From Terriglobales bacterium (GTDB lineage: Bacteria > Acidobacteriota > Terriglobia > Bryobacterales > Bryobacteraceae), in contig JAIXQP010000046.1 of assembly GCA_027485675.1 (NCBI GenBank), positions 1-64,000 on the forward strand: a stretch of 64,000 nucleotides of DNA, written 5' to 3'. A model generated the notes under the pieces. That model had not been told where the DNA came from. It did no database searches and saw only the letters and a program-made list of their open reading frames with translations. Position numbers and translations under genes: made by a program. This document shows positions 1-64,000 of the stretch, one piece after another; position 1 is the stretch's first letter; each line of letters starts with the position of its first letter.

Positions 1-1
1 A

Positions 2-103
2 ACCGGCACCTCGGCGGCACAAGGGCAACCTCAACTCCAGACCACAGAAATCACCGCCACAAGTCCTTTGCTATCAATTCAGACCCAACCGGTCTCCGGC
101 TAA
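2..103 (+). pseudogene. Possible remnant of an Oar-type TonB receptor (plug-proximal segment)
   Basis: Frame 2 is open from the window edge to a TAA at 101-103. Its last residues read ITATSPLLSIQTQPVSG. That resembles the stretch between the carboxypeptidase-regulatory domain and the plug in acidobacterial Oar-like receptors; the intact receptors in this window have VSVTVKVETRAAQ-like and VMVTEEVPVIETA-like sequence at this point. The frame stops just after this motif and no plug or barrel follows, so if the similarity is real this is a broken gene. Only 33 residues are visible, so chance similarity cannot be excluded. Confidence 0.28.
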
Positions 104-137
104 TTTGGACACCAGTGCCCGATGATAGACTTCCCGA

Positions 138-368
138 ATGGGTAAAACTACCTGGAAGTCTGAACTGAAATGTCTAATTCAGCAACGTTGGCAACTGGAC
201 GAAACATTTCTACTGAGCGATGTATATGAATTCAAGTCCGATTTCCAACGTTCGTACCCAGGGAACTCGCACATAGACAAGAAGCTCCAGCAGACGCTCC
301 AACAACTGCGCGAAGATGGAATCGTCGAGTTTGTAGACTATCAAGGCACGTATCGTAGGATTGGCTAG
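138..368 (+). CDS. Small winged-helix protein resembling the DpnI C-terminal (Dam-replacing HTH) domain
   Basis: This 76-residue protein matches the pattern of the C-terminal winged-helix domain of DpnI/Dam-replacing restriction enzymes. It has an early helix, then FLLSDVYEFKSDFQRSYPGNSHIDKKLQQTLQ... leading to the strand REDGIVEFVDYQGTYRRI. In the family this domain reads methylated GATC DNA and is preceded by a PD-(D/E)XK nuclease domain. No nuclease domain is present here: the frame upstream is closed by stops near 123-128. The gene is therefore either a 5'-truncated relic or a free-standing binding domain. No good Shine-Dalgarno precedes the ATG. Codon use is AT-richer (cga, aaa, ttc, gat mix) than the surrounding very GC-rich genes, which fits acquisition by transfer. 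The domain call is from sequence pattern; function is unknown. Confidence 0.5.
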   Translation: MGKTTWKSELKCLIQQRWQLDETFLLSDVYEFKSDFQRSYPGNSHIDKKLQQTLQQLREDGIVEFVDYQGTYRRIG

Positions 369-433
369 TGCGCTCCGTGGAAGATTCCTTGTCCTAAGTG
401 GGATTGTGCGGTAGAAACTGGAGCTACCTCCAC

Positions 434-1534
434 TTACACCCGAAAACGCTTGACAGCGTCTTCATCCAGTTCAACGCCGAGGCCGGGCTTGCGGGGTACT
501 TCGATATAGCCGTTGACCGGTTCAAAGGGCGGAGTGATGAGGCTGTGCTGGCGGAGGTAGCTCAGGGTGTCCGAGCCAATGGTGCAACTGCGCGTCGCGG
601 CGGCGGCATGGATGAACGACATGTCGCGGATGCCGAGTTCGACGCCGGAGCCGTGCCAGCAGGGGATGCCAGCCATCTCCGCCATGGAGGCCAAGCGGAC
701 GACCTCGCGCATGTTGCCGCCTAAGTTGAAGATATCCACCGAGTCGGTCTTGATGGCTTCGAAGAGTTGCTCGGGGCCGGTAGGGGTAAGAGCGAGCGGA
801 ATCGTCGTCCGCTGCCGCATCTGGCGGAACCAATCTAAGCGCTTGGGGAAGGGATCCTCAATCGTCAGGTTGTAACCTTCGAGACGCTTGGCGACCGGCA
901 GGAAGCTGGCGAGATCCGGGTACGACGAGTTGAAGTCAACGATGAAATTGAGATTCGGCGAGGCCTTGGCGACGGCCGCCATCTGCTTCTCAATGGGGTC
1001 GCCGAGGCGGGCTTTGAATTTGAGATTGCGGAAGCCTTTGGCCACAGCCGTTTCGCCGACTTTGACGAGATCGTCAAAGGTGCGCTGGGCGGTCCAATAG
1101 GACACGGCCACCTTCTCCTGCAGGCGGCCGCCAAGGAGGGCGCAGACGGGCAGGCCGGAGGACTTGCCCATCAGGTCGAACATCGCGATCTCAAAGCCGT
1201 CGGCGGTGGAGTGCTCGGGGAGGTTGTTGTCGAGCTCTTCCATGCGCTTGCCTTTGATGAAATCGGCGTTGCGCTGGGCGGCGGCATCGGTGACCTCCCG
1301 CGCGGTTTCGCCGAGGCCGACCATGCCGTTATCGGCGTGCAGCTTGATGAGGAACTTCGGATAGCTATCGAAAAGCACGAGGCGCTGATCGAGCGTGGGC
1401 CCGTAGTTCTCGCTGTAGACCACGCCGGGCTTCATCCGGACGACGACCTTAATCAGCTCGACACGTTCAATCTTGACCGAGGCGGCTTTGGCGGCCGCCC
1501 CGAAGAGGCTCGCGAGGAAGAGTCGACGTTGCAT
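434..1534 (-). CDS. Exported enolase-superfamily (mandelate racemase/muconate lactonizing-like) protein, third metal ligand missing
   Basis: This 366-residue protein begins with MQRRLFLASLFGAAAKA, a signal peptide with an Arg-Arg pair, so it probably acts in the periplasm. The enolase-superfamily capping domain (about 20-135) precedes the barrel. The base motif KFK is at 172-174 and the first two metal ligands fit D200 (FIVDFN) and E226 (TIEDP). The third acidic ligand, normally in a D/E-E/S motif after IPLA, is replaced by LTPTG (T250-P251). His294 (CWHGSG) could serve as the opposite base. Family enzymes abstract a proton alpha to a carboxylate in acid sugars or amino acid derivatives; the missing ligand makes catalysis uncertain and the substrate is unknown. 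It starts 6 bases after the Oar receptor gene ends, so it is probably the last gene of a pseudo-protease/receptor/enzyme operon. Confidence 0.85.
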   Translation of the reverse strand: MQRRLFLASLFGAAAKAASVKIERVELIKVVVRMKPGVVYSENYGPTLDQRLVLFDSYPKFLIKLHADNGMVGLGETAREVTDAAAQRNADFIKGKRMEELDNNLPEHSTADGFEIAMFDLMGKSSGLPVCALLGGRLQEKVAVSYWTAQRTFDDLVKVGETAVAKGFRNLKFKARLGDPIEKQMAAVAKASPNLNFIVDFNSSYPDLASFLPVAKRLEGYNLTIEDPFPKRLDWFRQMRQRTTIPLALTPTGPEQLFEAIKTDSVDIFNLGGNMREVVRLASMAEMAGIPCWHGSGVELGIRDMSFIHAAAATRSCTIGSDTLSYLRQHSLITPPFEPVNGYIEVPRKPGLGVELDEDAVKRFRV

Positions 1535-1540
1535 TGGGCC

Positions 1541-4500
1541 CTAGAATAACAGCCGGAGCCCGAGCTGAGTGAGCCGGGGATCGCGGGTGGAGGTGATTTG
1601 ACCGAAATTGGCGGCGCCGACGGCAGAGGAGACGCCGGACCATTGCGTGTGGTTGAACAGGTTGAAGAACTCGCCGCGGAACTGGAGCTGGACGGCGTGG
1701 TCGGCCGAGGTGCGGAAGAGGTCCGCCTTCTTGCTGAAGGAGACGTCCCAGTTGGCGAAGCCGGGGGCGCGGACGACGTTGCGGCCGAGGTTGCCGAAGG
1801 TGCCGAGGGCGGGCGCGGCGAAGGTACCGCTGAACCAGCGCTGGAGGGTATGGTCAAGCGTGATGGGTCCGGTGACATCGGGCCGCTGGCCGCCGGTGCC
1901 GGTGCCGGCGCGGTCTCCGGGGACGGTGACGGAGAAGGGCGTGCCGGATTCAAAGCGGCTGATGCCGGAGACCTGCCAGCCGCCGAAGATCTGCTTCACA
2001 GCACCTTTGCTGTTGCGGAGGAGGGGCAGTTCGTAGACGTAGCTGACGACGAGCACATGGGTGCGGTCGAAGCCGGAGAGGCCGCGTTCCATACCGTTGG
2101 CCGCGTACGAGTTGAGCGGGGTGGCTACGTTGTCGATGGACCGCGAGAAGGTGTAGGACCCTTGGAGCGAGATGCCGCGGGCGAAGCGGCGGGTGGCCGA
2201 GGTCTGGAGGCTGTGGTAGACGGACTGGCCGGTGGTTTCGTTGGTCGTGATGGCCGCGAAGCCGGGGAAGGGGCGGGCGGCGTTGACGTTGAGGCGGCCC
2301 GCGGCGACGTCGGCGGAGGCGACGGGCTGATTGATGTCGCGGGTGCGGGTGAGGGCGACGCCGCGGGAGCCGACGTAGCTGGCATCGAGCAGGATGTCGC
2401 CGGGGAGGGCGTGCTGGAGGCCGAGAGACCACTTCATGTAATAGGGGATGTTCCAGGGGGAGGCGTAGTTGTTGAGCGCGATGGGGAAGAAGCGGCGCTC
2501 ACCTTGCGCGGGGTTCGAGAAGGCCGTGCCGAAGATGGAGGCGCTTTGGTTGAAGGGCCAGTTGTTGCGGGCGGCGGAGACGAGCTGGGCCCAGCGATCG
2601 TGGAACATGCCGAAGCCGCCGCGGACGACGGTGGAGTTGCCTTTGCCGAGGCCGAGGGAGAAGCCGCCGCGGGGGGCGAAGGTGTTATAGACCGAGTTGG
2701 TCATGGCGTTGCCGAAGGGGGAATCCGACTTGCCGACGACGACGACGCCGTTGTCGTAGTTCTGGGTGCCGGTAACGATTTGGCCGTTGGTGGGCAGGAC
2801 GGTGGCCGCGGCGGCGCGGTTGAAGCGGGAGGGCAGGAAGAAGGAGTAGTTGCCGTCGTCGTCCTTTTCGGGCTCGAAGATTTCGTAGCGGACGCCGTAG
2901 GTGAGGGTGAGGCGATTGGTGGCGCGCCACTGATCCTGAATATAGAGCGACCAGTTTTCCCAGCGGGAGCGGCCGAAGATGTGATTGGAGTTCTCGGTGT
3001 ACTGGAAGGCGTTGCCGATCAGGAGATCGGCGAGGGCGTCGCCGGTGGCCTGGCTATTGAACGTGAAGGTGCCGTTGTTGTTGGGGACGCTCTGGTTCTG
3101 CGACTTGTTTTCTTTGTCGATGGCGCCGCCGAACTTGATGCTGTGGCGGCCTTTGTTCCAAGAGAAGTTGTCGATGATTTCCCAGGTATAGGAGGTGATG
3201 TTTTGGGGCCAGCGGATATCGATTCCGGCGTAGCCCTGAGACATGGAGATGGAGGGGATGAGGCCGGCGGCGGCGACTTGAGTATTGAAGACGCGCGGGA
3301 CGCGGAAGGCGGCTTCGCGGGCGCGGGCGGCGTTGGCCGACGTCGAGATGGCGAGGGAGCCGCCGTAGAAGGAGGCGGTCAGTTGGTTGACCATGTTGGC
3401 GTTGGCGATCCAGGTGGTGGAGACGTTGGCGCCGCGGATGACATGGGACTGTTCGCTATCGGCGACGTTCTGCATGGGGTTGCCGGCGAAGAGGCCGTAG
3501 GGGCTGATGAGGCGGGTGGAATCGAGATTGTAGCGGGCGAAGACGGTGAAGTTCTCTTTGGCGTTCCAATCGAGGCGGGCGAGGCCGGAGCGGTAGTTGG
3601 TGCCGTCGGGTTCGGCGGAGGTGAAGTTAAGGGCGCCCTGCTGGAAGTTGGGGCGCTGGTAGTAGGTGCGGATGAGGGCGAGGGCGTTGGGATCGAGGCG
3701 GTTGGCCGGGATCTGGCGGTTGGGGAAGAGCTGGCCGGTGAGGGGGTCGCGGATGTCGCGGGTGGCGGAGAAGTTGCCGGCGATTTGGGCGTCGGTGGGG
3801 ACGATGCTGGTGCGGGCGCCGGTGCTTTGCCAGATGCGGCGGTATTCGTTTGAGAGGAAGAAGAAGAGTTTGTCGCGTTTGATGGCGCCGCCGAGGGTGC
3901 CGCCGAAGTTGTTGTAGCGGTTTTTGGGGCGGCGGGCGGCGAAGAAGTTGCGGGCGTCGAGTTTGTCGTTGCGGAAGAATTCGAAGAGGGTGCCGTGGAA
4001 GTCGTTGGTGCCGGACTTGGTGACGACGTTGACCTGGGCGCCGCCGTTGCGGCCGTAGTCGGAGGTGTAGGCGTTTCGTTCGATGCGGACTTCGGCGATG
4101 GCGTCGAGGTTGACCATGGCGAGGTTGTTGCCGTTGAAGGTGTCGACGTTGCGGCCGCCGTCGAGGGTCCAGTTATTGGCGCTGGTTTGGCTGCCGCCGA
4201 AGGAGAAGGGGACGCCGGTGTTGGAGCCGAAGCCGGGCTGCTGGGCCTGCATGGAGCTGACGCCGGGCTGGAGGGTCATCAACTGCGTGAAGCTGCGGGT
4301 GTTGAGGGCGAGTTCCTGGACCTGGGTGCCGTAGACGGTGGAGCCGATGTTGGCGGAGGCGGTATCGACCTGGGCGGCGCGGGTTTCGACTTTGACGGTT
4401 TCGCTGACGGAGCCGACGGTGAGTTGGGAGTCGATGCGGACGGTTTGGGCGGCGCTGACGTTGACGTTGGTGGTTTCGGTTTTTTGGAAGCCGGATTTCT

Positions 4501-4762
4501 CGAAGACGAGGGTGTAGGCGCCGGGAGGGATTTGGGGGAGGAGATAGTTGCCGGAGGCGTCGGTGAGGGTTTCGCGGCGGAAGGCGGGGTTATCGCGGGA
4601 GACGCGGACGGTGGCGCCGGGGACGGTGGCGCCGGAGGGGTCGGTGACGGTGCCGAGGAAGGTGCCGTTATTGAATGTCTGCGACAGGGCAGAGGGGGCT
4701 AAAGTGAGCAGACATGCAAGAAAAATACGCATGAAGTATCGTACATTCGATGGGGATTTCAT
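1541..4762 (-). CDS. Oar-like TonB-dependent outer-membrane receptor with N-terminal carboxypeptidase-regulatory domain
   Basis: This is a 1073-residue outer-membrane protein. A signal peptide (MRIFLACLLTLAPSALSQ, starting at residue 11) suggests that the ATG at 4732 could be the true start. Residues about 30-115 form a carboxypeptidase-regulatory-like fold (GTVTDPSGATVPGATVRV, SGNYLLPQIPPGAYTLVFEKSGF). The plug follows (GSQTSANNWTLDGGRNVDTFNGN, then VRIERNAYTSDYGRNGGAQVNVVTKSGTN in part), and a long TonB beta-barrel ends in Phe (LGLRLLF), the usual barrel-insertion signal. In Acidobacteria such receptors are numerous and are thought to import large or complex nutrients; the ligand cannot be read from sequence. 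It lies 45 bases downstream of the pseudo-protease gene and 6 bases upstream of the enolase-superfamily gene. Confidence 0.93.
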   Translation of the reverse strand: MKSPSNVRYFMRIFLACLLTLAPSALSQTFNNGTFLGTVTDPSGATVPGATVRVSRDNPAFRRETLTDASGNYLLPQIPPGAYTLVFEKSGFQKTETTNVNVSAAQTVRIDSQLTVGSVSETVKVETRAAQVDTASANIGSTVYGTQVQELALNTRSFTQLMTLQPGVSSMQAQQPGFGSNTGVPFSFGGSQTSANNWTLDGGRNVDTFNGNNLAMVNLDAIAEVRIERNAYTSDYGRNGGAQVNVVTKSGTNDFHGTLFEFFRNDKLDARNFFAARRPKNRYNNFGGTLGGAIKRDKLFFFLSNEYRRIWQSTGARTSIVPTDAQIAGNFSATRDIRDPLTGQLFPNRQIPANRLDPNALALIRTYYQRPNFQQGALNFTSAEPDGTNYRSGLARLDWNAKENFTVFARYNLDSTRLISPYGLFAGNPMQNVADSEQSHVIRGANVSTTWIANANMVNQLTASFYGGSLAISTSANAARAREAAFRVPRVFNTQVAAAGLIPSISMSQGYAGIDIRWPQNITSYTWEIIDNFSWNKGRHSIKFGGAIDKENKSQNQSVPNNNGTFTFNSQATGDALADLLIGNAFQYTENSNHIFGRSRWENWSLYIQDQWRATNRLTLTYGVRYEIFEPEKDDDGNYSFFLPSRFNRAAAATVLPTNGQIVTGTQNYDNGVVVVGKSDSPFGNAMTNSVYNTFAPRGGFSLGLGKGNSTVVRGGFGMFHDRWAQLVSAARNNWPFNQSASIFGTAFSNPAQGERRFFPIALNNYASPWNIPYYMKWSLGLQHALPGDILLDASYVGSRGVALTRTRDINQPVASADVAAGRLNVNAARPFPGFAAITTNETTGQSVYHSLQTSATRRFARGISLQGSYTFSRSIDNVATPLNSYAANGMERGLSGFDRTHVLVVSYVYELPLLRNSKGAVKQIFGGWQVSGISRFESGTPFSVTVPGDRAGTGTGGQRPDVTGPITLDHTLQRWFSGTFAAPALGTFGNLGRNVVRAPGFANWDVSFSKKADLFRTSADHAVQLQFRGEFFNLFNHTQWSGVSSAVGAANFGQITSTRDPRLTQLGLRLLF

Positions 4763-4807
4763 ACAGCGAATCCGGACAGGATGCTGGACGAAATCGGGGG
4801 TAGGGGA

Positions 4808-6283
4808 TTAGGGGGCGATGGAGAAGAAGCCTCTCCAGACGACGCGGCCGGCGAGGAGAATGTCGGCGCGGTAGGGTCCGGGGAGCAGGTGGGTGGGGGC
4901 GAAGGTGACAATGGTGCGGCCGACCGAGCCGGCAGGCAGGTTGGCGCGTTTGGTCTCGCCGGTGGCGCGGCGAACATTGGTGGCGTCGTAGAGGGCGACT
5001 CGGATGACAGCCTGGCGGATTTTGGTGCGCGGGTTCCAGTTGGCAAAGACGGCGAAGGAGGGCTCTTTACTGGAGATTTCGAGGCCTTCCTGAACGACTG
5101 GCTGCCGGTTGGGATCCTTAGCTACTTCGCGCACGATGCCGCCGCTGGTGATGTCGGGGTCGGGCAGGTAGTAGGGGGTGAGGGCATTGGCGGCGTGGAG
5201 ATCGGCGAGGGGGAGCGGCGCCGCGGAGGCGGGGGGTAGAGCAGGCAGCGGGGTGGCGGCGACGCCGGATTTGGAGTGGAGGAACCAGGAGGAGAGGCCA
5301 TTGGCCCGATCGAGCGCGCGGACGCCGGGGGTGGTCGAACCGCCGATAATGCCGATGACTTCGCCGAAGGGGTTCAGGAGGGGGCCGCCGACGGCGGCGG
5401 GGGAGGTAGGGGGCTGGAGGGGCCAGCGGTCGCCGAAGGCGGGGCTTTGGGTGCGGCCGACGACGTCGATGCCGGCGATGGCGCGGGCGTCGTTCTCGAC
5501 GCTGAAGTGGACCATGCGTTCGCCGATGGGGACGGTGTAGGTGGGCGGAGCTGGTTTGAGGGGCGGGGCCGAGCCCGTATCGACGGTGAGAACGGCCCAA
5601 TCCTGGAGGCGGCTGTGGGCGCGGACACCGGTGATGGGCCGGCGCTGGCCGTCGGCAAAGGCGACTTCGACGTTGGCGGCGCCGTCGATGGATTGGAAAG
5701 CGGTGGTGATTTCGCCTTTGCCGGAGACGAAGCCGGAGGCGGTGTCGAAGCGGCGGCCGGTGGAGTCGAGTTTGTAGACCCAGACGATGGAGGGGGCGAG
5801 GCGGTAGATCTGGTCGAGGGTGAGGGGCGAGGGGGGTGGAGGCGCGACAGGGGGCGGGGGAGGCGTCGCTGCGGGGGCAGGGACGGCCACTTCGAAGGCT
5901 TGGGAGGCGGCGGGCAGGCCGTTGATGCGGACGTCGAGCTGCCAGACGCCGCCGGGCATGCCAGCGGCGAGGTCGAAGGTCCAATAGGCTTGGAGTTTGC
6001 GCGTGGGCGTCTCCATGGCGATGTCGGAGATGCTGGCGAGTTTGCCGTCGGGCTGTTTCCAGACGCCGGCCAGTTGATACTTGGCGGGCGGGGCGTCCCA
6101 TTCAAAGTAGATGACGACTTGGCGGTCGGTGGGGTAAGTGAACTTACTGCGGGGATTGGGGATGGTGAAGGTGTCGCCTTCCGTGACGCCGAGGGGGCCA
6201 ACAACGCTGCGGAGGAGTTGGGGAGCTTGGGCGAAGGTGAGGCTGGTAGCCAGGAGTAAGCAGGGGATCAGGGGCTGCCGCAT
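4808..6283 (-). CDS. Exported trypsin-like fold protein lacking the catalytic His and Ser (pseudo-protease)
   Basis: This 491-residue protein has a Sec signal peptide (MRQPLIPCLLLATSLTFAQ). An in-frame GTG 36 bases upstream exists, but this ATG gives the better signal. Residues about 20-135 form a beta-rich domain, followed by a Pro/Ala-rich linker (about 136-155) and a region patterned on HtrA/trypsin-like proteases. The usual TAAHVVDGA is here ITTAFQSIDGA, with no His. The Asp is kept in LQDWAVLTV (about D228). The GNSGGPLL motif is SPAAVGGPLL, with Val (about 298) in place of Ser. Two of the three triad residues are gone, so peptidase activity is not expected; a binding or scaffold role is inferred. 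A C-terminal beta domain of about 110 residues follows. It is the first gene of the operon with the Oar receptor. Confidence 0.8.
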   Translation of the reverse strand: MRQPLIPCLLLATSLTFAQAPQLLRSVVGPLGVTEGDTFTIPNPRSKFTYPTDRQVVIYFEWDAPPAKYQLAGVWKQPDGKLASISDIAMETPTRKLQAYWTFDLAAGMPGGVWQLDVRINGLPAASQAFEVAVPAPAATPPPPPVAPPPPSPLTLDQIYRLAPSIVWVYKLDSTGRRFDTASGFVSGKGEITTAFQSIDGAANVEVAFADGQRRPITGVRAHSRLQDWAVLTVDTGSAPPLKPAPPTYTVPIGERMVHFSVENDARAIAGIDVVGRTQSPAFGDRWPLQPPTSPAAVGGPLLNPFGEVIGIIGGSTTPGVRALDRANGLSSWFLHSKSGVAATPLPALPPASAAPLPLADLHAANALTPYYLPDPDITSGGIVREVAKDPNRQPVVQEGLEISSKEPSFAVFANWNPRTKIRQAVIRVALYDATNVRRATGETKRANLPAGSVGRTIVTFAPTHLLPGPYRADILLAGRVVWRGFFSIAP

Positions 6284-6374
6284 TCGTCTTCTTAGGATGG
6301 CAGATCGGCGCACCCGCACTAAGGGGGTTAGCTGAAGCAGGAGTCATGCCTGCGGATGGCGTGCGTCAAGTGGC

Positions 6375-6725
6375 TCACGACCGCATAAAGGGTTTCTTCG
6401 CCGGCAAAGGAATGTCGACTTCGGTAAAGCTCCCAGGCGCGGCAAAGTTAACTGCGGCGACTATCGCCGGAAGGTGCAAGCGTACGAGCGGCCAAGGCGA
6501 GTGACCGAGAACCACTATGGCGATTCTGCGTCCAAACAGATTCTGCTGATAGCGAAGATTCTTATCGGCGGTGAGAAAGAGATCAAACCCTGACTCTTCC
6601 GCCGCTGCGATCAATTCGCCATTTTCCAGCCGTCCCCAGCCTAAGTCCGCAGCCTTGGTAACGACATGCTCTGAGAGGTGGAGAGCGAGGCCATAGGGGG
6701 CGCTTTTATCAAAGAGGACGCGCAT
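6375..6725 (-). CDS. DUF5615 PIN-like protein, probable toxin of a DUF433/DUF5615 pair
   Basis: This 116-residue protein starts MRVLFDKSAP, matching the MKxLxDxNLP start of the DUF5615 PIN-like family. The middle of the protein holds the second conserved part, AEESGFDLFLTADKNLRYQQNL, where family members have an Asp near a TxDxDF motif. PIN-like proteins adopt a nuclease fold; activity for DUF5615 members is inferred rather than well established. The ATG at 6725 is chosen because upstream residues in this frame belong to the reverse reading of the DUF433 gene. It overlaps the 3' end of the DUF433 gene by 17 bases, the compact antitoxin-toxin arrangement. Confidence 0.85.
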   Translation of the reverse strand: MRVLFDKSAPYGLALHLSEHVVTKAADLGWGRLENGELIAAAEESGFDLFLTADKNLRYQQNLFGRRIAIVVLGHSPWPLVRLHLPAIVAAVNFAAPGSFTEVDIPLPAKKPFMRS

Positions 6726-6978
6726 CCGACAGCGTGTCGCCCCCCATGGGAACGGGCGGCGCGGCACTTCGGGCGACAAACTCGAGCAGGGTCTGGATTT
6801 GTTCCCGCGTGACGTCGTAGTTCTCGATGATCTCCTCAATCGTGGCGCCATATTCGAGGTTCTCGAAGATGACAGAGACGGGCATCCTGGTATCGCGCAA
6901 AACCCAGGCGCCGCTCACGCGGCCGGGCACGCTCTCCACAGCGGGGCACTGCGACCAGTCTAGAGATGCTGTTGCCAT
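6709..6978 (-). CDS. DUF433 protein, probable antitoxin partner
   Basis: This 89-residue protein has the DUF433 core: CPAVESVPGRVSGAWVLRDTRMPVSVIFENLEYGATIEEIIENYDVTREQI. In this family the conserved G-x-RxPV segment is followed by a helix-turn-helix-like part with the pattern DG-S-EEI-E-YP-L----V. The gene immediately precedes and overlaps the DUF5615 PIN-like gene, the standard order for these pairs, so an antitoxin role is inferred from context. The ATG at 6978 is the only sensible start; the much longer open frame upstream runs antisense to DNA polymerase IV and is a shadow. It is divergently arranged from the polymerase IV gene, with about 100 bases between them. Confidence 0.85.
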   Translation of the reverse strand: MATASLDWSQCPAVESVPGRVSGAWVLRDTRMPVSVIFENLEYGATIEEIIENYDVTREQIQTLLEFVARSAAPPVPMGGDTLSDARPL

Positions 6979-7080
6979 TGGGGACCTCGTTCCCTCCAGT
7001 ATCCGACGATTTGGGCGACTCGGATCAGGGAAAGCCGTCCGCAGGGGGGAGGGATTCGCGCCAGGCTCTACACTGGGGGG

Positions 7081-8307
7081 ATGCGGTCGATTTTCCATGT
7101 CGACATGGACGCCTTCTTCGTGTCGGTGGAGGAGCTGTACGACCCTTCGCTGATCGGTAAGCCGGTGGTGGTCGGTGGGGCGGCGGACCAGCGGGGGGTG
7201 GTTTCGGCGGCTTCCTACGCGGCGCGGAGGTTTGGAGTGCATTCGGCGATGCCCCTGCGGACCGCCTACCAGCTTTGCCCGCAGGCCATCTTCGTCGAAG
7301 GGCATCCGGAACGGTACCGGAAGTATTCGAATCTCGTGAAGGAAGTCCTGCAGCAGTTTACTCCGCTCGTGGAGATGGCTTCGATTGATGAGGCTTACCT
7401 CGACATGACCGGGACGGAGCGGCTCCATGGGCCTCCGCTGTTGGCGGCGCATAAGCTCCACAACGCGATCAAAGCCGCGACCGCCTTGAACAACTCGATC
7501 GGCGCGGCCACTTCGCGGCTGCTGGCGAAGGTCTGCTCGGACCAGGCCAAGCCGCATGGCATCGTGTGGATTCCGCCGGGGGCGGAGGCCGCGTTTCTCG
7601 CGCCGCTCGACGTGCGGAAGATTCCAGGAGTCGGGAGGGTCACCGAGCAGAGGCTGCACCGGCTGGGGATCCGGCAGGTGGGCGATCTGGCGACGCTCGA
7701 GCCGAAGTTTCTGGCCGAACACTTTGGCCAATGGGGCCTGGCGTTGGGAGGCAAGAGCAAAGGCCTCGATTCGGGCGGGTGGTTCCAGGGCGAGATCGGC
7801 GAGGAGCAGGACCCGAAGTCGATTAGCCATGAGCATACGTTTTCCGTCGATACCGCGGACGCGGATGCGCTCGAGGCGGCGCTGGCACACTTGAGTGAGA
7901 AGGTCGGGCGGCGGCTGCGGGAGCACGGGCTGTGGGCGCGAACGATTCAACTGAAGCTGCGGTATTCGGACTTCTCCACATTTACCCGGGCGCTGACTTT
8001 GAGCCATGCGACGCAGATCGATACCGAGATCTATCAGACCGCCCGGGACCTGCTGCGGAAGAATCAGAGGCCGGGGGCGCCGATTCGCTTGCTGGGGGTG
8101 CATACGTCCGGCTTTTCGCACGAGGCGGGGCAGTTGGACCTGCTTGATGGCGCACAGCATGAGCGGATGGGCAAGGCGCTGAATGCGATGGACAAGCTGC
8201 GGGATAAGTACGGCGAGATGTCGGTTTCGCTGGCGTTGGGGATGAAGGGACGGTTTAAAGAGCGCACCCACGAGGCGCTACCGAACGACGGGAAGCCGAA
8301 AAAGTGA
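7081..8307 (+). CDS. dinB: DNA polymerase IV (Y-family translesion polymerase)
   Basis: This 408-residue Y-family polymerase copies past damaged DNA. Catalytic acidic residues are visible in HVDMDAFFVSVEE (D8, D10) and SIDEAYLD (about D104-E105). The palm/fingers start (VVVGG, RGVVSAASYAARRFGVHSAMP) and the helix-hairpin-helix region (VRKIPGVGRVTEQRLHRLGI) are canonical, and the little-finger domain fills the C terminus. Length is slightly above the usual 350-ish because of a C-terminal tail rich in Lys/Arg. The ATG follows six Gs, and a TACACT hexamer lies 6 bases upstream of them, so a very short or absent leader is possible. No beta-clamp motif was identified with confidence in the tail. 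murQ starts 14 bases downstream. Confidence 0.97.
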   Translation: MRSIFHVDMDAFFVSVEELYDPSLIGKPVVVGGAADQRGVVSAASYAARRFGVHSAMPLRTAYQLCPQAIFVEGHPERYRKYSNLVKEVLQQFTPLVEMASIDEAYLDMTGTERLHGPPLLAAHKLHNAIKAATALNNSIGAATSRLLAKVCSDQAKPHGIVWIPPGAEAAFLAPLDVRKIPGVGRVTEQRLHRLGIRQVGDLATLEPKFLAEHFGQWGLALGGKSKGLDSGGWFQGEIGEEQDPKSISHEHTFSVDTADADALEAALAHLSEKVGRRLREHGLWARTIQLKLRYSDFSTFTRALTLSHATQIDTEIYQTARDLLRKNQRPGAPIRLLGVHTSGFSHEAGQLDLLDGAQHERMGKALNAMDKLRDKYGEMSVSLALGMKGRFKERTHEALPNDGKPKK

Positions 8308-8321
8308 GATTCTGATAGTTC

Positions 8322-9149
8322 ATGTCTGAGCCTCTTGGCCTGCTGCTGACCGAGCAGCGCAACCCCCGATCGGCCCGCATTGACCAAGTGTCGACGGCCG
8401 AAATGCTAACCATCATCAACGCCGAGGACCGGACGGTTCCCGAGGCCGTTGGCGCGGCGATTCCGGCGATTGCGGCGGTGCTCGACCAGTTGGTCCCGCG
8501 GGTGCAGGCGGGCGGACGGCTGTTCTATATTGGCGCCGGGACGAGCGGGAGGCTGGGGGTGCTGGACGCCTCCGAGTGCCCGCCGACGTTCAGCGTTTCT
8601 TATGAGATGGTTCAGGGAATTATGGCCGGAGGGATGACGGCGCTTTACCAGGCGACGGAGGCGAGCGAGGATTCGCCGGCCTTGGGGCGGGCGGATGTGG
8701 AAGCCCGCGGATTTACGGCGCAGGATACGCTCGTGGGCATTGCGGCGAGCGGACGGACGCCCTACGTGATCGGCGCTCTCGAGTATGCGCGGAGCCTGGG
8801 CGGATTGACGGTGGCGCTGGTGTGCGTGCCGGAGAGCAAGATGGCCGCCGCGGCGGAGTACACGATTGCCGTGCCGACGGGGCCGGAGGTAGTGACGGGG
8901 TCAACGCGGATGAAGGCCGGCACGGCGACCAAGCTGGTGCTGAACATGCTTTCGACGGGGCTGATGATCCGGCTGGGCTATACGCACGGGAACCTGATGG
9001 TGAACGTGCAACCGAAGAATGAGAAGTTGGTGGACCGGGCCATTCGCATTGTCGCCGAGGCGACAGGCGTGGACCGGGCGGAGGCCGAGCGGCTATTCGA
9101 AGCCGCGGGCCGGAATGTGAAACAGGCGATTCAGAATTACCATGGATAA
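8322..9149 (+). CDS. murQ: N-acetylmuramic acid 6-phosphate etherase
   Basis: MurQ cleaves the lactyl ether of MurNAc-6-phosphate to give GlcNAc-6-phosphate and D-lactate in cytoplasmic peptidoglycan recycling. The 275-residue protein is a single SIS domain with the family landmarks RNPRSARID, IGAGTSGRLGVLDASECPPTF, the EDSPALG-like segment, GIAASGRTPYVIGAL and TGSTRMKAGTATKLVLNM. It is about 20 residues shorter than the E. coli enzyme at the C terminus, but all central motifs are present. Its end overlaps the start of murA by 8 bases, so the two are translationally coupled: one enzyme recovers amino sugars from old wall and the other commits UDP-GlcNAc to new wall. Confidence 0.96.
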   Translation: MSEPLGLLLTEQRNPRSARIDQVSTAEMLTIINAEDRTVPEAVGAAIPAIAAVLDQLVPRVQAGGRLFYIGAGTSGRLGVLDASECPPTFSVSYEMVQGIMAGGMTALYQATEASEDSPALGRADVEARGFTAQDTLVGIAASGRTPYVIGALEYARSLGGLTVALVCVPESKMAAAAEYTIAVPTGPEVVTGSTRMKAGTATKLVLNMLSTGLMIRLGYTHGNLMVNVQPKNEKLVDRAIRIVAEATGVDRAEAERLFEAAGRNVKQAIQNYHG

Positions 9150-10401
9150 GTTTTTGATTGAAGGCGGGGCCGCGTTGCGCGGGTCTGTCGCCGCGAGCGG
9201 AGCGAAGAACTCCGCGCTGCCCGCGTTGGCGGCGTGTTTGTTGACAAGTGAGCCGGTGACGCTGGGGCGGATTCCCCGCGTGAAGGACATCCGGACGATG
9301 CAGAGCCTGCTCGCCCATATGGGCGCGAGCGTGGAGGAGTACAGCCCGGACATTACCCTGGTGCACGCCAATTCCCTGCCCCGGCCGGAGGCGCCCTACG
9401 ACGTTGTGAAGACGATGCGGGCGTCGAGTCTGGTGCTGGGGCCGCTGGTGGCGCGGACGGGGCGGGCGCGGGTGTCGATGCCGGGTGGGTGCGCCATTGG
9501 GGCGCGGCCGATTGACCTGCATATGCGGGCGCTGGAGCAGTTAGGCGCGCGGATTGAGCAGTCGCACGGGTATGTCGAGGCCGTCGCGCCGGAGGGGCTG
9601 CGGGGCGGGCAGATCCACTTTGACCGGATCACGGTGACCGGGACGGAAGACATCCTGATGGCGGCGGTGCTTGCCAAGGGTGAGACCGTGATTACGAACG
9701 CGGCGCGGGAGCCGGAGGTGGTGGACCTGTGCGACCTGCTGACGAAGATGGGCGCGAAGATTGGCGGGGCGGGCACGTCGAGGATCACCGTGGAGGGCGT
9801 CGAGGGGCTGCATGCGGCGGAGCATCAGATTATCGCCGACCGGATTGAGGCGGGGACGTTGCTGCTGGCTGGAGCGACAACGGGGGGTGACCTGACGGTG
9901 ACGCAGTGCGTGCCGGAGCACTTGGCGGCATTGACGGCGAAGCTGCGGCAGGCGGGATTTGAGGTGACCGAGCCGACGCCGGACAGTCTGCGGGTGCGGC
10001 CGCAGGCGAAGCTGCGCAGCGTGGATATGACGACGGAGGAGCACCCGGGCTTTGCCACCGACCTGCAGGCGCAGTATATGGCGCTGATGACGCAGGCGGA
10101 CGGCATTGCGATGGTGACCGAGACCATTTTCGAGAACCGGTTCATGCACGTTTCCGAGTTGAACCGGATGAACGCGAACATCCGCATTGACGGTAACCGG
10201 GCGATTGTCGCGGGGCCGCGGCCCTTGACCGGGGCGCAGACCATTGCGAGTGATTTGCGGGCGAGTGCGTCGCTGGTGATTGCGGCGCTGGTGGCGGACG
10301 GGGAGACGGTGATCGACCGGGTGTATCACATGGACCGCGGGTATGAACGGATTGAGCAGAAGCTGGAGTCCGTGGGCGCGCGGATTCGCCGGATACAATA
10401 G
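9142..10401 (+). CDS. murA: UDP-N-acetylglucosamine 1-carboxyvinyltransferase
   Basis: MurA transfers enolpyruvate from PEP to UDP-GlcNAc, the first committed step of peptidoglycan synthesis. The 419-residue protein has K22 in the conserved GAKNSALP motif and Cys117 in MPGGCAIGARPIDLH. That Cys is the residue alkylated by fosfomycin, so the enzyme is predicted to be sensitive to it rather than of the Cys-to-Asp resistant type. The two inside-out alpha/beta domains are complete, ending in HMDRGYERIEQKLESVGARI. The start overlaps murQ by 8 bases, and the rhodanese gene begins 4 bases after the stop. Confidence 0.98.
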   Translation: MDKFLIEGGAALRGSVAASGAKNSALPALAACLLTSEPVTLGRIPRVKDIRTMQSLLAHMGASVEEYSPDITLVHANSLPRPEAPYDVVKTMRASSLVLGPLVARTGRARVSMPGGCAIGARPIDLHMRALEQLGARIEQSHGYVEAVAPEGLRGGQIHFDRITVTGTEDILMAAVLAKGETVITNAAREPEVVDLCDLLTKMGAKIGGAGTSRITVEGVEGLHAAEHQIIADRIEAGTLLLAGATTGGDLTVTQCVPEHLAALTAKLRQAGFEVTEPTPDSLRVRPQAKLRSVDMTTEEHPGFATDLQAQYMALMTQADGIAMVTETIFENRFMHVSELNRMNANIRIDGNRAIVAGPRPLTGAQTIASDLRASASLVIAALVADGETVIDRVYHMDRGYERIEQKLESVGARIRRIQ

Positions 10402-10405
10402 AGTC

Positions 10406-10780
10406 ATGGTGCACAGCCCTGGGTTTCTGGCGATTGTCAATGACGCGAAGACGCGCGTGCAAGAGATGGACGTGGCGCAGTATGTGCAACTCCTCAAGTC
10501 TGGCGAGGAGCATATTCTGGTGGATACGCGCGAGGAGAGCGAGTGGAACGCCGGGCACGTGACCGGGGCGGTCCATTTGTCGAAGGGGATCATCGAGCGC
10601 GATGTGGAGACGAAGATCCCGGACAAGGACAAGAAACTGGTGTTGTACTGCGGCGGCGGCTACCGGTCCGCGCTGGTGGCCGATAACCTGCAGAAGATGG
10701 GTTACGCGAACGTCATTTCGCTCGACGGCGGGTGGAAAGGCTTGCTAAACAATAACGAAGTAGAGAAAACACTGCCATAG
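10406..10780 (+). CDS. Single-domain rhodanese-like sulfurtransferase
   Basis: This 124-residue rhodanese domain has ILVDTREESEWNAGHVTGAVHLSKG and the active loop YCGGGYRSA with Cys82, which would carry the persulfide. Single-domain rhodaneses move sulfane sulfur between acceptors; the partner here cannot be identified. The ATG at 10406 was preferred over an upstream in-frame ATG because it follows the murA stop by 4 bases and begins where homology to the family starts. The C-terminal coding end overlaps by 36 bases the convergent gene for a small membrane protein. Confidence 0.93.
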   Translation: MVHSPGFLAIVNDAKTRVQEMDVAQYVQLLKSGEEHILVDTREESEWNAGHVTGAVHLSKGIIERDVETKIPDKDKKLVLYCGGGYRSALVADNLQKMGYANVISLDGGWKGLLNNNEVEKTLP

Positions 10781-11059
10781 GACGTAGAGCAGGCAGACCG
10801 ATTCGATGAACCGGAGGAACTTGACGAATCCGGTGGAGAGGAACTCGAAGCGGATGAGCATGGCGGTGATAACCGAGGCGTACACGACGTATGGTTCGAT
10901 GAACGATCCGACGGTGCGGACGTAGGCGACGAGTCCGAGATAGTAGAACAACGGCCAGTTGCTTTCCGAACGCATGCCGGGCCGGGCGAAAAGCAGCCAC
11001 AGAGTGATCAGGAAAACAATGATCGATAGGACACCGAGATCGGTCGTGCGCAGACGCAT
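10745..11059 (-). CDS. Small integral membrane protein of unknown function
   Basis: This 104-residue protein is very hydrophobic, with probable membrane segments at about 9-27 (LGVLSIIVFLITLWLLF), 38-70 and 85-104. I do not recognise a family. It is the last gene of the minus-strand group that contains the MtrB-like barrel, starting 19 bases after that gene ends, so it may be co-transcribed. Its 3' end overlaps the rhodanese gene by 36 bases in the opposite direction. Hydrophobic pattern and position support a real gene; no function is proposed. Confidence 0.6.
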   Translation of the reverse strand: MRLRTTDLGVLSIIVFLITLWLLFARPGMRSESNWPLFYYLGLVAYVRTVGSFIEPYVVYASVITAMLIRFEFLSTGFVKFLRFIESVCLLYVLWQCFLYFVIV

Positions 11060-11078
11060 AAGGAATGAGTTCCGGGCA

Positions 11079-13028
11079 TCAGAACGACCAGCTTAGACTC
11101 GTGTAACCGGTGTGAGCGGTGTAGTCCTGCAGCGCCAGAAACTGTTCATTGTAATTGTAGTACTGCCAACCGAGATTCCAACGCAGCTTTTTATGAAGTT
11201 GTACTGAGAAACGGGCGAGAGGCGTCTCGTACGTTAAGGGGAAGGCCTGATCCATGAGCGAGCGGCCGAGGCGAGCGGCATCCTGGATGCGGTGATAGCC
11301 GAAGTAGAGATCGGCGCGGCGGGCGAGATTGAGCTGGGCGCCGAGGCGGACCTGGCGGAGACGGGAGCGGTAGAGGCTGCGATCGTTCTCGATCAGCTCC
11401 CCGAGGGAGAAGTAGGCGAGTCCGGTGACGGTTTCGACGTGGGTATGGCCGTAGCCGGCTTCGAGGGTAAGAAACGGTTTCGGGGTGAAGGTGCCGTCGA
11501 TGGAGGCGAGACGGGTGCGGGCGCTGTGGACGAACAGGGAGTTCGAGTTGAGGTTGTAGTTGGTCTGATAGCGGCCGAGGAGGCTCCAGCGTTTGGTCTT
11601 CCACTGCGCGCGGGCGGCGACGGTATGGTAGTCCTTTTCGCTGGTCGTGTAGAAGGGGCGGTCGGCGCGGCCGAGTTCGCCATCGACGCTGAGGCGGAGT
11701 TGCTTCACGGGTTGGAGCCGGAGACCGAGGAGGCCGGAGTGGAGGCGATTGGTCTGTTCGTCGCGATCGAGGCGGGCGGGGGCGGCGACGTCTTCAAACT
11801 CGCTCGACCCGATACGGCGCTCCGAGAAGTGGTAGCCGGAGTAGAGGCCGAGCCAGGGGGCGAGTTTCAGATTGGCGTCGGTGAGGTTTGCGAAGGTGCG
11901 AATGCCGAGGTACTGGAAGTTGAGGAAGCTGAGGCCAGCGACGCCGTTGGCGAACTCGCCGTAGGAGCCTTCGCCTTCCATGCGGGTGCTGTAGAGGGCG
12001 GTGTGGTTGGTGATGGTGAGGCGCTCGACGGGAAACCAACTGAGGGTGACGTTGCCGGTGGTGACGGGGCGGCGGGCGTTGCCGCCGACGAAGAGCTGGC
12101 GGTTCTGCGCGGCGCTGAAGCGGCCGGTGCCGATGGCGAGTTCATCGACGACGAAGTTGCGCTGGCCGGTCGTGTGGGTGAAGCGGCCATCGAAGGTGAA
12201 GGACTTGAAGGCTTCGTTGTGGATGCCGATGCGCCAGTAGGGGGCCTGGCCATGGTTGGGTTCATCGCGGCGGAACTGGGTGAGCGTGGTGGTATCGGCG
12301 GGGTTGGCGCCGGCGCCGGGGGCGAAGAGCGGGGCGCGGGTATCGTCTCGGAAATACTCCCAGCCGTGGAGGACGTGGAACTTGGTTTTGAGAATCTCGA
12401 ACTCGGTGCCGAGGCGGTACTCGTTGCGGGTGCGGCGGATGTTCCAGAGGTAGGTGAATTCGTCGCCGCGGCCGTCGGGGAATTGGAGGGTATTGAACGA
12501 CGGGCCGTCCTGTTGATTGCGCGAGTAGCCGAGGAGGAGGCGGAAGCGGCTTTGGGGCAGGAGAATGAGGTCGTGGTCCTGCAACTGGCGGGTGGAGTTG
12601 ATGGCGTGCTGGCCGCCCGCGATGGTGAGCGCGGGGTTGAAATAGTCCATCCAGCGCCAGACGGAATCGAAGCGGTAGATTTTGTCCTTCTGCACCCGGA
12701 GGGAGGAAAACTGATAGGGATCGTTGCCGAGGCCTTGTGTGGAGAGGACGATTTCGTCGAAGAGCTTGCCGGAGCCGGGCTTCTTCGAGTTGATGGTGAG
12801 ATAGCTGCCGAGGACGCGGATGCCGTTGCCAAAGTTGACGTCGCTACGGTACTTGCCGAGGTTGCCGTCGACATTGCGGAAGCGGTAGCCGGTTTCGATG
12901 GAGTTGACGACGTTGTAGCCGGCGAGATCTTCGCCTTTGGCTTCGCCGGCGCGCTGGGGGGTGGGGGCGACGACGGGCTGGCCGAAGGCGGCGGTGACGA
13001 TGAGAACGAAGAGGAGGAGGGTTCTCAT
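11079..13028 (-). CDS. MtrB/PioB-family outer-membrane beta-barrel protein
   Basis: This 649-residue protein has a signal peptide (MRTLLLFVLIVTAAFG) and then continuous amphipathic beta strands ending in YTSLSWSF with a terminal Phe, as in an outer-membrane barrel. The N-terminal mature part (NVVNSIETGYRFRNVDGNLGKYRSDVNFGNGIRVL) resembles the start of decaheme-associated barrels. MtrB/PioB proteins sheath a periplasmic decaheme cytochrome so that electrons cross the outer membrane. The ATG overlaps the stop of the decaheme cytochrome gene (ATGA), which supports the pairing. I saw no CxxC at the mature N terminus, a feature of Shewanella MtrB. The ATG at 13028 is chosen because the frame upstream is antisense-like reading of the cytochrome gene. 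Confidence 0.82.
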   Translation of the reverse strand: MRTLLLFVLIVTAAFGQPVVAPTPQRAGEAKGEDLAGYNVVNSIETGYRFRNVDGNLGKYRSDVNFGNGIRVLGSYLTINSKKPGSGKLFDEIVLSTQGLGNDPYQFSSLRVQKDKIYRFDSVWRWMDYFNPALTIAGGQHAINSTRQLQDHDLILLPQSRFRLLLGYSRNQQDGPSFNTLQFPDGRGDEFTYLWNIRRTRNEYRLGTEFEILKTKFHVLHGWEYFRDDTRAPLFAPGAGANPADTTTLTQFRRDEPNHGQAPYWRIGIHNEAFKSFTFDGRFTHTTGQRNFVVDELAIGTGRFSAAQNRQLFVGGNARRPVTTGNVTLSWFPVERLTITNHTALYSTRMEGEGSYGEFANGVAGLSFLNFQYLGIRTFANLTDANLKLAPWLGLYSGYHFSERRIGSSEFEDVAAPARLDRDEQTNRLHSGLLGLRLQPVKQLRLSVDGELGRADRPFYTTSEKDYHTVAARAQWKTKRWSLLGRYQTNYNLNSNSLFVHSARTRLASIDGTFTPKPFLTLEAGYGHTHVETVTGLAYFSLGELIENDRSLYRSRLRQVRLGAQLNLARRADLYFGYHRIQDAARLGRSLMDQAFPLTYETPLARFSVQLHKKLRWNLGWQYYNYNEQFLALQDYTAHTGYTSLSWSF

Positions 13029-13915
13029 CGCAGGAACCTCGCGTCGGCGTTGGAGCCGTGGATCTTCACATGGCAGGTGGTGCAGTTCTGATAGCGCGGG
13101 TCGGCCATGTTGTGGGAGCCGGACTGGACGGGGATGCCCTGGCCCTGGCGGCCGAAGCCGGGAGCGCCGTTGTGGCATTCGAGGCAGAGCGTGAAGACGA
13201 CCGGGCGATTGAGGAGCCGGGGGTTCGCGGAGCCGTGCGGGGCGTGGCAACTACCGCAGCCATCGACGCGGACGGCCGCATGTTCGAACAGGAAGGGCCC
13301 GCGCTTGTCGGCGTGGCACTGGATGCAGGATTGCTCGTTGGCTTGGGCGTGCTGCTGCAGGCGGGGCCGCTGGCCCATGCGCCACGTGGGCGCCGGGGCG
13401 CCGTGGGGGTTGTGGCAATCGGCGCACTGTACGGTGCCTTCGTTGACCCGATGTTTGAAGGGCATCGAGAACTGGGCTTTGACGTCGGTGTGGCAGGTAT
13501 AGCAGAGATCTTTCTGCGGACTGGCGAGCAGATGCTTGGGAGTGGCGGCCTTATGAACGGAATGGCAACTGGAGCAGACGACTTCGGCCTGGGTGTGGGA
13601 GGAGCGGCGTACGTTGTTTCGGGACCAGTCTTTGCTGTGACATTGCAGGCAGTTGTCGAGCGACTGCCGGGGGTTGAGGGCGGAGAAGGCGATGATCAGA
13701 TCCTTTTTGCCGCCGGCGGTGACGTGAGCGCGGCCGGGACCATGGCAGCTTTCGCAGCCGCGGTCAGCTTTCGTATGCGCATTGCGAAAAAAGTCCTGCG
13801 TTTGGGCAAGATGGCAGGCGCGACAGGCCTGGGACCCAATGAAAGGATCTTTCGATTGGGCGTAAAGCAGGCTCGAGAAGAGGAGAAGGCCCCAGACACG
13901 AATCACAGCAGACAC
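13025..13915 (-). CDS. DmsE/MtrA-type decaheme c-type cytochrome
   Basis: This 296-residue exported protein has ten CxxCH haem motifs at about residues 31, 54, 89, 114, 138, 164, 197, 220, 244 and 278. The spacing is near-regular, as in DmsE and MtrA. The signal peptide is MSAVIRVWGLLLFSSLLYAQ. In Shewanella such a cytochrome sits in the periplasm and inside its MtrB barrel, wiring inner-membrane quinol oxidation to acceptors outside the cell; in Rhodopseudomonas the PioAB pair runs inwards from Fe(II). The start codon is GTG and overlaps the stop of the upstream hydrolase gene by one base. The downstream barrel gene overlaps by four bases. No outer-surface MtrC-type cytochrome and no CymA-type quinol oxidase is encoded within this window. 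Confidence 0.93.
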   Translation of the reverse strand: MSAVIRVWGLLLFSSLLYAQSKDPFIGSQACRACHLAQTQDFFRNAHTKADRGCESCHGPGRAHVTAGGKKDLIIAFSALNPRQSLDNCLQCHSKDWSRNNVRRSSHTQAEVVCSSCHSVHKAATPKHLLASPQKDLCYTCHTDVKAQFSMPFKHRVNEGTVQCADCHNPHGAPAPTWRMGQRPRLQQHAQANEQSCIQCHADKRGPFLFEHAAVRVDGCGSCHAPHGSANPRLLNRPVVFTLCLECHNGAPGFGRQGQGIPVQSGSHNMADPRYQNCTTCHVKIHGSNADARFLR

Positions 13916-15327
13916 TATAAGCGATCCTGACCTGTTTCAGTTGTGAACATTGTCCATGGCTCACTGGGAAGATCTTTGAGGTGCGGCCGCATCCAGCGAA
14001 AGGTGGGATGTTTGCGGAGGAACGGCGAGGCGCGGAAGTGCAGCCGGCAGGAGTGGCCCATCGAAGCTTCCAAGCGAAGCTCCTCCGCCATTCTGGAATC
14101 GGCAACCTTGGCCTGGACGGTGCCGGCGGGGGCGAAGGGACCGGCCCAACCCGGGATGCCACGGGGCGAGAGATCGATGTGGCCGCAGAGGGTTCGTTCA
14201 TTGGGATCGCGCTTGCCGGTAGCGGAGTCGAGATGATCGGAAAGGAAGGAACGCGCCATGGCGACGTCGATTTTGCCTTTGTTCTCCGCCATTAACTGGT
14301 CCCAGCGGATGTGCCGGGCATTGGCGCTGGAGGTTTTGTCGGCGGGATCGAAGCTGGTCTCTTCGGCGATGAGCTTGGGGTTGACCGGGAAGTTGCTCCC
14401 GACGAAGTAACCGTCCGTGGTGCGCTGGAGGGTGACGTTTTTGAGGCCGAGTTCAAGACTGGCGATTTCACCGGTTTTGCGGTCCCCGACCAGCCAGTTG
14501 TTGGCGTATCCCCCGTTGTTGCCTTCGATCATAATGCGGGCGAAGCTATCGATGGAGTCGGCGTATTGGGCGGCTTTGCGCGCGCGGACGAATTCGGCAA
14601 TGCCGGAGGGGTCGAAGCCGGCGAAGTTGCTGATCGTTGTTTCGGTGATCATCAGCCCGCCGGAGCTCACGACGAAATCGTCGCCGGAATGGATCAGGCC
14701 AGGCATGCCGTCCATGAGAAGCCGGAAGCCTTTTGCGGGAACGATGTCGAAGATGACGTTCCAGCGGGCGCCTTCGGCGTAGCCGGTCCAGTTGTTATGG
14801 CCGAAGACGATCTGGCCCGACTTGGTATAGCTGCCGGTGGCGATAAACGCGCTGCAGCGGTCGGGAACGGGAGCGGCCACCTTCTGGGACCAGGGGAGGT
14901 AGTACGCGCTGAGTTCGATCCAGCCATTGAGGGCCACGACATCCCACAGATCGAGTTTGACGCCGCGGGCCTGCAAACCTTCGACGATGCCCTGCATTTC
15001 CTCGCGATATTCGGTCTCCACCTTGGGCCACAACACCTGTTCAGCGGCGGTGCGGAAGAACGACCAATCCTTCTTGACGTCGTGTTCGAGGACGGCGGCG
15101 ATGGTGCGCTGGCTGTCTGCGATCTCCGGGGCCAGGAGAAAGCCATGTTGGAAGCCAATAGCGGAAGGCGCCCCCTCCAGATGAAGGAAGATCCAACCAT
15201 TTTTGGCAGGTTTCCGAAACGCAGAACTGAGTCGCGCGTCGGACGGAGTAGAGGGAACAGCAGGAGGAGCCTGCCCCCAGCCAACACAGGACACCACAAC
15301 TGCGACAATCGCCGACCCTAGACGCAT
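13915..15327 (-). CDS. Exported C45/phospholipase B-like Ntn hydrolase
   Basis: This 470-residue protein has a signal peptide (MRLGSAIVAVVVSCVGWGQA). The sequence PDRCSAFIATGSYTKSGQIVFGHNNWTGY places Cys158 where C45 acyltransferases and phospholipase B-like amidases expose an N-terminal nucleophile after self-cleavage. Later segments (VSSGGLMITETTISNFAGFD, NNGGYANNWLVGDRKTGEIASLELG) follow the same fold. Such enzymes cut amide or lipid acyl bonds; the substrate is unknown. The ATG at 15327 gives the signal peptide; an upstream in-frame ATG does not. Its stop overlaps the GTG of the decaheme cytochrome, so this hydrolase is coupled to the electron-conduit genes, an unusual neighbour for them. 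Confidence 0.82.
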   Translation of the reverse strand: MRLGSAIVAVVVSCVGWGQAPPAVPSTPSDARLSSAFRKPAKNGWIFLHLEGAPSAIGFQHGFLLAPEIADSQRTIAAVLEHDVKKDWSFFRTAAEQVLWPKVETEYREEMQGIVEGLQARGVKLDLWDVVALNGWIELSAYYLPWSQKVAAPVPDRCSAFIATGSYTKSGQIVFGHNNWTGYAEGARWNVIFDIVPAKGFRLLMDGMPGLIHSGDDFVVSSGGLMITETTISNFAGFDPSGIAEFVRARKAAQYADSIDSFARIMIEGNNGGYANNWLVGDRKTGEIASLELGLKNVTLQRTTDGYFVGSNFPVNPKLIAEETSFDPADKTSSANARHIRWDQLMAENKGKIDVAMARSFLSDHLDSATGKRDPNERTLCGHIDLSPRGIPGWAGPFAPAGTVQAKVADSRMAEELRLEASMGHSCRLHFRASPFLRKHPTFRWMRPHLKDLPSEPWTMFTTETGQDRL

Positions 15328-15364
15328 GGTTGCTCTGTAGATTCCAGTATATTGGTTAAAACCG
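15328..15364. promoter_or_regulatory. Short divergent promoter region between the hydrolase/cytochrome operon and the parvulin gene
   Basis: Only 37 bases separate the two divergent ATGs. The stretch is AT-rich compared with its surroundings and contains TATATT on the plus strand (15348-15353) and the overlapping TATACT on the minus strand (15346-15351). Either could be a -10 element. No good -35 hexamer is spaced correctly on either side. The assignment rests on gene arrangement and these hexamers only. Confidence 0.3.
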
Positions 15365-16216
15365 ATGTTCCTACGCTTCGCTTCACAAGTTTTAATCCTA
15401 TCCACCGTGATTTTTGCCCAGCAGTTGCCGGCTCCGGACCCGAAGATCGTGATTGATCCCGAGAAGCCCGATCAGGTGATTGCGACCGTGGACGGCCAGC
15501 CGTTTACCCAATTGGACCTGCAACTGCTGATGGTGACGATGAACAAGACCCAGCAGGACGCGGTGCGGAGCAACCCGGTAGAGGCTCTGCGGATGTACGG
15601 CTGGCTGAAGAAGATGGCGCAACTGGCCGAGAAAGAGGGTTTGCATAAGGAAAGCCCGTACCAGCAGCGCATTGAAATGGGCCGGCTGACGGTGCTGAGC
15701 GAAGCGATCATTCAGCGGCAGGAGCAGAATGACGTCCTGCCTCCAGAGACGCTGAAGGGCTATTACGAACGGATGAAAGATCAGTTTTCTTCGGCAAATC
15801 TGAAGTTGATTTACCTGTCGTTCACAAATGAGACGGAAGAGTTACAGGCGAAGAAGAAGGCCGAGGAGTTACATACGAAATTGAAGGCGGGGGCCGATTT
15901 CGTGGCGCTGGTGAAGGAGCATTCCAAAGACCAGACGACGCGGGAGAAGGACGGCGACTACCCGCCGGTGAAACGCTCCGACGACATTCCGGAGACCGTG
16001 AAGAAGACCATCTTTGGTTTGAAGCCCGGCGAAATCAGCCAGCCGCTGCGGTTGCCGAACGGCTACTACCTGTTCAAGCTGATCTCGTTTAAAGAAGAGA
16101 GCTACGCCGAGGTGAAGGACAAGCTGTACGTCGATGTGAAGCAGCAGCGGAGCCGGGATTGGATGCAAAAGATGCGGATGAGCGTTGATGTGAAGGTGGC
16201 TTCGCCCGCCAAGTGA
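15365..16216 (+). CDS. Exported parvulin-type peptidyl-prolyl isomerase (SurA/PrsA-like)
   Basis: This 283-residue protein has a signal peptide (MFLRFASQVLILSTVIFAQ), an N-terminal helical chaperone region of the SurA/PrsA type beginning VIATVDGQPFTQLDLQLLM, and a PPIC parvulin domain at about 140-245 (LKLIYLSFTNETEE, FVALVKEHSKDQTTREKDGDYPP, FGLKPGEISQPLRLPNGYYLFKLISF). It should help fold exported or outer-membrane proteins in the periplasm. It is the first plus-strand gene before the aromatic amino acid operon, with trpC starting 21 bases after its stop, so read-through transcription is possible although the functions are unrelated. Confidence 0.88.
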   Translation: MFLRFASQVLILSTVIFAQQLPAPDPKIVIDPEKPDQVIATVDGQPFTQLDLQLLMVTMNKTQQDAVRSNPVEALRMYGWLKKMAQLAEKEGLHKESPYQQRIEMGRLTVLSEAIIQRQEQNDVLPPETLKGYYERMKDQFSSANLKLIYLSFTNETEELQAKKKAEELHTKLKAGADFVALVKEHSKDQTTREKDGDYPPVKRSDDIPETVKKTIFGLKPGEISQPLRLPNGYYLFKLISFKEESYAEVKDKLYVDVKQQRSRDWMQKMRMSVDVKVASPAK

Positions 16217-16237
16217 TAGGATGAAGGTTCGTTCCGG

Positions 16238-17020
16238 ATGCTGCAGACCGTCCCTGATATTTTGGCCCGAATCGTCGAACAGAAGCGGCGTGAACTGAAG
16301 GAAGAGCCCGTGGATCCGCAGTTGGAAGCCCGGGCGGCGGACTCGGTGGCTGGGCGGCGGGACTTCCGGGCGGCACTCGAGCGTTCGACGCCGGCGGTGA
16401 TTGCGGAGATCAAGAAGGGATCGCCGAGCAAGGGCATTTTCACGGAGTCCTTTGCACCAGCATCGATTGCGGCGCAGTATGCGGCGGGGGGCGCGGCGGC
16501 CTTGTCTGTGCTGACGGATCGCTCGTTCTTTTTCGGCTCCTTTGCCGATTTGCAGGCCGCGCGGGGGGCGGTGGAGTTGCCGGCGTTGCGCAAGGACTTT
16601 ACGATTGCGGAGCGGCACGTGGTGGAAGCGGCGGCGTACGGCGCCGATGCGATTCTGCTGATTGCGGCGATTCTGACGGTGGAAGAGATGCGGCGGCTGC
16701 GGGAGTTGGCGGCGGCGTTGCAGCTTGCGGCGCTCGTGGAAGTTCACGATGCCGAGGAGTTGGCCCGGGCGCTGGATTCCGGGGCGGAGATCTTGGGCGT
16801 GAACAACCGGGACCTGCACACGTTTCGGGTTTCGCTCGACACCTCGCTGCGCTTGGCGGAGTCGATTCCGGCGGGCGTGTTGCGGGTGAGTGAGAGCGGG
16901 ATCCACTCGGCGGACGATGTCCGGCTGCTGCGGGGCGCGGGATACCAGGCGTTTTTGGTGGGAGAGCATCTGATGTTGGCGCCGGACCCGGCGGCGGCGC
17001 TGCGGGCACTACGCGCATGA
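16238..17020 (+). CDS. trpC: Indole-3-glycerol phosphate synthase
   Basis: This 260-residue single-function TrpC closes the indole ring from CdRP. Conserved features are AEIKKGSPSKG (catalytic Lys), LRKDF, GADAILLIAAIL, ALVEVHDAEE, LGVNNRDL and SESGI. The length is normal for a TrpC not fused to TrpF. The gene is first of a tightly overlapped series trpC-trpF-trpB-trpA-aroQ-aroF-tyrA; the stop overlaps the trpF start by four bases. trpE, trpG and trpD are not in this window, so the early pathway steps must be encoded elsewhere. Confidence 0.97.
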   Translation: MLQTVPDILARIVEQKRRELKEEPVDPQLEARAADSVAGRRDFRAALERSTPAVIAEIKKGSPSKGIFTESFAPASIAAQYAAGGAAALSVLTDRSFFFGSFADLQAARGAVELPALRKDFTIAERHVVEAAAYGADAILLIAAILTVEEMRRLRELAAALQLAALVEVHDAEELARALDSGAEILGVNNRDLHTFRVSLDTSLRLAESIPAGVLRVSESGIHSADDVRLLRGAGYQAFLVGEHLMLAPDPAAALRALRA

Positions 17021-17586
17021 TGGTGAAGGTGTGCGGGATCACGAACCAAGCCGATGCCGACGCGGCCGCCGGCGCGGGAGCGTTGGGCTTCAACTTTTAC
17101 GCAAAGAGCCCCCGGTACATCTCGCCGGAGGCCGCGGCGGAGATCGCCACGCCGCCGGGAGTGCTGCGGGTGGGCGTATTCGTGAACGAACCGCGAGCGG
17201 CCGAGATTGCCCGGCAGGCCCGGCTCGACGTCATTCAACTGCATGGCGATGAGGAGACGGCGCCCGAGGGGTTCGCGGTTTGGAAGGCGTTGCGGGTGAC
17301 CAACGATTTCTCGCTCGACCGGTTAGCGTTTCCCGCGGAGGCTTTTCTGCTGGACGCGCCGGGCGAGTTGTACGGCGGCAGCGGACGGACGTTTGACTGG
17401 AGCCTGGCGAAGGGCGCCGCGCGGAAGATTCTCCTGGCCGGCGGCTTGGGGCCGGACAACGTGCAGCAGGCCATTGCGACGGCGCGCCCCTGGGGGGTGG
17501 ACGCCTGTTCGCGACTGGAAGTGGAGCCCGGCAGAAAAGACCACTCCAAGGTGGCACGATTCATCGAATTGGCATTAACAGCATGA
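17017..17586 (+). CDS. trpF: Phosphoribosylanthranilate isomerase
   Basis: This 189-residue enzyme catalyses the Amadori rearrangement of PRA to CdRP. It has the KVCGIT start with the catalytic Cys, [44 protein letters not shown] (usually LLDs..GGtGktFDW) and [11 protein letters not shown]. The late motif [19 protein letters not shown] carries the catalytic Asp and replaces the common VDVSSGVE with CSRLE. Slightly shorter than the typical 200-210 residues. Start and stop overlap neighbours by four bases each. Confidence 0.95.
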
Positions 17587-18794
17587 TTACAACCTCTCAA
17601 CCCGATAGCGGCGGACATTTCGGACCCTACGGCGGGCGCTTCGTCCCCGAGGTTCTGATGAACCCGCTCGAAGAGCTGGAACAGGCCTACTACGCCGCCC
17701 GGCAGGATCCGTCGTTTCAGGCCGAACTGGCCCTGCTGCTCAAAGATTATGCGGGACGGCCGACGCCGCTCTACTTCGCCAAACGCCTGAGCGAGACGTT
17801 GGGCGGGGCGAAGATCTATATCAAGCGGGAGGACCTGCTCCACACTGGCGCGCACAAGATCAACAACGCCCTGGGGCAGATCCTGCTGGCGCGGCGGATG
17901 GGGAAGAAGCGGATTATCGCCGAGACCGGCGCCGGGCAACACGGGGTGGCGACGGCCACCGTTTGCGCTCTGTTCGGCATGGAGTGCGTGATCTACATGG
18001 GCGAGGAGGATATGCGCCGGCAGCGGCTGAATGTCTTCCGCATGCGCCTGCTGGGCGCCAAAGTCACCGGGGTGACCAGCGGCAGCCGGACGCTCAAAGA
18101 TGCCATCAGCGAAGCGATGCGCGACTGGGTAACCAACGTCGGCGATACGCATTATCTGCTCGGCTCGGCGCTCGGTTCCCATCCCTATCCGCTGATGGTC
18201 CGCGACTTCCACAGCTGCATGGGCATTGAAGCCCGCGCGCAGATCCTTGAAAAAGAGGGACGGCTGCCCGATCAAGTGATTGCGTGTGTGGGCGGCGGAT
18301 CGAACGCCATTGGGATTTTCCACGCCTTTGTGCCGGACACGGCCGTGAAGCTCATTGGCGTGGAGGCCGGGGGGAGGTCGCTCGCGCCCGGGGAACATGC
18401 CGCGCGGTTCGCCGGAGGCAGCCCGGGTGTTTTGCAGGGCTGTTTCAGCTACGTGCTGCAGAATAGCGACGGACAGATTTCGCTGACCCATTCCGTGAGC
18501 GCGGGTCTGGACTACGCCATGATTGGACCGGAACATGCGTTTCTGGCCGACCAGGGGAGGGCGGAGTACGTGCCCTGCTCTGACGCGGACGCCCTCGAAG
18601 CGGCGCAGACGCTGGCGCGTACCGAAGGATTGATTCCGGCGCTCGAAAGCGCGCACGGAGTGGCGGAGGCATTACGCCGGGCCCCCGCGGCCAAAGGGGA
18701 GATCTTCATTGTGAACCTCTCGGGCCGGGGCGATAAAGACATTGACATCTACCGCGAGAACTTGAAAGAACTGGATGAACCCGAGTCGAATTAG
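17583..18794 (+). CDS. trpB: Tryptophan synthase beta chain
   Basis: This 403-residue TrpB1-type subunit condenses indole with serine. PLP Lys92 lies in [15 protein letters not shown], followed by [13 protein letters not shown], the phosphate-binding [10 protein letters not shown] and [15 protein letters not shown]. The C-terminal [13 protein letters not shown] is canonical. The TrpA-interacting type is indicated by close spacing to trpA, whose ATG lies 20 bases inside the trpB 3' end. Confidence 0.98.
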
Positions 18795-19587
18795 CAAACT
18801 GTTTGCGCGGTGCCGCGCGGAGAATGAGCCGGCGCTGATCGCCTACATCACGGCGGGCGATCCGTCGCTCGAACGGACGGTCTCGCTGGTGGAGGCGATG
18901 GAGTTGGGCGGGGCCGACCTGATTGAATTGGGCGTTCCCTTCTCTGACCCGATCGCCGACGGTCCCGTGATCATGCGGGCCACCGAGCGGGCTTTAGCCA
19001 ACGGCGCCAGCGTGGCGGGGGTGCTCGAAGTGGCGCGGAAGATCCGGGAGCGCAGCGAGATTCCGATTCTGCTGTTCTCGTACCTGAACCCGCTGCTGAG
19101 CTACGGCTTTGAACGGCTGGCGAAGGATGCGGTGGCGGCGGGCGTGGACGGCATTCTGATGACGGACGCGAGCGTGGAGGAGGCCGGGAAGTTTGTCCCG
19201 GTGGTGCGCGCGGCGGGCCTGGATACGGTGTTCCTGGCCGCGCCGACCTCTCCGCTGGAGCGGTTACGGCAGGTGGCGGCGTATTCGTCCGGTTTCGTCT
19301 ATCTGGTTTCGCGAACCGGGGTGACTGGGGTGCGGGATCAGGTGGCCGATACGGCGGCGGAGTTGGTGGAGCGGATGCGGACGGTGACCGACCTGCCGCT
19401 GGCGGTTGGCTTTGGCATTGCCCAGGCGGCCGACGCCGCGGCGGTGGCCAAGATAGCGGATGGGGTGGTGGTCGGCAGCGCGTTTGTGCGAATCATTGAG
19501 GGCTGCAACGGTTCTCCGGAGCTTGAAAGCAAGCTCGCCTCGTTTACGCGCGAGTTGAAGGCCGGGGCCAAGGCGGGGCGGGCATGA
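18775..19587 (+). CDS. trpA: Tryptophan synthase alpha chain
   Basis: This 270-residue TIM barrel releases indole from indole-3-glycerol phosphate and channels it to TrpB. The catalytic Glu and Asp lie in [18 protein letters not shown]; further landmarks are [53 protein letters not shown] and VGFGI. The overlap with trpB (20 bases) and with the chorismate mutase gene (four bases) indicates translational coupling. Confidence 0.97.
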
Positions 19588-19883
19588 CACCGGAAGAGGC
19601 GCAGGCCGCATTGGCGGCGTGCCGCGAGCAGATTGACGATGTGGACCGCCGGCTGGTGGCGCTGATCAACGAGCGCGTGCGCGTGGTCGAACGGATCGGC
19701 CAGATCAAGCAGAGCGCCGCATTGAATGTCTATGAACCGAACCGGGAGCGAGCGGTGCTGGACAATGTTGCCGCCGCCAATCCGGGGCCACTGCCGCCGG
19801 ATTCCGCGGTGCGCATCTTTGAGCGAATCATGGACGAGATGCGGACGATTCAACGGAACCGGATGTTGAGCAAGGAGAGCTAA
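19584..19883 (+). CDS. Chorismate mutase, AroQ type
   Basis: This 99-residue all-helical protein follows the AroQ pattern: REQIDDVDRRLVALINERVRVVERIGQIKQS, then YEPNRERAVLDNV and IFERIMDEMRTIQRN. It would convert chorismate to prephenate in the cytoplasm, the branch towards Phe and Tyr. It stands alone rather than fused to prephenate dehydratase or DAHP synthase, yet its stop shares a base with the start of the DAHP synthase gene. That adjacency fits the known partnership of stand-alone mutase with DAHP synthase in feedback control, which is inference here. Confidence 0.93.
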   Translation: MTPEEAQAALAACREQIDDVDRRLVALINERVRVVERIGQIKQSAALNVYEPNRERAVLDNVAAANPGPLPPDSAVRIFERIMDEMRTIQRNRMLSKES

Positions 19884-20896
19884 TGCTGGTAGTGATGCAA
19901 GAGGGCGCCACCGAATCCCAAGTGGAGCGCGTCATCGAGAAGCTGGTGATCATGGGCTTCACGGTGCACAAGTCCACCGGGGTGACCCATACGGTATTGG
20001 GCGGCGTGGGGCCGCAGGAGGATTTCGACCCGCTGGAGTTTGAAGTTCTCGATGGCGTGAAGGAGTGCCACCGCATTGTTTCGCCCTACAAGCTGGCGAA
20101 CAAACGCTTCAAGCCGAACGGCACCGAGATCACGGTGCGGGGCGTAAGGATCGGCGGGCCGGAAGTGGTGGTGATGGCGGGTCCGTGTTCGATTGAGAAC
20201 CGGGACCAGATTGAGATCTCGGCCGAGATTGTGGCGAAGGCGGGAGCGAAGGGTATTCGGGGCGGAGCGTTCAAGCCGCGTTCCAGCCCGTACAGCTTTC
20301 AGGGGCTGGGAGAAGAAGGGTTGAAGATGATTCGGACCGCGGCGGACCGCCACGGACTGTTCGTCGTCAGCGAAGTGATGGACCGCAGCCAGATCGGATT
20401 GCTGAGCGAGTACTCCGAAATTCTGCAGGTGGGGGCGCGGAACATGCAGAACTTCAACCTGCTGCGCGAACTGGGCACGATCCGGCGGCCGATCCTGCTG
20501 AAGCGCGGGATTGCGGCGACGATTGAAGAGCTGCTGCTATCGGCCGAGTACATCATGATGGGTGGCAACTACGACGTGATCCTGTGCGAGCGCGGGATCC
20601 GGACCTTTGAGACGGCGACGCGCAATACGTTCGACGTTTCGGCGATTCCCGTTCTCCACGGGCTGACGCACCTGCCGGTGGCAGCCGATCCCTCGCACGG
20701 TGTGGGGAAGCGCAACCTGGTGGCGCCGATGGCGCGGGCGGCGGTCGCGGCGGGGGCCGATGTGTTGCTGATGGAGATGCATCACGATCCGGACCGGGCG
20801 TTGAGTGACGGGGCGCAGAGCCTGTTCCCCGAACAGTTCGCGGAGCTGATGGTGCAGTTGCGAGCCATTGCGCAGGCGGTTGGCCGGAGCCTCTAA
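19883..20896 (+). CDS. aroF: 3-deoxy-7-phosphoheptulonate (DAHP) synthase, type I-beta with N-terminal ferredoxin-like domain
   Basis: This 337-residue enzyme makes DAHP from PEP and erythrose-4-phosphate, the entry to the shikimate pathway. Residues 1-70 (MLVVMQEGATESQVERVIEKLV...) form the regulatory ferredoxin-like domain typical of Thermotoga-type enzymes. The barrel contains AGPCSIENRDQ, RGGAFKPRSSPYSFQG, VGARNMQNFNLLRELG, LLKRGIAATIEELL and PVAADPSHGVGKRNLV. The N-terminal domain suggests allosteric control by aromatic amino acids. The start overlaps the chorismate mutase stop by one base. Confidence 0.97.
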   Translation: MLVVMQEGATESQVERVIEKLVIMGFTVHKSTGVTHTVLGGVGPQEDFDPLEFEVLDGVKECHRIVSPYKLANKRFKPNGTEITVRGVRIGGPEVVVMAGPCSIENRDQIEISAEIVAKAGAKGIRGGAFKPRSSPYSFQGLGEEGLKMIRTAADRHGLFVVSEVMDRSQIGLLSEYSEILQVGARNMQNFNLLRELGTIRRPILLKRGIAATIEELLLSAEYIMMGGNYDVILCERGIRTFETATRNTFDVSAIPVLHGLTHLPVAADPSHGVGKRNLVAPMARAAVAAGADVLLMEMHHDPDRALSDGAQSLFPEQFAELMVQLRAIAQAVGRSL

Positions 20897-20899
20897 ACG

Positions 20900-21715
20900 A
20901 TGGAGCGGGTCGCGATTTGCGGGGTCGGATTGATCGGCGGCTCTTTCGCGCTGGCCTTGCGGCGGGCGGGTTTTGCGGGATCCATTGTGGGCGTCAGTTC
21001 GGAGCGGACGATTGCGGAAGCCGTGGAGTTGGGCGTGGTGGACCGTGGCGTGAGCCTTGAAGAGGCGGCGCAGACCGCGGACCTGATTTACCTGGCGCAG
21101 CCGATTCTGAAGATCCTCGAGGGGATGCCGGCGCTGGGCCGGATGCTGGGCCCGCAGGCCACCGTTACCGATGCCGGCAGCACGAAGGCGCAGATTGTGG
21201 CCGCCATGCGGGAGCATCTCCCGGCCGGGCAGTACGTGGGCGGGCATCCGATGGCGGGCAAAGAGACGCGGGGCGTACGCGGCGCCGATGCGGCGCTGTT
21301 CCGCGGGCGGACATACGTCCTGACCGCCGAACACTGGCTGCGCGGTTGGGTGGAGAAGATGGGGGCGCGGGTGGTGATCCTGGGGCCGGAGGAGCACGAC
21401 CGCGCGGTGGCCTATACGAGTCATCTGACCCAACTGGTGGCCACGGCGCTGGCTGGGACGGTGACCAAGGCGCTGCCGGGGGACGAGCTACAAGTTAGCG
21501 GCCCGGGGCTGATCGACACCACGCGCCTGGCGCAGAGCCCGTATGAGATCTGGCGGGATATTCTGCTGACGAACCGCGGGCCGGTCGACCAGGCGCTGGC
21601 GGAGATGATCGCCAAGCTCGAAGAGATGCGGCAGGCGTTGGGGGAGAACGAAGCGCAGTTTGCCGAAGGGGCCGAACTCCGCCGCCGTATCCTGCGCAGC
21701 GTGAACTTCAGCTAG
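20900..21715 (+). CDS. tyrA: Prephenate dehydrogenase
   Basis: This 271-residue NAD(P)-dependent enzyme oxidatively decarboxylates prephenate towards tyrosine. The Rossmann motif is GVGLIGGSFALALRRAGF. Family residues follow in VTDAGSTKAQI, GGHPMAGKETRGVRGADAALF and HDRAVAYTSHLTQLVATAL. It is short and has no C-terminal ACT domain, so direct Tyr feedback through ACT is not expected. It is the last gene of the aromatic operon and its stop overlaps by four bases the 3' end of the convergent SulP gene. Confidence 0.95.
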   Translation: MERVAICGVGLIGGSFALALRRAGFAGSIVGVSSERTIAEAVELGVVDRGVSLEEAAQTADLIYLAQPILKILEGMPALGRMLGPQATVTDAGSTKAQIVAAMREHLPAGQYVGGHPMAGKETRGVRGADAALFRGRTYVLTAEHWLRGWVEKMGARVVILGPEEHDRAVAYTSHLTQLVATALAGTVTKALPGDELQVSGPGLIDTTRLAQSPYEIWRDILLTNRGPVDQALAEMIAKLEEMRQALGENEAQFAEGAELRRRILRSVNFS

Positions 21716-22995
21716 CTTTGCGGAACGGCGTGCGGGGCGGCTTCGTTTTGCGTGAGGCGGCCATAGAGCCAGCGCAAGGCATAGACGCTGCAGCCGAGCG
21801 CCACGCTGATGGCGGCGTTGACGACCAGTACACTCAAGACGGTCAGCAGGAAGGCCACCGCATCGGTACGGCGCATACGCGGCAAGCGGGACCACGTGGA
21901 CCAGTCGAGCAGGCAGAAGCCCATCCAGGCGGTAACGCCGGCCAAGGCCGAGATGGGAATATGCTCCACGAGTTGGGAACCGGCCGTAAGGAAGAGCATG
22001 ATGAAGCCGGCGTGGGCGAAGTTAGAAACGCGAGTGCTGCCACCGCAACGGACATTCGCCAGGGAGCGGGCCGGAATTCCCACGCTGAACGGCGCGCCGA
22101 ACAGGCCGGCGGTCAGGTTGGCGATGCCGTAGGCGCCGAGTTCACGGTCGGCATCCGACCGTTTCAGATGCTGGTGCCGGCCGCGGAAGTGTTCGACGAC
22201 GCGAGAGGTGATGAGCAGGTTCACGCTGGTAACGACGGCCAGACCGAGCGCGGAAGGGATCATCTGCAAGGTATCCGTGGGCGACCAGGTGAAGTTGGCC
22301 AGCGGGGGCAGCGAAAGTGATAAGGCGCCAACCTCCTTATCATGCCAGCCGAAGAGGCTGCCGAAGCTGACAGCGGCGATGATGCCGAGCATGGGCGCGG
22401 GGGCATTGGGGAGAAACCGTCCGGAAAGAGCCGCACCAGCGATGGTGGTGAAGGCAAGGGCCGTGACCTGCCAATTCAACCCCGGAAGATTCACGGTGGC
22501 GTTCCAGAACTGTTCGAGCATGGAGCCGCCGCCGGGGATCTTGAGCCCGAACAGCGTACGCAGTTGGGAGATGATCATCATGGCGCCGATGCCGCACGAG
22601 AAGCCGGAAACCACGGGCAGCGGGACCTTCGTGATGTAGCTCCCCCAGCGCAGCACGCAAAAGATCATGAGAAAGATGCCGGCAACGATGGTGATTTTGG
22701 CGGCGCCGGAGGGGCCTTGCGCCATCACCGCGGCAGCGATAAAGGGTACGGTGACGGTGGAAGTGCCGCCAATCAGGACGGGGTTTCGTCCGAGCAAAGC
22801 GCAGATTGGGGCGGTGAGCACCGACGTCATCAGGCCCATGGTGGGAGGCAAACCCATGAGCGACGCCATAGCCAAGCCATAAGGCATGGCGATGAGGGCC
22901 GCGACGAGCCCGCCGGTGAGATCACCGGCGAACTCGCGCAGACTGTATTGGATCGGCGACCAGGATTGCCAGGGCGCCGGTTCGATTTTAGGCAT
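21712..22995 (-). CDS. SulP-family anion transporter without STAS domain
   Basis: This 427-residue multi-pass membrane protein starts at MPKIEPAPW. The SulP signature area is DLTGGLVAALIAMPYGLAMASLMGLPPTMGLMTSVLTAPICALLG, followed by IGGTSTVTVPFIAAAVM and the late GAPFSVGIPARSLANVRCGGSTRVSNFAH. SulP proteins move sulfate, bicarbonate or other anions. Canonical members are about 550 residues with a cytoplasmic STAS domain after the last helix; here the protein ends at YGRLTQNEAAPHAVPQS and STAS is absent. The ATG at 22995 overlaps the aminotransferase 3' end by eight bases; a longer upstream extension would read antisense-like sequence. Confidence 0.9.
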   Translation of the reverse strand: MPKIEPAPWQSWSPIQYSLREFAGDLTGGLVAALIAMPYGLAMASLMGLPPTMGLMTSVLTAPICALLGRNPVLIGGTSTVTVPFIAAAVMAQGPSGAAKITIVAGIFLMIFCVLRWGSYITKVPLPVVSGFSCGIGAMMIISQLRTLFGLKIPGGGSMLEQFWNATVNLPGLNWQVTALAFTTIAGAALSGRFLPNAPAPMLGIIAAVSFGSLFGWHDKEVGALSLSLPPLANFTWSPTDTLQMIPSALGLAVVTSVNLLITSRVVEHFRGRHQHLKRSDADRELGAYGIANLTAGLFGAPFSVGIPARSLANVRCGGSTRVSNFAHAGFIMLFLTAGSQLVEHIPISALAGVTAWMGFCLLDWSTWSRLPRMRRTDAVAFLLTVLSVLVVNAAISVALGCSVYALRWLYGRLTQNEAAPHAVPQS

Positions 22996-24124
22996 TCGCG
23001 ATTTTGAGGTAGGCTGCTTTGAACTTCGCCATTTCTTCCGGAGTACCGATCGACACGCGGGCGTGCTTCGGCCAAGCCGGCCACACACGACCGATGTAGA
23101 TCTTCTCTTTGACAAACGCCGCCACGATGTCGCGCCCGGGCATGCCGTTGAGCTCCATCATGAACTTGTTCGACACCGAGGGAACGAACTTGCCATTGTG
23201 CTTGGACAGGAAGGAGAAGACATCCTCGCGGGTGTCGCCGATCAGCTTCCGGCGCTGGGGAACCAGGCTGGCAACTTTGAGCGAAGCGTGGGCACCCACC
23301 ATGCCGGTCAGCGGGAGCGCACCGGCGCCGTAGCTGGACAGCTTGGCGATCAGGTCCGGACGGCCAATGGCCGCGCCAGCGCGGAGGCCGGCCATGCCAT
23401 AGAGCTTCGAGAAGGTCCGGAGAATGATGACGTCCTTGTCCTTGGCGACGAACTCCGAACCGAACGCCTCGTTGGTGAGGTGGATGTAGGCTTCGTCGAG
23501 CACGATGATGGAGCCCGCCGGCTTGTTGGCGATGGCCCATTCGATATCGGCGCGCTTGGTGATGGTACCGGTCGGGTTGTTCGGGTTGCAGATGTAGATG
23601 ACGCCGGCATTGGGGCTGGCGGCCACCATGGCCTTCACGTCATGCGAGTTGTCTGCCTTGAGCGGCACGCGAATGACCTTCGAGCCGATGAACTGCGCGG
23701 CGCGCTGGCCGGCTTCATAGCCGGGGTCGGCCATGACGAACGGCTTGTCAGCCGAGGTGAAGGCGAGAACGGAGCGGTGCAGCGGGTCGGAGGAGCCGGG
23801 GAACGGCATGACGTAGTTCGGCTTCAAGCCTTCCTGCTCGGCGAGAGTCTTCGCGAAGCTGAAGGTCTCCTCGTACATGTAGCGGCCACCTTTCTTGATG
23901 ACGCCATAGATGGCTTCCGCGGCTTCGTTGCACGGGCCGAGGGGATTTTCGTTCGCGTTGATCTTGACCGCGTTCGGATCCATATTGCCGATCATCGAAA
24001 GCTGCGCGAGGGCCGGTTCGTTGTAGAACGGAAGCGCGGCGCCAGCGGCGAGCAAAGCACCGCCTTTGGCGAGTGCGCGGCGGGAAAACTCTTTCTTGAG
24101 TCCTTCCGAAGTGAGAATTGACAT
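22988..24124 (-). CDS. Tat-exported class I/II (HisC-like) aminotransferase
   Basis: This 378-residue fold-type I PLP enzyme is most like histidinol-phosphate aminotransferases (NENPLGPCNEAAEAI, NPNNPTGTITKRADIEW, IVLDEAYIHL, and the PLP Lys in RTFSKLYGMAGLRAG). It carries an N-terminal twin-arginine signal: SRRALAKGGALLAAGAAL followed by a PALAQ-like cleavage site. Export of a cofactor-containing aminotransferase through Tat is chemically sensible because PLP is loaded in the cytoplasm, but it is unusual; cytoplasmic HisC has no such leader. The gene lies between an Oar receptor upstream and the SulP transporter, so a role in processing an imported amino compound is inferred. Confidence 0.87.
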   Translation of the reverse strand: MSILTSEGLKKEFSRRALAKGGALLAAGAALPFYNEPALAQLSMIGNMDPNAVKINANENPLGPCNEAAEAIYGVIKKGGRYMYEETFSFAKTLAEQEGLKPNYVMPFPGSSDPLHRSVLAFTSADKPFVMADPGYEAGQRAAQFIGSKVIRVPLKADNSHDVKAMVAASPNAGVIYICNPNNPTGTITKRADIEWAIANKPAGSIIVLDEAYIHLTNEAFGSEFVAKDKDVIILRTFSKLYGMAGLRAGAAIGRPDLIAKLSSYGAGALPLTGMVGAHASLKVASLVPQRRKLIGDTREDVFSFLSKHNGKFVPSVSNKFMMELNGMPGRDIVAAFVKEKIYIGRVWPAWPKHARVSIGTPEEMAKFKAAYLKIANA

Positions 24125-24165
24125 GATGCGTTGAGCTCCTAGCTAGGGATCGGTGTCGAGGGTGA

Positions 24166-24194
24166 GCCGGACCCGTTTTGGAAGCGGGCCCGGC
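24166..24194 (-). terminator. GC-rich hairpin after the Oar receptor gene
   Basis: Arms 24166-24175 and 24185-24194 pair over ten positions with one mismatch (gccggAcccg against the complement of cgggCccggc) around a nine-base loop. It lies between the receptor stop and the aminotransferase start. No U-tract follows on the minus strand, so it could attenuate transcription or protect the receptor mRNA end rather than act as a classic intrinsic terminator. Confidence 0.35.
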
Positions 24195-24215
24195 CAAGAA
24201 GTTGGGTGAGCTTGT

Positions 24216-27200
24216 TTAGAAGAAGAAGCGGACGCCCAACTGATACATGCGGGCGAAGTTCGCTTGCTCCGTGATGCGGCCAAAGTTCGCGTTGCTGACG
24301 CCGAAGGCGAGGTTCGGAGCCCGGAACTGCGGCGTGTTGAAGGCGTTGAGCGCCTCGGCCCGGAACTGCGCCTTCACCTTCTCGCCAACGGCGAAGGTCT
24401 TGAAGAGCGAGATGTTCCATTCCGAGATGCCAGGACCCCGCATGGTGATGGTGCGGGAGAGGTTGCCGAACTGATACTTGCCGACCTCGGTGAAGGCCGC
24501 GCGGTTGATGAATCCGTCGATGCGATCCATGAGGCCGCCCGAGGTGACCGGGCTGACGCCGGTGGCGTTCGGACGCTGCCCGGCGCCGCCAAAGGCTCCG
24601 TTGTTATTGGTGGCCTGGCTGATGGCAAGGGGGTAACCGGTCTGGTAGGTGGTTACGGCGTTGACAGACCAGCCGCCGATGGTCAGGTCGGCCAGAGTGC
24701 TGTTGGCGAAGGGCTTTCCCTTGCCGAAGGGCAGTTCGTAGGTGACGGCGCTGCTGAACCGGTGGGGCGAGTGGACGCTCGACAGCGAGTATTCGGCATC
24801 CAGATCGTAAGCGTTCTGGATGGCGCCGAGACCGTTGAAGAAGGTGCCGGCCCCGCCGATGGAGGCGTCCATGTTCCGGGACCAGGTCCAGGATCCAAGG
24901 AAGCTGAAGCCGCTGGACATGCGCTTCTGGATCTTGCTGACGAACGAGTCGTAGACAGCGCGGTTGTAGTCGCTGTTCGACAGCGTAACGTTACCGAACT
25001 GGTTGAAGGGACGCAGGAACTGTTCGCGCGTCATGGTGCGGGCGCCGATGAAGCCCGGACCGCCGGCCCGGAAGTACGGGTTGGTGACCGAGGCGTTCAG
25101 CGCGGCCGAACCGAGCGAGAAGTTGGTGGGATCCATCTGGTTGATGTTGACACCGCCAGCGCCAAGGACCAGATCGTACGACCGGCTGCCCACGTAGCCC
25201 GCCGCCAGACCGAGACCCCAGGGGAGTTGCCGCTGGATGTCGAACGAGAACTGGTGGATGTTCGGAGCACGGTGGTCCTGATCGATGAAGCTGATCGCCT
25301 GGCCGATGCCGGCCTGCAGGCCGTTGGCGTTACCGACCGGAGTCAGGATGCCGGAGGGGAAGGGGTTCGAGAGCGAACCCGCCGGGGTGAAGCCGCCGTC
25401 GGCCGTCGAGAGCATGGCGGTAGTCTGCGAGTAGCCGAGGGTGTTCTGGAAGCCGTAGGGAATCGGCGCCCAGAAAATGCCGTAACCTGCGCGCAGGGTG
25501 GTCTTCGAGTTCAACTGGTAAGCCATACCGACGCGGGGGCTGAACTTGTTGCGGTTCAGGTTACCGGTTTGCGTCCGGCCACCGTCCTGGCCGGCGTAGA
25601 GCAGGCCACCCTTCGGGGTGAAGCCGGCGACGGGCGAGGTCACCTGGATCGGGTTCGTAACGCTACGGCTAAACCCGGTGATCAGAGTGTTGTTGGTCGC
25701 CTTCAGGCCCGTTTCATATTCGTAGCGGATACCGTAGTTAAGCGTCAGCTTCGAGTTGATGCGGAAGTCGTCATGGAAGTACATGGCCCAGTAATCTACG
25801 TACTGGAACATCTTGGTGGCCTTTAGGAAGTCGCCGCTGGCGGGGGTGCCGAGGAGCATGGACGCGAGGTCCGAGCCCGTTCCGGCGGTGGCGGCCAGGG
25901 GGTTGGCGCGGGTGAACTGGTCGTTGAAGTTGAAGGCGCCCGAAGCGTTACCGAGGTCGACACCGTCGATGTTCAGGCGGCGGTAGTCCGCACCCATTTT
26001 GAAGCTGTGGCGTCCAACGAACTTAGAGACCGACCCCAGCAGATTCTTCGAGTGGAACACCTGCTGGCTGTTGCTGTTGGTGCCCAGCGCGGAGAAGTTC
26101 TGCATGCCGATGTTGGGGAAGGTCAGCGAGTCCACCTGGGACAGGTAGTTCGAGGGGAAGCCCAACGAGCCCAGGTTGAACCCGGCGGACTGTTGGGAGC
26201 TGAGGTTCGGGAAGCGGTTGAAACCGTAGCGGACGGTGACAACGGTGGTGGGGCTCGGGGTGAAGATGCTGTTCACGGCCGTAGCGTCCACCTTGCGGGC
26301 CAGGGTCCACTGCCCGGGCGAGGAGATGGTGCCGAACCAGTTTTCGCCGGGTTCGATGGAGCCGTAGTGGAGGTAGGACCCGGTGGCGCGCCACCAGGAG
26401 GTGACCTGATGATCGAGCTTCCAGGTAGTCTGGTCGGCACGGTCATATTGGCTGGAAGCAGCAGTATGGTTATTCTGGCCGAAACCAGCCCGCTCGCGAG
26501 TGGGCGCCGGGTAGGTACGGGCGATGGCTAAGCCGATGGGATTCAACCGGTTGGAGGGGATGATGTTGCCGGGGAATGCCTGCCGGGTGCCGTCGGCCTG
26601 CGTGGTCAGCGGATCGAAGATCGTCTGGACGGCGCCGGAGGTGCCGGTGCGGAAGGAGCGGGAGAAGTCGCCACCAATTTCGGCGGCCGTGGGCACGGCG
26701 AACTCACCGGTGGTGGAGGAGGTCTGCCGGTAGGCCTCGCCAGAGATCCAGAAGAAGGTCTTGTCTTTGCCGTTGTAGACCTTCGGAATCCAGACGGGAC
26801 CACCAATCGAGCCGCCGTAGTTGCGGAAGGGCTGTTCTGGGCGGGCGCGGCCGGCACGGTTATTGAAGAAGTTATTGGCTAGCCACTCGGTCTCGCGCAT
26901 GTAGCCGAAGGCCGAGCCCTGGAGCGAGTTGGAACCGCTCTTCATGAAGGTATTGAACATGCCTCCACCGGTACGGCCCATTTCGGCGTCGTACGTATTG
27001 GCCTGCACCTTCACTTCCTGCACGGCTTCGAGCGTCGGAATGACAACGGCCCGATTCACCGAGTCGGTGATCGGGATGCCATCGAGGAGGTAGTTGTTGC
27101 CGCGGACCGGGCCGCCGGCGAGCGAGATCTGAGAGGATCCCGACTGATCCTGCATCCGGTTAAACCGGGGATTCCCAACGGCGACCACATTCTGGGCGAT

Positions 27201-27668
27201 TTTCGCCATCATGAATGGATTCCGGCCCAAGTTGGGGAGGTCGATCAATTTCTGCCGGTCGATCAACTGGCCCGCGGAAGCGTTGGCCGTCTCAATAACC
27301 GGAACCTCTTCGGTCACCATGACCGATTCGGTAACGTTGCCGACTTCCATTTTAATGTCGGCGGTGAGGAACTCCTGGGTACCGACCGTCACGCCCTTCC
27401 GGTCGTATTTTTTGAATCCCGGAGACTCGGCGGAAATCGTATAGACCGCGGGAACGACGGCGTTGAAGACGTAGTCGCCGGTCGAAGTCGTCAGCGTCGT
27501 CCGGGTTAGGTTAGTAGCCTGATCGGTAAGGGACACTTTGACGTTCGCGATTACGCCGCCGCCACTATCGGTGACGAGACCGCGAATGCCGCCCTGAATC
27601 GACTGAGCATTAGCGCTCAGACATGCGAAAAGTGCAGAAAATGCAAAAGTTGCCCAACGAGTAACCAT
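24216..27668 (-). CDS. Oar-like TonB-dependent outer-membrane receptor
   Basis: This 1150-residue protein has a signal peptide ending SANAQ, then a carboxypeptidase-regulatory-like domain (GIRGLVTDSGGGVIANVKVSL, GDYVFNAVVPAVYTISAESPGF). The plug follows (GQLIDRQKLIDLPNLGRNPF, LAGGPVRGNNYLLDGIPITDS, VQANTYDAEMGRTGGGMFNTFMKSG), then a long barrel ending YQLGVRFFF. It is a second member of the family in this window, only distantly similar to the one at 1541-4762. The ligand is not predictable. It is followed on the same strand by the Tat-exported aminotransferase and the SulP transporter, suggesting an uptake unit. A 226-base non-coding stretch (27669-27894) precedes it and probably holds its promoter; I could not pick a convincing -35/-10 pair there. 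Confidence 0.93.
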   Translation of the reverse strand: MVTRWATFAFSALFACLSANAQSIQGGIRGLVTDSGGGVIANVKVSLTDQATNLTRTTLTTSTGDYVFNAVVPAVYTISAESPGFKKYDRKGVTVGTQEFLTADIKMEVGNVTESVMVTEEVPVIETANASAGQLIDRQKLIDLPNLGRNPFMMAKIAQNVVAVGNPRFNRMQDQSGSSQISLAGGPVRGNNYLLDGIPITDSVNRAVVIPTLEAVQEVKVQANTYDAEMGRTGGGMFNTFMKSGSNSLQGSAFGYMRETEWLANNFFNNRAGRARPEQPFRNYGGSIGGPVWIPKVYNGKDKTFFWISGEAYRQTSSTTGEFAVPTAAEIGGDFSRSFRTGTSGAVQTIFDPLTTQADGTRQAFPGNIIPSNRLNPIGLAIARTYPAPTRERAGFGQNNHTAASSQYDRADQTTWKLDHQVTSWWRATGSYLHYGSIEPGENWFGTISSPGQWTLARKVDATAVNSIFTPSPTTVVTVRYGFNRFPNLSSQQSAGFNLGSLGFPSNYLSQVDSLTFPNIGMQNFSALGTNSNSQQVFHSKNLLGSVSKFVGRHSFKMGADYRRLNIDGVDLGNASGAFNFNDQFTRANPLAATAGTGSDLASMLLGTPASGDFLKATKMFQYVDYWAMYFHDDFRINSKLTLNYGIRYEYETGLKATNNTLITGFSRSVTNPIQVTSPVAGFTPKGGLLYAGQDGGRTQTGNLNRNKFSPRVGMAYQLNSKTTLRAGYGIFWAPIPYGFQNTLGYSQTTAMLSTADGGFTPAGSLSNPFPSGILTPVGNANGLQAGIGQAISFIDQDHRAPNIHQFSFDIQRQLPWGLGLAAGYVGSRSYDLVLGAGGVNINQMDPTNFSLGSAALNASVTNPYFRAGGPGFIGARTMTREQFLRPFNQFGNVTLSNSDYNRAVYDSFVSKIQKRMSSGFSFLGSWTWSRNMDASIGGAGTFFNGLGAIQNAYDLDAEYSLSSVHSPHRFSSAVTYELPFGKGKPFANSTLADLTIGGWSVNAVTTYQTGYPLAISQATNNNGAFGGAGQRPNATGVSPVTSGGLMDRIDGFINRAAFTEVGKYQFGNLSRTITMRGPGISEWNISLFKTFAVGEKVKAQFRAEALNAFNTPQFRAPNLAFGVSNANFGRITEQANFARMYQLGVRFFF

Positions 27669-27894
27669 TCAAAGACCCCAAGGTTAAGCGTCAGCACAGT
27701 TGTGCTGGTTGGACTCTGAACGGAGAGTGGAAACTTTGCGGCGACCAGGCAAGCAGAGCCAATCGGGCGGCTCGGGAAAGAGGAGACTGGGAAGCTGGGG
27801 GGTTACCAACACGGACCCCGGTATGCTTAGGGATTACGGTAGCGTAAATTTTGAAGCGCGTCGAGGGGAAACTTTAAAAAAGTATCGATCGACG

Positions 27895-28488
27895 CTATAG
27901 AAATTTCTTCCCGGATCCTGAACGAACGAAGGCACAGTCGTGGTCGGAGAGGTCCAGTTGCTCAGCGATTAACTGCCGGGCGGAGAGGGATTCCCGTGCC
28001 ACACCACCCTTTCCATGCCCTTTGGTCCGCGCAATCATGTGGTAAAGCTCGTGGGCCAAAACCCGGCCCATGGCCCGTCCAAGTAATTGATTCCCTTGAG
28101 CAAAGTCTGCACCGACCATCGCCGTCTTGATCGACTGGCGAAGGCGGTCACACTTTACTTCGCCGAACGGCAGGATCTGCCCATCAGTGGTGAAGGTGAA
28201 TGCTAACGGGCCTCGCTCGTCGAGTAGCGCTGGGAAGGCATCCATTTCGCAACGCCCCGACATTTTAAAGAAAATTAACTCGTTGTAGGACTCTTGCTCC
28301 GCCTCATGGCGGTGGCGAAAGGCCAGGCGTAGGCCAGCCTTGCGAACGATTCGATCGGCTTCGGCTTGCATCTCCTGGAGAGCTTGGGGGGAAAAGCCCT
28401 CGGAGAACTGCATGACGATGGTAACTTCTTTCTTTTCAGCGAATAGGAATAATGGCAACAGAAAGAGCGACAGGGCACAGCGCAACAT
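27895..28488 (-). CDS. Secreted HExxH putative metallopeptidase-like protein
   Basis: This 197-residue protein has a signal peptide (MLRCALSLFLLPLFLFA). Residues 146-150 read HELYH within VLAHELYHMIARTKGHGKGG, an HExxH zinc motif; H158 a few residues later or a downstream acidic residue could complete the site. The rest shows no domain I recognise. Family-level knowledge says HExxH proteins of this size in Acidobacteria are usually annotated as hypothetical; peptidase activity is inference. It lies 65 bases downstream of the YfhO-like gene. Confidence 0.65.
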   Translation of the reverse strand: MLRCALSLFLLPLFLFAEKKEVTIVMQFSEGFSPQALQEMQAEADRIVRKAGLRLAFRHRHEAEQESYNELIFFKMSGRCEMDAFPALLDERGPLAFTFTTDGQILPFGEVKCDRLRQSIKTAMVGADFAQGNQLLGRAMGRVLAHELYHMIARTKGHGKGGVARESLSARQLIAEQLDLSDHDCAFVRSGSGKKFL

Positions 28489-28553
28489 GGCGTATCCTCA
28501 CTACACTGCTATAGACGCTGTCTCTATCGACAAGTAACAGCAGTTTCTCTACT

Positions 28554-30752
28554 CTATATAGATTTTTTTCGCCGTGGGGCTCCCCAGATGCCCAACGGGA
28601 GGAGCGCGCACCCGATTCCGGTGAGCCAAAGCCCCGCCGAGAGGCTCCAAGGCCAGAAGCTCATGCGAATTTCGTGGCGGCCGGCCGTGTCGACGAAGAC
28701 TCCGCGGACGCAGCCATTGACGATTTCAATCGGTACCGTTTTGCCATCCACGGTAGCTGTCCAGCCTGGGAACCACGTGTCCGTTACGACCAGGAACGCC
28801 CGTCCTGGCGTCTCCACCGTCCAGGCGAGGGCGTTGTTGTGGGACTCCTGCCGCAGAATCCGTCCTTCGGCTAACGTTTCGGGTGCGCCGAGGCCCTCGA
28901 CGACGGCGTCGCGGACAGGGTCGAAACGGGCGGGATCGAGCAGGATGGCCTTGGCCTCGGCCAAGTCTTTAGCCGGGACGAGGCGCCGGGCGAACCGGAA
29001 ACGCGGCACCGCGGCCGGATTGCCGAAAACGGTGACGCCGTCCTGCGATTTCGCCATCTCCTCATACAGGCGGGTGCGGCGCACGGCGAAGGCGCTGGCG
29101 GGCGACTTCGCCAAGAGGTAGCGGATATTGAACGCCGAGAGCAGTTGCCGTTGCCCCACGATGGCCTCGCCGCCGCTCCCGCTGAGGTCAAATCCCGTTA
29201 GCGACTGGTAACGCCGCATCCACATGGGCGTATAGTCGTTGGCCGTGCTTAATCCGTACATCATGCTGAGGAGCGGATAGGTGTGAAAGAGCGGGAGATC
29301 GAGCGGGAGGATCCGGTGGGTCTGGGGATCGAGCCCCTGGTCGTAGAGATACTTCACCTCGGCCCTGCGGTCCGCGCCGTAGAGGTCGGTGGTATCCGGG
29401 TTGTCGTAGATCGTGCGATGGACACTGCCGACGTCCAGGAGAAAGACAAGGGCCAACAGCCACGCCGGCGCGCGGAGGAGGAGGCAGGCGCTGGTGCCGG
29501 CGAAGGCCAGCAGGGGATACAAGATCGAAGGGTGGCTCCAACGCAGGCTCAAGGCCCGCCAATACTCCGCTTGCGGGACGGTCAGGCCGGGGTTAGGAAA
29601 CACGGGCAGCCAATGCGCCAGCCCAATGGAAACGGCGATCGCCAGGCCCACGGCTGCCAGCGGCCACACCTGCCGCCTCCGTTGGTGCAATCCGTAGGCC
29701 GCCAGCACCGCCAGGGCCAGATGCAACTCCTGCATATGGCGGGCCGGAGCCCGGAAGAGATTATAGACGGGCACCCGGAAGAGAACGGACTGAATGGGTC
29801 CCCAGCCGATCATGAGCACGGCGGCCACGGCCACGGCCGCCACCCAGAAATGCGTTTCCCGCCGGCGGGGCGCGCTCAGCGCGAGCAACACGGGCGCCAG
29901 GCCGCAGTAGAAGAACACCTCCACCACGTCCCCGCCCGGCCCATAGCTCGGCACCTGGTGCATGCCGCCCAGGATATTCGGCATAAAGAGAGCGAAGAAG
30001 TACGGCAGCGGCAGGTAATTCTCGTTGAACCGTTCGAGGGTCAGCGCCTGCCGCGTGATGAGCGGGAGCGTCTCCGCTACGGCCAGCAGTTGCAAGGAGC
30101 TGAACAGGAAGGCAAACAGTCCGCAAATCGCCAGCCCACCGATGGCCCGGCGGCCGGCTTTCCAAAACCAGAACGCGGAGACCAGCAGCAGGCCATATAC
30201 GGTGACCTGCGGGAAGCCGCCCAACAGAGAGGCCGCCACGGCCAATCCGGCGAACGTCGCTTCCCGCCAATGGCCGCCGCGCGCGTGGCGGGCGGCGAAA
30301 TACAGCATCAGCGGCAGCCATACCGTGGTGGACATCATCGCCTGATGGCCTTTGTGCGCCATGAGGAACCCGCTGCCCAGGAAGAACAGGCCGCCGAGGA
30401 ACGATGCCGCGTCATCCAACTCCAACTCCCGGCAGAGCAGATAGCAGAAGTAACCGGCCAGTACATAGTGGAGCAGGACGAAGCAGTTATAGCCGAAGGT
30501 ATTGGGGAACAGCCAGATCAGCGCCAAGCCCGGCGGATAGAAGGGCTGAAACTGCGTATTGGCGAAGGTGTATTGGCCGAGTTGGACGTAAGGGTTCCAG
30601 GGCGAGAAGGTCGCCGCGAACAGTTTGGCCGGGAAACCCGCCAGATAGGCATCGCCGCCGCCGAGCAGATTCCGGGTCAGGTCAAGCCCCGCCGCGTGCA
30701 GCACCCAGGCGCAGCAGGCGTAGAGCAGCAGCACCAATGCATGGCGTCTCAA
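28554..30752 (-). CDS. YfhO-like polytopic membrane protein (GT-C type)
   Basis: This 732-residue membrane protein has about a dozen hydrophobic segments in its first two thirds, and a C-terminal extracytoplasmic domain (about 470-700) before a last membrane helix ending PLGIWGAPRRKKSI. Patterns such as GGDAYLAGFPAKLFAATFSPWNPY, GSGFLMAHKGH and LLGGFPQVTVYG in the first half, and VVTDTWFPGWTATVDGKTVPI near the end, are typical of YfhO proteins. These are proposed to transfer sugars onto cell-wall or envelope polymers from a lipid carrier. It overlaps the GT2 gene by four bases, which would supply that lipid-linked sugar. Confidence 0.85.
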   Translation of the reverse strand: MRRHALVLLLYACCAWVLHAAGLDLTRNLLGGGDAYLAGFPAKLFAATFSPWNPYVQLGQYTFANTQFQPFYPPGLALIWLFPNTFGYNCFVLLHYVLAGYFCYLLCRELELDDAASFLGGLFFLGSGFLMAHKGHQAMMSTTVWLPLMLYFAARHARGGHWREATFAGLAVAASLLGGFPQVTVYGLLLVSAFWFWKAGRRAIGGLAICGLFAFLFSSLQLLAVAETLPLITRQALTLERFNENYLPLPYFFALFMPNILGGMHQVPSYGPGGDVVEVFFYCGLAPVLLALSAPRRRETHFWVAAVAVAAVLMIGWGPIQSVLFRVPVYNLFRAPARHMQELHLALAVLAAYGLHQRRRQVWPLAAVGLAIAVSIGLAHWLPVFPNPGLTVPQAEYWRALSLRWSHPSILYPLLAFAGTSACLLLRAPAWLLALVFLLDVGSVHRTIYDNPDTTDLYGADRRAEVKYLYDQGLDPQTHRILPLDLPLFHTYPLLSMMYGLSTANDYTPMWMRRYQSLTGFDLSGSGGEAIVGQRQLLSAFNIRYLLAKSPASAFAVRRTRLYEEMAKSQDGVTVFGNPAAVPRFRFARRLVPAKDLAEAKAILLDPARFDPVRDAVVEGLGAPETLAEGRILRQESHNNALAWTVETPGRAFLVVTDTWFPGWTATVDGKTVPIEIVNGCVRGVFVDTAGRHEIRMSFWPWSLSAGLWLTGIGCALLPLGIWGAPRRKKSI

Positions 30753-31687
30753 CGGTCCGCCGCCCCCTCGAAACGCTCAACGGTACGAATGATGTAGTTG
30801 GGGCGTTGCCGGGTATTCCGCAGCGCGAGCCAAAGATACTGGCCGACGATCCCTAAGCCAAGAGTGGTTAAGCCGCCGAAGAAGGAGATGGCGAGAATCA
30901 GGGGCGTGTAGCCCTGCACCGTGATCCAACCCGCCGACCAGGCGCCCAGCACCACCGCGGCAACCAGAATGGAGAGGCTGGTGCCCAGCATCCCGGCGGC
31001 CATCAGGAAGCGGATGGGCAGGTCTGTGAAGTTGAAGATGCTGTCAACCGAATACCGCAGCTTCTTGGCGAAGGTCCAACTGCTCTTGCCCTCCAGGCGC
31101 GCCAGGCGCTCATAGGGAACGAAGACCTGCCGGTAACCGAGCCAGAGCAGGAGGCCCACAATGTTGGTATGCGCCTCGCGGAGGCTGAGGAGCCGGTCCC
31201 GCACCTGCCGGGTGCAGCCAAAGACATCCACGCCACCCGCTGGCATCTCCGGCAGCACAAACCGCCGGTAGAGCCACCAGAACAGGCCGGAGAGCACTTC
31301 GGTCAGCCAAGGGTCGGCCCGCTTGGTCCGCACGCCGAAGGCGATATCGGCGCTGCCGCTCGTGAGGATCTCCGCGAACCGGACGATCAGATCGGGAGGC
31401 TCCTGCAGATCGGCGGCGATCACGGCGAAGTGTTCGCCCTGGCCCACCTCGAGCCCCGCGCAAATCGCCGAAAACGAGCCGAAGTTCCGGCTCAGTTGGA
31501 CGAGTTGCGCCCGCAGACCTGTGCCCGGCAGGCGCGCGGCCAGAATCTCGGCGCACCGGTCCGGACTACCGTCGATGGCGAAGATCACTTCCAACTCCGG
31601 CAGGCTCTGCCGCAGCCGCACCAACTCAGTCAGCAAGCGTTCCAGGTTCTCCTCGTTCTTATAGACGGGAATCACCAGCGAGAGCAC
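30749..31687 (-). CDS. GT2-family glycosyltransferase, polyprenyl-phosphate sugar synthase type
   Basis: This 312-residue protein is of the GtrB/DPM1 kind. An N-terminal GT-A domain (LSLVIPVYKNEENLERLL, VIFAIDGSPD, LSRNFGSFSAICAGLE, AVIAADLQEPPDLI) is followed by two C-terminal membrane helices (about 230-295). It should charge undecaprenyl phosphate with a hexose on the cytoplasmic side for use by the adjacent YfhO-like protein. It starts two bases after the WxcM-like gene ends and overlaps YfhO by four, so the three form an operon for envelope glycan decoration. Confidence 0.92.
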   Translation of the reverse strand: MLSLVIPVYKNEENLERLLTELVRLRQSLPELEVIFAIDGSPDRCAEILAARLPGTGLRAQLVQLSRNFGSFSAICAGLEVGQGEHFAVIAADLQEPPDLIVRFAEILTSGSADIAFGVRTKRADPWLTEVLSGLFWWLYRRFVLPEMPAGGVDVFGCTRQVRDRLLSLREAHTNIVGLLLWLGYRQVFVPYERLARLEGKSSWTFAKKLRYSVDSIFNFTDLPIRFLMAAGMLGTSLSILVAAVVLGAWSAGWITVQGYTPLILAISFFGGLTTLGLGIVGQYLWLALRNTRQRPNYIIRTVERFEGAADR

Positions 31688-31689
31688 GA

Positions 31690-32619
31690 CTATCTTCCCT
31701 CAGCCGCAAGCTGCAGAAACTCCGCATAGTCCCGGATGTAGTCGGCTGGGTCGTAGTAGTCGGAGGCCAAAACCAGCAGGACGGCCCCGGGCGAATACTT
31801 ATACTGCACGCCCCAGGTCATGGGAGGCAGGTAAAGACCGGCGGTGGGATCGTCGAGCAGAAACTCTTCCCGCGTGGCGCCGTCGTCGGCTACCGCGCGG
31901 ACCGATCCGGCGACGCAGATTAGAAACTGGTGCAAGCAGCGGTGGGCATGTTCGCCGCGGATATTCTCACCCGGGACGCCATAGACGACGAAGTGCCGCC
32001 GAACTGGGAAGGGGATATGGCGCTCGGCCTCGCCGAAACTGATTTGCCCGCGGAGGTCTTCGGCGTGCGGCAGGCGGTGGAGGGTGACACCGCGGACGCT
32101 GGTGGGCGTGGCCCCGGGCTGGTTGGGCACAGCGCGCGGCGGGGTGGAGACGCTCGGCTTCGCGCCGACATAGCCGGCGATACGGGCCGGATTGCCCACG
32201 ACGATCGTGTCCGGCGGGACGTCGCGCGTCACGACGGTCGCGGCGCCGACCATGGCCCTTTCGCCGATGGTCACTCCGGGCAGAATGGTCGCGTTGGCGC
32301 CGATGGAAGCACCCGCCTTGACGGTGGTCCGCGGAATCTTGGTTTGATGGTGTCTGCTGCGCGGGAACGGGTCGTTGGTGAACGTCGCGTTGGGCCCCAC
32401 AAAGACGTCATCTTCGAGCACGACCCCATCCCAGAGCTGCACGCCGGACTTGACCGTAACCCGGTTGCCGACGACCACATCGCCTTCAATGAAAACGTGG
32501 TCGCAGATGTTGCACTCGGCCCCAATGCGGGCGCCGGGCAGGATATGCACAAACGCCCAGATCCGGGTATCCGGGCCGATGTCGGTCGATTCTACGATTG
32601 CAGCGGGGTGTTGAAACAT
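31690..32619 (-). CDS. WxcM-like fusion: left-handed beta-helix acyltransferase plus FdtA-type sugar ketoisomerase
   Basis: This is a 309-residue two-domain protein. Residues about 1-165 form hexapeptide repeats (TDIGPDTRIWAFVHILPGAR, CNICDHVFIEGDVVVG, VGPNATFTNDPFPRS, IGANATILPGVTIGERAMVGAATVVTRDVPPDTIVVGNPARIAG), as in WlbB/FdtC N-acyltransferases. Residues about 185-309 form a cupin with LPHAEDLRGQISFGEA, VPGENIRGEHAHRCLHQFLIC and LYLPPMTWGVQYKYSPGAVLLVLASDYYDPADYIRDY, the FdtA/WxcM dTDP-4-keto-6-deoxyhexose 3,4-isomerase type. The combination implies synthesis of an acylated 3-amino-3,6-dideoxyhexose. The partner aminotransferase is not in this window. The ATG at 32619 is where the acyltransferase domain begins. 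Confidence 0.9.
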   Translation of the reverse strand: MFQHPAAIVESTDIGPDTRIWAFVHILPGARIGAECNICDHVFIEGDVVVGNRVTVKSGVQLWDGVVLEDDVFVGPNATFTNDPFPRSRHHQTKIPRTTVKAGASIGANATILPGVTIGERAMVGAATVVTRDVPPDTIVVGNPARIAGYVGAKPSVSTPPRAVPNQPGATPTSVRGVTLHRLPHAEDLRGQISFGEAERHIPFPVRRHFVVYGVPGENIRGEHAHRCLHQFLICVAGSVRAVADDGATREEFLLDDPTAGLYLPPMTWGVQYKYSPGAVLLVLASDYYDPADYIRDYAEFLQLAAEGR

Positions 32620-32623
32620 GGAT

Positions 32624-33148
32624 TTACTGGACGATGTAACTTCCTGCCATTTGGATACCGGTACTGACGCCGGAAGCATTTTCCGCCACGACGAACAGCT
32701 TCTTCGGCCCGGCGAAGGCCGGCTTGAAGACAACCGGGAAGCGGGCTTCCACCGTCTGCCCCTGGCGCGTCAAGGATGGTCCATCGGGGCGCAACTCACA
32801 CTGCTGATTGGCCACCGTTTCCTGACCGGTTAATTCCTTGGCGCCGCTGCCGCTATCGTTCACCAACCGGGGGCGGCCCGTCTCTAAGTGAGCGAACAGG
32901 TAACAAGCTTCGGCGCCGGTATCCCGATCATTGATGAGCAGCCCGATGAACGTGGGTGTGGGACGATTGGCGGCTTGATCGAACCGCACTACGAAAACCT
33001 GGCTTTTCCCGGCCCCTTCGTCGGGGGTCACGGTCAAACCACCGAAGAGCGGAAGACTTTGCATCGGGGGCGGAGGAGGAAAGGCGGCATCGGGGCGGCA
33101 ACATCCAACCAGACAGACCATGGAAACAAGAAGAAGCCGGAAATGCAT
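32624..33148 (-). CDS. Putative lipoprotein of unknown function
   Basis: This 174-residue protein has a lipoprotein signal: MHFRLLLVSMVCLVGC, where LVGC is a good lipobox, followed by a Pro-rich spacer (FPPPPP). The mature part is a single beta-rich domain (LTVTPDEGAGKSQVFVVRFD, IGLLINDRDTGAEACYLFAH, CELRPDGPSLTRQGQTVEARFPVVF) resembling all-beta immunoglobulin-like modules seen in acidobacterial secreted proteins. I do not recognise a named family. The stop lies four bases upstream of the WxcM-like ATG, so it may be part of that operon. Confidence 0.7.
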   Translation of the reverse strand: MHFRLLLVSMVCLVGCCRPDAAFPPPPPMQSLPLFGGLTVTPDEGAGKSQVFVVRFDQAANRPTPTFIGLLINDRDTGAEACYLFAHLETGRPRLVNDSGSGAKELTGQETVANQQCELRPDGPSLTRQGQTVEARFPVVFKPAFAGPKKLFVVAENASGVSTGIQMAGSYIVQ

Positions 33149-33175
33149 GTAAAGACAGAATCTAGGGTAACGCAG

Positions 33176-33505
33176 TTAGAGCCGGCGGGAGTGCCACCAG
33201 GGCGGAATCATGGAGAGGATGCCCCATCCGGCGCTCTGCATCGAGATCCAGGAAGAGACCGGGTCCGCCGGAGCATCACCGAAACAGACGAGCAGAATCC
33301 CGTTGGCGAATCCGGCGCACATCCCCGCCGCCATCAGCGACCAGCCCGCGGTCCGGTTCACCGGGTACCATACCCCCGGATTGCCGACCGTTTGGGCGGT
33401 GCGGAATCCGTACCAGCGATTCGGAGGAACGCGGGCAAACGCCAGCGGCAGCCCCAACACGATAAAAAGTGCGGGAATCCCAACGGCAGCGGCCCAGAGC
33501 ACCAT
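33176..33505 (-). CDS. SdpI-family small membrane protein
   Basis: This 109-residue protein has three hydrophobic segments. The conserved SdpI loop reads RVPPNRWYGFRTAQTVGNPGVWYPVNRTAGWSLM, where family members have R-P-N-x-x-YGxRT...W...N...G. SdpI gives immunity to the SdpC toxin in Bacillus, but most relatives are membrane proteins of unknown role, so immunity is not claimed. The gene lies just upstream of the putative lipoprotein, and its start is 22 bases from the divergent TonB receptor gene. Confidence 0.78.
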   Translation of the reverse strand: MVLWAAAVGIPALFIVLGLPLAFARVPPNRWYGFRTAQTVGNPGVWYPVNRTAGWSLMAAGMCAGFANGILLVCFGDAPADPVSSWISMQSAGWGILSMIPPWWHSRRL

Positions 33506-33527
33506 GACAGTTAGGATATTCTAATTC

Positions 33528-35432
33528 TTGCGTTACCTGATCTTCTTCACCTGCACCTGCGTGTTGGGGCAAAGCGTGCCTGCCCCCGAGCCTGTGCGTA
33601 CCCGCATCACGATTTCCGAGAAACTGACCGCCGAGGCGCCGGCGGCCATTACCACCGTCGATAAAGAGCAGCTCGCCGCCAACCCCGGGGTGAATCTCGA
33701 CGACCGGCTGCGGTCCGTACCTGGCTTCTCGCTCTTCCGGCGATCCTCTTCGCTGGTGGCCAATCCCACCACCCAGGGCGTGTCCCTGCGGGGCCTGGGT
33801 TCATCCGGCGCCTCGCGGACGCTGGTTCTGTGGGACGGGATCCCGATTAACGATCCCTTTGGCGGTTGGGTCTATTGGACCCGCGTCGACGCCGAGGAGT
33901 TGGAACGGGTGGAGATTGCCCGTGGCGCCTCCACGAGCCTGTTCGGCGACCGCGCCATGGGCGGTTCCCTGGCCCTGTTCTCAAAGGCCGCCACGCCGTG
34001 GCGGCTGCACGGCGCCTACGAAGGCGGCAACCGGAACACCCATCAGGTCTCCGGCGGCTTCGCGCACCTCTGGTCAAAATTCGATCTCAGCACCAACGTC
34101 CGCGCGTTTCAAACGGACGGCTTCTTCATTGTTCCGGCCAACCGCCGGGGCGCCGTCGATACCCGCGCCGGTGTCGACTTCGTAGCGGGCGATATCCGGC
34201 TGAACTACCTCGGCGGCAAAGACCGGCTGGCGGTGAAGCTGGACGTGCTGGCCGAGCAGCGCGAGAACGGAACGGTCGTCCAGACCAACTCCACCTCGCT
34301 CGGCAACCTGAGCGCCAACTACTCGCGGGACAACTTCACGATACTCGGATGGCACACCCGGGAGCAGTTCCACGCCAACTTCTCGGCAATCGCGGCCAAC
34401 CGGCTTACCGAACGGCTGACCTCCGTGCAATCGGTGCCGAGTGAGGCGACCGGGGCCGCAGGCTTTTACCGGATCGGCGAGCGCAACAGCCATTTTCTGG
34501 TAGGCGGCGACCTAACCCGCGTGGAAGGCTATTCGCTCGAAACGGTGGTGCCGACCGGATTTCGCAGCGGCGGCGGGGTGCAGTGGCAGCGCGGCGGCTT
34601 CGTCCAGGTGGATACGTCCTGGAAGGGCTGGAAGCTTTTCGGCGGGCTGCGGCTGCACAATACCGCCGTCACGGCCGGCGACAGCAACACGTTTTGGAAC
34701 CCCAGCGGCGGCGTCACCTACGGCCGCAAAAACTGGCGGGCCCGCGGTACGGCCTATCGCAGCTTCCGGGCCGCCACGCTGAACGAACTCTACCGCGAGT
34801 TCCGCGCCGGCAACGCCGTTACCCGCGCCAACGCCGCGCTGCGGCCGGAGTTCAGCCGGGGCGTCGAGCTTGGCTTCGACTGGTTCGGCGAGAACTGGAC
34901 GATGCAGGTGGGCGGCTTCTCGAACGCGCTCACGGATCTGATCACCAACGTCACCGTCTCTGTTTCGCCCACGCTGATCGATCGCCAGCGGAGGAACGCC
35001 GCCGAAGCGCGCACCCGCGGCATTGAGGCGAGCCTGAACTACCGTTGGCGCGGCCTGCGCGCCGAAACCGCCTATTTGTTCGCCGACAGCCGCTTCCGCG
35101 CTCCAACCCTGGCGAGGATTCCCCAAGTGCCCCGGCACCAGGGCAACGTGATTCTGACGTGGTTGAGCGCCGACAACAAGACGCTGCTCAGCGGCGGCAT
35201 CCGCAGCTTCGGCATGCAGTTTGAAGACGATGTGAACCTGTTCCGTTTGCCCGGCTATGCCACCGTGCAGATGTCCGCTCGCCGGACGCTGCTCGCCAGC
35301 CTCAGCGCTTTTGTGACCGTGGAGAACATGCTCAACCGCGAGTTCCTGGTGGCGTTCAATCCGCTGCCGAACGTGGGGGCTCCCCGGCTGTGGCGGGGCG
35401 GCCTTCGCTGGGATGGCCGTATTCGCAAGTGA
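33528..35432 (+). CDS. TonB-dependent receptor (classical plug-barrel type)
   Basis: This 634-residue outer-membrane receptor lacks the carboxypeptidase-regulatory domain of the Oar type. It appears to start with TTG (33528) and a short signal peptide ending in VLGQ. The plug contains TVDKEQLAANPGVNLDDRLRSVPGF, TTQGVSLRGLGSSGASRTLVLWDGIPINDPFGGWVYW and LERVEIARGASTSLFGDRAMGGSLAL. The barrel runs to the C terminus. Overall pattern is like siderophore or cobalamin receptors; no cobalamin riboswitch can fit in the 22 bases upstream, so ligand is open. The next gene, a sugar isomerase, overlaps its stop and points to a carbohydrate ligand (inference). Confidence 0.9.
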   Translation: MRYLIFFTCTCVLGQSVPAPEPVRTRITISEKLTAEAPAAITTVDKEQLAANPGVNLDDRLRSVPGFSLFRRSSSLVANPTTQGVSLRGLGSSGASRTLVLWDGIPINDPFGGWVYWTRVDAEELERVEIARGASTSLFGDRAMGGSLALFSKAATPWRLHGAYEGGNRNTHQVSGGFAHLWSKFDLSTNVRAFQTDGFFIVPANRRGAVDTRAGVDFVAGDIRLNYLGGKDRLAVKLDVLAEQRENGTVVQTNSTSLGNLSANYSRDNFTILGWHTREQFHANFSAIAANRLTERLTSVQSVPSEATGAAGFYRIGERNSHFLVGGDLTRVEGYSLETVVPTGFRSGGGVQWQRGGFVQVDTSWKGWKLFGGLRLHNTAVTAGDSNTFWNPSGGVTYGRKNWRARGTAYRSFRAATLNELYREFRAGNAVTRANAALRPEFSRGVELGFDWFGENWTMQVGGFSNALTDLITNVTVSVSPTLIDRQRRNAAEARTRGIEASLNYRWRGLRAETAYLFADSRFRAPTLARIPQVPRHQGNVILTWLSADNKTLLSGGIRSFGMQFEDDVNLFRLPGYATVQMSARRTLLASLSAFVTVENMLNREFLVAFNPLPNVGAPRLWRGGLRWDGRIRK

Positions 35433-36202
35433 TTCCTACGTTCCACTACACGCTCGGCCTCGGCGCGGAGGATTGGCGGCAGCAGATTGCCCTGGCGCGG
35501 GCGGCGGGCTTTCGGGCGGTGGACGTCGATCTCCGCCAGGCGGCGGCGCAGGATCCCGGCGAGATGCTCGACGCGCTCGCCGGCTTGACTCCGTCGAGCG
35601 GCCGGCTGCCGGCGTACCCGGGCCAGCGGCTTGAGGAGCGGGTCCCGCGGTTCTGCCAGACGATTGGGCTGCGGACGCTCACCTGCTCCGTGCCCCCGGC
35701 GCTCGCGGAACCGCGCGACCTGCTGCCCGAATACCGGGAATGGGCGGCGATGCTCGCCGGTTACGGCCTCGATCTGGCAATCGAAAGCCTGACGCCGCTG
35801 CATCTGCGCATGGCGAAGCCTTACCGCTACGTGCAGTCGTTTGGGGAGTACCGCGATTTCGTGGGCGCGGTGGGACCCAACGCCGGATTTCTGCTCGACA
35901 CCTGGCACTGGCATCACGGCGGCTACCCTAGTCCGCGCGGGCTGCGTGTTCTCCACGTTCACCTGGCGGACGCCGCGGCGATTCCGCCCGAGCAGGTGCG
36001 CGACGAGGAGCGCGAGTTCCCCGGCGAGGGCGTAGCTGACCTCCCCGGCTTGCTCGGAGAACTTTCCGGCTACACCGGTTTCATCGCGGCGGAGGTTTTC
36101 GGACAGAAGAGCCGCTTTCCGGACAGCGTCAGCCGGGCAAGATTCGGGAGAGAACGGGTGGAGGCCATCCTCGCGATGCTCAATTCCGGATCGCGATCGT
36201 AA
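35429..36202 (+). CDS. Sugar phosphate isomerase/epimerase-like TIM barrel (AP-endonuclease 2 family)
   Basis: This 257-residue xylose-isomerase-like barrel starts VIPTFHYTLGLGAEDW with GTG at 35429, overlapping the receptor stop (GTGA). An alternative GTG lies 39 bases upstream. Metal-site candidates are visible at LDLAIESLTPLH (Glu), GFLLDTWHWHHGG (Asp, His), VLHVHLADA (His, Asp) and FIAAEVFG (Glu), the usual set. The substrate is likely a sugar or inositol-like compound. Its 3' end overlaps the convergent SBBP gene by 23 bases. Confidence 0.83.
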   Translation: MIPTFHYTLGLGAEDWRQQIALARAAGFRAVDVDLRQAAAQDPGEMLDALAGLTPSSGRLPAYPGQRLEERVPRFCQTIGLRTLTCSVPPALAEPRDLLPEYREWAAMLAGYGLDLAIESLTPLHLRMAKPYRYVQSFGEYRDFVGAVGPNAGFLLDTWHWHHGGYPSPRGLRVLHVHLADAAAIPPEQVRDEEREFPGEGVADLPGLLGELSGYTGFIAAEVFGQKSRFPDSVSRARFGRERVEAILAMLNSGSRS

Positions 36203-39137
36203 TCCCCCGCTGACTTTCGTTGTTGCCCACGCGGATGACGACCGGCTGGGCGCCGGCCTGCGTCTCGGCCGGAACCCGAACGTTCAACTGGAAGAGCCCC
36301 GGGGTCAAGCCCGGCGCGCCGCCGGCGTAGAGGACTTCAGCCCGCGCCCCGCCGATGGTCACCTGCACCGGCGCGACCGGGCTCGGTAGCGGCGCGGCCA
36401 CCAACCGGCCATCCTGGCCCGGCGGGTTCGTCTGGCCCTCACCGGTCCCGTACAAAATCACGACACCGCCCTTCGCCGCCGGATTGGCCGCCGTGTTCAG
36501 CGATCCGTCCTGATTCAAGAACGCGCCGGGCCCCGCCCCGGAGGCGTTGGCCGAGAAGAGCGCCGGGCCGGTGGCGATCACCGGCACGGTCAGCGGCGCC
36601 GACCGGCCGCCCTTATACTCCACCACCATTGGCACCGAGCTCTTGCCAGCGACCGAATAGGGAACGACGACGCTGGTTTGCCGCGCCGAGGCGTAGATGA
36701 TCGGTGCCGGGACCCCATCAAAGGTGACTCTGGTTTCGGCTACGGTCGTCGCCAAAGCTCCGTTGACCAAGGCGGCCCCGGCGAGCGCGTCCGGGCCTAA
36801 GCCGGTTCCGGCCAGCGTTACGATCATTCCCGGACTCACGCCGCCCCCGGCGTAGGAGGCGGCATTGACGATTCCGGCAACCGTCACCACCTGCGCCCCT
36901 CCTTGGTTGAGACGAGCAAAAAAGAGGTCGCCGAATGGAGTGGCCGAGTCCAGCGTCCCGAAGTAGGTCGGCTGCACGGGATCCCCAGTGACGTTCAAAT
37001 CGTCCGATCCAGTAGTCCCGGTCACCAACAGGGAACCACCCGGAAGCAGAGAAATTCCTGTAAGCCCATCCCCAGCCTTTCCTCCCATGTAGGTCGAGAA
37101 CAGGATCCGCGATCCATCGGCGCTAATTTGCGAAACGAACCCATCGCCGGCGCGCAAGTCGCCCGTCTCGCCGATGGTTCGATTCATCAATTGTGTCGCG
37201 TCCGGCGTCACCGGAAAGTCCGTCGAGAGCGTATTGCCCACGCTCCAAACCGACCCGTCCGGTGCGATCGCGATCGACAACGGTCGGTCATCGGCGCTTC
37301 CGCCCAGCAGCGTTGAGTAGATCGCCTGAGTCCCGGCCGGGTTGAGTTTGAGGACAAAGCCGTCGCCAGCCCCCACCCCGGGATCCACTTGCCCTCCGCC
37401 TCCGCGCCAAGTGCGCTGCGCCGCCCCGGCGGTCACCGGGAAGTCCGGCGATTGCGCGTTCCCGGCGACGTATGCGTTGCCCTGCGCGTCCACGGCGATC
37501 GCGATGGCCGCATCATCCCGATTGCCTCCGAGGAACGTGTTGTAGATCAGGCCGGTGCCGTCCGGCCGCAACTTGAAGACGAACCCGTCGCCGATTGGAT
37601 ACAGTTGCGGGTTGCCGCCTTGGCCTCCGTAGGTCGTCCGGTAAGCGCCCTGTGTCACCGGCCAGTTCGACGCCGAGTTCGTGATGCCGCAAACGTAGAT
37701 TCCGGTCGCGTCGATGGCGATTCCATTCGGCACATCGGTTCCGGTGCCACCGACGTAGGTGGAAAAGATCAGCGCGGAACCAGCGGGGTTCAACTTGCTC
37801 ACGAAGACATCGAAGCCGGGCGTCGCCTGCGGGAGCCGGAAGCGGCTTTGGAACACGTCCGCCGTCGTCGGGAAGTCGTTTGAGATCGTACCGCCCGTCA
37901 CATAGGCATTGCCCTGTATATCCACCGCAATCGCCGTACACGATTCCGACTGTGTGCCGCCGAGGTAGGTCGAATACAGCAAAGCGCCCCCGCTCGAATT
38001 GAGCTTGGCGACGAAACAGTTCCCCAAGTCTCCGCCGAGGGTTGTGCCCGGTTGGGTGCGGCGCAGGGCGCCGGCCGTGGTCGGGAAGTCCGTCGAATTG
38101 GTTCCTCCCGCGATGTAGGCGTTGCCGGCTGCATCAATGGCGGCACCGATCCCGATTTCGGCCCCGTCGCCACCCAGAATCGTCGAATACACCATCTGCT
38201 TGCCATCGGCGCTCAACTTCGTCACAAAGACGTTCGACAACCCGCCGGCCGGCGGCGGGGCACCGGGTGACGACGGGTACAGCGCGTCCGTGGTCGCTCC
38301 GGTTAGGTAGAGATTGCCCTGCGCATCCACAACGCTGCGGCCGCCGACCTCGGCCCCTGCGCGTCCAAAGTAGCCCAGCACACTGATCACCGGATCAATC
38401 ACCAGCGCCCGGCTCCGGTCATAGGCTCCAACCCGGAACCCGATCTCGCCTCCCGAGCGCACTTCGTAGGCTCCGTCGACCACCTTCCCACCCTGATAAA
38501 TCAGCGGCGCGCTCCAGCGCAGCACCTTCCCGCCAATCTCGAAGAGCAGGTCCCCCGCCTCGTTCCGGCGCATGCGGTTCGCCCCGTCGAAGCGCAACCG
38601 GATACGGCCGGGGTCGCCTCCTGGGGCTACTACGAAATCGTGTTCCAACTCGCCTTGCCGTTCGTAGTGAACCAGATCAATGCCCGGGTAGACGTCCGTG
38701 AACCGCACGCGGCGGTAGACCGGCACATCGTGTACCCACTTGGCCGGGTCGCTGCCGACGAAGTAGTTGAGCCGGCCCGGCCGTGGCTCCAGTCCCTCGG
38801 CAATGGCGGTCCCCGACCCGCCAACCAGACCGGCGCGCAGCACCGAATTCCCCACCTGCAGCGAGATCTCGCCGGCACTCAAGAAGCCGAAGTAGCCGGC
38901 GCCACGAGCCAGGAACGGGTAGCGGGAATCACTTTGACCGAAATTGGCCTCCAGTTGTAGCGGAACGGATGGGATGGAGGAACTGTTGGGGGTCACCGCC
39001 TTGCAGATGCGCGAATTGATCTCGTCACGGCATTTTGGAGAGGTGCCACTGCCACCGCCAGACGATCCACCAGAGTATTGGGAGGAAAGCAGTAATACCC
39101 CAATGAGCAGCAAGACCGTGAAGTTTGCGCGGTTCAT
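36180..39137 (-). CDS. Exported SBBP-repeat beta-propeller protein with Solibacter-type C-terminal domain
   Basis: This 985-residue exported protein has a signal-like hydrophobic segment (VLLLIGVLLLSSQYSGG), a Ser/Gly-rich spacer and a DUF7948-like N-terminal domain (LQLEANFGQSDSRYPFLARGAGYFGF). About seven SBBP repeats follow at roughly 55-residue spacing, each with a G-NAY-AG-T-S-DFPTT core followed by FVTKL-P-G-LIYSTYLGG. The last 240 residues (VNAASYAGGGVSPGMIVTLAGTGLGP, VPYSVAGKSSVPMVVEYKG, GPGAFLNQDGSLN, VILYGTGEGQTNPPG, GLFQLNVRVP) match the C-terminal domain first defined in Solibacter. The function is unknown; an adhesion or surface-binding role is commonly inferred for such propellers. 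No membrane anchor is visible at the C terminus. Confidence 0.9.
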   Translation of the reverse strand: MNRANFTVLLLIGVLLLSSQYSGGSSGGGSGTSPKCRDEINSRICKAVTPNSSSIPSVPLQLEANFGQSDSRYPFLARGAGYFGFLSAGEISLQVGNSVLRAGLVGGSGTAIAEGLEPRPGRLNYFVGSDPAKWVHDVPVYRRVRFTDVYPGIDLVHYERQGELEHDFVVAPGGDPGRIRLRFDGANRMRRNEAGDLLFEIGGKVLRWSAPLIYQGGKVVDGAYEVRSGGEIGFRVGAYDRSRALVIDPVISVLGYFGRAGAEVGGRSVVDAQGNLYLTGATTDALYPSSPGAPPPAGGLSNVFVTKLSADGKQMVYSTILGGDGAEIGIGAAIDAAGNAYIAGGTNSTDFPTTAGALRRTQPGTTLGGDLGNCFVAKLNSSGGALLYSTYLGGTQSESCTAIAVDIQGNAYVTGGTISNDFPTTADVFQSRFRLPQATPGFDVFVSKLNPAGSALIFSTYVGGTGTDVPNGIAIDATGIYVCGITNSASNWPVTQGAYRTTYGGQGGNPQLYPIGDGFVFKLRPDGTGLIYNTFLGGNRDDAAIAIAVDAQGNAYVAGNAQSPDFPVTAGAAQRTWRGGGGQVDPGVGAGDGFVLKLNPAGTQAIYSTLLGGSADDRPLSIAIAPDGSVWSVGNTLSTDFPVTPDATQLMNRTIGETGDLRAGDGFVSQISADGSRILFSTYMGGKAGDGLTGISLLPGGSLLVTGTTGSDDLNVTGDPVQPTYFGTLDSATPFGDLFFARLNQGGAQVVTVAGIVNAASYAGGGVSPGMIVTLAGTGLGPDALAGAALVNGALATTVAETRVTFDGVPAPIIYASARQTSVVVPYSVAGKSSVPMVVEYKGGRSAPLTVPVIATGPALFSANASGAGPGAFLNQDGSLNTAANPAAKGGVVILYGTGEGQTNPPGQDGRLVAAPLPSPVAPVQVTIGGARAEVLYAGGAPGLTPGLFQLNVRVPAETQAGAQPVVIRVGNNESQRGITIAIRN

Positions 39138-39262
39138 ATGAACAAGTGGATTCTACTCCCCGATTCATCACGATGCATCGGAAAGTTTATTGCCGAACCG
39201 CCGTTGCGTTATCGTGAAGGAAGTAGCCAAGCAGCAACTCCCGGACCCCTGTCGACGTCCAC

Positions 39263-39276
39263 TGTACAGCAGTACA
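39263..39276. promoter_or_regulatory. Palindrome TGTAC-AGCA-GTACA, candidate operator
   Basis: A perfect 5-base inverted repeat with a four-base centre lies 35 bases before the iorA-like ATG, in the 174-base region between the divergent SBBP and oxidoreductase genes. The position suits a repressor site. The family is unknown; it is loosely like BlaI/CopY-type TACA-TGTA operators, but this is only a resemblance. Confidence 0.3.
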
Positions 39277-39311
39277 ATTCCGCGAAGACTTGAATTCTGG
39301 AGATCTCTCGA

Positions 39312-39794
39312 ATGGCCATTCGACTCAACGTCAACGGCAAGCCCGTCAGTGTTGACGTTCCTGCAAATATGCCCCTGCTCTGGGTGCTGCGTGATGAACT
39401 GGAGCAATGCGGAACCAAGTTCGGCTGTGGCGCCGGACTTTGCGGCGCCTGCACCGTCCATCAGGATGGCGTGCCCGTGCGCTCCTGCATCACCCCCGTA
39501 TCCGCCGTCGCCGGCAAGGCGGTGACGACCATCGAGGGACTTTCCCCGAACGCCAACCACCCCCTCCAACAGGCGTGGCTCGAATTCGACGTCCCCCAGT
39601 GCGGCTACTGCCAGGCCGGTCAGATCATGACCGCCGCCGCGCTGCTTGAAAAGAATCCGAATCCCACGGACGCCGAGATCGACGCCGCCATGGATGGCAA
39701 CCTTTGCCGTTGCGGAACCTACACGCGCATCCGCAAAGCCATTCACCGCGCCGCCGAACTGAAGCGCGTCCTGAAGACGAAGAGCGAGGAATAG
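39312..39794 (+). CDS. [2Fe-2S] subunit of a xanthine dehydrogenase-family oxidoreductase (IorA-like)
   Basis: This 160-residue small subunit carries two [2Fe-2S] sites. The plant-type cluster is bound by C39, C44, C47 and C59 ([15 protein letters not shown]...SC). The second cluster in the helical domain is bound by C97, C100, C132 and C134 ([26 protein letters not shown]). It passes electrons from the molybdenum subunit encoded nine bases downstream. No FAD subunit gene is nearby, which fits the two-subunit IorAB/aldehyde dehydrogenase group that hands electrons to a cytochrome instead of NAD. Confidence 0.95.
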
Positions 39795-39803
39795 GAGCCC
39801 ACC

Positions 39804-41987
39804 ATGAAATCCACTCGTCGCTTCTTCCTCCAAGTTTCCGCCGGCGCCACCGGCTCTATCGTCCTGGGTGGCGGCATCCTGCAAGCCCAACGCCCCGGCC
39901 GTCCCGCCGGGCCGCCGATCCTGCCCAGCGCGTTCATCCAGATCGCTCCCACCGGGATGGTCACGCTGACCGCGAAGAACCCCGAAATGGGCCAGGGCAT
40001 CAAGACCGCCCTGCCGATGATCATCGCCGACGAGCTCGATCTCGATTGGAAGATGGTTACCGTTGTGCAGGCCGATCTGAACGAAGCCAAATACGGCTCG
40101 CAATCGGCCGGCGGCTCGCGCTCCACGCCCAATAACTGGGACCTCCTCCGCCGCGTCGGCGCCGCCGGCCGTCTGATGCTGGTCACCGCCGCCGCGGAAG
40201 CCTGGAGCGTTCCGGCCGCCGAACTGTCGACCGAACTCGGCCGCGTTCACCACAAAGCCTCGGGCCGCAGCATCGGCTACGGCGAACTGGCCGCCAAGGC
40301 CGCCGCGCTGCCGCCTCCGGACCTCGCCAAGGTCAAGCTGAAGGACCCCAAAGACTACAAGCTCATCGGCAAGTCCCTGCCCATCGTCGACCTGCCGGCG
40401 ATGGTCTCCGGCAAGCCCATCTACAGCATCGACTTCAAGCTGCCCGGCATGCTCTATGCCGTCTATGAGAAGTGCCCCGTCTTCAACGGCAAGGCCGTTT
40501 CGGCGAACCTTGATGAGATCAAGGCGCTGCCCGGCATCAAGACGGCGTTTCTCGTCGAAGGCAATGGCGACGTCTCCAGCCTTGCGAGCGGTGTGGCCAT
40601 TGTGGCCAGCAAGTGGTGGTACGCCAACGAAGCCCGCAAGAAGCTGAAGGTGGTGTGGGACGAAGGCCCCAACGCCGCGCATTCGACGGCCGGCTACAAC
40701 GCCAAGGCCGCCGAACTCTTCACGCAGAAGCCGGCTTTCTCGATCCGCAAGGACGGCGACCCGGAGGCCGCTCTCGCCTCCGCCGCCAAGACGGTGGACG
40801 CCAAGTACACCTTCCCCTTCATTTCCCACGCCCAACTCGAACCGGGCAACTGCACCGCCAAGTTCGAGAATGGCAAGCTGGAACTCTGGGCGCCGAGCCA
40901 GACCCCCGGCCGCGGCCTCCAGATGGCTTCCCAAGCCCTCGGCCTGCCCCCGGCCGATATCACCGTCCACCAACTCCGCACGGGCGGAGGCTTCGGCCGC
41001 CGTTTGGCGAACGACTATCTCGTTGAAGCGGCCTGGATCGCCAAGCAACTTCCCGGCACGCCCGTGAAGCTGCTGTGGAACCGCGAAGACGATATGCGCC
41101 ATGACTTCTACCGCCCCGGCGGCTACCAGCACATGCGCGGTGGCGTGGACGCGAGCGGCAAGCTGATCGCCTGGCACGACCACTTCGTCAGCTTCGGCGA
41201 AGGGGAGAGGTTTGTCAGTTCCTCGAACATTGCGCCCGGTGAGTTCCCGGCCCAGTTCGTCCCGAACTTCGGCGTCGAGGCGACGCTGATTCCCACCGGC
41301 GTCCCCACGGGCCCGCTGCGCGCGCCGCGCAGCAATTCACTGGCGTGGGTGATTCATTCGTTCATTGATGAGCTTGCCCACGCCGCCGGCAAGGACCCGG
41401 TGCAGTTCCGGCTCGACCTGCTGGGCGAACCGCGGATTGTCGGCAAGGGCATGGAGGCGTACGACGCCGGCCGGATGCGGGCGGTGCTCGAGTCGGTGGC
41501 GGAGCGTAGCGGCTGGGGCAAGCGGAAGCTGCCGAAGGGCCGCGGGTTAGGCGTCGGCTTCCACTACAGCCACTCCGGCTACTTCGCGGAGGTGGCCGAA
41601 GTCAGCGTAGACGCGCAGAACCGCGTGAAGGTGCACAAGGTGTGGGCGGTGGGCGATGTGGGCAGCCAGATCATTCATCCCTCCTCCGCGGCCAATCAGG
41701 TGGAAGGCGCCATTATCGATGGCCTCAGTGAACTGATGAACCAGGAGATCACGATCGCCAAGGGCCGCACGGTGCAGAGCAACTACCATCAGCATCAAGC
41801 GGTGCGGATGAAGCAGGCGCCGCCCGAGATCGACGTGCACTTTATCAAGAGCAACAACCCGCCGACCGGCTTGGGCGAGCCGCCGCTGCCGCCGCTGCTC
41901 CCGGCGGTTTCGAACGCGATCTTCGCCGCCTGCGGCAAGCGCGTCCGGACGCTGCCCCTCGTCAAAGAGGGTTTCCGCTGGGCTTAG
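39804..41987 (+). CDS. Tat-exported molybdopterin-binding subunit of a xanthine dehydrogenase-family enzyme (IorB-like)
   Basis: This 727-residue protein begins with the twin-arginine leader STRRFFLQVSAGATGSIVLGG, so the complex is assembled with its cofactor and exported. The small subunit has no leader of its own and is presumably carried along. Family motifs include KNPEMGQGIKTALPMIIADEL, QLEPGNCTAKFE, GGGFGRRLANDYLVEAA and, near the C terminus, GLGEPPLPPLLPAVSNAIF, where the Glu of GLGE is the general base next to molybdenum. Relatives hydroxylate N-heterocycles such as isoquinoline or oxidise aldehydes; the substrate here is unknown. Confidence 0.94.
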   Translation: MKSTRRFFLQVSAGATGSIVLGGGILQAQRPGRPAGPPILPSAFIQIAPTGMVTLTAKNPEMGQGIKTALPMIIADELDLDWKMVTVVQADLNEAKYGSQSAGGSRSTPNNWDLLRRVGAAGRLMLVTAAAEAWSVPAAELSTELGRVHHKASGRSIGYGELAAKAAALPPPDLAKVKLKDPKDYKLIGKSLPIVDLPAMVSGKPIYSIDFKLPGMLYAVYEKCPVFNGKAVSANLDEIKALPGIKTAFLVEGNGDVSSLASGVAIVASKWWYANEARKKLKVVWDEGPNAAHSTAGYNAKAAELFTQKPAFSIRKDGDPEAALASAAKTVDAKYTFPFISHAQLEPGNCTAKFENGKLELWAPSQTPGRGLQMASQALGLPPADITVHQLRTGGGFGRRLANDYLVEAAWIAKQLPGTPVKLLWNREDDMRHDFYRPGGYQHMRGGVDASGKLIAWHDHFVSFGEGERFVSSSNIAPGEFPAQFVPNFGVEATLIPTGVPTGPLRAPRSNSLAWVIHSFIDELAHAAGKDPVQFRLDLLGEPRIVGKGMEAYDAGRMRAVLESVAERSGWGKRKLPKGRGLGVGFHYSHSGYFAEVAEVSVDAQNRVKVHKVWAVGDVGSQIIHPSSAANQVEGAIIDGLSELMNQEITIAKGRTVQSNYHQHQAVRMKQAPPEIDVHFIKSNNPPTGLGEPPLPPLLPAVSNAIFAACGKRVRTLPLVKEGFRWA

Positions 41988-41994
41988 GGAATTG

Positions 41995-42025
41995 GGGTAG
42001 GCGAAATCGAAAGTTTCGCCTACCC
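41995..42025. repeat. Perfect 12-bp hairpin between iorB-like and amidohydrolase genes
   Basis: Left arm GGGTAGGCGAAA (41995-42006) and right arm TTTCGCCTACCC (42014-42025) are perfect complements around a seven-base loop, TCGAAAG. It starts seven bases after the iorB-like stop and ends seven bases before the amidohydrolase ATG. No run of T follows (TAACTTT). It takes up the position where a ribosome-binding site should be, so it could be a terminator, an mRNA stabiliser, or a translational block. I did not see another copy in the window. Confidence 0.6.
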
Positions 42026-42032
42026 TAACTTT

Positions 42033-45000
42033 ATGCACCGTCTCGCCCTCCTCTGGCTCGCCCTCCCCCTCCTCGCCCAGAACCTTCCCCTCAAAACCGA
42101 CCGGAAGCTCACCTTCCAAACCGACGAAGCCACCTGGCTCGCCCTCGACGTCAACCCGGCCGACAAGTCCATCGTCTTCGAACTCCTCGGCGACCTCTAT
42201 TCCCTGCCCTTCTCGGGCGGCGAAGCCAAACTCCTCGTCGGCGGCCTCGGCATGGAAACCCAACCCGTCTTCTCCCCCGACGGCAAAACTATCGCCTTCC
42301 TCTCCGACCGTGACGGCGCCGAAAACCTCTGGATCGCGGACTCCACCGGAGCCAACCTCAAGCAGATCACCAAAGACACAACCGCCACCTTCGTCTCTCC
42401 GGCCTGGTCCCCCGACGGCCAGTTCCTCGCCGTCTCCCGCATCACCCCCCAATCCCGCACCGCTGAAATCTGGATGTACCATCGCGACGGCGGCTCCGGC
42501 GTCCAGGTCACCAAAGCCGCCGAACGCGAAGGCACTCCTAACGCCGACCGCCTCTCCTCCCTCGGCGCCCGCTTCTCGCCCGACGGCAAGTATCTCTACT
42601 ACTCCCGCCGAAAGGGCCTGTTCTCCTACAACATCACCTTCCCCCTCTGGCAGCTCATCCGCCGCGACCGCGTCACGGGCGAAGAAGACGTCGTCACCGA
42701 AGCCCCCACCGGCGCCCTCCGCCCCCTGATCTCCCCCGATGGCAACAGCCTCGTCTACGCCACCCGCTATGAAACCGAAACCGCGCTGCGCCTCCGCGAC
42801 CTGAAGTCCGGCGCCGAACGCTGGCTCAAATACCCCATCCAACACGACGACCAGGAAGCGATGGCCACGCGGGACACCTATCCCAACTACGCCTTCACCC
42901 CCGATGGCAAAGACGTCGTCCTCACCTTCGGCGGCAAGATTCAACGCGTCAGCGTCTTCACCGGCGAACACCAAACCATCCCCTTCACCGCCCAGGTGAA
43001 CCAGGAAGTTGGCCCCCTGCTCGACGTCCAGAACCGCATTCCCCAAGGCCCCATTAAGGCCCGGCTCATTCAAAATCCCCAGCCCTCGCCCGATAACAAG
43101 TCCATCGCCTTCTCCGCCCTCGGCGGCCTCTATACGGCCGAACTCGGCTCGACGCCCAAGCGGCTGCTCTCCGCCGATAAGCTCTTCGCCCCCGCGTACT
43201 CCCCTGACGGCCAGTGGATCGCCTACACCAATTGGACCAACCGCGGCGGCCACATCTGGAAGGTCCGCGCCAACGGCCAAGGCGCCCCGCAGCAACTCAC
43301 CACGATTCCGTCGTATTACCTCCAGCCCGCCTGGTCCCCCGACGGCCAGAAGATCGTTGCTCTGCGCTCGTCGATTCAATCGCAGATCCAGGCCGAGTTC
43401 GCCTCCGCGCTCTACGATGTCATCTGGGTCCCCGCCGCCGGCGGCGACGCCCAACTCATCACCCCGGCCCGCGGCGCCAAGCGCCCCCACTTCGTCACCG
43501 CCGAACCCGACCGCGTCTATCTCTACTCTTCGAAGGGCCTGCAATCCATTCGTCTCGACGGCACCGATCTCCGCTCGATCCTGAAGATCAATGGCACCCA
43601 GCGCGGCACCGAACCCAACCCCGCCACCGACGCCCGCCTCTCTCCGGACGGCCGCACCGTAGCCGCCCTCGCGAGCCACCAGCTCTACACGTTCCCCCGC
43701 CCGGAACCCGGCGCCACCGGTCTCACCATCGACCTCACCAAGCCGCAAGTCCCCGTGAAGAAGGTCACCACCATCGGCGCCGACTCGTTTGCGTTCACCG
43801 CTGACAGCAAGACCCTGGTCTGGTCCGCCGGCCCCAGCTACTTCCGCCAGCCGCTCAACGCGACCGGCAAGCCTGAAGAGTTTCCGTTCTCGATAGAAGT
43901 CCCCCGCGCCCAGCCCACCGGCAGCATTCTGCTCCGCAACGCCAAGCTCATCACCATGAAGGGCGCCGAAATCCTCGATAACGCGGACCTGCTGATCACG
44001 AACAACAAGATCGCCGCCCTCGGTAAACGCGGCTCGTTCCCGGTTCCCGCCGGCACGAAGATCCAGGACGTCACCGGCCACACCATCATGCCCGGCATCA
44101 TCGACGTCCACGCCCATTGGCGCGTCCAGCGGGACGTGATCGAAGAGCAGAGCTGGAGCTTTCTCGCCAACCTTGCCTACGGCGTCACCGCCGGCCGCGA
44201 CCCGCAGACGATGACCTACGACATGTTCGCCTACCAGGACACGATCGACCAGGGCGGCATGCTCGGCCCGCGGGCGTTCTCCACCGGCCCGGGCGTCTTT
44301 GCCGACACCGATTTCAAGTCCTACGAAGAGACCCGCGACGCTCTCTCCCGCTACTCGAAGTACTACGGCACACACATGTTGAAGAGCTACATGGTCGGCA
44401 ACCGGAAGCAGCGCCAGTGGGTGGTCCAGGCCTCGAAGGAGCTTGGCATCATGCCGACCACCGAAGGCGGCCTCGATCTCAAGCTCAACATCACCCACGC
44501 CCTCGACGGATTCAGCGGCAACGAACATGCGCTGCCCATCCTGCCGCTATACAAGGACGTCGTCGAGCTCTTCTCGAAGACCGGCATCACCTATACGCCC
44601 ACGCTGCTCGTCGCCTACGGCGGCCCCTGGGCCGAGAACTACTTCTACGAGACGACCGACGTTTATGGCGACGCCAAGCTGAAGCGGTTCATCCCGCAGA
44701 ACGTGCTCTATCTGAAGGCGAGCCGCCGCAACGCCTGGTTCAGCGAAGAGGAGCATGTCTTCAAGCGGCTGGCCGAATCGGCCAAGAAGGTCGTCGATAG
44801 CGGCGGCCGCGTCACCATCGGCGGCCACGGCCAACTGCAGGGCATCCAGTGCCATTGGGAGATGTGGGCGCTGCAGAGCGGAGGCATGACGAACTGGGAG
44901 GTGCTCCGCGCCGCGACGATCCACGGCGCCGAAGCGCTCGGCTACGCCCAGGACATCGGCTCGCTCGAACCCGGCAAGCTGGCCGACCTGCTCGTGCTTC

Positions 45001-45155
45001 GCAAGGACCCGCTGGCCGATATCCGCAACACCAACACGATCCGCTACGTCATGAAGAACGGTGAGATGTTCGACGCCGACTCGATGGATCAACTCTGGCC
45101 CACCGCCAAGAAACTGGGCGACCAGTGGTGGTGGAATCAACAGCCGAAGAGGTAG
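42033..45155 (+). CDS. Exported amidohydrolase with N-terminal TolB/PD40 beta-propeller
   Basis: This 1040-residue protein has a short signal peptide (MHRLALLWLALPLLAQ). Residues about 25-600 hold WD40-like PD40 repeats (FSPDGKTIAFLSDRDGAENLW, WSPDGQFLAVSRI, YSPDGQWIAYTNW, WSPDGQKIVALRS). The amidohydrolase domain fills about 625-1040: MPGIIDVHAHWRVQRD gives the HxH metal pair near residue 690, with further candidates at KLNITHALDG and VTIGGHGQLQG and a C-terminal EPGKLADLLVLRKDPLADIRNT. Members hydrolyse cyclic amides or dipeptides. Codon use is extremely rich in C at the third position. Confidence 0.93.
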   Translation: MHRLALLWLALPLLAQNLPLKTDRKLTFQTDEATWLALDVNPADKSIVFELLGDLYSLPFSGGEAKLLVGGLGMETQPVFSPDGKTIAFLSDRDGAENLWIADSTGANLKQITKDTTATFVSPAWSPDGQFLAVSRITPQSRTAEIWMYHRDGGSGVQVTKAAEREGTPNADRLSSLGARFSPDGKYLYYSRRKGLFSYNITFPLWQLIRRDRVTGEEDVVTEAPTGALRPLISPDGNSLVYATRYETETALRLRDLKSGAERWLKYPIQHDDQEAMATRDTYPNYAFTPDGKDVVLTFGGKIQRVSVFTGEHQTIPFTAQVNQEVGPLLDVQNRIPQGPIKARLIQNPQPSPDNKSIAFSALGGLYTAELGSTPKRLLSADKLFAPAYSPDGQWIAYTNWTNRGGHIWKVRANGQGAPQQLTTIPSYYLQPAWSPDGQKIVALRSSIQSQIQAEFASALYDVIWVPAAGGDAQLITPARGAKRPHFVTAEPDRVYLYSSKGLQSIRLDGTDLRSILKINGTQRGTEPNPATDARLSPDGRTVAALASHQLYTFPRPEPGATGLTIDLTKPQVPVKKVTTIGADSFAFTADSKTLVWSAGPSYFRQPLNATGKPEEFPFSIEVPRAQPTGSILLRNAKLITMKGAEILDNADLLITNNKIAALGKRGSFPVPAGTKIQDVTGHTIMPGIIDVHAHWRVQRDVIEEQSWSFLANLAYGVTAGRDPQTMTYDMFAYQDTIDQGGMLGPRAFSTGPGVFADTDFKSYEETRDALSRYSKYYGTHMLKSYMVGNRKQRQWVVQASKELGIMPTTEGGLDLKLNITHALDGFSGNEHALPILPLYKDVVELFSKTGITYTPTLLVAYGGPWAENYFYETTDVYGDAKLKRFIPQNVLYLKASRRNAWFSEEEHVFKRLAESAKKVVDSGGRVTIGGHGQLQGIQCHWEMWALQSGGMTNWEVLRAATIHGAEALGYAQDIGSLEPGKLADLLVLRKDPLADIRNTNTIRYVMKNGEMFDADSMDQLWPTAKKLGDQWWWNQQPKR

Positions 45156-45161
45156 CGCCCC

Positions 45162-45752
45162 ATGCGCTTTGTCAGTCTTGTCCTGCTCCTGTCCACCGCC
45201 CTGCCCGCCGCGGATTGCCACAGCATCCCCGTGCTGCAGGATGGCCAGTTGGAACTCCTCGTTTCGGACCTCACTGGCCAACAGCACCACGACTATCGAG
45301 CGACGCTCACCAGCACCGTTCCCCCACGCGCCGTGACCCCTTGGCAATCCCCCAAGCAGAAGATCCCTTATGGCAAGTACGTTCTCCGGATCGAATCGGC
45401 GGGATTCAAAACCCACGAGCAGAACGTCGAGATCAGCGCGCCGCAGACCGAAATCCGGGCCGAGTTGGAACTAGGCTCGCTCGGCTGCGGCGAGCCACCC
45501 AGCCTCATCCGGGGCCAGATCCAAAATCTCCCCGCCAAGCAGGAGATCTGGGCCAAGGCCGTCCCCCTGCGTGGCGCGGGCAGCGTCGAGTCCCGCGTCC
45601 ACGGCTCCGGCTACTTCGAACTCCGCGGCCTCCGCTACACGAGCTATATCCTCATCCTCAGCACCGCCGACCGCATTCTGCACCAGCAAATTCTCTTTTC
45701 CCAGAAGCCCGGCCCGAACGCTCCCATCACCAACATCCAACTTTCTCCCTAA
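45162..45752 (+). CDS. Small secreted protein with carboxypeptidase-regulatory-like beta domain
   Basis: This 196-residue protein has a signal peptide (MRFVSLVLLLSTALPAADC). The mature part has two repeats of a beta-sandwich pattern of the carboxypeptidase-regulatory type: PYGKYVLRIESAGFKTHEQNVEISAP and SGYFELRGLRYTSYILILSTADR. No catalytic residues are evident. It lies between the amidohydrolase (six bases) and M20 peptidase genes in the same direction, so it may bind a shared substrate. Function unknown. Confidence 0.72.
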   Translation: MRFVSLVLLLSTALPAADCHSIPVLQDGQLELLVSDLTGQQHHDYRATLTSTVPPRAVTPWQSPKQKIPYGKYVLRIESAGFKTHEQNVEISAPQTEIRAELELGSLGCGEPPSLIRGQIQNLPAKQEIWAKAVPLRGAGSVESRVHGSGYFELRGLRYTSYILILSTADRILHQQILFSQKPGPNAPITNIQLSP

Positions 45753-45784
45753 CCGCGCCCATGCCGTCTGCTACCCTCAACCAT

Positions 45785-47206
45785 ATGTTTCGCGCGTCCT
45801 TTTTTCTCTGCCTCCTCCCTGCCCTGGTCCCCGCGCAACCGAAGCCCCTCGACTGGGCTCAAATTGATCAGGAAACCCTCAAACACTTCTCCGCCCTCGT
45901 CCAGATCAACTCCACCGACCCCGGCGGCTCCGAAAAACCCGTCGTGGACTATCTGAAGGCGGTCCTCGATAAAGAGGGCATCGAGTCCAAGATCTTCACC
46001 CGCCCCAATCTCGCCGACCCCTCCATCATCCGCCCCAACATCATCGCCCGCCTCAAAGGCAGCGGCAAGAAAAAGCCCCTCCTCATCGTCGGCCACACCG
46101 ACACGGTCAACATCGACGCCAAGAAATGGACCACCTTTGGCCCCTTCTCCGCTCACCGCTCGGGCGGCCACATCTACGGCCGCGGCACGGTCGACGACAA
46201 GGACAACCTCACCGCCGCCCTCATGTCCATCATCCTGCTCAAGCGGCAATACACCCCGCTCGACCGCGACGTCATCTTCCTCGCCGAAGCCGGCGAGGAG
46301 GGCAACACCTCCGTTGGCATCGCCTTCCTCGTGAGTGAACACTACGCCGAACTCGATGCCGAATACTGCCTCGCCGAAGGCGGCTCCGCCGTCCGCAGTA
46401 AAGGCAAGCTGAAGTACGTTCAGGTCCAGACCACGGAGAAGATCCCCCGCGGCGTTCGCCTGGTCGCCACGGGAGTCGCCGGCCATGGCTCGGTTCCCCT
46501 GCGCTCGAACCCCGTCGCCCACCTCGCCCGCGCCGTCGCCAAGGTCGCTGACTGGCAGCCGCCCATGCGACTCAACGACACTACCCGCGCCTACTTCGAG
46601 CGCCTGGCCACCGTCTCGTCACCCGAAGAGAAAGAGCGCTATAACAACCTGCTCAACCCCGACAAGACCGACGCCATCCAGGAGTACTTCGCCGTCAACG
46701 AGCCCCGGCACAACTCCATGCTCCGCACCTCCGTCTCGCCCAACATCTTCCAGGGCGGCTATCGCTCCAACGTCATCCCTTCGGAAGCCACGGCGCAACT
46801 CGACATCCGCGCGCTTCCCGATGAGGACATGCCGAAGTTCTACGACACCCTCCGCAGCATCATCAACGATCCCGTGATTAAGGTCGTTCCCACGGGCACC
46901 TCGGTCCGCCCCGGCGCGCCGCCTTCGGCTCTCGACAACGAAGCCTTCCGCGCCATTGAATCCGTCGCCAAGCAGCATTATGAGAACGTCGCCGTTCTTC
47001 CCACCATGGCCACCGGCGCCACCGACATGTCGTTCCTGCGCTCGAAAGGCATGCAGTGCTACGGCATCGGCCCGGCCATCGACGTCGAGGACGGCCCGCT
47101 CGGCTACGGCGCTCACAGTGACCAGGAACGCATCCTCGAATCGTCCCTCTATCAATTCGTCAAGTTCCACTACGACCTGACCGCCCAACTGGCGGCCGCC
47201 AAGTAA
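45785..47206 (+). CDS. Exported M20 metallopeptidase
   Basis: This 473-residue protein has a signal peptide (MFRASFFLCLLPALVPAQ; the upstream in-frame ATG at 45761 is less likely). The two-zinc M20 ligands are visible: LLIVGHTDTV (His, catalytic Asp), GRGTVDDKDN (bridging Asp), LAEAGEEGN (Glu base and ligand), LAEGGSA and GYGAHSDQERI (His near the C terminus). A dimerisation lid domain sits between them. It should remove residues from short peptides or acylated amino acids in the periplasm. A second M20 gene follows after four bases. Confidence 0.93.
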   Translation: MFRASFFLCLLPALVPAQPKPLDWAQIDQETLKHFSALVQINSTDPGGSEKPVVDYLKAVLDKEGIESKIFTRPNLADPSIIRPNIIARLKGSGKKKPLLIVGHTDTVNIDAKKWTTFGPFSAHRSGGHIYGRGTVDDKDNLTAALMSIILLKRQYTPLDRDVIFLAEAGEEGNTSVGIAFLVSEHYAELDAEYCLAEGGSAVRSKGKLKYVQVQTTEKIPRGVRLVATGVAGHGSVPLRSNPVAHLARAVAKVADWQPPMRLNDTTRAYFERLATVSSPEEKERYNNLLNPDKTDAIQEYFAVNEPRHNSMLRTSVSPNIFQGGYRSNVIPSEATAQLDIRALPDEDMPKFYDTLRSIINDPVIKVVPTGTSVRPGAPPSALDNEAFRAIESVAKQHYENVAVLPTMATGATDMSFLRSKGMQCYGIGPAIDVEDGPLGYGAHSDQERILESSLYQFVKFHYDLTAQLAAAK

Positions 47207-47210
47207 AGCC

Positions 47211-48647
47211 ATGCGCCGACTTCTCCTTGCCCTCACGCTGCTGGCCGTTCCCGCTCCCGCCGCGGAGCTTCCGGAGGTCGCCCAGCTTCTGGCCGACCTC
47301 ATCCGGATCGATACCTCCAACCCGCCCGGCAACGAAGAGAAGCTCGCCCGGTTCCTTGAAAAGAGATTCGCCGGCCTGGGCTTCACGATCGACATCATCC
47401 CCACGCCGGTCGCCGGTAAGGCCCACTTCATCGCGCGCTTGAAGGGCAACGGGAAGAAGCGTCCCGTCCTACTCGCCGCCCATGCCGACGTGGTCGGCGT
47501 TGAACGCGAGAAGTGGACCGTCGATCCCTTTGCCGGCGTCGTTAAGGACGGCGCCGTCTACGGCCGCGGGGCGATTGACTTCAAGGGCGGCCTCGCCGTT
47601 TTCGCGCAGGCCGTCCTGAACCTCGCGCGCAACAAAGTCGCGCTCGATCGCGACGTCATCTTCCTTTCCGAAGCCGACGAAGAGGGCGGCCTCTACAACA
47701 CCACCTGGCTCGCCGCCCAGGCCTGGGACAAGATCGACTGCGAGTTCGCCTTGAACGAAGGCGGTTGGATCATCAAAGGCAAGGACGGCAAGACCTCCTA
47801 CGTCTCCATTTCCACCGCCGACAAGGGCAACGTCTCGCTCACGCTGACCGCCCGCGGCACCTCGACCCACTCCTCGATGCCCCGGCCGGACAACGCGATC
47901 TACACGCTCGCCCGCGCGCTTGCCAAGCTTTCGGCGTACGAGACCAAAGTGAAGCTCACCCCCGAAACCCGGATGTTCTTTGAGACCCTTGCCGACGTGA
48001 GCCCCGAGCCGATGAAGTCAACCTTTCGCGATCTGCTCTCAGACGACCCCAAGAAGGTCGCCGCCGCGGACAAAGCCATCTCGGAGGACACCCTGCTCCA
48101 CGCCATCATGCGGGACACCATCGCCCCCGTGCTGATGAACGCTGGCTTCCGCGGCAACGTCATCCCCGGTTCGGCCGAGGTGACACTCAACTTCCGCACC
48201 ATCCCCGGCACCACGGCCGAGGAACTGATCGACGAGATCAAGGGCGTCGTCGAAGATCCGCGCGTCGATGTGGACGTCGCGGTCTTCGCCACCTCCCGCA
48301 CGGCCATGACGCCGGAGCAGAAGAAGCAATCGATGGAGTATCAGCGGATGCGTTCGCGGCTGAAGCCGTCGCCGCTCGACAACGAGCTGTACCAGACGCT
48401 GGTGAAGCACGCTCTCGCCGTCTACCCCACGGCGAAAGTGACGCCCTATCTCTTTCAGGCCGGCACGGACTCGGCCGCCTGGCGCTCCCGCGGCATCCCC
48501 GTCTACGGCATCTACCCGTACCCGATCGATCACGAGGACTTGAAGCGGATGCACGGGAACGACGAACGGGTGCCCATCGCATCCCTGGTCACGGGGGTGG
48601 ACCTGATCTACAAGACTCTCGTGGACGTCGCCGCCGCGAAGCCTTGA
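47211..48647 (+). CDS. Exported M20 metallopeptidase, second paralogue
   Basis: This 478-residue protein has a signal peptide (MRRLLLALTLLAVPAPA). The M20 ligands are LLAAHADVVGVE (His, Asp), GRGAIDFKGG (Asp), LSEADEEGG (Glu-Glu) and, near the end, YPIDHEDLKRMHGNDER with the last His. It is clearly related to the upstream M20 but differs throughout, so this is an old duplication or separate recruitment. Together with the amidohydrolase and small secreted protein it suggests periplasmic breakdown of peptides or amides. Confidence 0.93.
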   Translation: MRRLLLALTLLAVPAPAAELPEVAQLLADLIRIDTSNPPGNEEKLARFLEKRFAGLGFTIDIIPTPVAGKAHFIARLKGNGKKRPVLLAAHADVVGVEREKWTVDPFAGVVKDGAVYGRGAIDFKGGLAVFAQAVLNLARNKVALDRDVIFLSEADEEGGLYNTTWLAAQAWDKIDCEFALNEGGWIIKGKDGKTSYVSISTADKGNVSLTLTARGTSTHSSMPRPDNAIYTLARALAKLSAYETKVKLTPETRMFFETLADVSPEPMKSTFRDLLSDDPKKVAAADKAISEDTLLHAIMRDTIAPVLMNAGFRGNVIPGSAEVTLNFRTIPGTTAEELIDEIKGVVEDPRVDVDVAVFATSRTAMTPEQKKQSMEYQRMRSRLKPSPLDNELYQTLVKHALAVYPTAKVTPYLFQAGTDSAAWRSRGIPVYGIYPYPIDHEDLKRMHGNDERVPIASLVTGVDLIYKTLVDVAAAKP

Positions 48648-48681
48648 CATACGGGCCGGGTTGCCGATACCCTTCCCTCCA

Positions 48682-50193
48682 ATGACCACTCGCCGATACT
48701 TCTTCTTCGGGTCTCTGCTGGCCGGCGCCGTCCCCACCGGTGGCTACGGCAGCGTCCCCTCGCTTCGCGCTCTCGGCTATAAGCCTTTCTATGACAAGCT
48801 CAACGTCGCCGCCATCGGCTGCGGCGGGCGCGGGAACGAAATCCTCAACGAAGCCGCCCGGACAGAGAACATCGTCGCCCTTTGCGACGTCGACCTGAAG
48901 CGCGGCGAAGGCGCCATCAAGCGTTACGAGAAGCTGCCGCTCTATCGCGACTACCGCACGATGCTCGACAAAGAGGGCAAGAATATCGACGCGGTCACCA
49001 TCGCCATTCCGGACTTCATGCACGCCGCCGTAGCGCTCGCCTATATGCAGGCCGGCAAGCACGTCTATCTCGAAAAGCCGCTGGCCCGCACCCCGTGGGA
49101 GACTCGCCTGCTGCTCGACGCGGCCGTCAAGTATAAGGTCGCCACGCAGATGGGCAACCAAGGCTATTCGCACGAGTCCCACCGCGTGGCCGCGGAGATT
49201 CTCTGGTCCGGCGAGATCGGCGATGTCACCGAGGTCCACGTTTCGACGACGCCCGGCACCCATCCCACCGGCTTGAAGGAACTCCCGCCCGAAGAGTCCG
49301 CCCCCGATTCGCTCGATTGGAGCGCCTGGCTCGGCAACGCGCCCATGCGGCCGTTCAGCTCGTACTACGTGCCCTACAACTGGCGCGGCTTCTACGACTT
49401 CGGCACGGGCCAGATCGGCAACTGGGCAACCCACTCGGCCGGCCCCGTCCACCACGCGCTGCAACTTGGCGCGCCGACGAGCGTTGAGCGCGTCGCCGTG
49501 ACCAACGAGAGCAAGTACACCTTCCCGGACCGCGCCACCATTCGCGTCGACTTCCCCAAGCGCGGCGGCATGCCGCCCGTGAGCGTGTTCTATCACGATT
49601 CGGCCCGCGCGACGGACCCGGACGTCTACCGCGTCCCCGGCATGGACAACGAAGTCATTCTGCCTCCGCCAAACAATCTGACGGACAAAGGCCGTCCGAT
49701 GGGTACGCCGCGCGCCGGCGGCGGCGGCGCGCCCCGGCCTCCGCGTCCGGCCAATGCACCGCCCATGGGCGCGGGCGGCCCCGGGGTGAAGGTGTTCGGG
49801 GCTGGGCGGGGCGGCCCGGCGCCGGGTGTGCTGACCGGCAACGGAGCCGTCTTCATCGGGACGAAAGGCATCATGGCGACGGTGGAGCGCGGGGAAGGCG
49901 TGTGGCTGTTGCCCTCGGCTCGCTGGGCTGAGTACCGGCTGCCGCCGCAGTTGTTGACGCGCTCGCCCGGCCACATGCTCGATTGGATCCGCGCCTGCAA
50001 GGGCGGGGACCAGGCCTGTTCCGACTTCCGCATCTCGGCGCCCTATGCCGAATGGCTCGCTTTGACGGCGATTGCGTTCCGCGTGCCGGGCAAATTGAAC
50101 TGGGACAGCAAGCTGATGCGCTTTACCAACAGTGCGGAAGCGAACAAGTTTGTGAAGCCGGCGTTCCGCCCGGGCATGGAGTTGAAACTCTGA
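48682..50193 (+). CDS. Tat-exported Gfo/Idh/MocA-family oxidoreductase
   Basis: This 503-residue protein has a twin-arginine leader (MTTRRYFFFGSLLAGAVPTGG), then the Rossmann domain (LNVAAIGCGGRGNEILNEA, VALCDVD, VTIAIPDFMHAAVALAYMQAGKHVYLEKPLARTPWE, where EKPL is the conserved catalytic Lys motif). The substrate domain follows. A low-complexity Gly/Pro/Ala insert of about 40 residues (about 340-380) interrupts it. Exported family members in Acidobacteria and Planctomycetes probably act on sugars with a tightly held NAD(P). The ATG at 48682 is chosen because it begins the leader. Confidence 0.92.
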   Translation: MTTRRYFFFGSLLAGAVPTGGYGSVPSLRALGYKPFYDKLNVAAIGCGGRGNEILNEAARTENIVALCDVDLKRGEGAIKRYEKLPLYRDYRTMLDKEGKNIDAVTIAIPDFMHAAVALAYMQAGKHVYLEKPLARTPWETRLLLDAAVKYKVATQMGNQGYSHESHRVAAEILWSGEIGDVTEVHVSTTPGTHPTGLKELPPEESAPDSLDWSAWLGNAPMRPFSSYYVPYNWRGFYDFGTGQIGNWATHSAGPVHHALQLGAPTSVERVAVTNESKYTFPDRATIRVDFPKRGGMPPVSVFYHDSARATDPDVYRVPGMDNEVILPPPNNLTDKGRPMGTPRAGGGGAPRPPRPANAPPMGAGGPGVKVFGAGRGGPAPGVLTGNGAVFIGTKGIMATVERGEGVWLLPSARWAEYRLPPQLLTRSPGHMLDWIRACKGGDQACSDFRISAPYAEWLALTAIAFRVPGKLNWDSKLMRFTNSAEANKFVKPAFRPGMELKL

Positions 50194-50210
50194 AAGGGGT
50201 ACGCTGAGGG

Positions 50211-50597
50211 ATGACGAATCAAGAAGTGGCGATGAAGCTCGTCGCCCTCTGTACTGCCCATGAAAACTTTGCGGCGATGGAACAACTCTACGCCGAAGAC
50301 ATAGTGAGCGTTGAAGGCCAACCCGACACTGGAGGCAAGACCGCGACCTCCGGCAAACAGGCTGTGATTGACAAGAGCAAGGCTTGGGCCGGCGTCCATG
50401 AGATCCATGGGTCGTCGACCGAGGGCCCGTTCTTGTCGACCGATGGTTTCGCCGTAATCTTTCAATTTGACGTTACGCCGAAGTCCACTGGAAGACGAAC
50501 CCAGCTACGGGAGATTGCCGTGTACACCGTAAACCAAGGGCTCATCGTCCGCGAAGAGTTCTTTTACGGCGAGGACGGCGACGCCCTGAGCCGGTAG
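50211..50597 (+). CDS. SnoaL-like (NTF2 fold) protein
   Basis: This 128-residue protein is of the SnoaL/NTF2-like fold: MKLVALCTAHENFAAMEQLYAEDIVSVE, SGKQAVIDKSKAWAGVHEIHGS, DGFAVIFQFDVTPKSTGRR and VYTVNQGLIVREEFFYG. The cone-shaped fold binds small hydrophobic ligands or serves as an isomerase; nothing here fixes a function. It ends before a 625-base stretch with no convincing gene. Confidence 0.85.
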   Translation: MTNQEVAMKLVALCTAHENFAAMEQLYAEDIVSVEGQPDTGGKTATSGKQAVIDKSKAWAGVHEIHGSSTEGPFLSTDGFAVIFQFDVTPKSTGRRTQLREIAVYTVNQGLIVREEFFYGEDGDALSR

Positions 50598-51222
50598 AGT
50601 CGCCCCAACAAATTCCCCGCGCCCATACCCATCAGCGGAAGCAGAACGGGGTATGGGCGTAGCGGGGCATTGACACCGCGCATCACGCTGCTGCGGATTG
50701 CCAGATGCGAAGGCGAGAGCAATGCGGCCTGGACCTGATCCGCCAGCCATGGTGCGGCCTGTCTCCTGGACTTGAATGCCACGCGACCACTGGAGCCAAA
50801 GCGTCTTCCACAATTGGCCAAGCCCTGATTCCATGGCTTGCCGCAGTTGGTTTTTGCCAGTAGGACGCTCGAAGACTACGACGTAGAGGGTCACGCGTTG
50901 CGACGGTAGAGCCTGCCCGATCAAATCGAGTCCATCGCGAACAATGGGCGGAGCATCTTCTCACATCGCCGTCACGATCCGGCCCAGCTTCGCCAACTCT
51001 TCCTCTAGATGCCGCCGCCCGCAACCGGTACGGCCGCCGCCGGTCATCGGGCGACGCCATCGCGCGGATCATCCCCCGCCTTACAGCGTGCCGGGGCCCC
51101 AGCGGACCCCAGCGAACCGCTCAATGTCCAATCGCCCCGGCCTGGCTCGCCAATACGAGAAGTGTCGAATCGGACATCGCTATTCCGTCCTGCGAAGTAT
51201 CGAAATACGGCAGAGCGGCTGT
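50598..51222. other. Stretch without a convincing gene; possibly decayed coding sequence
   Basis: Six short frames cover this interval but none has a good start, a recognisable domain or consistent codon use. On the minus strand one frame reads EEELAKLGRIVTAM and then a stop (near 50960), after which the same frame continues as IVRDGLDLIGQALPSQRVTLYVVVFERPTG before losing coding character. This could be a disrupted gene of nucleotidyltransferase or similar type, but the match is too weak to name. Base composition is less skewed than in neighbouring genes. Confidence 0.35.
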
Positions 51223-52227
51223 CTATTTCTTCGCCGGCTCCGCGAAGCCGCGGCCCACCATGTCCCGCACGTCGGTCGTGGCGCCGTGGTCCCGCCAGAG
51301 CCACCGCATCATCTCCGGAAACACCGTCTGCAGCATCTTCTGCCCGTGGCGCTGGACTCCCCAGGAGTAGTTCAGGTCGTAGCCCTTCTCCTCAAGAGCC
51401 TTCTGCATGCGGACGTTCTGCAGAAACCAGTCCCGCGTTTCGTCATAAGAACCGTCGGCCCGCAAAGCGCGGTTGTCGTTCCGTCCGTCCACCAGAAACA
51501 CTCGAATCGGCTTCTTCTCGCTCTTCCGGATGATGTCCGGGTAGGCGTGGCCCCCGCGGATATTCGTGAAGCTGCCGACGTTGCTCAGCACCTTCCGGAA
51601 ATGATTCGGGCGCTCCCACGCAACCGTGAAGGCGGCGATGGCGCCGGAACTCGAGCCGCCAATGCCATGGCGTTCCGGATCCTTTGAGATGTTGTACTCC
51701 TTGTACAGCACCGGCATCAGCTCATCGACGATCACCCGGGCGTACTTGTCGTCCAGGCTGTTGTACTCCGTCGGGCGGTTCGTATCGCGGTCGCCCCAGT
51801 TGCGCGGCGTCGGCTCGGGTTGATCGGGACGGCGGCCCGGATTTATGAAGACGCCGATCATGATCGGAATCTCCTTCCGGTAGATCAGGTTGTCCATCAC
51901 CACCTGCGCCCGAATGTCGCCTTCCGGCGCCATGAAGGCCTGGCCGTCCTGATAGATCATCAGGCTGGCGGGAACGGCAGGATCATACTGCGCCGGCACA
52001 TAAACCCAGTAGGTGTGCTGCGTACCGGGATAGACCTCGCTCGGGAGCGTGAACGGCCCGCGGACTTCGCCTTTGGGAACGCCCTCCATCACCATCGCAT
52101 CGGGAGAGAGCTTGTAGTAGAGGTCCGTGTTCGGGGTCTCCGCCATCGGCGGACGCTGCGGACGATTGGCGGGCGGCGCCTGGGCGAAGAGCCCGGCGGC
52201 CAACAGGATAGGAAGGACTTGCTTCAT
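51223..52227 (-). CDS. Exported esterase of the enterochelin esterase/esterase D type
   Basis: This 334-residue alpha/beta hydrolase has a signal peptide ([16 protein letters not shown]). The nucleophile elbow is [13 protein letters not shown], with Ser in the GxSxG-like position. The likely acid is in [13 protein letters not shown] and the catalytic His in [11 protein letters not shown]. An N-terminal carbohydrate-binding-like segment ([26 protein letters not shown]) is typical of the family. It probably cleaves acyl or feruloyl esters from sugars or siderophores outside the cytoplasm. Confidence 0.9.
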
Positions 52228-52276
52228 GGTTCCGCAAGCACGATATCACAGTGGCCGGCGGGGCCGGCGGAGGCGG

Positions 52277-52792
52277 CTACTTGACCTTGAGCGGGACGGA
52301 GGCGACGTGGTTTTCCCACGCCAACGTCAGCGAGGAATCGGTCAAAGTGTACTTCAGGCTCTCGACGAGCGCGGGCGGCTTGGCCATCTTCATCTTCACG
52401 CGGCCAAGGTCGGCGCCTTTGTCGTAGCTCAAGCCCCATTGGCCGGTTTTCTTGTTGACGACCAGCGTCCATTCGCTCGGATTGGTGAGGTCGATATAGA
52501 GGGTGTAGTCGCCGGCGGGAACGGCGAGGCCGCCAAGGTCGAGATCAGCATCGGTGTGCAGCTTGGTGGCGGCGTTCGCGCCGGCCCGCCAGATGGGGTA
52601 GTTGCGGTCCTTGCCGATCTGGCCGTCGGGGCCGAACAGCTTACCTTCGCGGCCTTTGACGGCGGGCGAGGCGTAGGTGATGGAGATGGTCTTGCCGTTG
52701 ATGGTCTTGGACTCAGTGGCGGCGGGGCTCTGCGCAAAAGCGAACGCCGCGATCGACAGAGCAATCGCGGCGGAACGGACGAGGTGGGTCAT
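52277..52792 (-). CDS. Exported DUF2911 protein
   Basis: This 171-residue protein has a signal peptide ending AFAFAQ. The DUF2911 core is recognised by ISITYASPAVKGREGKLFG, YPIWRAGANAATKLHTDADLDLGG, VPAGDYTLYIDL and GQWGLSYDKGADLGRVKM. Function unknown; the domain is common in exported proteins of Bacteroidetes and Acidobacteria. It is 10 bases downstream of the DapA-like gene's end and probably co-transcribed with it. Confidence 0.9.
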   Translation of the reverse strand: MTHLVRSAAIALSIAAFAFAQSPAATESKTINGKTISITYASPAVKGREGKLFGPDGQIGKDRNYPIWRAGANAATKLHTDADLDLGGLAVPAGDYTLYIDLTNPSEWTLVVNKKTGQWGLSYDKGADLGRVKMKMAKPPALVESLKYTLTDSSLTLAWENHVASVPLKVK

Positions 52793-52801
52793 GGACCCAG
52801 T

Positions 52802-53701
52802 TTAGACGACGTCGGCGTAGACGGCCATCAGCTTCTCAAGGTCCGCCCGGTCGGCGGGAGTGACGTTGGCGAGAGGCGGACGCACGGGACCGGCCGGGTG
52901 GCCGAGGATCTCCATGGCGTCTTTCATGATGGCGACTTCGTAGCCCTTCATGCGGTCGCGGAGGGCATAGAGCGGGTGCACGTACTTCTTCATCATGGCG
53001 TCCATCGCAGCACGGTCGCCCTTGGCGCCAGCTTCGGCGATGGCAAGCGATAGCTTCGGAGCGATGTTCGAAATGGAAGAGGTGTAAGCTTGGCAACCGA
53101 TGGCGAAGTAGCCGGGGGCGAGGTCGTCACCCAGGCCGCCGACCCACGCGACGCGGTCGCCGACTTCGAGCATGATGCGGTGGTACTTGCGGATGTCGCC
53201 CTGGCCGTCCTTCCACATCTTGAGCGAAGGCACGCGGTCGAGCAGGCGCATCACCTGCGCGGGGCTCATGCCGGCCCAGTCGCGGGTGTAGAACGAAAGC
53301 GGCAGGCCGCAGCTTTTGCCAATGGCTTCGAAGTAGTCAAGCAGACCGGTTTCGGGCGCATTGATGTAGTAGGGCGGCATGACGAGCAGCGCTTCGGCGC
53401 CCGCCTCCTCCATCTCGCGCGCCATCTTGCAGGCCAGTGCAGTGTTATAGCCGACGCCGGCGACGATGGGCATCCGGCCGTTCACCGCCTTGACGGAGAC
53501 GCGGACGCATTCGACGGCTTCTTCCGGCGTGAGCGAGTAGATCTCGCCCGTACCGCCGACGATCACCTGCGCGCAGAAGCCGTAACCGGCCATCCAGTCA
53601 CAGTTCTTTTCGAGGGCCGGAAGATCCAGCGAGAGGTCTTTTTGAAAAGGCGTGACGGGAAATCCGAAGACGCCTCGGAAGGCTTGTTTGGGGTCTAGCA
53701 T
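52802..53701 (-). CDS. DapA-like (dihydrodipicolinate synthase family) Schiff-base aldolase/dehydratase
   Basis: This 299-residue TIM barrel starts MLDPKQAFRGVFGFPVTPF. The pyruvate-binding motif is VIVGGTGEIYSLTPEE. The catalytic Tyr is in SFYTRDWAG and the Schiff-base Lys in LKMWKDGQGD. The departure from canonical GTTGE and YNVPxRT, and the lack of a lysine-pathway neighbour, suggest a sugar-acid role such as 5-dehydro-4-deoxyglucarate dehydratase or a related lyase, not lysine synthesis. The ATG at 53701 replaces a longer start for which there is no family support. Confidence 0.88.
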   Translation of the reverse strand: MLDPKQAFRGVFGFPVTPFQKDLSLDLPALEKNCDWMAGYGFCAQVIVGGTGEIYSLTPEEAVECVRVSVKAVNGRMPIVAGVGYNTALACKMAREMEEAGAEALLVMPPYYINAPETGLLDYFEAIGKSCGLPLSFYTRDWAGMSPAQVMRLLDRVPSLKMWKDGQGDIRKYHRIMLEVGDRVAWVGGLGDDLAPGYFAIGCQAYTSSISNIAPKLSLAIAEAGAKGDRAAMDAMMKKYVHPLYALRDRMKGYEVAIMKDAMEILGHPAGPVRPPLANVTPADRADLEKLMAVYADVV

Positions 53702-53752
53702 TTTGGCTTGAGGAATTCTACCAGATGCCATCCGTACGGATGCGCAGGCGAA

Positions 53753-53884
53753 CTACTTGCGCATTCCGGGCTTGGGGGAGCGCACTGCCTGCTGGCGGCG
53801 CTTCTTCTTCGAGCGCTTGGGCTTGGAGATGATGAAGGTGCCGCTGCCGATGTATTCGGCGGAATAAAGGTTTTCTTTGGCCAT
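53753..53884 (-). CDS. 43-residue highly basic protein
   Basis: The minus strand encodes MAKENLYSAEYIGSGTFII followed by a strongly basic stretch (SKPKRSKKKRRQQ) and a short tail ending GMRK. Synonymous use is GC-rich and consistent with real coding, and the gene fills the gap between the DapA-like and SDR genes in the same direction. The sequence is unlike any ribosomal protein I can name. The basic tail suggests RNA or DNA binding (inference). A TACAAT hexamer just upstream supports independent transcription. Confidence 0.6.
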   Translation of the reverse strand: MAKENLYSAEYIGSGTFIISKPKRSKKKRRQQAVRSPKPGMRK

Positions 53885-53892
53885 AAATTTCT

Positions 53893-53898
53893 ATTGTA
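53893..53898 (-). promoter_or_regulatory. Candidate -10 (TACAAT) of a leaderless transcript for the 43-residue protein
   Basis: TACAAT on the minus strand ends eight bases before the ATG at 53884. That would place the transcription start at or beside the start codon. No matching -35 and no Shine-Dalgarno were seen in the intervening bases. Confidence 0.35.
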
Positions 53899-53925
53899 GC
53901 CCAATTCTCGGCGGCGGCCCGTGAT

Positions 53926-54687
53926 CTAGACCATGTACATGCCGCCGTTGATTTCGATGGTTTGTCCGTGGATGCCGCTGGCGGCATCGGAGAGGAGAAA
54001 CGCGATGACGGCGGCGATCTCTTCGTTGGTTTGCAGCCGGCCGGCCGGTGTCTGCGCTTTGATGTTGTCGAGCATTTGCTGGGTCGAGTACTTCTCGTGG
54101 AAGTAGTTGTCGACCGTGCCCGGCGAAACGGCATTGACCCGGATGCCAGCCGGAGCCAGCTCTTTCGCCAGGCCTTTCGTGATGCAGGCGACGGCGGCTT
54201 TCGAGGCGGCGTAGATGGTCGCGCCGGGGCCGCCACCATTGCGGGCGGCGATGGAGCTGAGATTGATGACATGGCCGGAACCCTTGGCGATCATGCCGGG
54301 GGCCAGCGCCTGCGTGATGAAGTAGACGCTCTTGGTGTTGAGGGTCATCACGCGGTCATAGAGGTCAAAGGTGAACTCGGGCATCTTGGCGCGATGGACG
54401 AGGTGGCCGGCGTTGTTGATGAGAATGTCGGCCTCCGGCGCGGTGGCCTTCAATTGATTGATAAAAGCGGTGAGGCCGGCATCGGTGGACAGATCGGCGC
54501 CGATGAGGTCCACCTGGCAGTTGGTGAGTTCGGCGGCGAGTTGCGCGGCGCCGTCGAGATAGGACGAGTAGTGCAGCACGAGCCGCGATGCTCCGGCGGC
54601 GGCAAGCAGACGAGCGGTGGCGGCGCCGATGCCGCGCGAGGCGCCGGTGATGACGGCGGTTTTTCCAGCGATTCCATTGGGATTCAT
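53926..54687 (-). CDS. Short-chain dehydrogenase/reductase (SDR)
   Basis: This 253-residue classical SDR has the cofactor motif TGASRGIGAATARLL, NNAG, the catalytic Ser in NLSSIAARNG and YAASK with catalytic Tyr and Lys, then RVNAVSPGTVDN. The best general resemblance is to 3-oxoacyl-ACP reductase-type SDRs. NADP preference is suggested by Arg after TGAS. Substrate unknown. The ATG at 54687 starts MNPNGIAGKTAVITG. Confidence 0.95.
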   Translation of the reverse strand: MNPNGIAGKTAVITGASRGIGAATARLLAAAGASRLVLHYSSYLDGAAQLAAELTNCQVDLIGADLSTDAGLTAFINQLKATAPEADILINNAGHLVHRAKMPEFTFDLYDRVMTLNTKSVYFITQALAPGMIAKGSGHVINLSSIAARNGGGPGATIYAASKAAVACITKGLAKELAPAGIRVNAVSPGTVDNYFHEKYSTQQMLDNIKAQTPAGRLQTNEEIAAVIAFLLSDAASGIHGQTIEINGGMYMV

Positions 54688-54741
54688 GACCTCCCATGGT
54701 ATCGAGGTGTCAAGCGCCTTGGGGAGAAGGATTCGCCGGGT

Positions 54742-55338
54742 TCAGGACAGGAGATCCTGCAAGCGCAGGGTGGCCGCCTCGGCTGCCAACGGCGAGACCG
54801 GCTCGTCGGCCGCGTAGGCGATGATGGAGTTGTAGCGATCGTCCGCCGGATCCCGGTGGATGACGATGCGGTGATTGCGCAGATCCACGACCCAGTAGTC
54901 CGGGATACACGCGCTGGCGTAGAGAGCTGCCTTGGCGCCCAAGTCGTACTCCTGGGTAGTGGCTGACACTTCGACTACCAGCAACAGGTCGGGCGGGGCT
55001 GGATTCTGCGTACGAAACTCTGCGAATGGCCGGCGCAAAACAATGGCATCCGGCTCCGGCTGGTTCGTCGGGGTCAGGAGTGGCCCCAGGTCGATGGAAA
55101 CTTCCTGCTCAACATAGTCATCGCCAAACGCCTGCCGGAGCCAGCGGTGCAGGAGATGCAGCACAATCGAGTGCAGTCGCGACTTTGGCGTCTTGCAAAT
55201 CAACTCCCCGTCGATCAGCTCGAATCGTTCCCCTTCGAGCAACCCCGCCGCCTCTAATGCCTGACAATCGGCACGGGTAAGGCGTCGCCGGGCGTCGGCC
55301 GGAAGCTGCGCGGAATGAACGGCAAGGGCAGCAGGCAT
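54742..55338 (-). CDS. Uma2-family PD-(D/E)XK endonuclease-like protein
   Basis: This 198-residue protein matches Uma2 (formerly DUF820): LTRADCQALEAAGLLEGERFELIDGELICKTP, HSIVLHLLHRWL, then PEPDAIVLRR, PDLLLVVEVSATTQEYDLGAKAALYASACIPDYWVVDL. The PD...ExS...K arrangement of the nuclease fold is visible. These are widespread genomic genes of uncertain role, many in mobile or cyanobacterial settings. The ATG at 55338 fits the start of the domain; upstream sequence in this frame is antisense to the next gene. Confidence 0.9.
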   Translation of the reverse strand: MPAALAVHSAQLPADARRRLTRADCQALEAAGLLEGERFELIDGELICKTPKSRLHSIVLHLLHRWLRQAFGDDYVEQEVSIDLGPLLTPTNQPEPDAIVLRRPFAEFRTQNPAPPDLLLVVEVSATTQEYDLGAKAALYASACIPDYWVVDLRNHRIVIHRDPADDRYNSIIAYAADEPVSPLAAEAATLRLQDLLS

Positions 55339-55389
55339 GCTTGACTGCAGGATACGACGAGATTCCACGCCACGAGACGAGGGGATAGA

Positions 55390-57759
55390 ATGTTGGCTTC
55401 TATGGCGCTCTTTCGCGGGTCTCACTCCTTCCCCCACGTCCTTTGGTTCCTTGCCTTGGCCGGCGGGGCCACGCTGCCCGCTGCCGTCGTCCTGCCCGAC
55501 GGACCAGGAAAGGCAGAAACGCAGAAGCTGTGCAGCCGCTGCCACTCCATGGACCAGACCGTCTCGCTCCGGCAGGGGCCGGCCGCGTGGACCGAAACGA
55601 TCGCCAAGATGGTGAACCTGGGCGCGACGGGGAACGACGCCGATTTTCAGGCCGTGCTGCAATACCTGGCCAAACACTACGGCCCCGTGGGCGGAGCGGC
55701 GGCTCCCTCGGCGGAGCCAGTGGCCATGCCCACAGCGGCCGCGCCGGATGCGGCCACGGCGGCGGCGCGGGTGGAGCCAGTGGGACCGGCACGAATGCCC
55801 GTCGACGGGGGTCCGGCGGATCCGGCCAAGGAATGGCGGACCTACGGACACGACCCGGGGGCGATGCGGTTTTCGCCGCTGCGGCAGATTACGCCGGAGA
55901 ACGTCAGCCAATTAAAGGTAGCCTGGGTGCACCATATGAAACCAACCGGCTTCACGGCCGCAGCGCCGCAGCGGCCACGAGCGCCGGGCGGGCCGGTGGG
56001 CGATGAACCGGAAGCAGCGGCGGCGCGCAGCCGGGGACCGCAGTTCGGGTCCGGAATGCGGCCGAGTCAGGTGACGCCGCTGGTGATCCGCGGGGTGATG
56101 TACATTACGTCCCCATACTCGCGCGTGACGGCGCTGGACCCGGTGACCGGTCAGGAGTTCTGGTCGTTCGCGCTGCCCGCTGGTGTGCCCTCGACGCGCG
56201 GCCTCGAATACTGGCCCGGCGATGGCAAGACACCGGCGCAGTTGGTCTTCGGCTCGAGCGACGGCAAGCTCTACTCGATTGACGCGAAGACGGGCAAGCC
56301 GAACCCCGGGTTCGGCGATAACGGCGTGATCAACCTGAATACCGAAGACATCATGCGGGGGCTGCCGGGACGAAACATGCTGACTTCGCCGCCGACGGTG
56401 TATAGGAACCTCGTGATTACGGGCGGGACCACGCAGGAGAATCCGCCGTTGGGCCCGGCGGGAGACGTGCGGGCGTGGGACATGCGGACGGGGAAGCTGG
56501 TTTGGAAGTTCCGTTCGATTCCGGAGCCGGGCGAGAAGTTCAACGACACTTGGGCGGGGCAGAGTTGGAAGAACCGGACGGGCGTGAACGTCTGGGGGTT
56601 CCTCACCGTGGATGAGAAGCGGGGCATTGTCTATATGCCGTTCGGGGCGCCGTCTGTCGACCAGTACGGCGGAGACCGGGCGGGGGATAACCTGTTCGGG
56701 ACGAGCCTGGTGGCGGCGGATGCCAACACCGGCAAGTACCTCTGGCATTTCCAGGTGGTGCACCACGACATCTGGGACGCCGACATGACCGGGGCGCCGT
56801 TGCTGTTGGACGTGAAGCAGGGCGGCAAAGTGATTCCCGCAGTGGCGGCCGTGAACAAAGTGGGCCTCGTGTTTCTCCTGAACCGGGTGACCGGGAAACC
56901 GATCTATGGAGTGGAGGAACGGCCGGTGCCACAGAGCGAGGTGCCGCTCGAACGGACGGCGAAGACGCAACCGTTTCCCCTGAAGCCGGAGCCGTTGGCG
57001 CGGATGCGTTTTGAGATGAAGGACGTCGCGACGGTAACGCCGGAGATTGAGGCGGCCTGCCGCGAACTGTTGAAGGGCATGGCGGTGGGCGGGCCGTATC
57101 TGCCGGTCACGTATAACCGGCTGCGCGTGCAGTTTCCCGGAAACCACGGCGGGGTGAACTGGGGCGGGACGTCGTTTAGCCCGGAGTTGGGCTTCCTCTT
57201 TGCGAACGTGAATGAGTTGGGGCAGGTTTCGGGGTTGCGAGATCACGACCCGAAGAAGGGTCCGGCGCTGGGGGTCGGCCAAGGGAACCGGGTGGATCCG
57301 GCCGGGCCTTACGAAGGGTTCCCGGGCGCGGGAGGGCGGTTTAGTGTGAAGGGTCCGACTTCGCAGCAGTATCCCTGCCAGCAGCCGCCGTGGGGCCAGT
57401 TAGTGGCGGTGAATGTCAACACCGGGGAGATTGCGTGGCGGACGCGGTTGGGGGTGACGGATAGTCTGCCGGAGGGGAAGCAGAACACGGGGCGGCCCGG
57501 GAACGGGGGGACGATCGTGACGGCCGGGGGCGTGGTGTTCGTCGGAGCGACGGATGATGCGCGCTTCCGGGCGTTTGACGCCAAGACGGGCAAAGAGTTG
57601 TGGACCGTGAAGTTGAAGGGGGCGGCGGAAGCGACGCCGATGACCTACGAGGGGCGGGACGGCAAGCAGTACGTGGTGATTACGGCCACCGGCGGCGGGT
57701 TCTTTAATAACCCGGTGACGGACGATGCGGTGATTGCGTATGCGCTTGAGGGAAAGTAA
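55390..57759 (+). CDS. PQQ-dependent dehydrogenase with N-terminal cytochrome c domain
   Basis: This 789-residue quinoprotein has a signal peptide (VLWFLALAGGATLPAA). An N-terminal cytochrome c domain (about 40-100, haem motif CSRCH) is joined by an Ala/Pro-rich linker (about 105-145) to an eight-bladed PQQ propeller (YGHDPGAMRFSPLRQITPENVSQLKVAWVHH, GSSDGKLYSIDAKTGKP, HHDIWDADMTGAPLLLDV, GTSFSPELGFLFANVNELG, GGTIVTAGGVVFVGATDDARFRAFDAKTGKELW). It should oxidise an alcohol or sugar in the periplasm and pass electrons to its own haem. In many quinohaemoproteins the haem domain is C-terminal, so the order is notable. Confidence 0.92.
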   Translation: MLASMALFRGSHSFPHVLWFLALAGGATLPAAVVLPDGPGKAETQKLCSRCHSMDQTVSLRQGPAAWTETIAKMVNLGATGNDADFQAVLQYLAKHYGPVGGAAAPSAEPVAMPTAAAPDAATAAARVEPVGPARMPVDGGPADPAKEWRTYGHDPGAMRFSPLRQITPENVSQLKVAWVHHMKPTGFTAAAPQRPRAPGGPVGDEPEAAAARSRGPQFGSGMRPSQVTPLVIRGVMYITSPYSRVTALDPVTGQEFWSFALPAGVPSTRGLEYWPGDGKTPAQLVFGSSDGKLYSIDAKTGKPNPGFGDNGVINLNTEDIMRGLPGRNMLTSPPTVYRNLVITGGTTQENPPLGPAGDVRAWDMRTGKLVWKFRSIPEPGEKFNDTWAGQSWKNRTGVNVWGFLTVDEKRGIVYMPFGAPSVDQYGGDRAGDNLFGTSLVAADANTGKYLWHFQVVHHDIWDADMTGAPLLLDVKQGGKVIPAVAAVNKVGLVFLLNRVTGKPIYGVEERPVPQSEVPLERTAKTQPFPLKPEPLARMRFEMKDVATVTPEIEAACRELLKGMAVGGPYLPVTYNRLRVQFPGNHGGVNWGGTSFSPELGFLFANVNELGQVSGLRDHDPKKGPALGVGQGNRVDPAGPYEGFPGAGGRFSVKGPTSQQYPCQQPPWGQLVAVNVNTGEIAWRTRLGVTDSLPEGKQNTGRPGNGGTIVTAGGVVFVGATDDARFRAFDAKTGKELWTVKLKGAAEATPMTYEGRDGKQYVVITATGGGFFNNPVTDDAVIAYALEGK

Positions 57760-57778
57760 GCGGCGGGACTGGAGTTTT

Positions 57779-58267
57779 ATGGAACAAACTCTCCTGGATG
57801 CCGTGCTCGACTCCTGGGACCGGAGCAACCGCATTCTCATCAACCTGCTACGCTCCGTCCCGGAGGGTGGGCTAACCGCGCGGGCGCTGCCCGGCAGCCC
57901 CACCGTCAGCGAGATGTTCACCCACATGCACCATGAGCGGATGACTTCGGTGGCCGAAGAGGCTCCGGAGTTCGCCGGGGAAACTCCAGTTGGAGAATGG
58001 GTTTTCGATCCCGACGCCAGGCACATCGAGGAACTGTTGACCGAAAGCGCCCGGATCGTGCGTGCAGCAGTGCTGGCCAGAACGGAGCGGGGAGAACCGA
58101 TGGCGTTGCACTACGACCACCCCATCCTGTTGCTCCAACTGTTGCAGTTCCACGAGACCTACCACCACGGGCAGATTAAACTCGCTCTGAAAGCGGCCGG
58201 AACCCCCGTCGCCGATGACACAGTGGGGCCCTTGACCTGGGACGTGTGGCGGCGCCGCTCGAGTTAA
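57779..58267 (+). CDS. DinB-family metal-binding four-helix protein
   Basis: This 162-residue protein has the three conserved His of DinB/YfiT-type proteins: MFTHMHHERMTS and LQFHETYHHGQIK. These usually bind a divalent metal and some members transfer thiols such as bacillithiol. A GGAG lies eight bases before the ATG. The gene sits between the PQQ enzyme and the pst operon and could be unrelated to both. It should not be confused with dinB (polymerase IV) at 7081. Confidence 0.88.
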   Translation: MEQTLLDAVLDSWDRSNRILINLLRSVPEGGLTARALPGSPTVSEMFTHMHHERMTSVAEEAPEFAGETPVGEWVFDPDARHIEELLTESARIVRAAVLARTERGEPMALHYDHPILLLQLLQFHETYHHGQIKLALKAAGTPVADDTVGPLTWDVWRRRSS

Positions 58268-58306
58268 TCAAACTGATACATTCCGCTGGTAGCCTCGGGA
58301 AGGGTT

Positions 58307-59161
58307 ATGCCTCCTCGCCGACTTGTTCTTGCGGTGCTTGCCAGCCTCTCGTGTGGCCGGTCGAGGATTCGCTCTGTTATCCGTTCCGCCGGATCCGACA
58401 CGGTCGTGAATCTCGCGCAGGCGTGGGCGGAAGCCTATGCCGAACTGGAACCGGCCGTGTCGGTAGAGGTCTCCGGAGGCGGCTCCGGCACGGGACTGGC
58501 GGCGCTCATCGACGGGGCTGCCGATCTGGCCAACTCCAGCCGCCGGATTGAGCCGGAGGAGCGGGCAGCCGCCCAACGCAAACGCGGCGTAGAGCCCGTC
58601 GAATGGATCATCGGTCATGATGCCCTGGCAGTCTACGTGCATCGCGATCATCCGTTGAACGAAATCACCATTCCCCAACTCGCGGCTATGTATGGAGCGG
58701 ACGGCGGCGTCACCCGCTGGTCGCAACTGGGCGCCGGCCTGCCCGACGAGGAGATCATCCTGATCAGCCGTCAATCCAACTCCGGAACCGCCCAGTATTT
58801 CCGGCGCGCGCTGTTGGGCAAACAGGGAGACTTCCGCTCTGGAACCCGCGACTTGAACGGGTCGAAAGAAGTCGTGTCCTTGATCGGCGAAACGATGGCC
58901 GCAATCGGTTATTCCGGCATGGGCTACAACAGCGACCGGGTGAAGATGTTGGCCATCTCGCCGGGTCCCGGCCAACCGGCGTACCCCCCGACGCTGGCAA
59001 ACGCCCTTTCCGGCCGGTATCCGATTTCGCGCCCGCTCTACGTCTATACCCTGGGCCAGCCGGGCGGCGAACTGCGGCGCTATCTCGACTGGACGCTGTC
59101 GCCGCCGGGTCAGCAGGTTGTGATTCGCGCGGGGTTCGTACCCAGGAGGCCCGTGGCATGA
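58307..59161 (+). CDS. pstS: Phosphate ABC transporter substrate-binding protein
   Basis: This 284-residue PstS-type protein binds phosphate outside the inner membrane. Motifs are IRSAGSDTVVNLAQAWAEAY, VSGGGSGTGLAALIDGAADLANSSRRI and ISRQSNSGTAQYFRRALLG, where Ser/Thr/Asp residues coordinate the anion. A signal-like start (MPPRRLVLAVLASLSC) has a Cys that might be lipidated, though the lipobox is imperfect. The stop overlaps the pstC start by four bases, showing coupling with the transporter genes. Confidence 0.93.
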   Translation: MPPRRLVLAVLASLSCGRSRIRSVIRSAGSDTVVNLAQAWAEAYAELEPAVSVEVSGGGSGTGLAALIDGAADLANSSRRIEPEERAAAQRKRGVEPVEWIIGHDALAVYVHRDHPLNEITIPQLAAMYGADGGVTRWSQLGAGLPDEEIILISRQSNSGTAQYFRRALLGKQGDFRSGTRDLNGSKEVVSLIGETMAAIGYSGMGYNSDRVKMLAISPGPGQPAYPPTLANALSGRYPISRPLYVYTLGQPGGELRRYLDWTLSPPGQQVVIRAGFVPRRPVA

Positions 59162-60066
59162 AACCGCTTCGCCGCAATCTGTTTGACCGGTTACCCGAAC
59201 TCCTGATTGAAGGGGTCATCCGGCTCTGCGGGATTAGCGCCATTCTCCTGGTCTTCGGGATCTTTTTCTTCGTCTTTCGGGAAGCGTACGGCCTGTTGCC
59301 GAGCGGCGACTTCCACCTAAGCCACTTCCTGTTCGATACGCATTGGAATCCAGCGAGTCAATCCGGGCCAGCCTACGGCACCTTGGCTCTGTTGGCCGGA
59401 ACGGCGAGCGTCACGATCCTGTCGATGGCCATTGCGATTCCGTTCGGGCTGGGCTCGGCCATCTACCTCTCCGAGTTTTGCGCCCCATACCGGCGCGAGA
59501 CGCTGAAGGTGGTCATCGAAATCCTCGCGGCCATTCCGTCGGTCGTCTGGGGATTTATCGGCCTGATGGTGATGAACCCGCTGATCATCGCCGTCACCGG
59601 CGCACCCATCGGCCTGAACATCCTGAACGGCGGGTTGCTGCTGGCGCTGATGAGCATTCCGATCATTGCCTCGCTCGGGGAGGACGCGCTGAAGGCGGTG
59701 CCGGACTCCTTCCGGGAGGCGGGCCTGGCCCTGGGGGCGAGCCGCTGGCAGTTGGTCTACCGGGTCTTGCTGCCCGCCGCGCGGCCGGGGCTGCTGGCGG
59801 CGGTCCTGCTGGGCCTGGGCCGCGCGGTGGGCGAGACCATGGCCGTGCTGATGGCGACAGGACACAGCGTGCGGGTACCGTCCAGCGTGCTGGATTCCGT
59901 CCGGACACTGACGGCGACCATCGCCGCCGAGTTGGGAGAGGCCTCGGTCGGCTCCCATCACTATCAACTGTTGTTTCTCGTGGGTATCTATCTGCTGGCG
60001 ATCACGTCGATATTCAATTTGGCGGCGGACTATCTGGTCCGTGGGCGCCGCCGGAGTTCGCGATGA
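59158..60066 (+). CDS. pstC: Phosphate ABC transporter permease PstC
   Basis: This 302-residue permease has six predicted membrane helices. The first cytoplasmic-facing EAA loop is PDSFREAGLALGASRWQLVYRVLLPAARPGL. The N-terminal large periplasmic loop and IPSVVWGFIGLMVMNPL are family features. It pairs with PstA to form the channel. ATGA overlap joins it to pstA. Confidence 0.95.
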   Translation: MKPLRRNLFDRLPELLIEGVIRLCGISAILLVFGIFFFVFREAYGLLPSGDFHLSHFLFDTHWNPASQSGPAYGTLALLAGTASVTILSMAIAIPFGLGSAIYLSEFCAPYRRETLKVVIEILAAIPSVVWGFIGLMVMNPLIIAVTGAPIGLNILNGGLLLALMSIPIIASLGEDALKAVPDSFREAGLALGASRWQLVYRVLLPAARPGLLAAVLLGLGRAVGETMAVLMATGHSVRVPSSVLDSVRTLTATIAAELGEASVGSHHYQLLFLVGIYLLAITSIFNLAADYLVRGRRRSSR

Positions 60067-60983
60067 GACCGGTGATGGCGCCCAGTCCCACCGCCCGGCG
60101 ATTCGCCGAAACACCGGCCATCGCCCGGCGGCGCAGGCAGGAGCGGGTGGCCCGGCGGCTACTGGGCGGCGGGCTGATCCTCAGCTTGCTCCCCCTTTTC
60201 GCGATCCTGTTCTACCTGGTTTGGCAGGCGGCGCCGCTGCTTTCCTGGCGCTTCCTCGTCGAGTCGCCGCGGGACGGCATGCGCGCTGGCGGCTTATGGC
60301 CGGCGCTGCTGGGCACGTTGTACCTGGTAGGCGCGGCGCTGGCGGCGGCGACGCCTGTGGGCATTCTGGCGGCCGTCTATCTGAATGAGTACGCCCAGCC
60401 GGGCCGCTTCTCGCGGATCGTGGGATTGGCGGTGATCAACCTGGCCGGCGTGCCGAGCATCGTGCACGCTCTGTTCGGGCTCGGAGCGTTCGTGGCGTTC
60501 GCCGGCCTGGGGCGGTCGATTCTGGCGGCATCGCTGACCTTGGCCGTGATGTCGCTGCCCGTGATCATCGCCAGCACGACGGAGGCGCTGAAATCGGTGC
60601 CGCAGTCGTTCCGGGAAGCGAGTTGGAACCTGGGAGCCACGCGCTGGCAGACCACCTGGCACATCGTCCTGCCCAACGCGATGCCGGGCATTTTCACGGG
60701 CATCATCCTGATGGTCTCGCGCACGGCGGGCGAGACCGCGCCGGTGCTGTTCACCGGGGCCGTCTTCTACAAGTCCATCGCCGGCGGCGACCTGTTCGCC
60801 TACGGCCTGCTCGACCAGTGCATGGCGTTGTCCGTGCACCTGTTCACCGTTTCCACGCAGGTGCCGAACGTGCCCGACGCCTTGCCCTACGCCATCGCGG
60901 TCGTGCTGGTCGCCACCGTGTTGGGGGTGAATGCACTCTCGATTGCCCTGCGCGTTTACTTGCGGAGCCGGAAGAATTGGTAG
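60063..60983 (+). CDS. pstA: Phosphate ABC transporter permease PstA
   Basis: This 306-residue partner permease has the coupling loop VPQSFREASWNLGATRWQTTWHIVLPNAMPGI and the motif AGVPSIVHALFGLGAFV. It begins at the ATG at 60063; the frame upstream is the reverse-context of pstC. Its stop lies inside the 5' end of the first pstB gene (seven-base overlap). Confidence 0.95.
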   Translation: MRPVMAPSPTARRFAETPAIARRRRQERVARRLLGGGLILSLLPLFAILFYLVWQAAPLLSWRFLVESPRDGMRAGGLWPALLGTLYLVGAALAAATPVGILAAVYLNEYAQPGRFSRIVGLAVINLAGVPSIVHALFGLGAFVAFAGLGRSILAASLTLAVMSLPVIIASTTEALKSVPQSFREASWNLGATRWQTTWHIVLPNAMPGIFTGIILMVSRTAGETAPVLFTGAVFYKSIAGGDLFAYGLLDQCMALSVHLFTVSTQVPNVPDALPYAIAVVLVATVLGVNALSIALRVYLRSRKNW

Positions 60984-61735
60984 ACCACATTCTCGAGGTT
61001 GCGGACCTGACGTTGCGCTACGGGGGGCAGACGGCGTTGAACGGAATCTCCTTCGCCGTGCCCCGGTTCGAGATCTTCTCGATCATCGGTCCGGCGCAAT
61101 CCGGCAAGTCGTCGCTGCTGCGGATCCTGAACCGAACGATCGACTTCAATCCGGAAGCCCGCGTCACCGGCAGTGTGCTACTCGACGGCGAGCAGGTGCT
61201 GACGACGCCGCACGTGCATGACTTGCGGCGCAAGGTCGGCATGGTAGCGCCGCTACCGGTGGGCCTGCCCCTGTCGATTTACGACAACGTCGCCTTCGCA
61301 CCGCGGCTGGCGGGCGTCCACAACAAAAGCGATCTCGATGGGCTCGTCGAATCCTGCCTGCGGCAGGCGGCTCTGTGGGACGAGGTGAAAGACCGCCTCA
61401 GTCAGTTGGGAACCCGGCTTTCCGGCGGGCAGCAGCAACGGCTGACCATTGCCCGGGCGCTTTCGCATTCCCCGGATTTGCTGTGTTTGGACGAATTCTC
61501 CATCGCGATCGATCCGGTGACGACGATGCGCATTGAAGAGGTGCTGCGGGAACTGAAGACGAAGATCACCATCATTCTGGTGACGAATCTGATTCAGCAG
61601 GCCCGCCGGCTGAGCGACCGGACGCTGTTTCTGTGGAACGGTTCGATCATCGAGCAGGGAACCACCGAGGCAATGTTTTCCGAACATCCCGCCAACTCGC
61701 TGACCTACGACTACATTCGCGGAGCGTTCGGATGA
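60977..61735 (+). CDS. pstB: PstB-like ATPase 1: canonical signature, degenerate Q-loop and H-loop
   Basis: This 252-residue PstB paralogue starts at TTG (60977), with GGAG nine bases upstream and inside pstA. Compared with E. coli PstB, Walker A is GPAQSGKSS (38-46; Lys44 kept). The Q-loop Gln is replaced by Pro92 (MVAPLP instead of MVFQKP). The signature LSGGQ (148-152) is intact. Walker B is LCLDEF, with Glu173 kept but Pro replaced by Phe. The switch His is Asn204 (VTN instead of VTH). It therefore lacks residues needed on its own ATP-binding face but can complete the partner's site through LSGGQ. The next gene starts within its stop codon. Confidence 0.93.
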   Translation: MVDHILEVADLTLRYGGQTALNGISFAVPRFEIFSIIGPAQSGKSSLLRILNRTIDFNPEARVTGSVLLDGEQVLTTPHVHDLRRKVGMVAPLPVGLPLSIYDNVAFAPRLAGVHNKSDLDGLVESCLRQAALWDEVKDRLSQLGTRLSGGQQQRLTIARALSHSPDLLCLDEFSIAIDPVTTMRIEEVLRELKTKITIILVTNLIQQARRLSDRTLFLWNGSIIEQGTTEAMFSEHPANSLTYDYIRGAFG

Positions 61736-62478
61736 ACTGCATCGAAGTGGATGGGTTGAGCCTGTGGTACGGCGGATTCCAGGCGCTGCGAAACGTCAGC
61801 GTGTGCATCCGGGAGCGGCAGATTACGGCCTTAATCGGTCCATCAGGCTGCGGTAAATCAACGCTGCTCCGCACCTTCAACCGCATCAGCGAGCGGGACC
61901 CGGCGGTGCGCGTGGAGGGCTCGATCCGGATTCACGGAGAGGAGATTTTTGGGCCGGAAGTGTCCCTGATTGCTCTCCGGAAATCGGTAGGGATGGTGTT
62001 TCAAAGGCCCAACCCGCTCCCCATTTCGATTTTTGAAAACGTAGCCTTCGGACTGCGGATCCATGAGGTGGACACTGCGGTGGAGGCTGCCGTCGAAGAG
62101 GCGCTGACGGCGGTGGGTCTGTGGGAGGATCTGCGATTCCGGCTGCATGCGCCGGCAACGGAGTTGGCGCTCGAACAGCAGCAGCGGCTCTGTATTGCGC
62201 GCCTTTTGCCGCTGAAACCGGAGATTATTCTGCTGGACGAACCGTGTTCGGCCTTGGATGCGAAGGCGACCCTGGCGATTGAAGAATTGCTCGGCCGGCT
62301 GGCGGCGCAGTATTCGATTGTGATTGTGACGCACAGCATGGCGCAGGCGCGGCGCGTAAGCAGCGAGTGCTTTTTCATGCTGTTGGGAGAGGTGGTGGAA
62401 CACGGGCCCACCGAGCAGCTTTTCACGAATCCGCGGGATCCGCGCACGGGCGACTACATCGCCGGCCGCTTCGGCTAG
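61732..62478 (+). CDS. pstB: PstB-like ATPase 2: canonical Walker, Q- and H-loops, degenerate signature
   Basis: This 248-residue PstB paralogue has Walker A GPSGCGKST (36-44), Q-loop Gln91 (MVFQRP), Walker B ILLDEPCSALD (Glu170) and switch His201 (VTH). All match E. coli PstB, but the signature LSGGQ is LALEQ (145-149), losing the Ser and Gly that contact the nucleotide gamma phosphate. It overlaps the first pstB gene by four bases, consistent with equal synthesis and heterodimer formation. No phoU follows; the next gene is convergent and overlaps by four bases. Confidence 0.94.
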   Translation: MNCIEVDGLSLWYGGFQALRNVSVCIRERQITALIGPSGCGKSTLLRTFNRISERDPAVRVEGSIRIHGEEIFGPEVSLIALRKSVGMVFQRPNPLPISIFENVAFGLRIHEVDTAVEAAVEEALTAVGLWEDLRFRLHAPATELALEQQQRLCIARLLPLKPEIILLDEPCSALDAKATLAIEELLGRLAAQYSIVIVTHSMAQARRVSSECFFMLLGEVVEHGPTEQLFTNPRDPRTGDYIAGRFG

Positions 62479-62855
62479 GCGTTTTCGATCTCCTCGCCGC
62501 AGGTGATGCGATGGCCGTCCGGAGTGGTGAGCCCGAACTCGCGGAGGCCCCAGGGTTTGTCGGTGGGTGGCGAGAGCAGGAGCGCTCCGCGGGCGGCGAA
62601 CTCACGATAGAGAGCATCGACGCCTTCGACGTTCCAATAAGCGAAATACGAGTGGTCGCCGAGTTCGCGCGCGGCGGGCTCCTCCGGACACTCGCCAACC
62701 ATGAGGCGAATGCCATCGCGGGAGAGGAAGCTCCATCCGGCGGCGTCGATGGGATCGAGCGCAAAGCCGAGGACATCGACGTAGTAACGCGTCGAGATGG
62801 CCAGATCGCGGACGGCGAGAACGAAGCGGGAGTTGACGATTTGCGGCATACGCAA
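62475..62855 (-). CDS. VOC-family (glyoxalase/bleomycin-resistance fold) protein
   Basis: This 126-residue protein has the VOC pattern: SRFVLAVRDLAISTRYYVDVLGFAL, GWSFLSRDGIRLMVGEC, AYWNVEGVDALYREFAARGALLL and PWGLREFGLTTPDGHRITCGEEI. A start two codons downstream (MPQIVNS) is equally possible. Substrate is not predictable; such proteins include dioxygenases, lyases and binding proteins. It abuts the DinB-family gene upstream with no gap. Confidence 0.9.
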   Translation of the reverse strand: MRMPQIVNSRFVLAVRDLAISTRYYVDVLGFALDPIDAAGWSFLSRDGIRLMVGECPEEPAARELGDHSYFAYWNVEGVDALYREFAARGALLLSPPTDKPWGLREFGLTTPDGHRITCGEEIENA

Positions 62856-63434
62856 TTATGGCTTGGCCGGGCGGCCCGCCGCGTCCACGGTGAGGGTGGG
62901 GTCGGCGCCGTCCCAAGTGACATCGGCGGTAGGGCCGTAAGTAGGCAGGACAGGCTGATCGAGCAGCCGCTGATAGACGGTCAGCTGTGTGCGGTGGTGA
63001 GCGGTGTGGAGCACGCGGCGCCAGAATACCCAGATGCGTTCGCGCTCGACATCGAAGAAGGGGACGATTTCGTGCCACCAGGTGGCGGGTTGGCGGGCGA
63101 GGTGATCGAGGCGGGGGCGGGCCAGTTCAACGAGGCGGGCGGCGTAGGCGGCGGGGGCGGCGGTCGAAGGGAGGATGGCGGCGGGCAATGGTTCGGGAGT
63201 GCCAAGGAACTCGGCGAAGAAGCGGCGTTCGGAAAGGAGTTGGTGCGAGAGGATCTCTTGGACGGTGCTGGACTTGGGATGGGGCCGGTAGGGAAGAGCC
63301 CCCGCCGAGAGACTGGACCAAACTGAGAAGGTTTTGTTGGTTTCGCTGGCGTAGGTATCGAAGAGATGCTGATAGGCGGGGTCGGCGGCGGTGGGGATTT
63401 CGGGGAGGGCGGAGTGGGGGTATCGCATGGGCAT
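62856..63434 (-). CDS. DinB-superfamily protein
   Basis: This 192-residue protein is helical, with STVQEILSHQLLSERRFFAEFLG, WWHEIVPFFDVERERIWVFWRRVLHTAHHRTQLTVYQRL and a late beta tail. The His positions (LSHQ and HTAHHRTQ) match the DinB/DUF1572-type metal site. Function unknown. It is the upstream partner of the VOC gene. Confidence 0.85.
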   Translation of the reverse strand: MPMRYPHSALPEIPTAADPAYQHLFDTYASETNKTFSVWSSLSAGALPYRPHPKSSTVQEILSHQLLSERRFFAEFLGTPEPLPAAILPSTAAPAAYAARLVELARPRLDHLARQPATWWHEIVPFFDVERERIWVFWRRVLHTAHHRTQLTVYQRLLDQPVLPTYGPTADVTWDGADPTLTVDAAGRPAKP

Positions 63435-63506
63435 AGGAGTATTGTGGGGCAGGGAGACGGCCCGGAAGAGGAGTATGGGGACCGGGAAAGGGAGATCTGG
63501 ATGCGG

Positions 63507-64000
63507 CTAACGGACCGGGAAATCCGGTGAATCGGTGCGGACGGTAGCCAGGATCTTTTCCATGCGGGCGACGACTTCAGGATTCTGCTTGGCGAGGTCG
63601 GTGGTCTCGCTGAGGTCCTTGCTGATGTCGTAGAGAGCCGGCTTCACGTACTTCCAGTTACCCACGCGAAGAGCTTGTTTGAAGCCGCCTTCGTGGAACT
63701 CCCAGTAGAAGAAGTCGTGCACCTTGGGCTTGCCGCCCGTAAGCGCTGGCAGGATAGAGAGGCCATCCGTATCCTTCGGTACGGGTTGCTTGGTGAGGTC
63801 GCCAAACGTAGCCATGAGGTCCCAAAAAGCAAAGGGATGATCCGACACCTGGCCGGGCTTGATCGTGCCGGGCCATCGGGCGATAAAGGGGACGCGGATG
63901 CCGCCTTCCGTCAAGCTGCGCTTGGTCCCGCGCAGTGGCCCCGAAGACTGAAAAAAGTCCGGATCATGGCCGCCTTCTTTGTGCGGACCATTGTCGGAAG
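63507..64000 (-). CDS. Sulfatase, C-terminal part (gene runs off the window)
   Basis: The minus strand is open from the window edge to the stop at 63507. It begins SDNGPHKEGGHDPDFFQSS, continues GPLRGTKRSLTEGGIRVPFIARWPGTIKPG and SDHPFAFWDLMATFGDLT, and ends with the small C-terminal domain LYDISKDLSETTDLAKQNPEVV. DNG and the Lys/His nearby are active-site features of the S1 sulfatase/arylsulfatase family. The N-terminal part with the formylglycine CxPxR motif lies beyond 64000 and cannot be checked. Probably an exported polysaccharide or aryl sulfatase. Confidence 0.93.
   Translation of the reverse strand, partial: SDNGPHKEGGHDPDFFQSSGPLRGTKRSLTEGGIRVPFIARWPGTIKPGQVSDHPFAFWDLMATFGDLTKQPVPKDTDGLSILPALTGGKPKVHDFFYWEFHEGGFKQALRVGNWKYVKPALYDISKDLSETTDLAKQNPEVVARMEKILATVRTDSPDFPVR

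Follow-up and report, generated by a model that had tools for sequence, protein, structure and literature searches.

A pst operon with two complementary ATPases

The window, i.e., the whole stretch of 64,000 nucleotides analyzed here, encodes the full set of five Pst subunits in an operon of overlapping genes, ordered pstS-pstC-pstA-pstB1-pstB2, and the two ATPase genes that close it have lost complementary motifs. Judging from sequence, the product would be a PstS-PstC-PstA phosphate importer driven by an obligate PstB1-PstB2 heterodimer with one hydrolytic and one conserved non-hydrolytic site, a reading to which we give a probability of ca. 0.83. The genes are:

58307..59161, + strand: pstS, phosphate-binding protein; TIGR02136, 210.4 bits, above the cut-off of 206.6
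59158..60066, + strand: pstC, permease subunit, 4-base overlap with pstS; TIGR02138, 275.2 bits, above the cut-off of 196.45
60063..60983, + strand: pstA, permease subunit, 4-base overlap with pstC; TIGR00974, 255.1 bits, above the cut-off of 193.45
60977..61735, + strand: pstB1, ATPase subunit overlapping pstA, LSGGQ donor without Q-loop Gln and without switch His; TIGR00972, 274.0-274.6 bits, below the cut-off of 343.2
61732..62478, + strand: pstB2, ATPase subunit without LSGGQ but otherwise with full motifs (Walker A, Q-loop, Walker B, switch His); TIGR00972, 316.2-316.8 bits, below the cut-off of 343.2

Membership in the Pst system comes from the PstS-, PstC- and PstA-type families, all above cut-off, and phosphate is presumably the substrate of the pump. 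TIGR00972 is the best family for both ATPases, yet neither reaches the PstB equivalog cut-off; they are PstB-derived proteins outside the curated TIGR00972 equivalog. A TIGR00972 search of the window's genome found no third PstB-like ATPase, the next match scoring 150.7 bits against the values given above for the pair. An earlier note on this DNA had described overlapping ATGA genes, and such an overlap is indeed seen at the pstB1/pstB2 junction. PstB1 likely starts at the in-frame TTG at 60977 (60980 is GTA), and the relatives L004 and L005 have a Met at the matching place. Its residue numbers are counted from this TTG; a start one codon later would turn Pro92 and Asn204 into Pro91 and Asn203. 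The relevant motifs are:

61250..61252, + strand: Pro92, at the position of the PstB1 Q-loop Gln (alignment)
61418..61432, + strand: LSGGQ, intact PstB1 signature, residues 148-152 (sequence)
61586..61588, + strand: Asn204, at the position of the PstB1 switch His (sequence and alignment)
62002..62004, + strand: Gln91, canonical PstB2 Q-loop Gln (sequence and alignment)
62164..62178, + strand: LALEQ, degenerate PstB2 signature, residues 145-149, with the acidic Glu148 at position 4 (62173-62175)
62332..62334, + strand: His201, canonical PstB2 switch His (sequence and alignment)

The earlier note had assigned these residues to PstB1 (LSGGQ, Pro92 and Asn204) and to PstB2 (Walker A, Gln91, Walker B and His201, with LALEQ as signature), and both assignments are borne out to the residue; both genes lie at the coordinates given there, and its PstB1 numbering is right with the TTG start. 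Its altered Walker A and B context in PstB1 holds for the flanks only (DEF for DEP, SIAID for SALD); the Walker A Lys and the Walker B Asp-Glu are unchanged, and they are intact in PstB1 and PstB2 alike. The alignment with ordinary PstBs has no gaps in the Q-loop and H-loop segments, which rules out misalignment as the source of the substitutions. ABC ATP sites are formed by the Walker, Q-loop and H-loop motifs of one subunit and the signature of the other. All the motif losses map to one composite site and the other is complete, with one exception, locus L074, whose PstB2 has VTY in place of VTH, which would leave this pair with no complete site at all, barring a sequence error. By this motif logic the heterodimer would be the only PstB1/PstB2 pairing with a complete ATP site, as had been argued from the lack of one in a homodimer of either protein.

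AlphaFold2 monomer models (pLDDT of 93.4 for PstB1 and 92.1 for PstB2) predict an intact ABC domain with a PstB-like fold in both proteins. E. coli PstB is the best PDB match in each case (9k3s/9k3x for PstB1) and the closest solved structure in both sequence and fold, with query TM-scores of 0.90 to 0.94. We also considered whether PstB1 docks on PstA. In the coupling-helix window, type-specific changes affect 8 of 23 conserved columns in PstA versus 1 of 18 in PstC, but PstA is more diverged elsewhere too (type-specific changes outside the coupling-helix window in 29 of 94 columns, versus 11 of 68 in PstC, for which there were only 16 canonical sequences), and the pattern may be taken as a weak hint at PstA as the partner.

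Distribution and conservation of the pair

Among 359 ATPase domains that were read, 133 had the PstB1 pattern, 128 the PstB2 pattern, 93 were canonical and 5 were none of these. The classes were set by whether the Q-loop Gln and the His are kept and whether the signature matches [LMI][ST]GG[QE]; the preservation of these motifs within a class is therefore built in and is no finding, as is the LSGGQ in all 133 PstB1-class domains (a class defined partly by the intact signature) or the Gly at signature position 4 of the canonical class. The definition does not dictate that only 5 of 359 domains fall outside the classes, which residues replace the lost ones, what stands at the Walker positions, how the genes are ordered or which clades appear without motif columns. 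The canonical sequences are the top of the PstB1-profile ranking and thus an uneven sample of PstBs. Copies below 180 residues or 230 bits (outgroup excepted) were left out of the counts, together with L056-L065, which repeat other loci.

The replacing residues are fixed. In the 124 distinct PstB1s, the Q-loop Gln is replaced by Pro (107) or Ala (17) and the switch His by Asn without exception, and all 124 keep the Walker A Lys and the Walker B Asp-Glu. Signature position 4 of the 119 distinct PstB2s is always acidic, Glu in 101 and Asp in 18, and positions 2 and 3 are variable (LALEQ, LQLEQ, LPLDQ, LTGEQ and others). That the same kinds of residues recur in so many distinct sequences of both subunits places the substitutions beyond chance.

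The profile-search loci sorted into the same classes (55 PstB1, 52 PstB2, 71 canonical and 1 odd). So did a contig scan with the patterns DEFSIA[IV]D and PVTTMRIE, whose hits were verified against a 57-residue fragment containing VTN: in the best 80 of at least 551 confirmed stretches, all 78 readable PstB1s and all 76 readable PstB2s belonged to these classes, in a search biased to the His-to-Asn class that did not select on the Q-loop, LSGGQ or PstB2. Within the family Bryobacteraceae, PstB1-like proteins were present in 11 of 237 genomes, with a clean score gap (at least 372 versus at most 250 bits). For the phylum Acidobacteriota, the figure was 37 of 396 genomes at 351 bits or more, 20 of the 37 being read at residue level. 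By record titles, about ten phylum-level groups have the pair among the matches listed. Whether tandem pairs of related Acidobacteria show the same split had been proposed beforehand as a test; they do, and the split extends well beyond this phylum. PstB2 is the next same-strand PstB-type gene after PstB1 in 126 of 133 copies, with a median inter-domain gap of 18 bases and a largest one of 667. Of the remaining seven, six show PstB2 or a truncated start of it further downstream; the last, L090, ends at the contig edge.

A duplicated pstB pair decaying under relaxed selection, with random loss of motifs, would fit the variable positions 2 and 3 of the PstB2 signature. However, dN/dS is ca. 0.04 (0.035 to 0.058) among the three closest genomes, showing that both subunits are under purifying selection, and the fixed Asn, Pro/Ala and Glu/Asp recur across the phylum-level groups mentioned above. 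The conservation of the replaced residues already refutes decay, to which we give practically no weight. The outcome that the earlier note had named as fatal to its proposal, changes private to this genome with signs of decay, is excluded by the same fixed residues and dN/dS and by the lack of another PstB-like ATPase in the TIGR00972 search of this genome.

It could also be that one subunit is a pseudo-ATPase with a signaling job outside the pump, e.g., towards PhoU. A phoU-like frame lies on the same strand in 72 of the 102 loci tallied, and a third, fully degenerate copy is present in three loci. In the window's genome, however, there was no match to PhoU (the control search found it in 13 of 14) though the pair is kept, PstB1 retains the LSGGQ that would serve its partner, and there would be no complete site if either protein were missing. 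We consider a signaling role outside the pump very improbable.

Origin and coinheritance

In a tree built without the motif columns, from which 16 rows had been removed beforehand because of run time and long branches, PstB1 formed one clade (support 100/97) and PstB2 another (99/95). Their distances mirror each other across 33 loci (r = 0.88, the highest of 1,000 permutations being 0.26). We examined the possibility that the Ala/Asn class (type II) was an independent, convergent invention. In the trees, however, type II branches off basally within both the PstB1 and the PstB2 clade, and so a single origin of each subunit appears to be the better reading. Descent of PstB1 and PstB2 as sisters from one duplication is a separate matter: they are apart in the free tree, and a constraint holding them together was not rejected (p-AU of 0.325).

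Predicted mechanism

In the proposed heterodimer, the active site would combine Walker A, Q-loop, Walker B and switch His of PstB2 with the LSGGQ of PstB1; being complete, it should hydrolyze ATP. The opposite site would pair the PstB1 core, without Q-loop Gln and switch His, with the L-x-x-[E/D]-Q of PstB2, and no useful hydrolysis is expected there. Since the Walker A Lys and the Walker B Asp-Glu are retained in PstB1, this opposite site probably still binds nucleotide and serves as a long-lived hinge that holds the dimer while the other site fires. With one firing site, the cost would be about one ATP per cycle. Heterodimerization, the hydrolyzing site, nucleotide occupancy and ATP stoichiometry are all predictions of this model. 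There is a precedent in CFTR, the degenerate site of which is reported to retain ATP over minutes as hydrolysis proceeds at the consensus site (PMC10115640).

Both sites of the heterodimer might instead hydrolyze, with Asn substituting for His, no need for the Q-loop Gln or for the glycines of LSGGQ, and an asymmetry that is only kinetic. Besides the Walker residues kept in every PstB1, there are two arguments from the literature. An exporter review (PMC7756269) reports near wild-type transport for ABCC1 with Asn or Gln at the active-site H-loop His and judges Q-loop Gln-to-Asn changes to have no direct link to hydrolysis or asymmetry; given these mutants, the loss of motif residues need not end function. 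The two different subunits of DppDF are both described as hydrolyzing (PMC12136057). Here, though, three elements are gone together from one site, including the constant acidic signature position 4, and we regard hydrolysis at both sites as unlikely.

Separate homodimers, forming two different transporters or states, are perhaps the situation in Enterococcus faecalis, where pstB1 and pstB2 deletions are reported to differ and extra PstB2 compensates for PstB1 loss and not vice versa (PMC12096839). In the present case, neither homodimer would hold a complete site, the pair is coinherited and no other Pst ATPase was found in the window's genome, which leaves separate homodimers with a very small chance.

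An acidic side chain at position 4 of the signature might block, rather than permit, nucleotide clamping at the degenerate site of the heterodimer. A more speculative extension, which we put forward tentatively and think rather doubtful, is that these importers form an ancient, separate, multi-phylum class that spends one ATP per cycle and has its second site rebuilt as a specific non-hydrolytic clamp. The acidic position 4 of PstB2, facing the Asn and Pro/Ala of PstB1, may then replace the gamma-phosphate, so that this side would be held without nucleotide turnover, or without any nucleotide. If so, the off-state would be a selected chemical design, more than a lost function.

Comparison with known transporters

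The canonical E. coli PstSCAB (PDB 9k3s, 9k3x and 9k3y) shares the PstS, PstC and PstA families and PstB-like nucleotide-binding domains (NBDs) with the system described here, but its entries have two chains of one PstB sequence each, in place of two coinherited subunits with complementary losses. Firmicutes such as E. faecalis (PMC12096839) and Bacillus subtilis (PstBA/PstBB; PMC11466899) likewise have a pst operon with two pstB genes side by side. The E. faecalis genes are described as having partly separate roles (PMC12096839), and their products, unlike the pair here, retain all four motifs examined (the Q-loop is outside those four). Both Latilactobacillus copies are canonical, and a prediction table lists B. 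subtilis PstBA/PstBB as one complex (PMC11466899).

TM287/288, TAP, ABCG5/G8, MsRv1273c/72c and CFTR also combine a consensus site with a composite site that is impaired or does not hydrolyze. The likeness to TM287/288 and TAP claimed in the earlier note stands at the functional level and fails for the motifs. Those heterodimeric systems either export or, in one case, form a channel, and the catalytic Glu is often altered in them (PMC7756269, PMC12038006), in exporters frequently together with the H-loop (PMC7756269), whereas the pair here would serve a binding-protein-dependent importer in which the Walker B Glu is kept and Q-loop Gln, switch His and partner signature are gone. Nor is there the fusion of transmembrane domain and NBD of TM287/288, the NBDs being stand-alone genes with PstC/PstA permeases. 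Among importers, B. subtilis RbsA and NupO have one ATP site described as degenerate on the basis of sequence (PMC11466899), but they are type II importers, single fused polypeptides that have lost the second Walker A Lys, in contrast to separate genes with Walker A intact. DppDF/OppDF are importers with two different NBD subunits, as here; DppD and DppF are both reported able to hydrolyze (PMC12136057), whereas one site of the present pair is predicted to be non-hydrolytic.

Asymmetric ATPases are thus already known from exporters, CFTR and RbsA-type importers; for Pst, we found none described in a literature search confined mainly to openly accessible papers other than bioRxiv preprints. According to the exporter review (PMC7756269), it is unclear what benefit a degenerate ATP site brings. 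The PstB label seems to cover two functionally distinct subunits in many bacteria. Nature has set canonical PstB beside PstB1-PstB2 in a simple importer whose substrate can be measured; uptake, affinity and ATP cost per phosphate are directly comparable between both forms, sometimes within one genome: canonical PstB and the asymmetric pair were found together in 7 of the 13 genomes picked and checked.

The pst operon and its two ATPases

The pst operon lies on the forward strand and comprises five genes, all overlapping their neighbors, of which pstB1 and pstB2 are the final two:

58307-59161, +, pstS, family cut-off passed
59158-60066, +, pstC, family cut-off passed
60063-60983, +, pstA, family cut-off passed
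60977-61735, +, pstB1, best family TIGR00972 (PstB), 274.6 bits, below the cut-off of 343.2
61732-62478, +, pstB2, best family TIGR00972 (PstB), 316.8 bits, below the cut-off of 343.2

This asymmetric pump is the sole Pst system found in the window genome (6.59 Mb, 97% complete), where there was no further PstB-like ATPase (next-best TIGR00972 match, 150.7 bits) and no match to the PhoU domain (PF01895). The complementary motif loss claimed in the earlier note was confirmed from sequence and alignment, and its residue numbering is correct given the PstB1 TTG start at 60977. PstB1 has Walker A GPAQSGKS, Q-loop segment GMVAPLPVGLP (Pro replacing Gln), signature LSGGQQQR, Walker B LLCLDEFSIAID with its Glu present, and switch-His segment VTNLIQQA (Asn replacing His). 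The corresponding segments of PstB2 are GPSGCGKS, GMVFQRPNPLP, LALEQQQR, IILLDEPCSALD and VTHSMAQA. All three losses therefore fall on one composite site, i.e., the Walker A, Q-loop, Walker B and switch His of one nucleotide-binding domain (NBD) plus the signature of its partner, and the other site is complete. The predicted monomers (pLDDT 93.4 and 92.1) both have the E. coli PstSCAB ATPase as best match, which places the motif changes on an intact modeled fold.

Motif classes

We read 359 NBDs and then sorted them by Q-loop Gln, switch His and signature; each class retains its own motifs by construction, but the replacement residues and the Walker residues are not built in. The PstB1 pattern (Gln and His lost, signature kept) was found in 133 NBDs and the PstB2 pattern (signature lost, Gln and His kept) in 128, while 93, including six non-Pst outgroup domains, were canonical, three had lost all three motifs and two were odd (one with VTY in L074, one broken by Ns in L158). 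Without identical sequences, these classes number 124, 119, 91, 3 and 2, respectively. None of the 359 had lost Gln alone or His alone while keeping the signature. Among the 124 distinct PstB1s, Gln gives way to Pro in 107 and to Ala in 17, the switch His is always Asn, and the Walker A Lys and Walker B Asp-Glu are always retained (one with AK for GK). Position 4 of the PstB2 signature is acidic in all 119 distinct sequences (Glu 101, Asp 18). This comparative evidence supports the asymmetric phosphate-importer ATPase that had been predicted from the window.

Three loci, two from Verrucomicrobia and one from Poribacteria, have a third PstB-like NBD after the pair (L114:6229-6972, L099 from 6087 and L121:6973-7722, all +) with Gln, His and signature all lost; in a quick tree, that of L114 clusters with PstB1. 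The PstB1 at L163:4524-5273 has GPAQSAKTS, with Ala for the Walker A Gly preceding the Lys, perhaps a sign of relaxed ATP demands at that site. The PstB2 at L074:2303-3058 has VTY for VTH, and this pair would be without any complete site unless VTY is a sequence error.

A predicted division of labor

The motifs predict a PstB1-PstB2 heterodimer with a one-ATP cycle, in which the PstB2 core with the PstB1 LSGGQ would likely be the hydrolyzing site and the PstB1 core with the PstB2 LxxEQ the non-hydrolyzing one. An unconstrained dead site would not settle on one fixed new residue per place. Counting against a simply dead site, PMC7756269 describes near wild-type transport by ABCC1 with Asn or Gln at the H-loop His of the active site, and judges Q-loop changes to have no direct link to hydrolysis. 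Because signature position 4 is acidic in every PstB2 read, the sequences suggest that the PstB2 half-site is actively kept off. The degenerate and consensus sites of CFTR, whose G551 sits at position 4 of LSGGQ, divide the labor in a way that provides a precedent for the split. According to PMC10115640, ATP stays for minutes at the degenerate site of CFTR during turnover at the consensus site, and NBD dimerization is less efficient with G551D; its reference 32 assigns G551D and G1349D to signature sequences in the title.

Asymmetry in an importer is not in itself a novelty: degenerate sites, amply documented for exporters (PMC7756269), have also been recognized from the sequences of RbsA and NupO, two fused importers (PMC11466899). 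Firmicutes were already known to carry pstB genes side by side (PMC12096839), but both proteins of the E. faecalis pair retain the four motifs that we examined. Our literature searches, judged mostly from search listings, found no asymmetric Pst.

Distribution

PstB1 was searched against 101 genomes, one being that of the window and the other 100 its relatives. Close orthologues turned up in two more members of the genus (95 and 93% identity) and in two other genera of this family (65 and 63%), each of the four with PstB2 behind PstB1. PstB1 is present in 3 of the 19 genomes of the genus; the other 16 had no PstB-like match at E <= 1e-50 (G006 gave a partial match of 133 residues). This patchiness suggests gain or loss of the entire operon. 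With a profile from five PstB1s, 11 of 237 family genomes scored 372-519 bits and every other match <=250. A phylum-wide draw gave 37 of 396 genomes at >=351 bits, 20 of them read at the residue level, and ten more at 271-288 bits (six of a second class, four canonical). A contig scan over 84,980 species confirmed at least 551 stretches. Record titles of the best 80, in which MAG labels can be wrong, name Acidobacteria, Verrucomicrobia, Lentisphaerae, Planctomycetes, Myxococcales, Desulfosudis/Desulfobacteraceae, Eisenbacteria, KSB1, Poribacteria, Latescibacterota and one alphaproteobacterial MAG. By score alone (E <= 1e-100), a draw centered on a Polyangiaceae genome gave matches in 17 of 235 genomes, and one centered on a Desulfosudis genome in 6 of 247. 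Around a Verrucomicrobia genome, 6 of 288 were type I (Pro/Asn), and 10 of the next 24 loci read were type II (Ala/Asn). The asymmetry is thus present in relatives, and far more broadly than the earlier note had proposed.

Origin and gene order

In a tree without the motif columns, PstB1 and PstB2 each formed one clade (support 100/97 and 99/95). Type I is nested within both and type II is basal, so the asymmetry looks old, with Ala probably preceding Pro if the outgroup rooting gives the right order. A single-duplication origin of the two was not rejected by the tree test (p-AU 0.325). Distances among PstB1s track those among PstB2s (r = 0.88 for 33 loci, 0.82 for the 22 type I loci), as expected for genes inherited together. 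Among the three closest genomes, dN/dS was 0.035-0.058 for PstB1 and 0.037-0.046 for PstB2, at high dS (0.67-1.25).

The next same-strand PstB-type gene after PstB1 was PstB2 in 126 of 133 cases, with a median inter-domain gap of 18 bases (maximum, 667) and, in one locus, a phoU-like frame in between. The exceptions were L032 and L158 (Ns), L074 (VTY), L078 and L088 (partner truncated at the contig edge), L090 (contig ends) and L118, whose PstB2 is present but escaped the domain filter. Conversely, L109 and L131 show PstB2, but their PstB1 is cut off or broken. Among the 102 loci tallied for context (from L085 on, some repeated and many cut by contig ends), 47 had the order phoU-pstS-pstC-pstA-B1-B2 and 72 a same-strand phoU-like frame. 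Of 13 hand-picked pair-carrying genomes of other groups, 7 also encode an ordinary PstB-like protein elsewhere (eight sites, each with canonical motifs), which makes the asymmetric pump a second system in some genomes. By eye, a second PstS-like frame (L118:7884-8939, +) lies downstream of the asymmetric operon of that locus.
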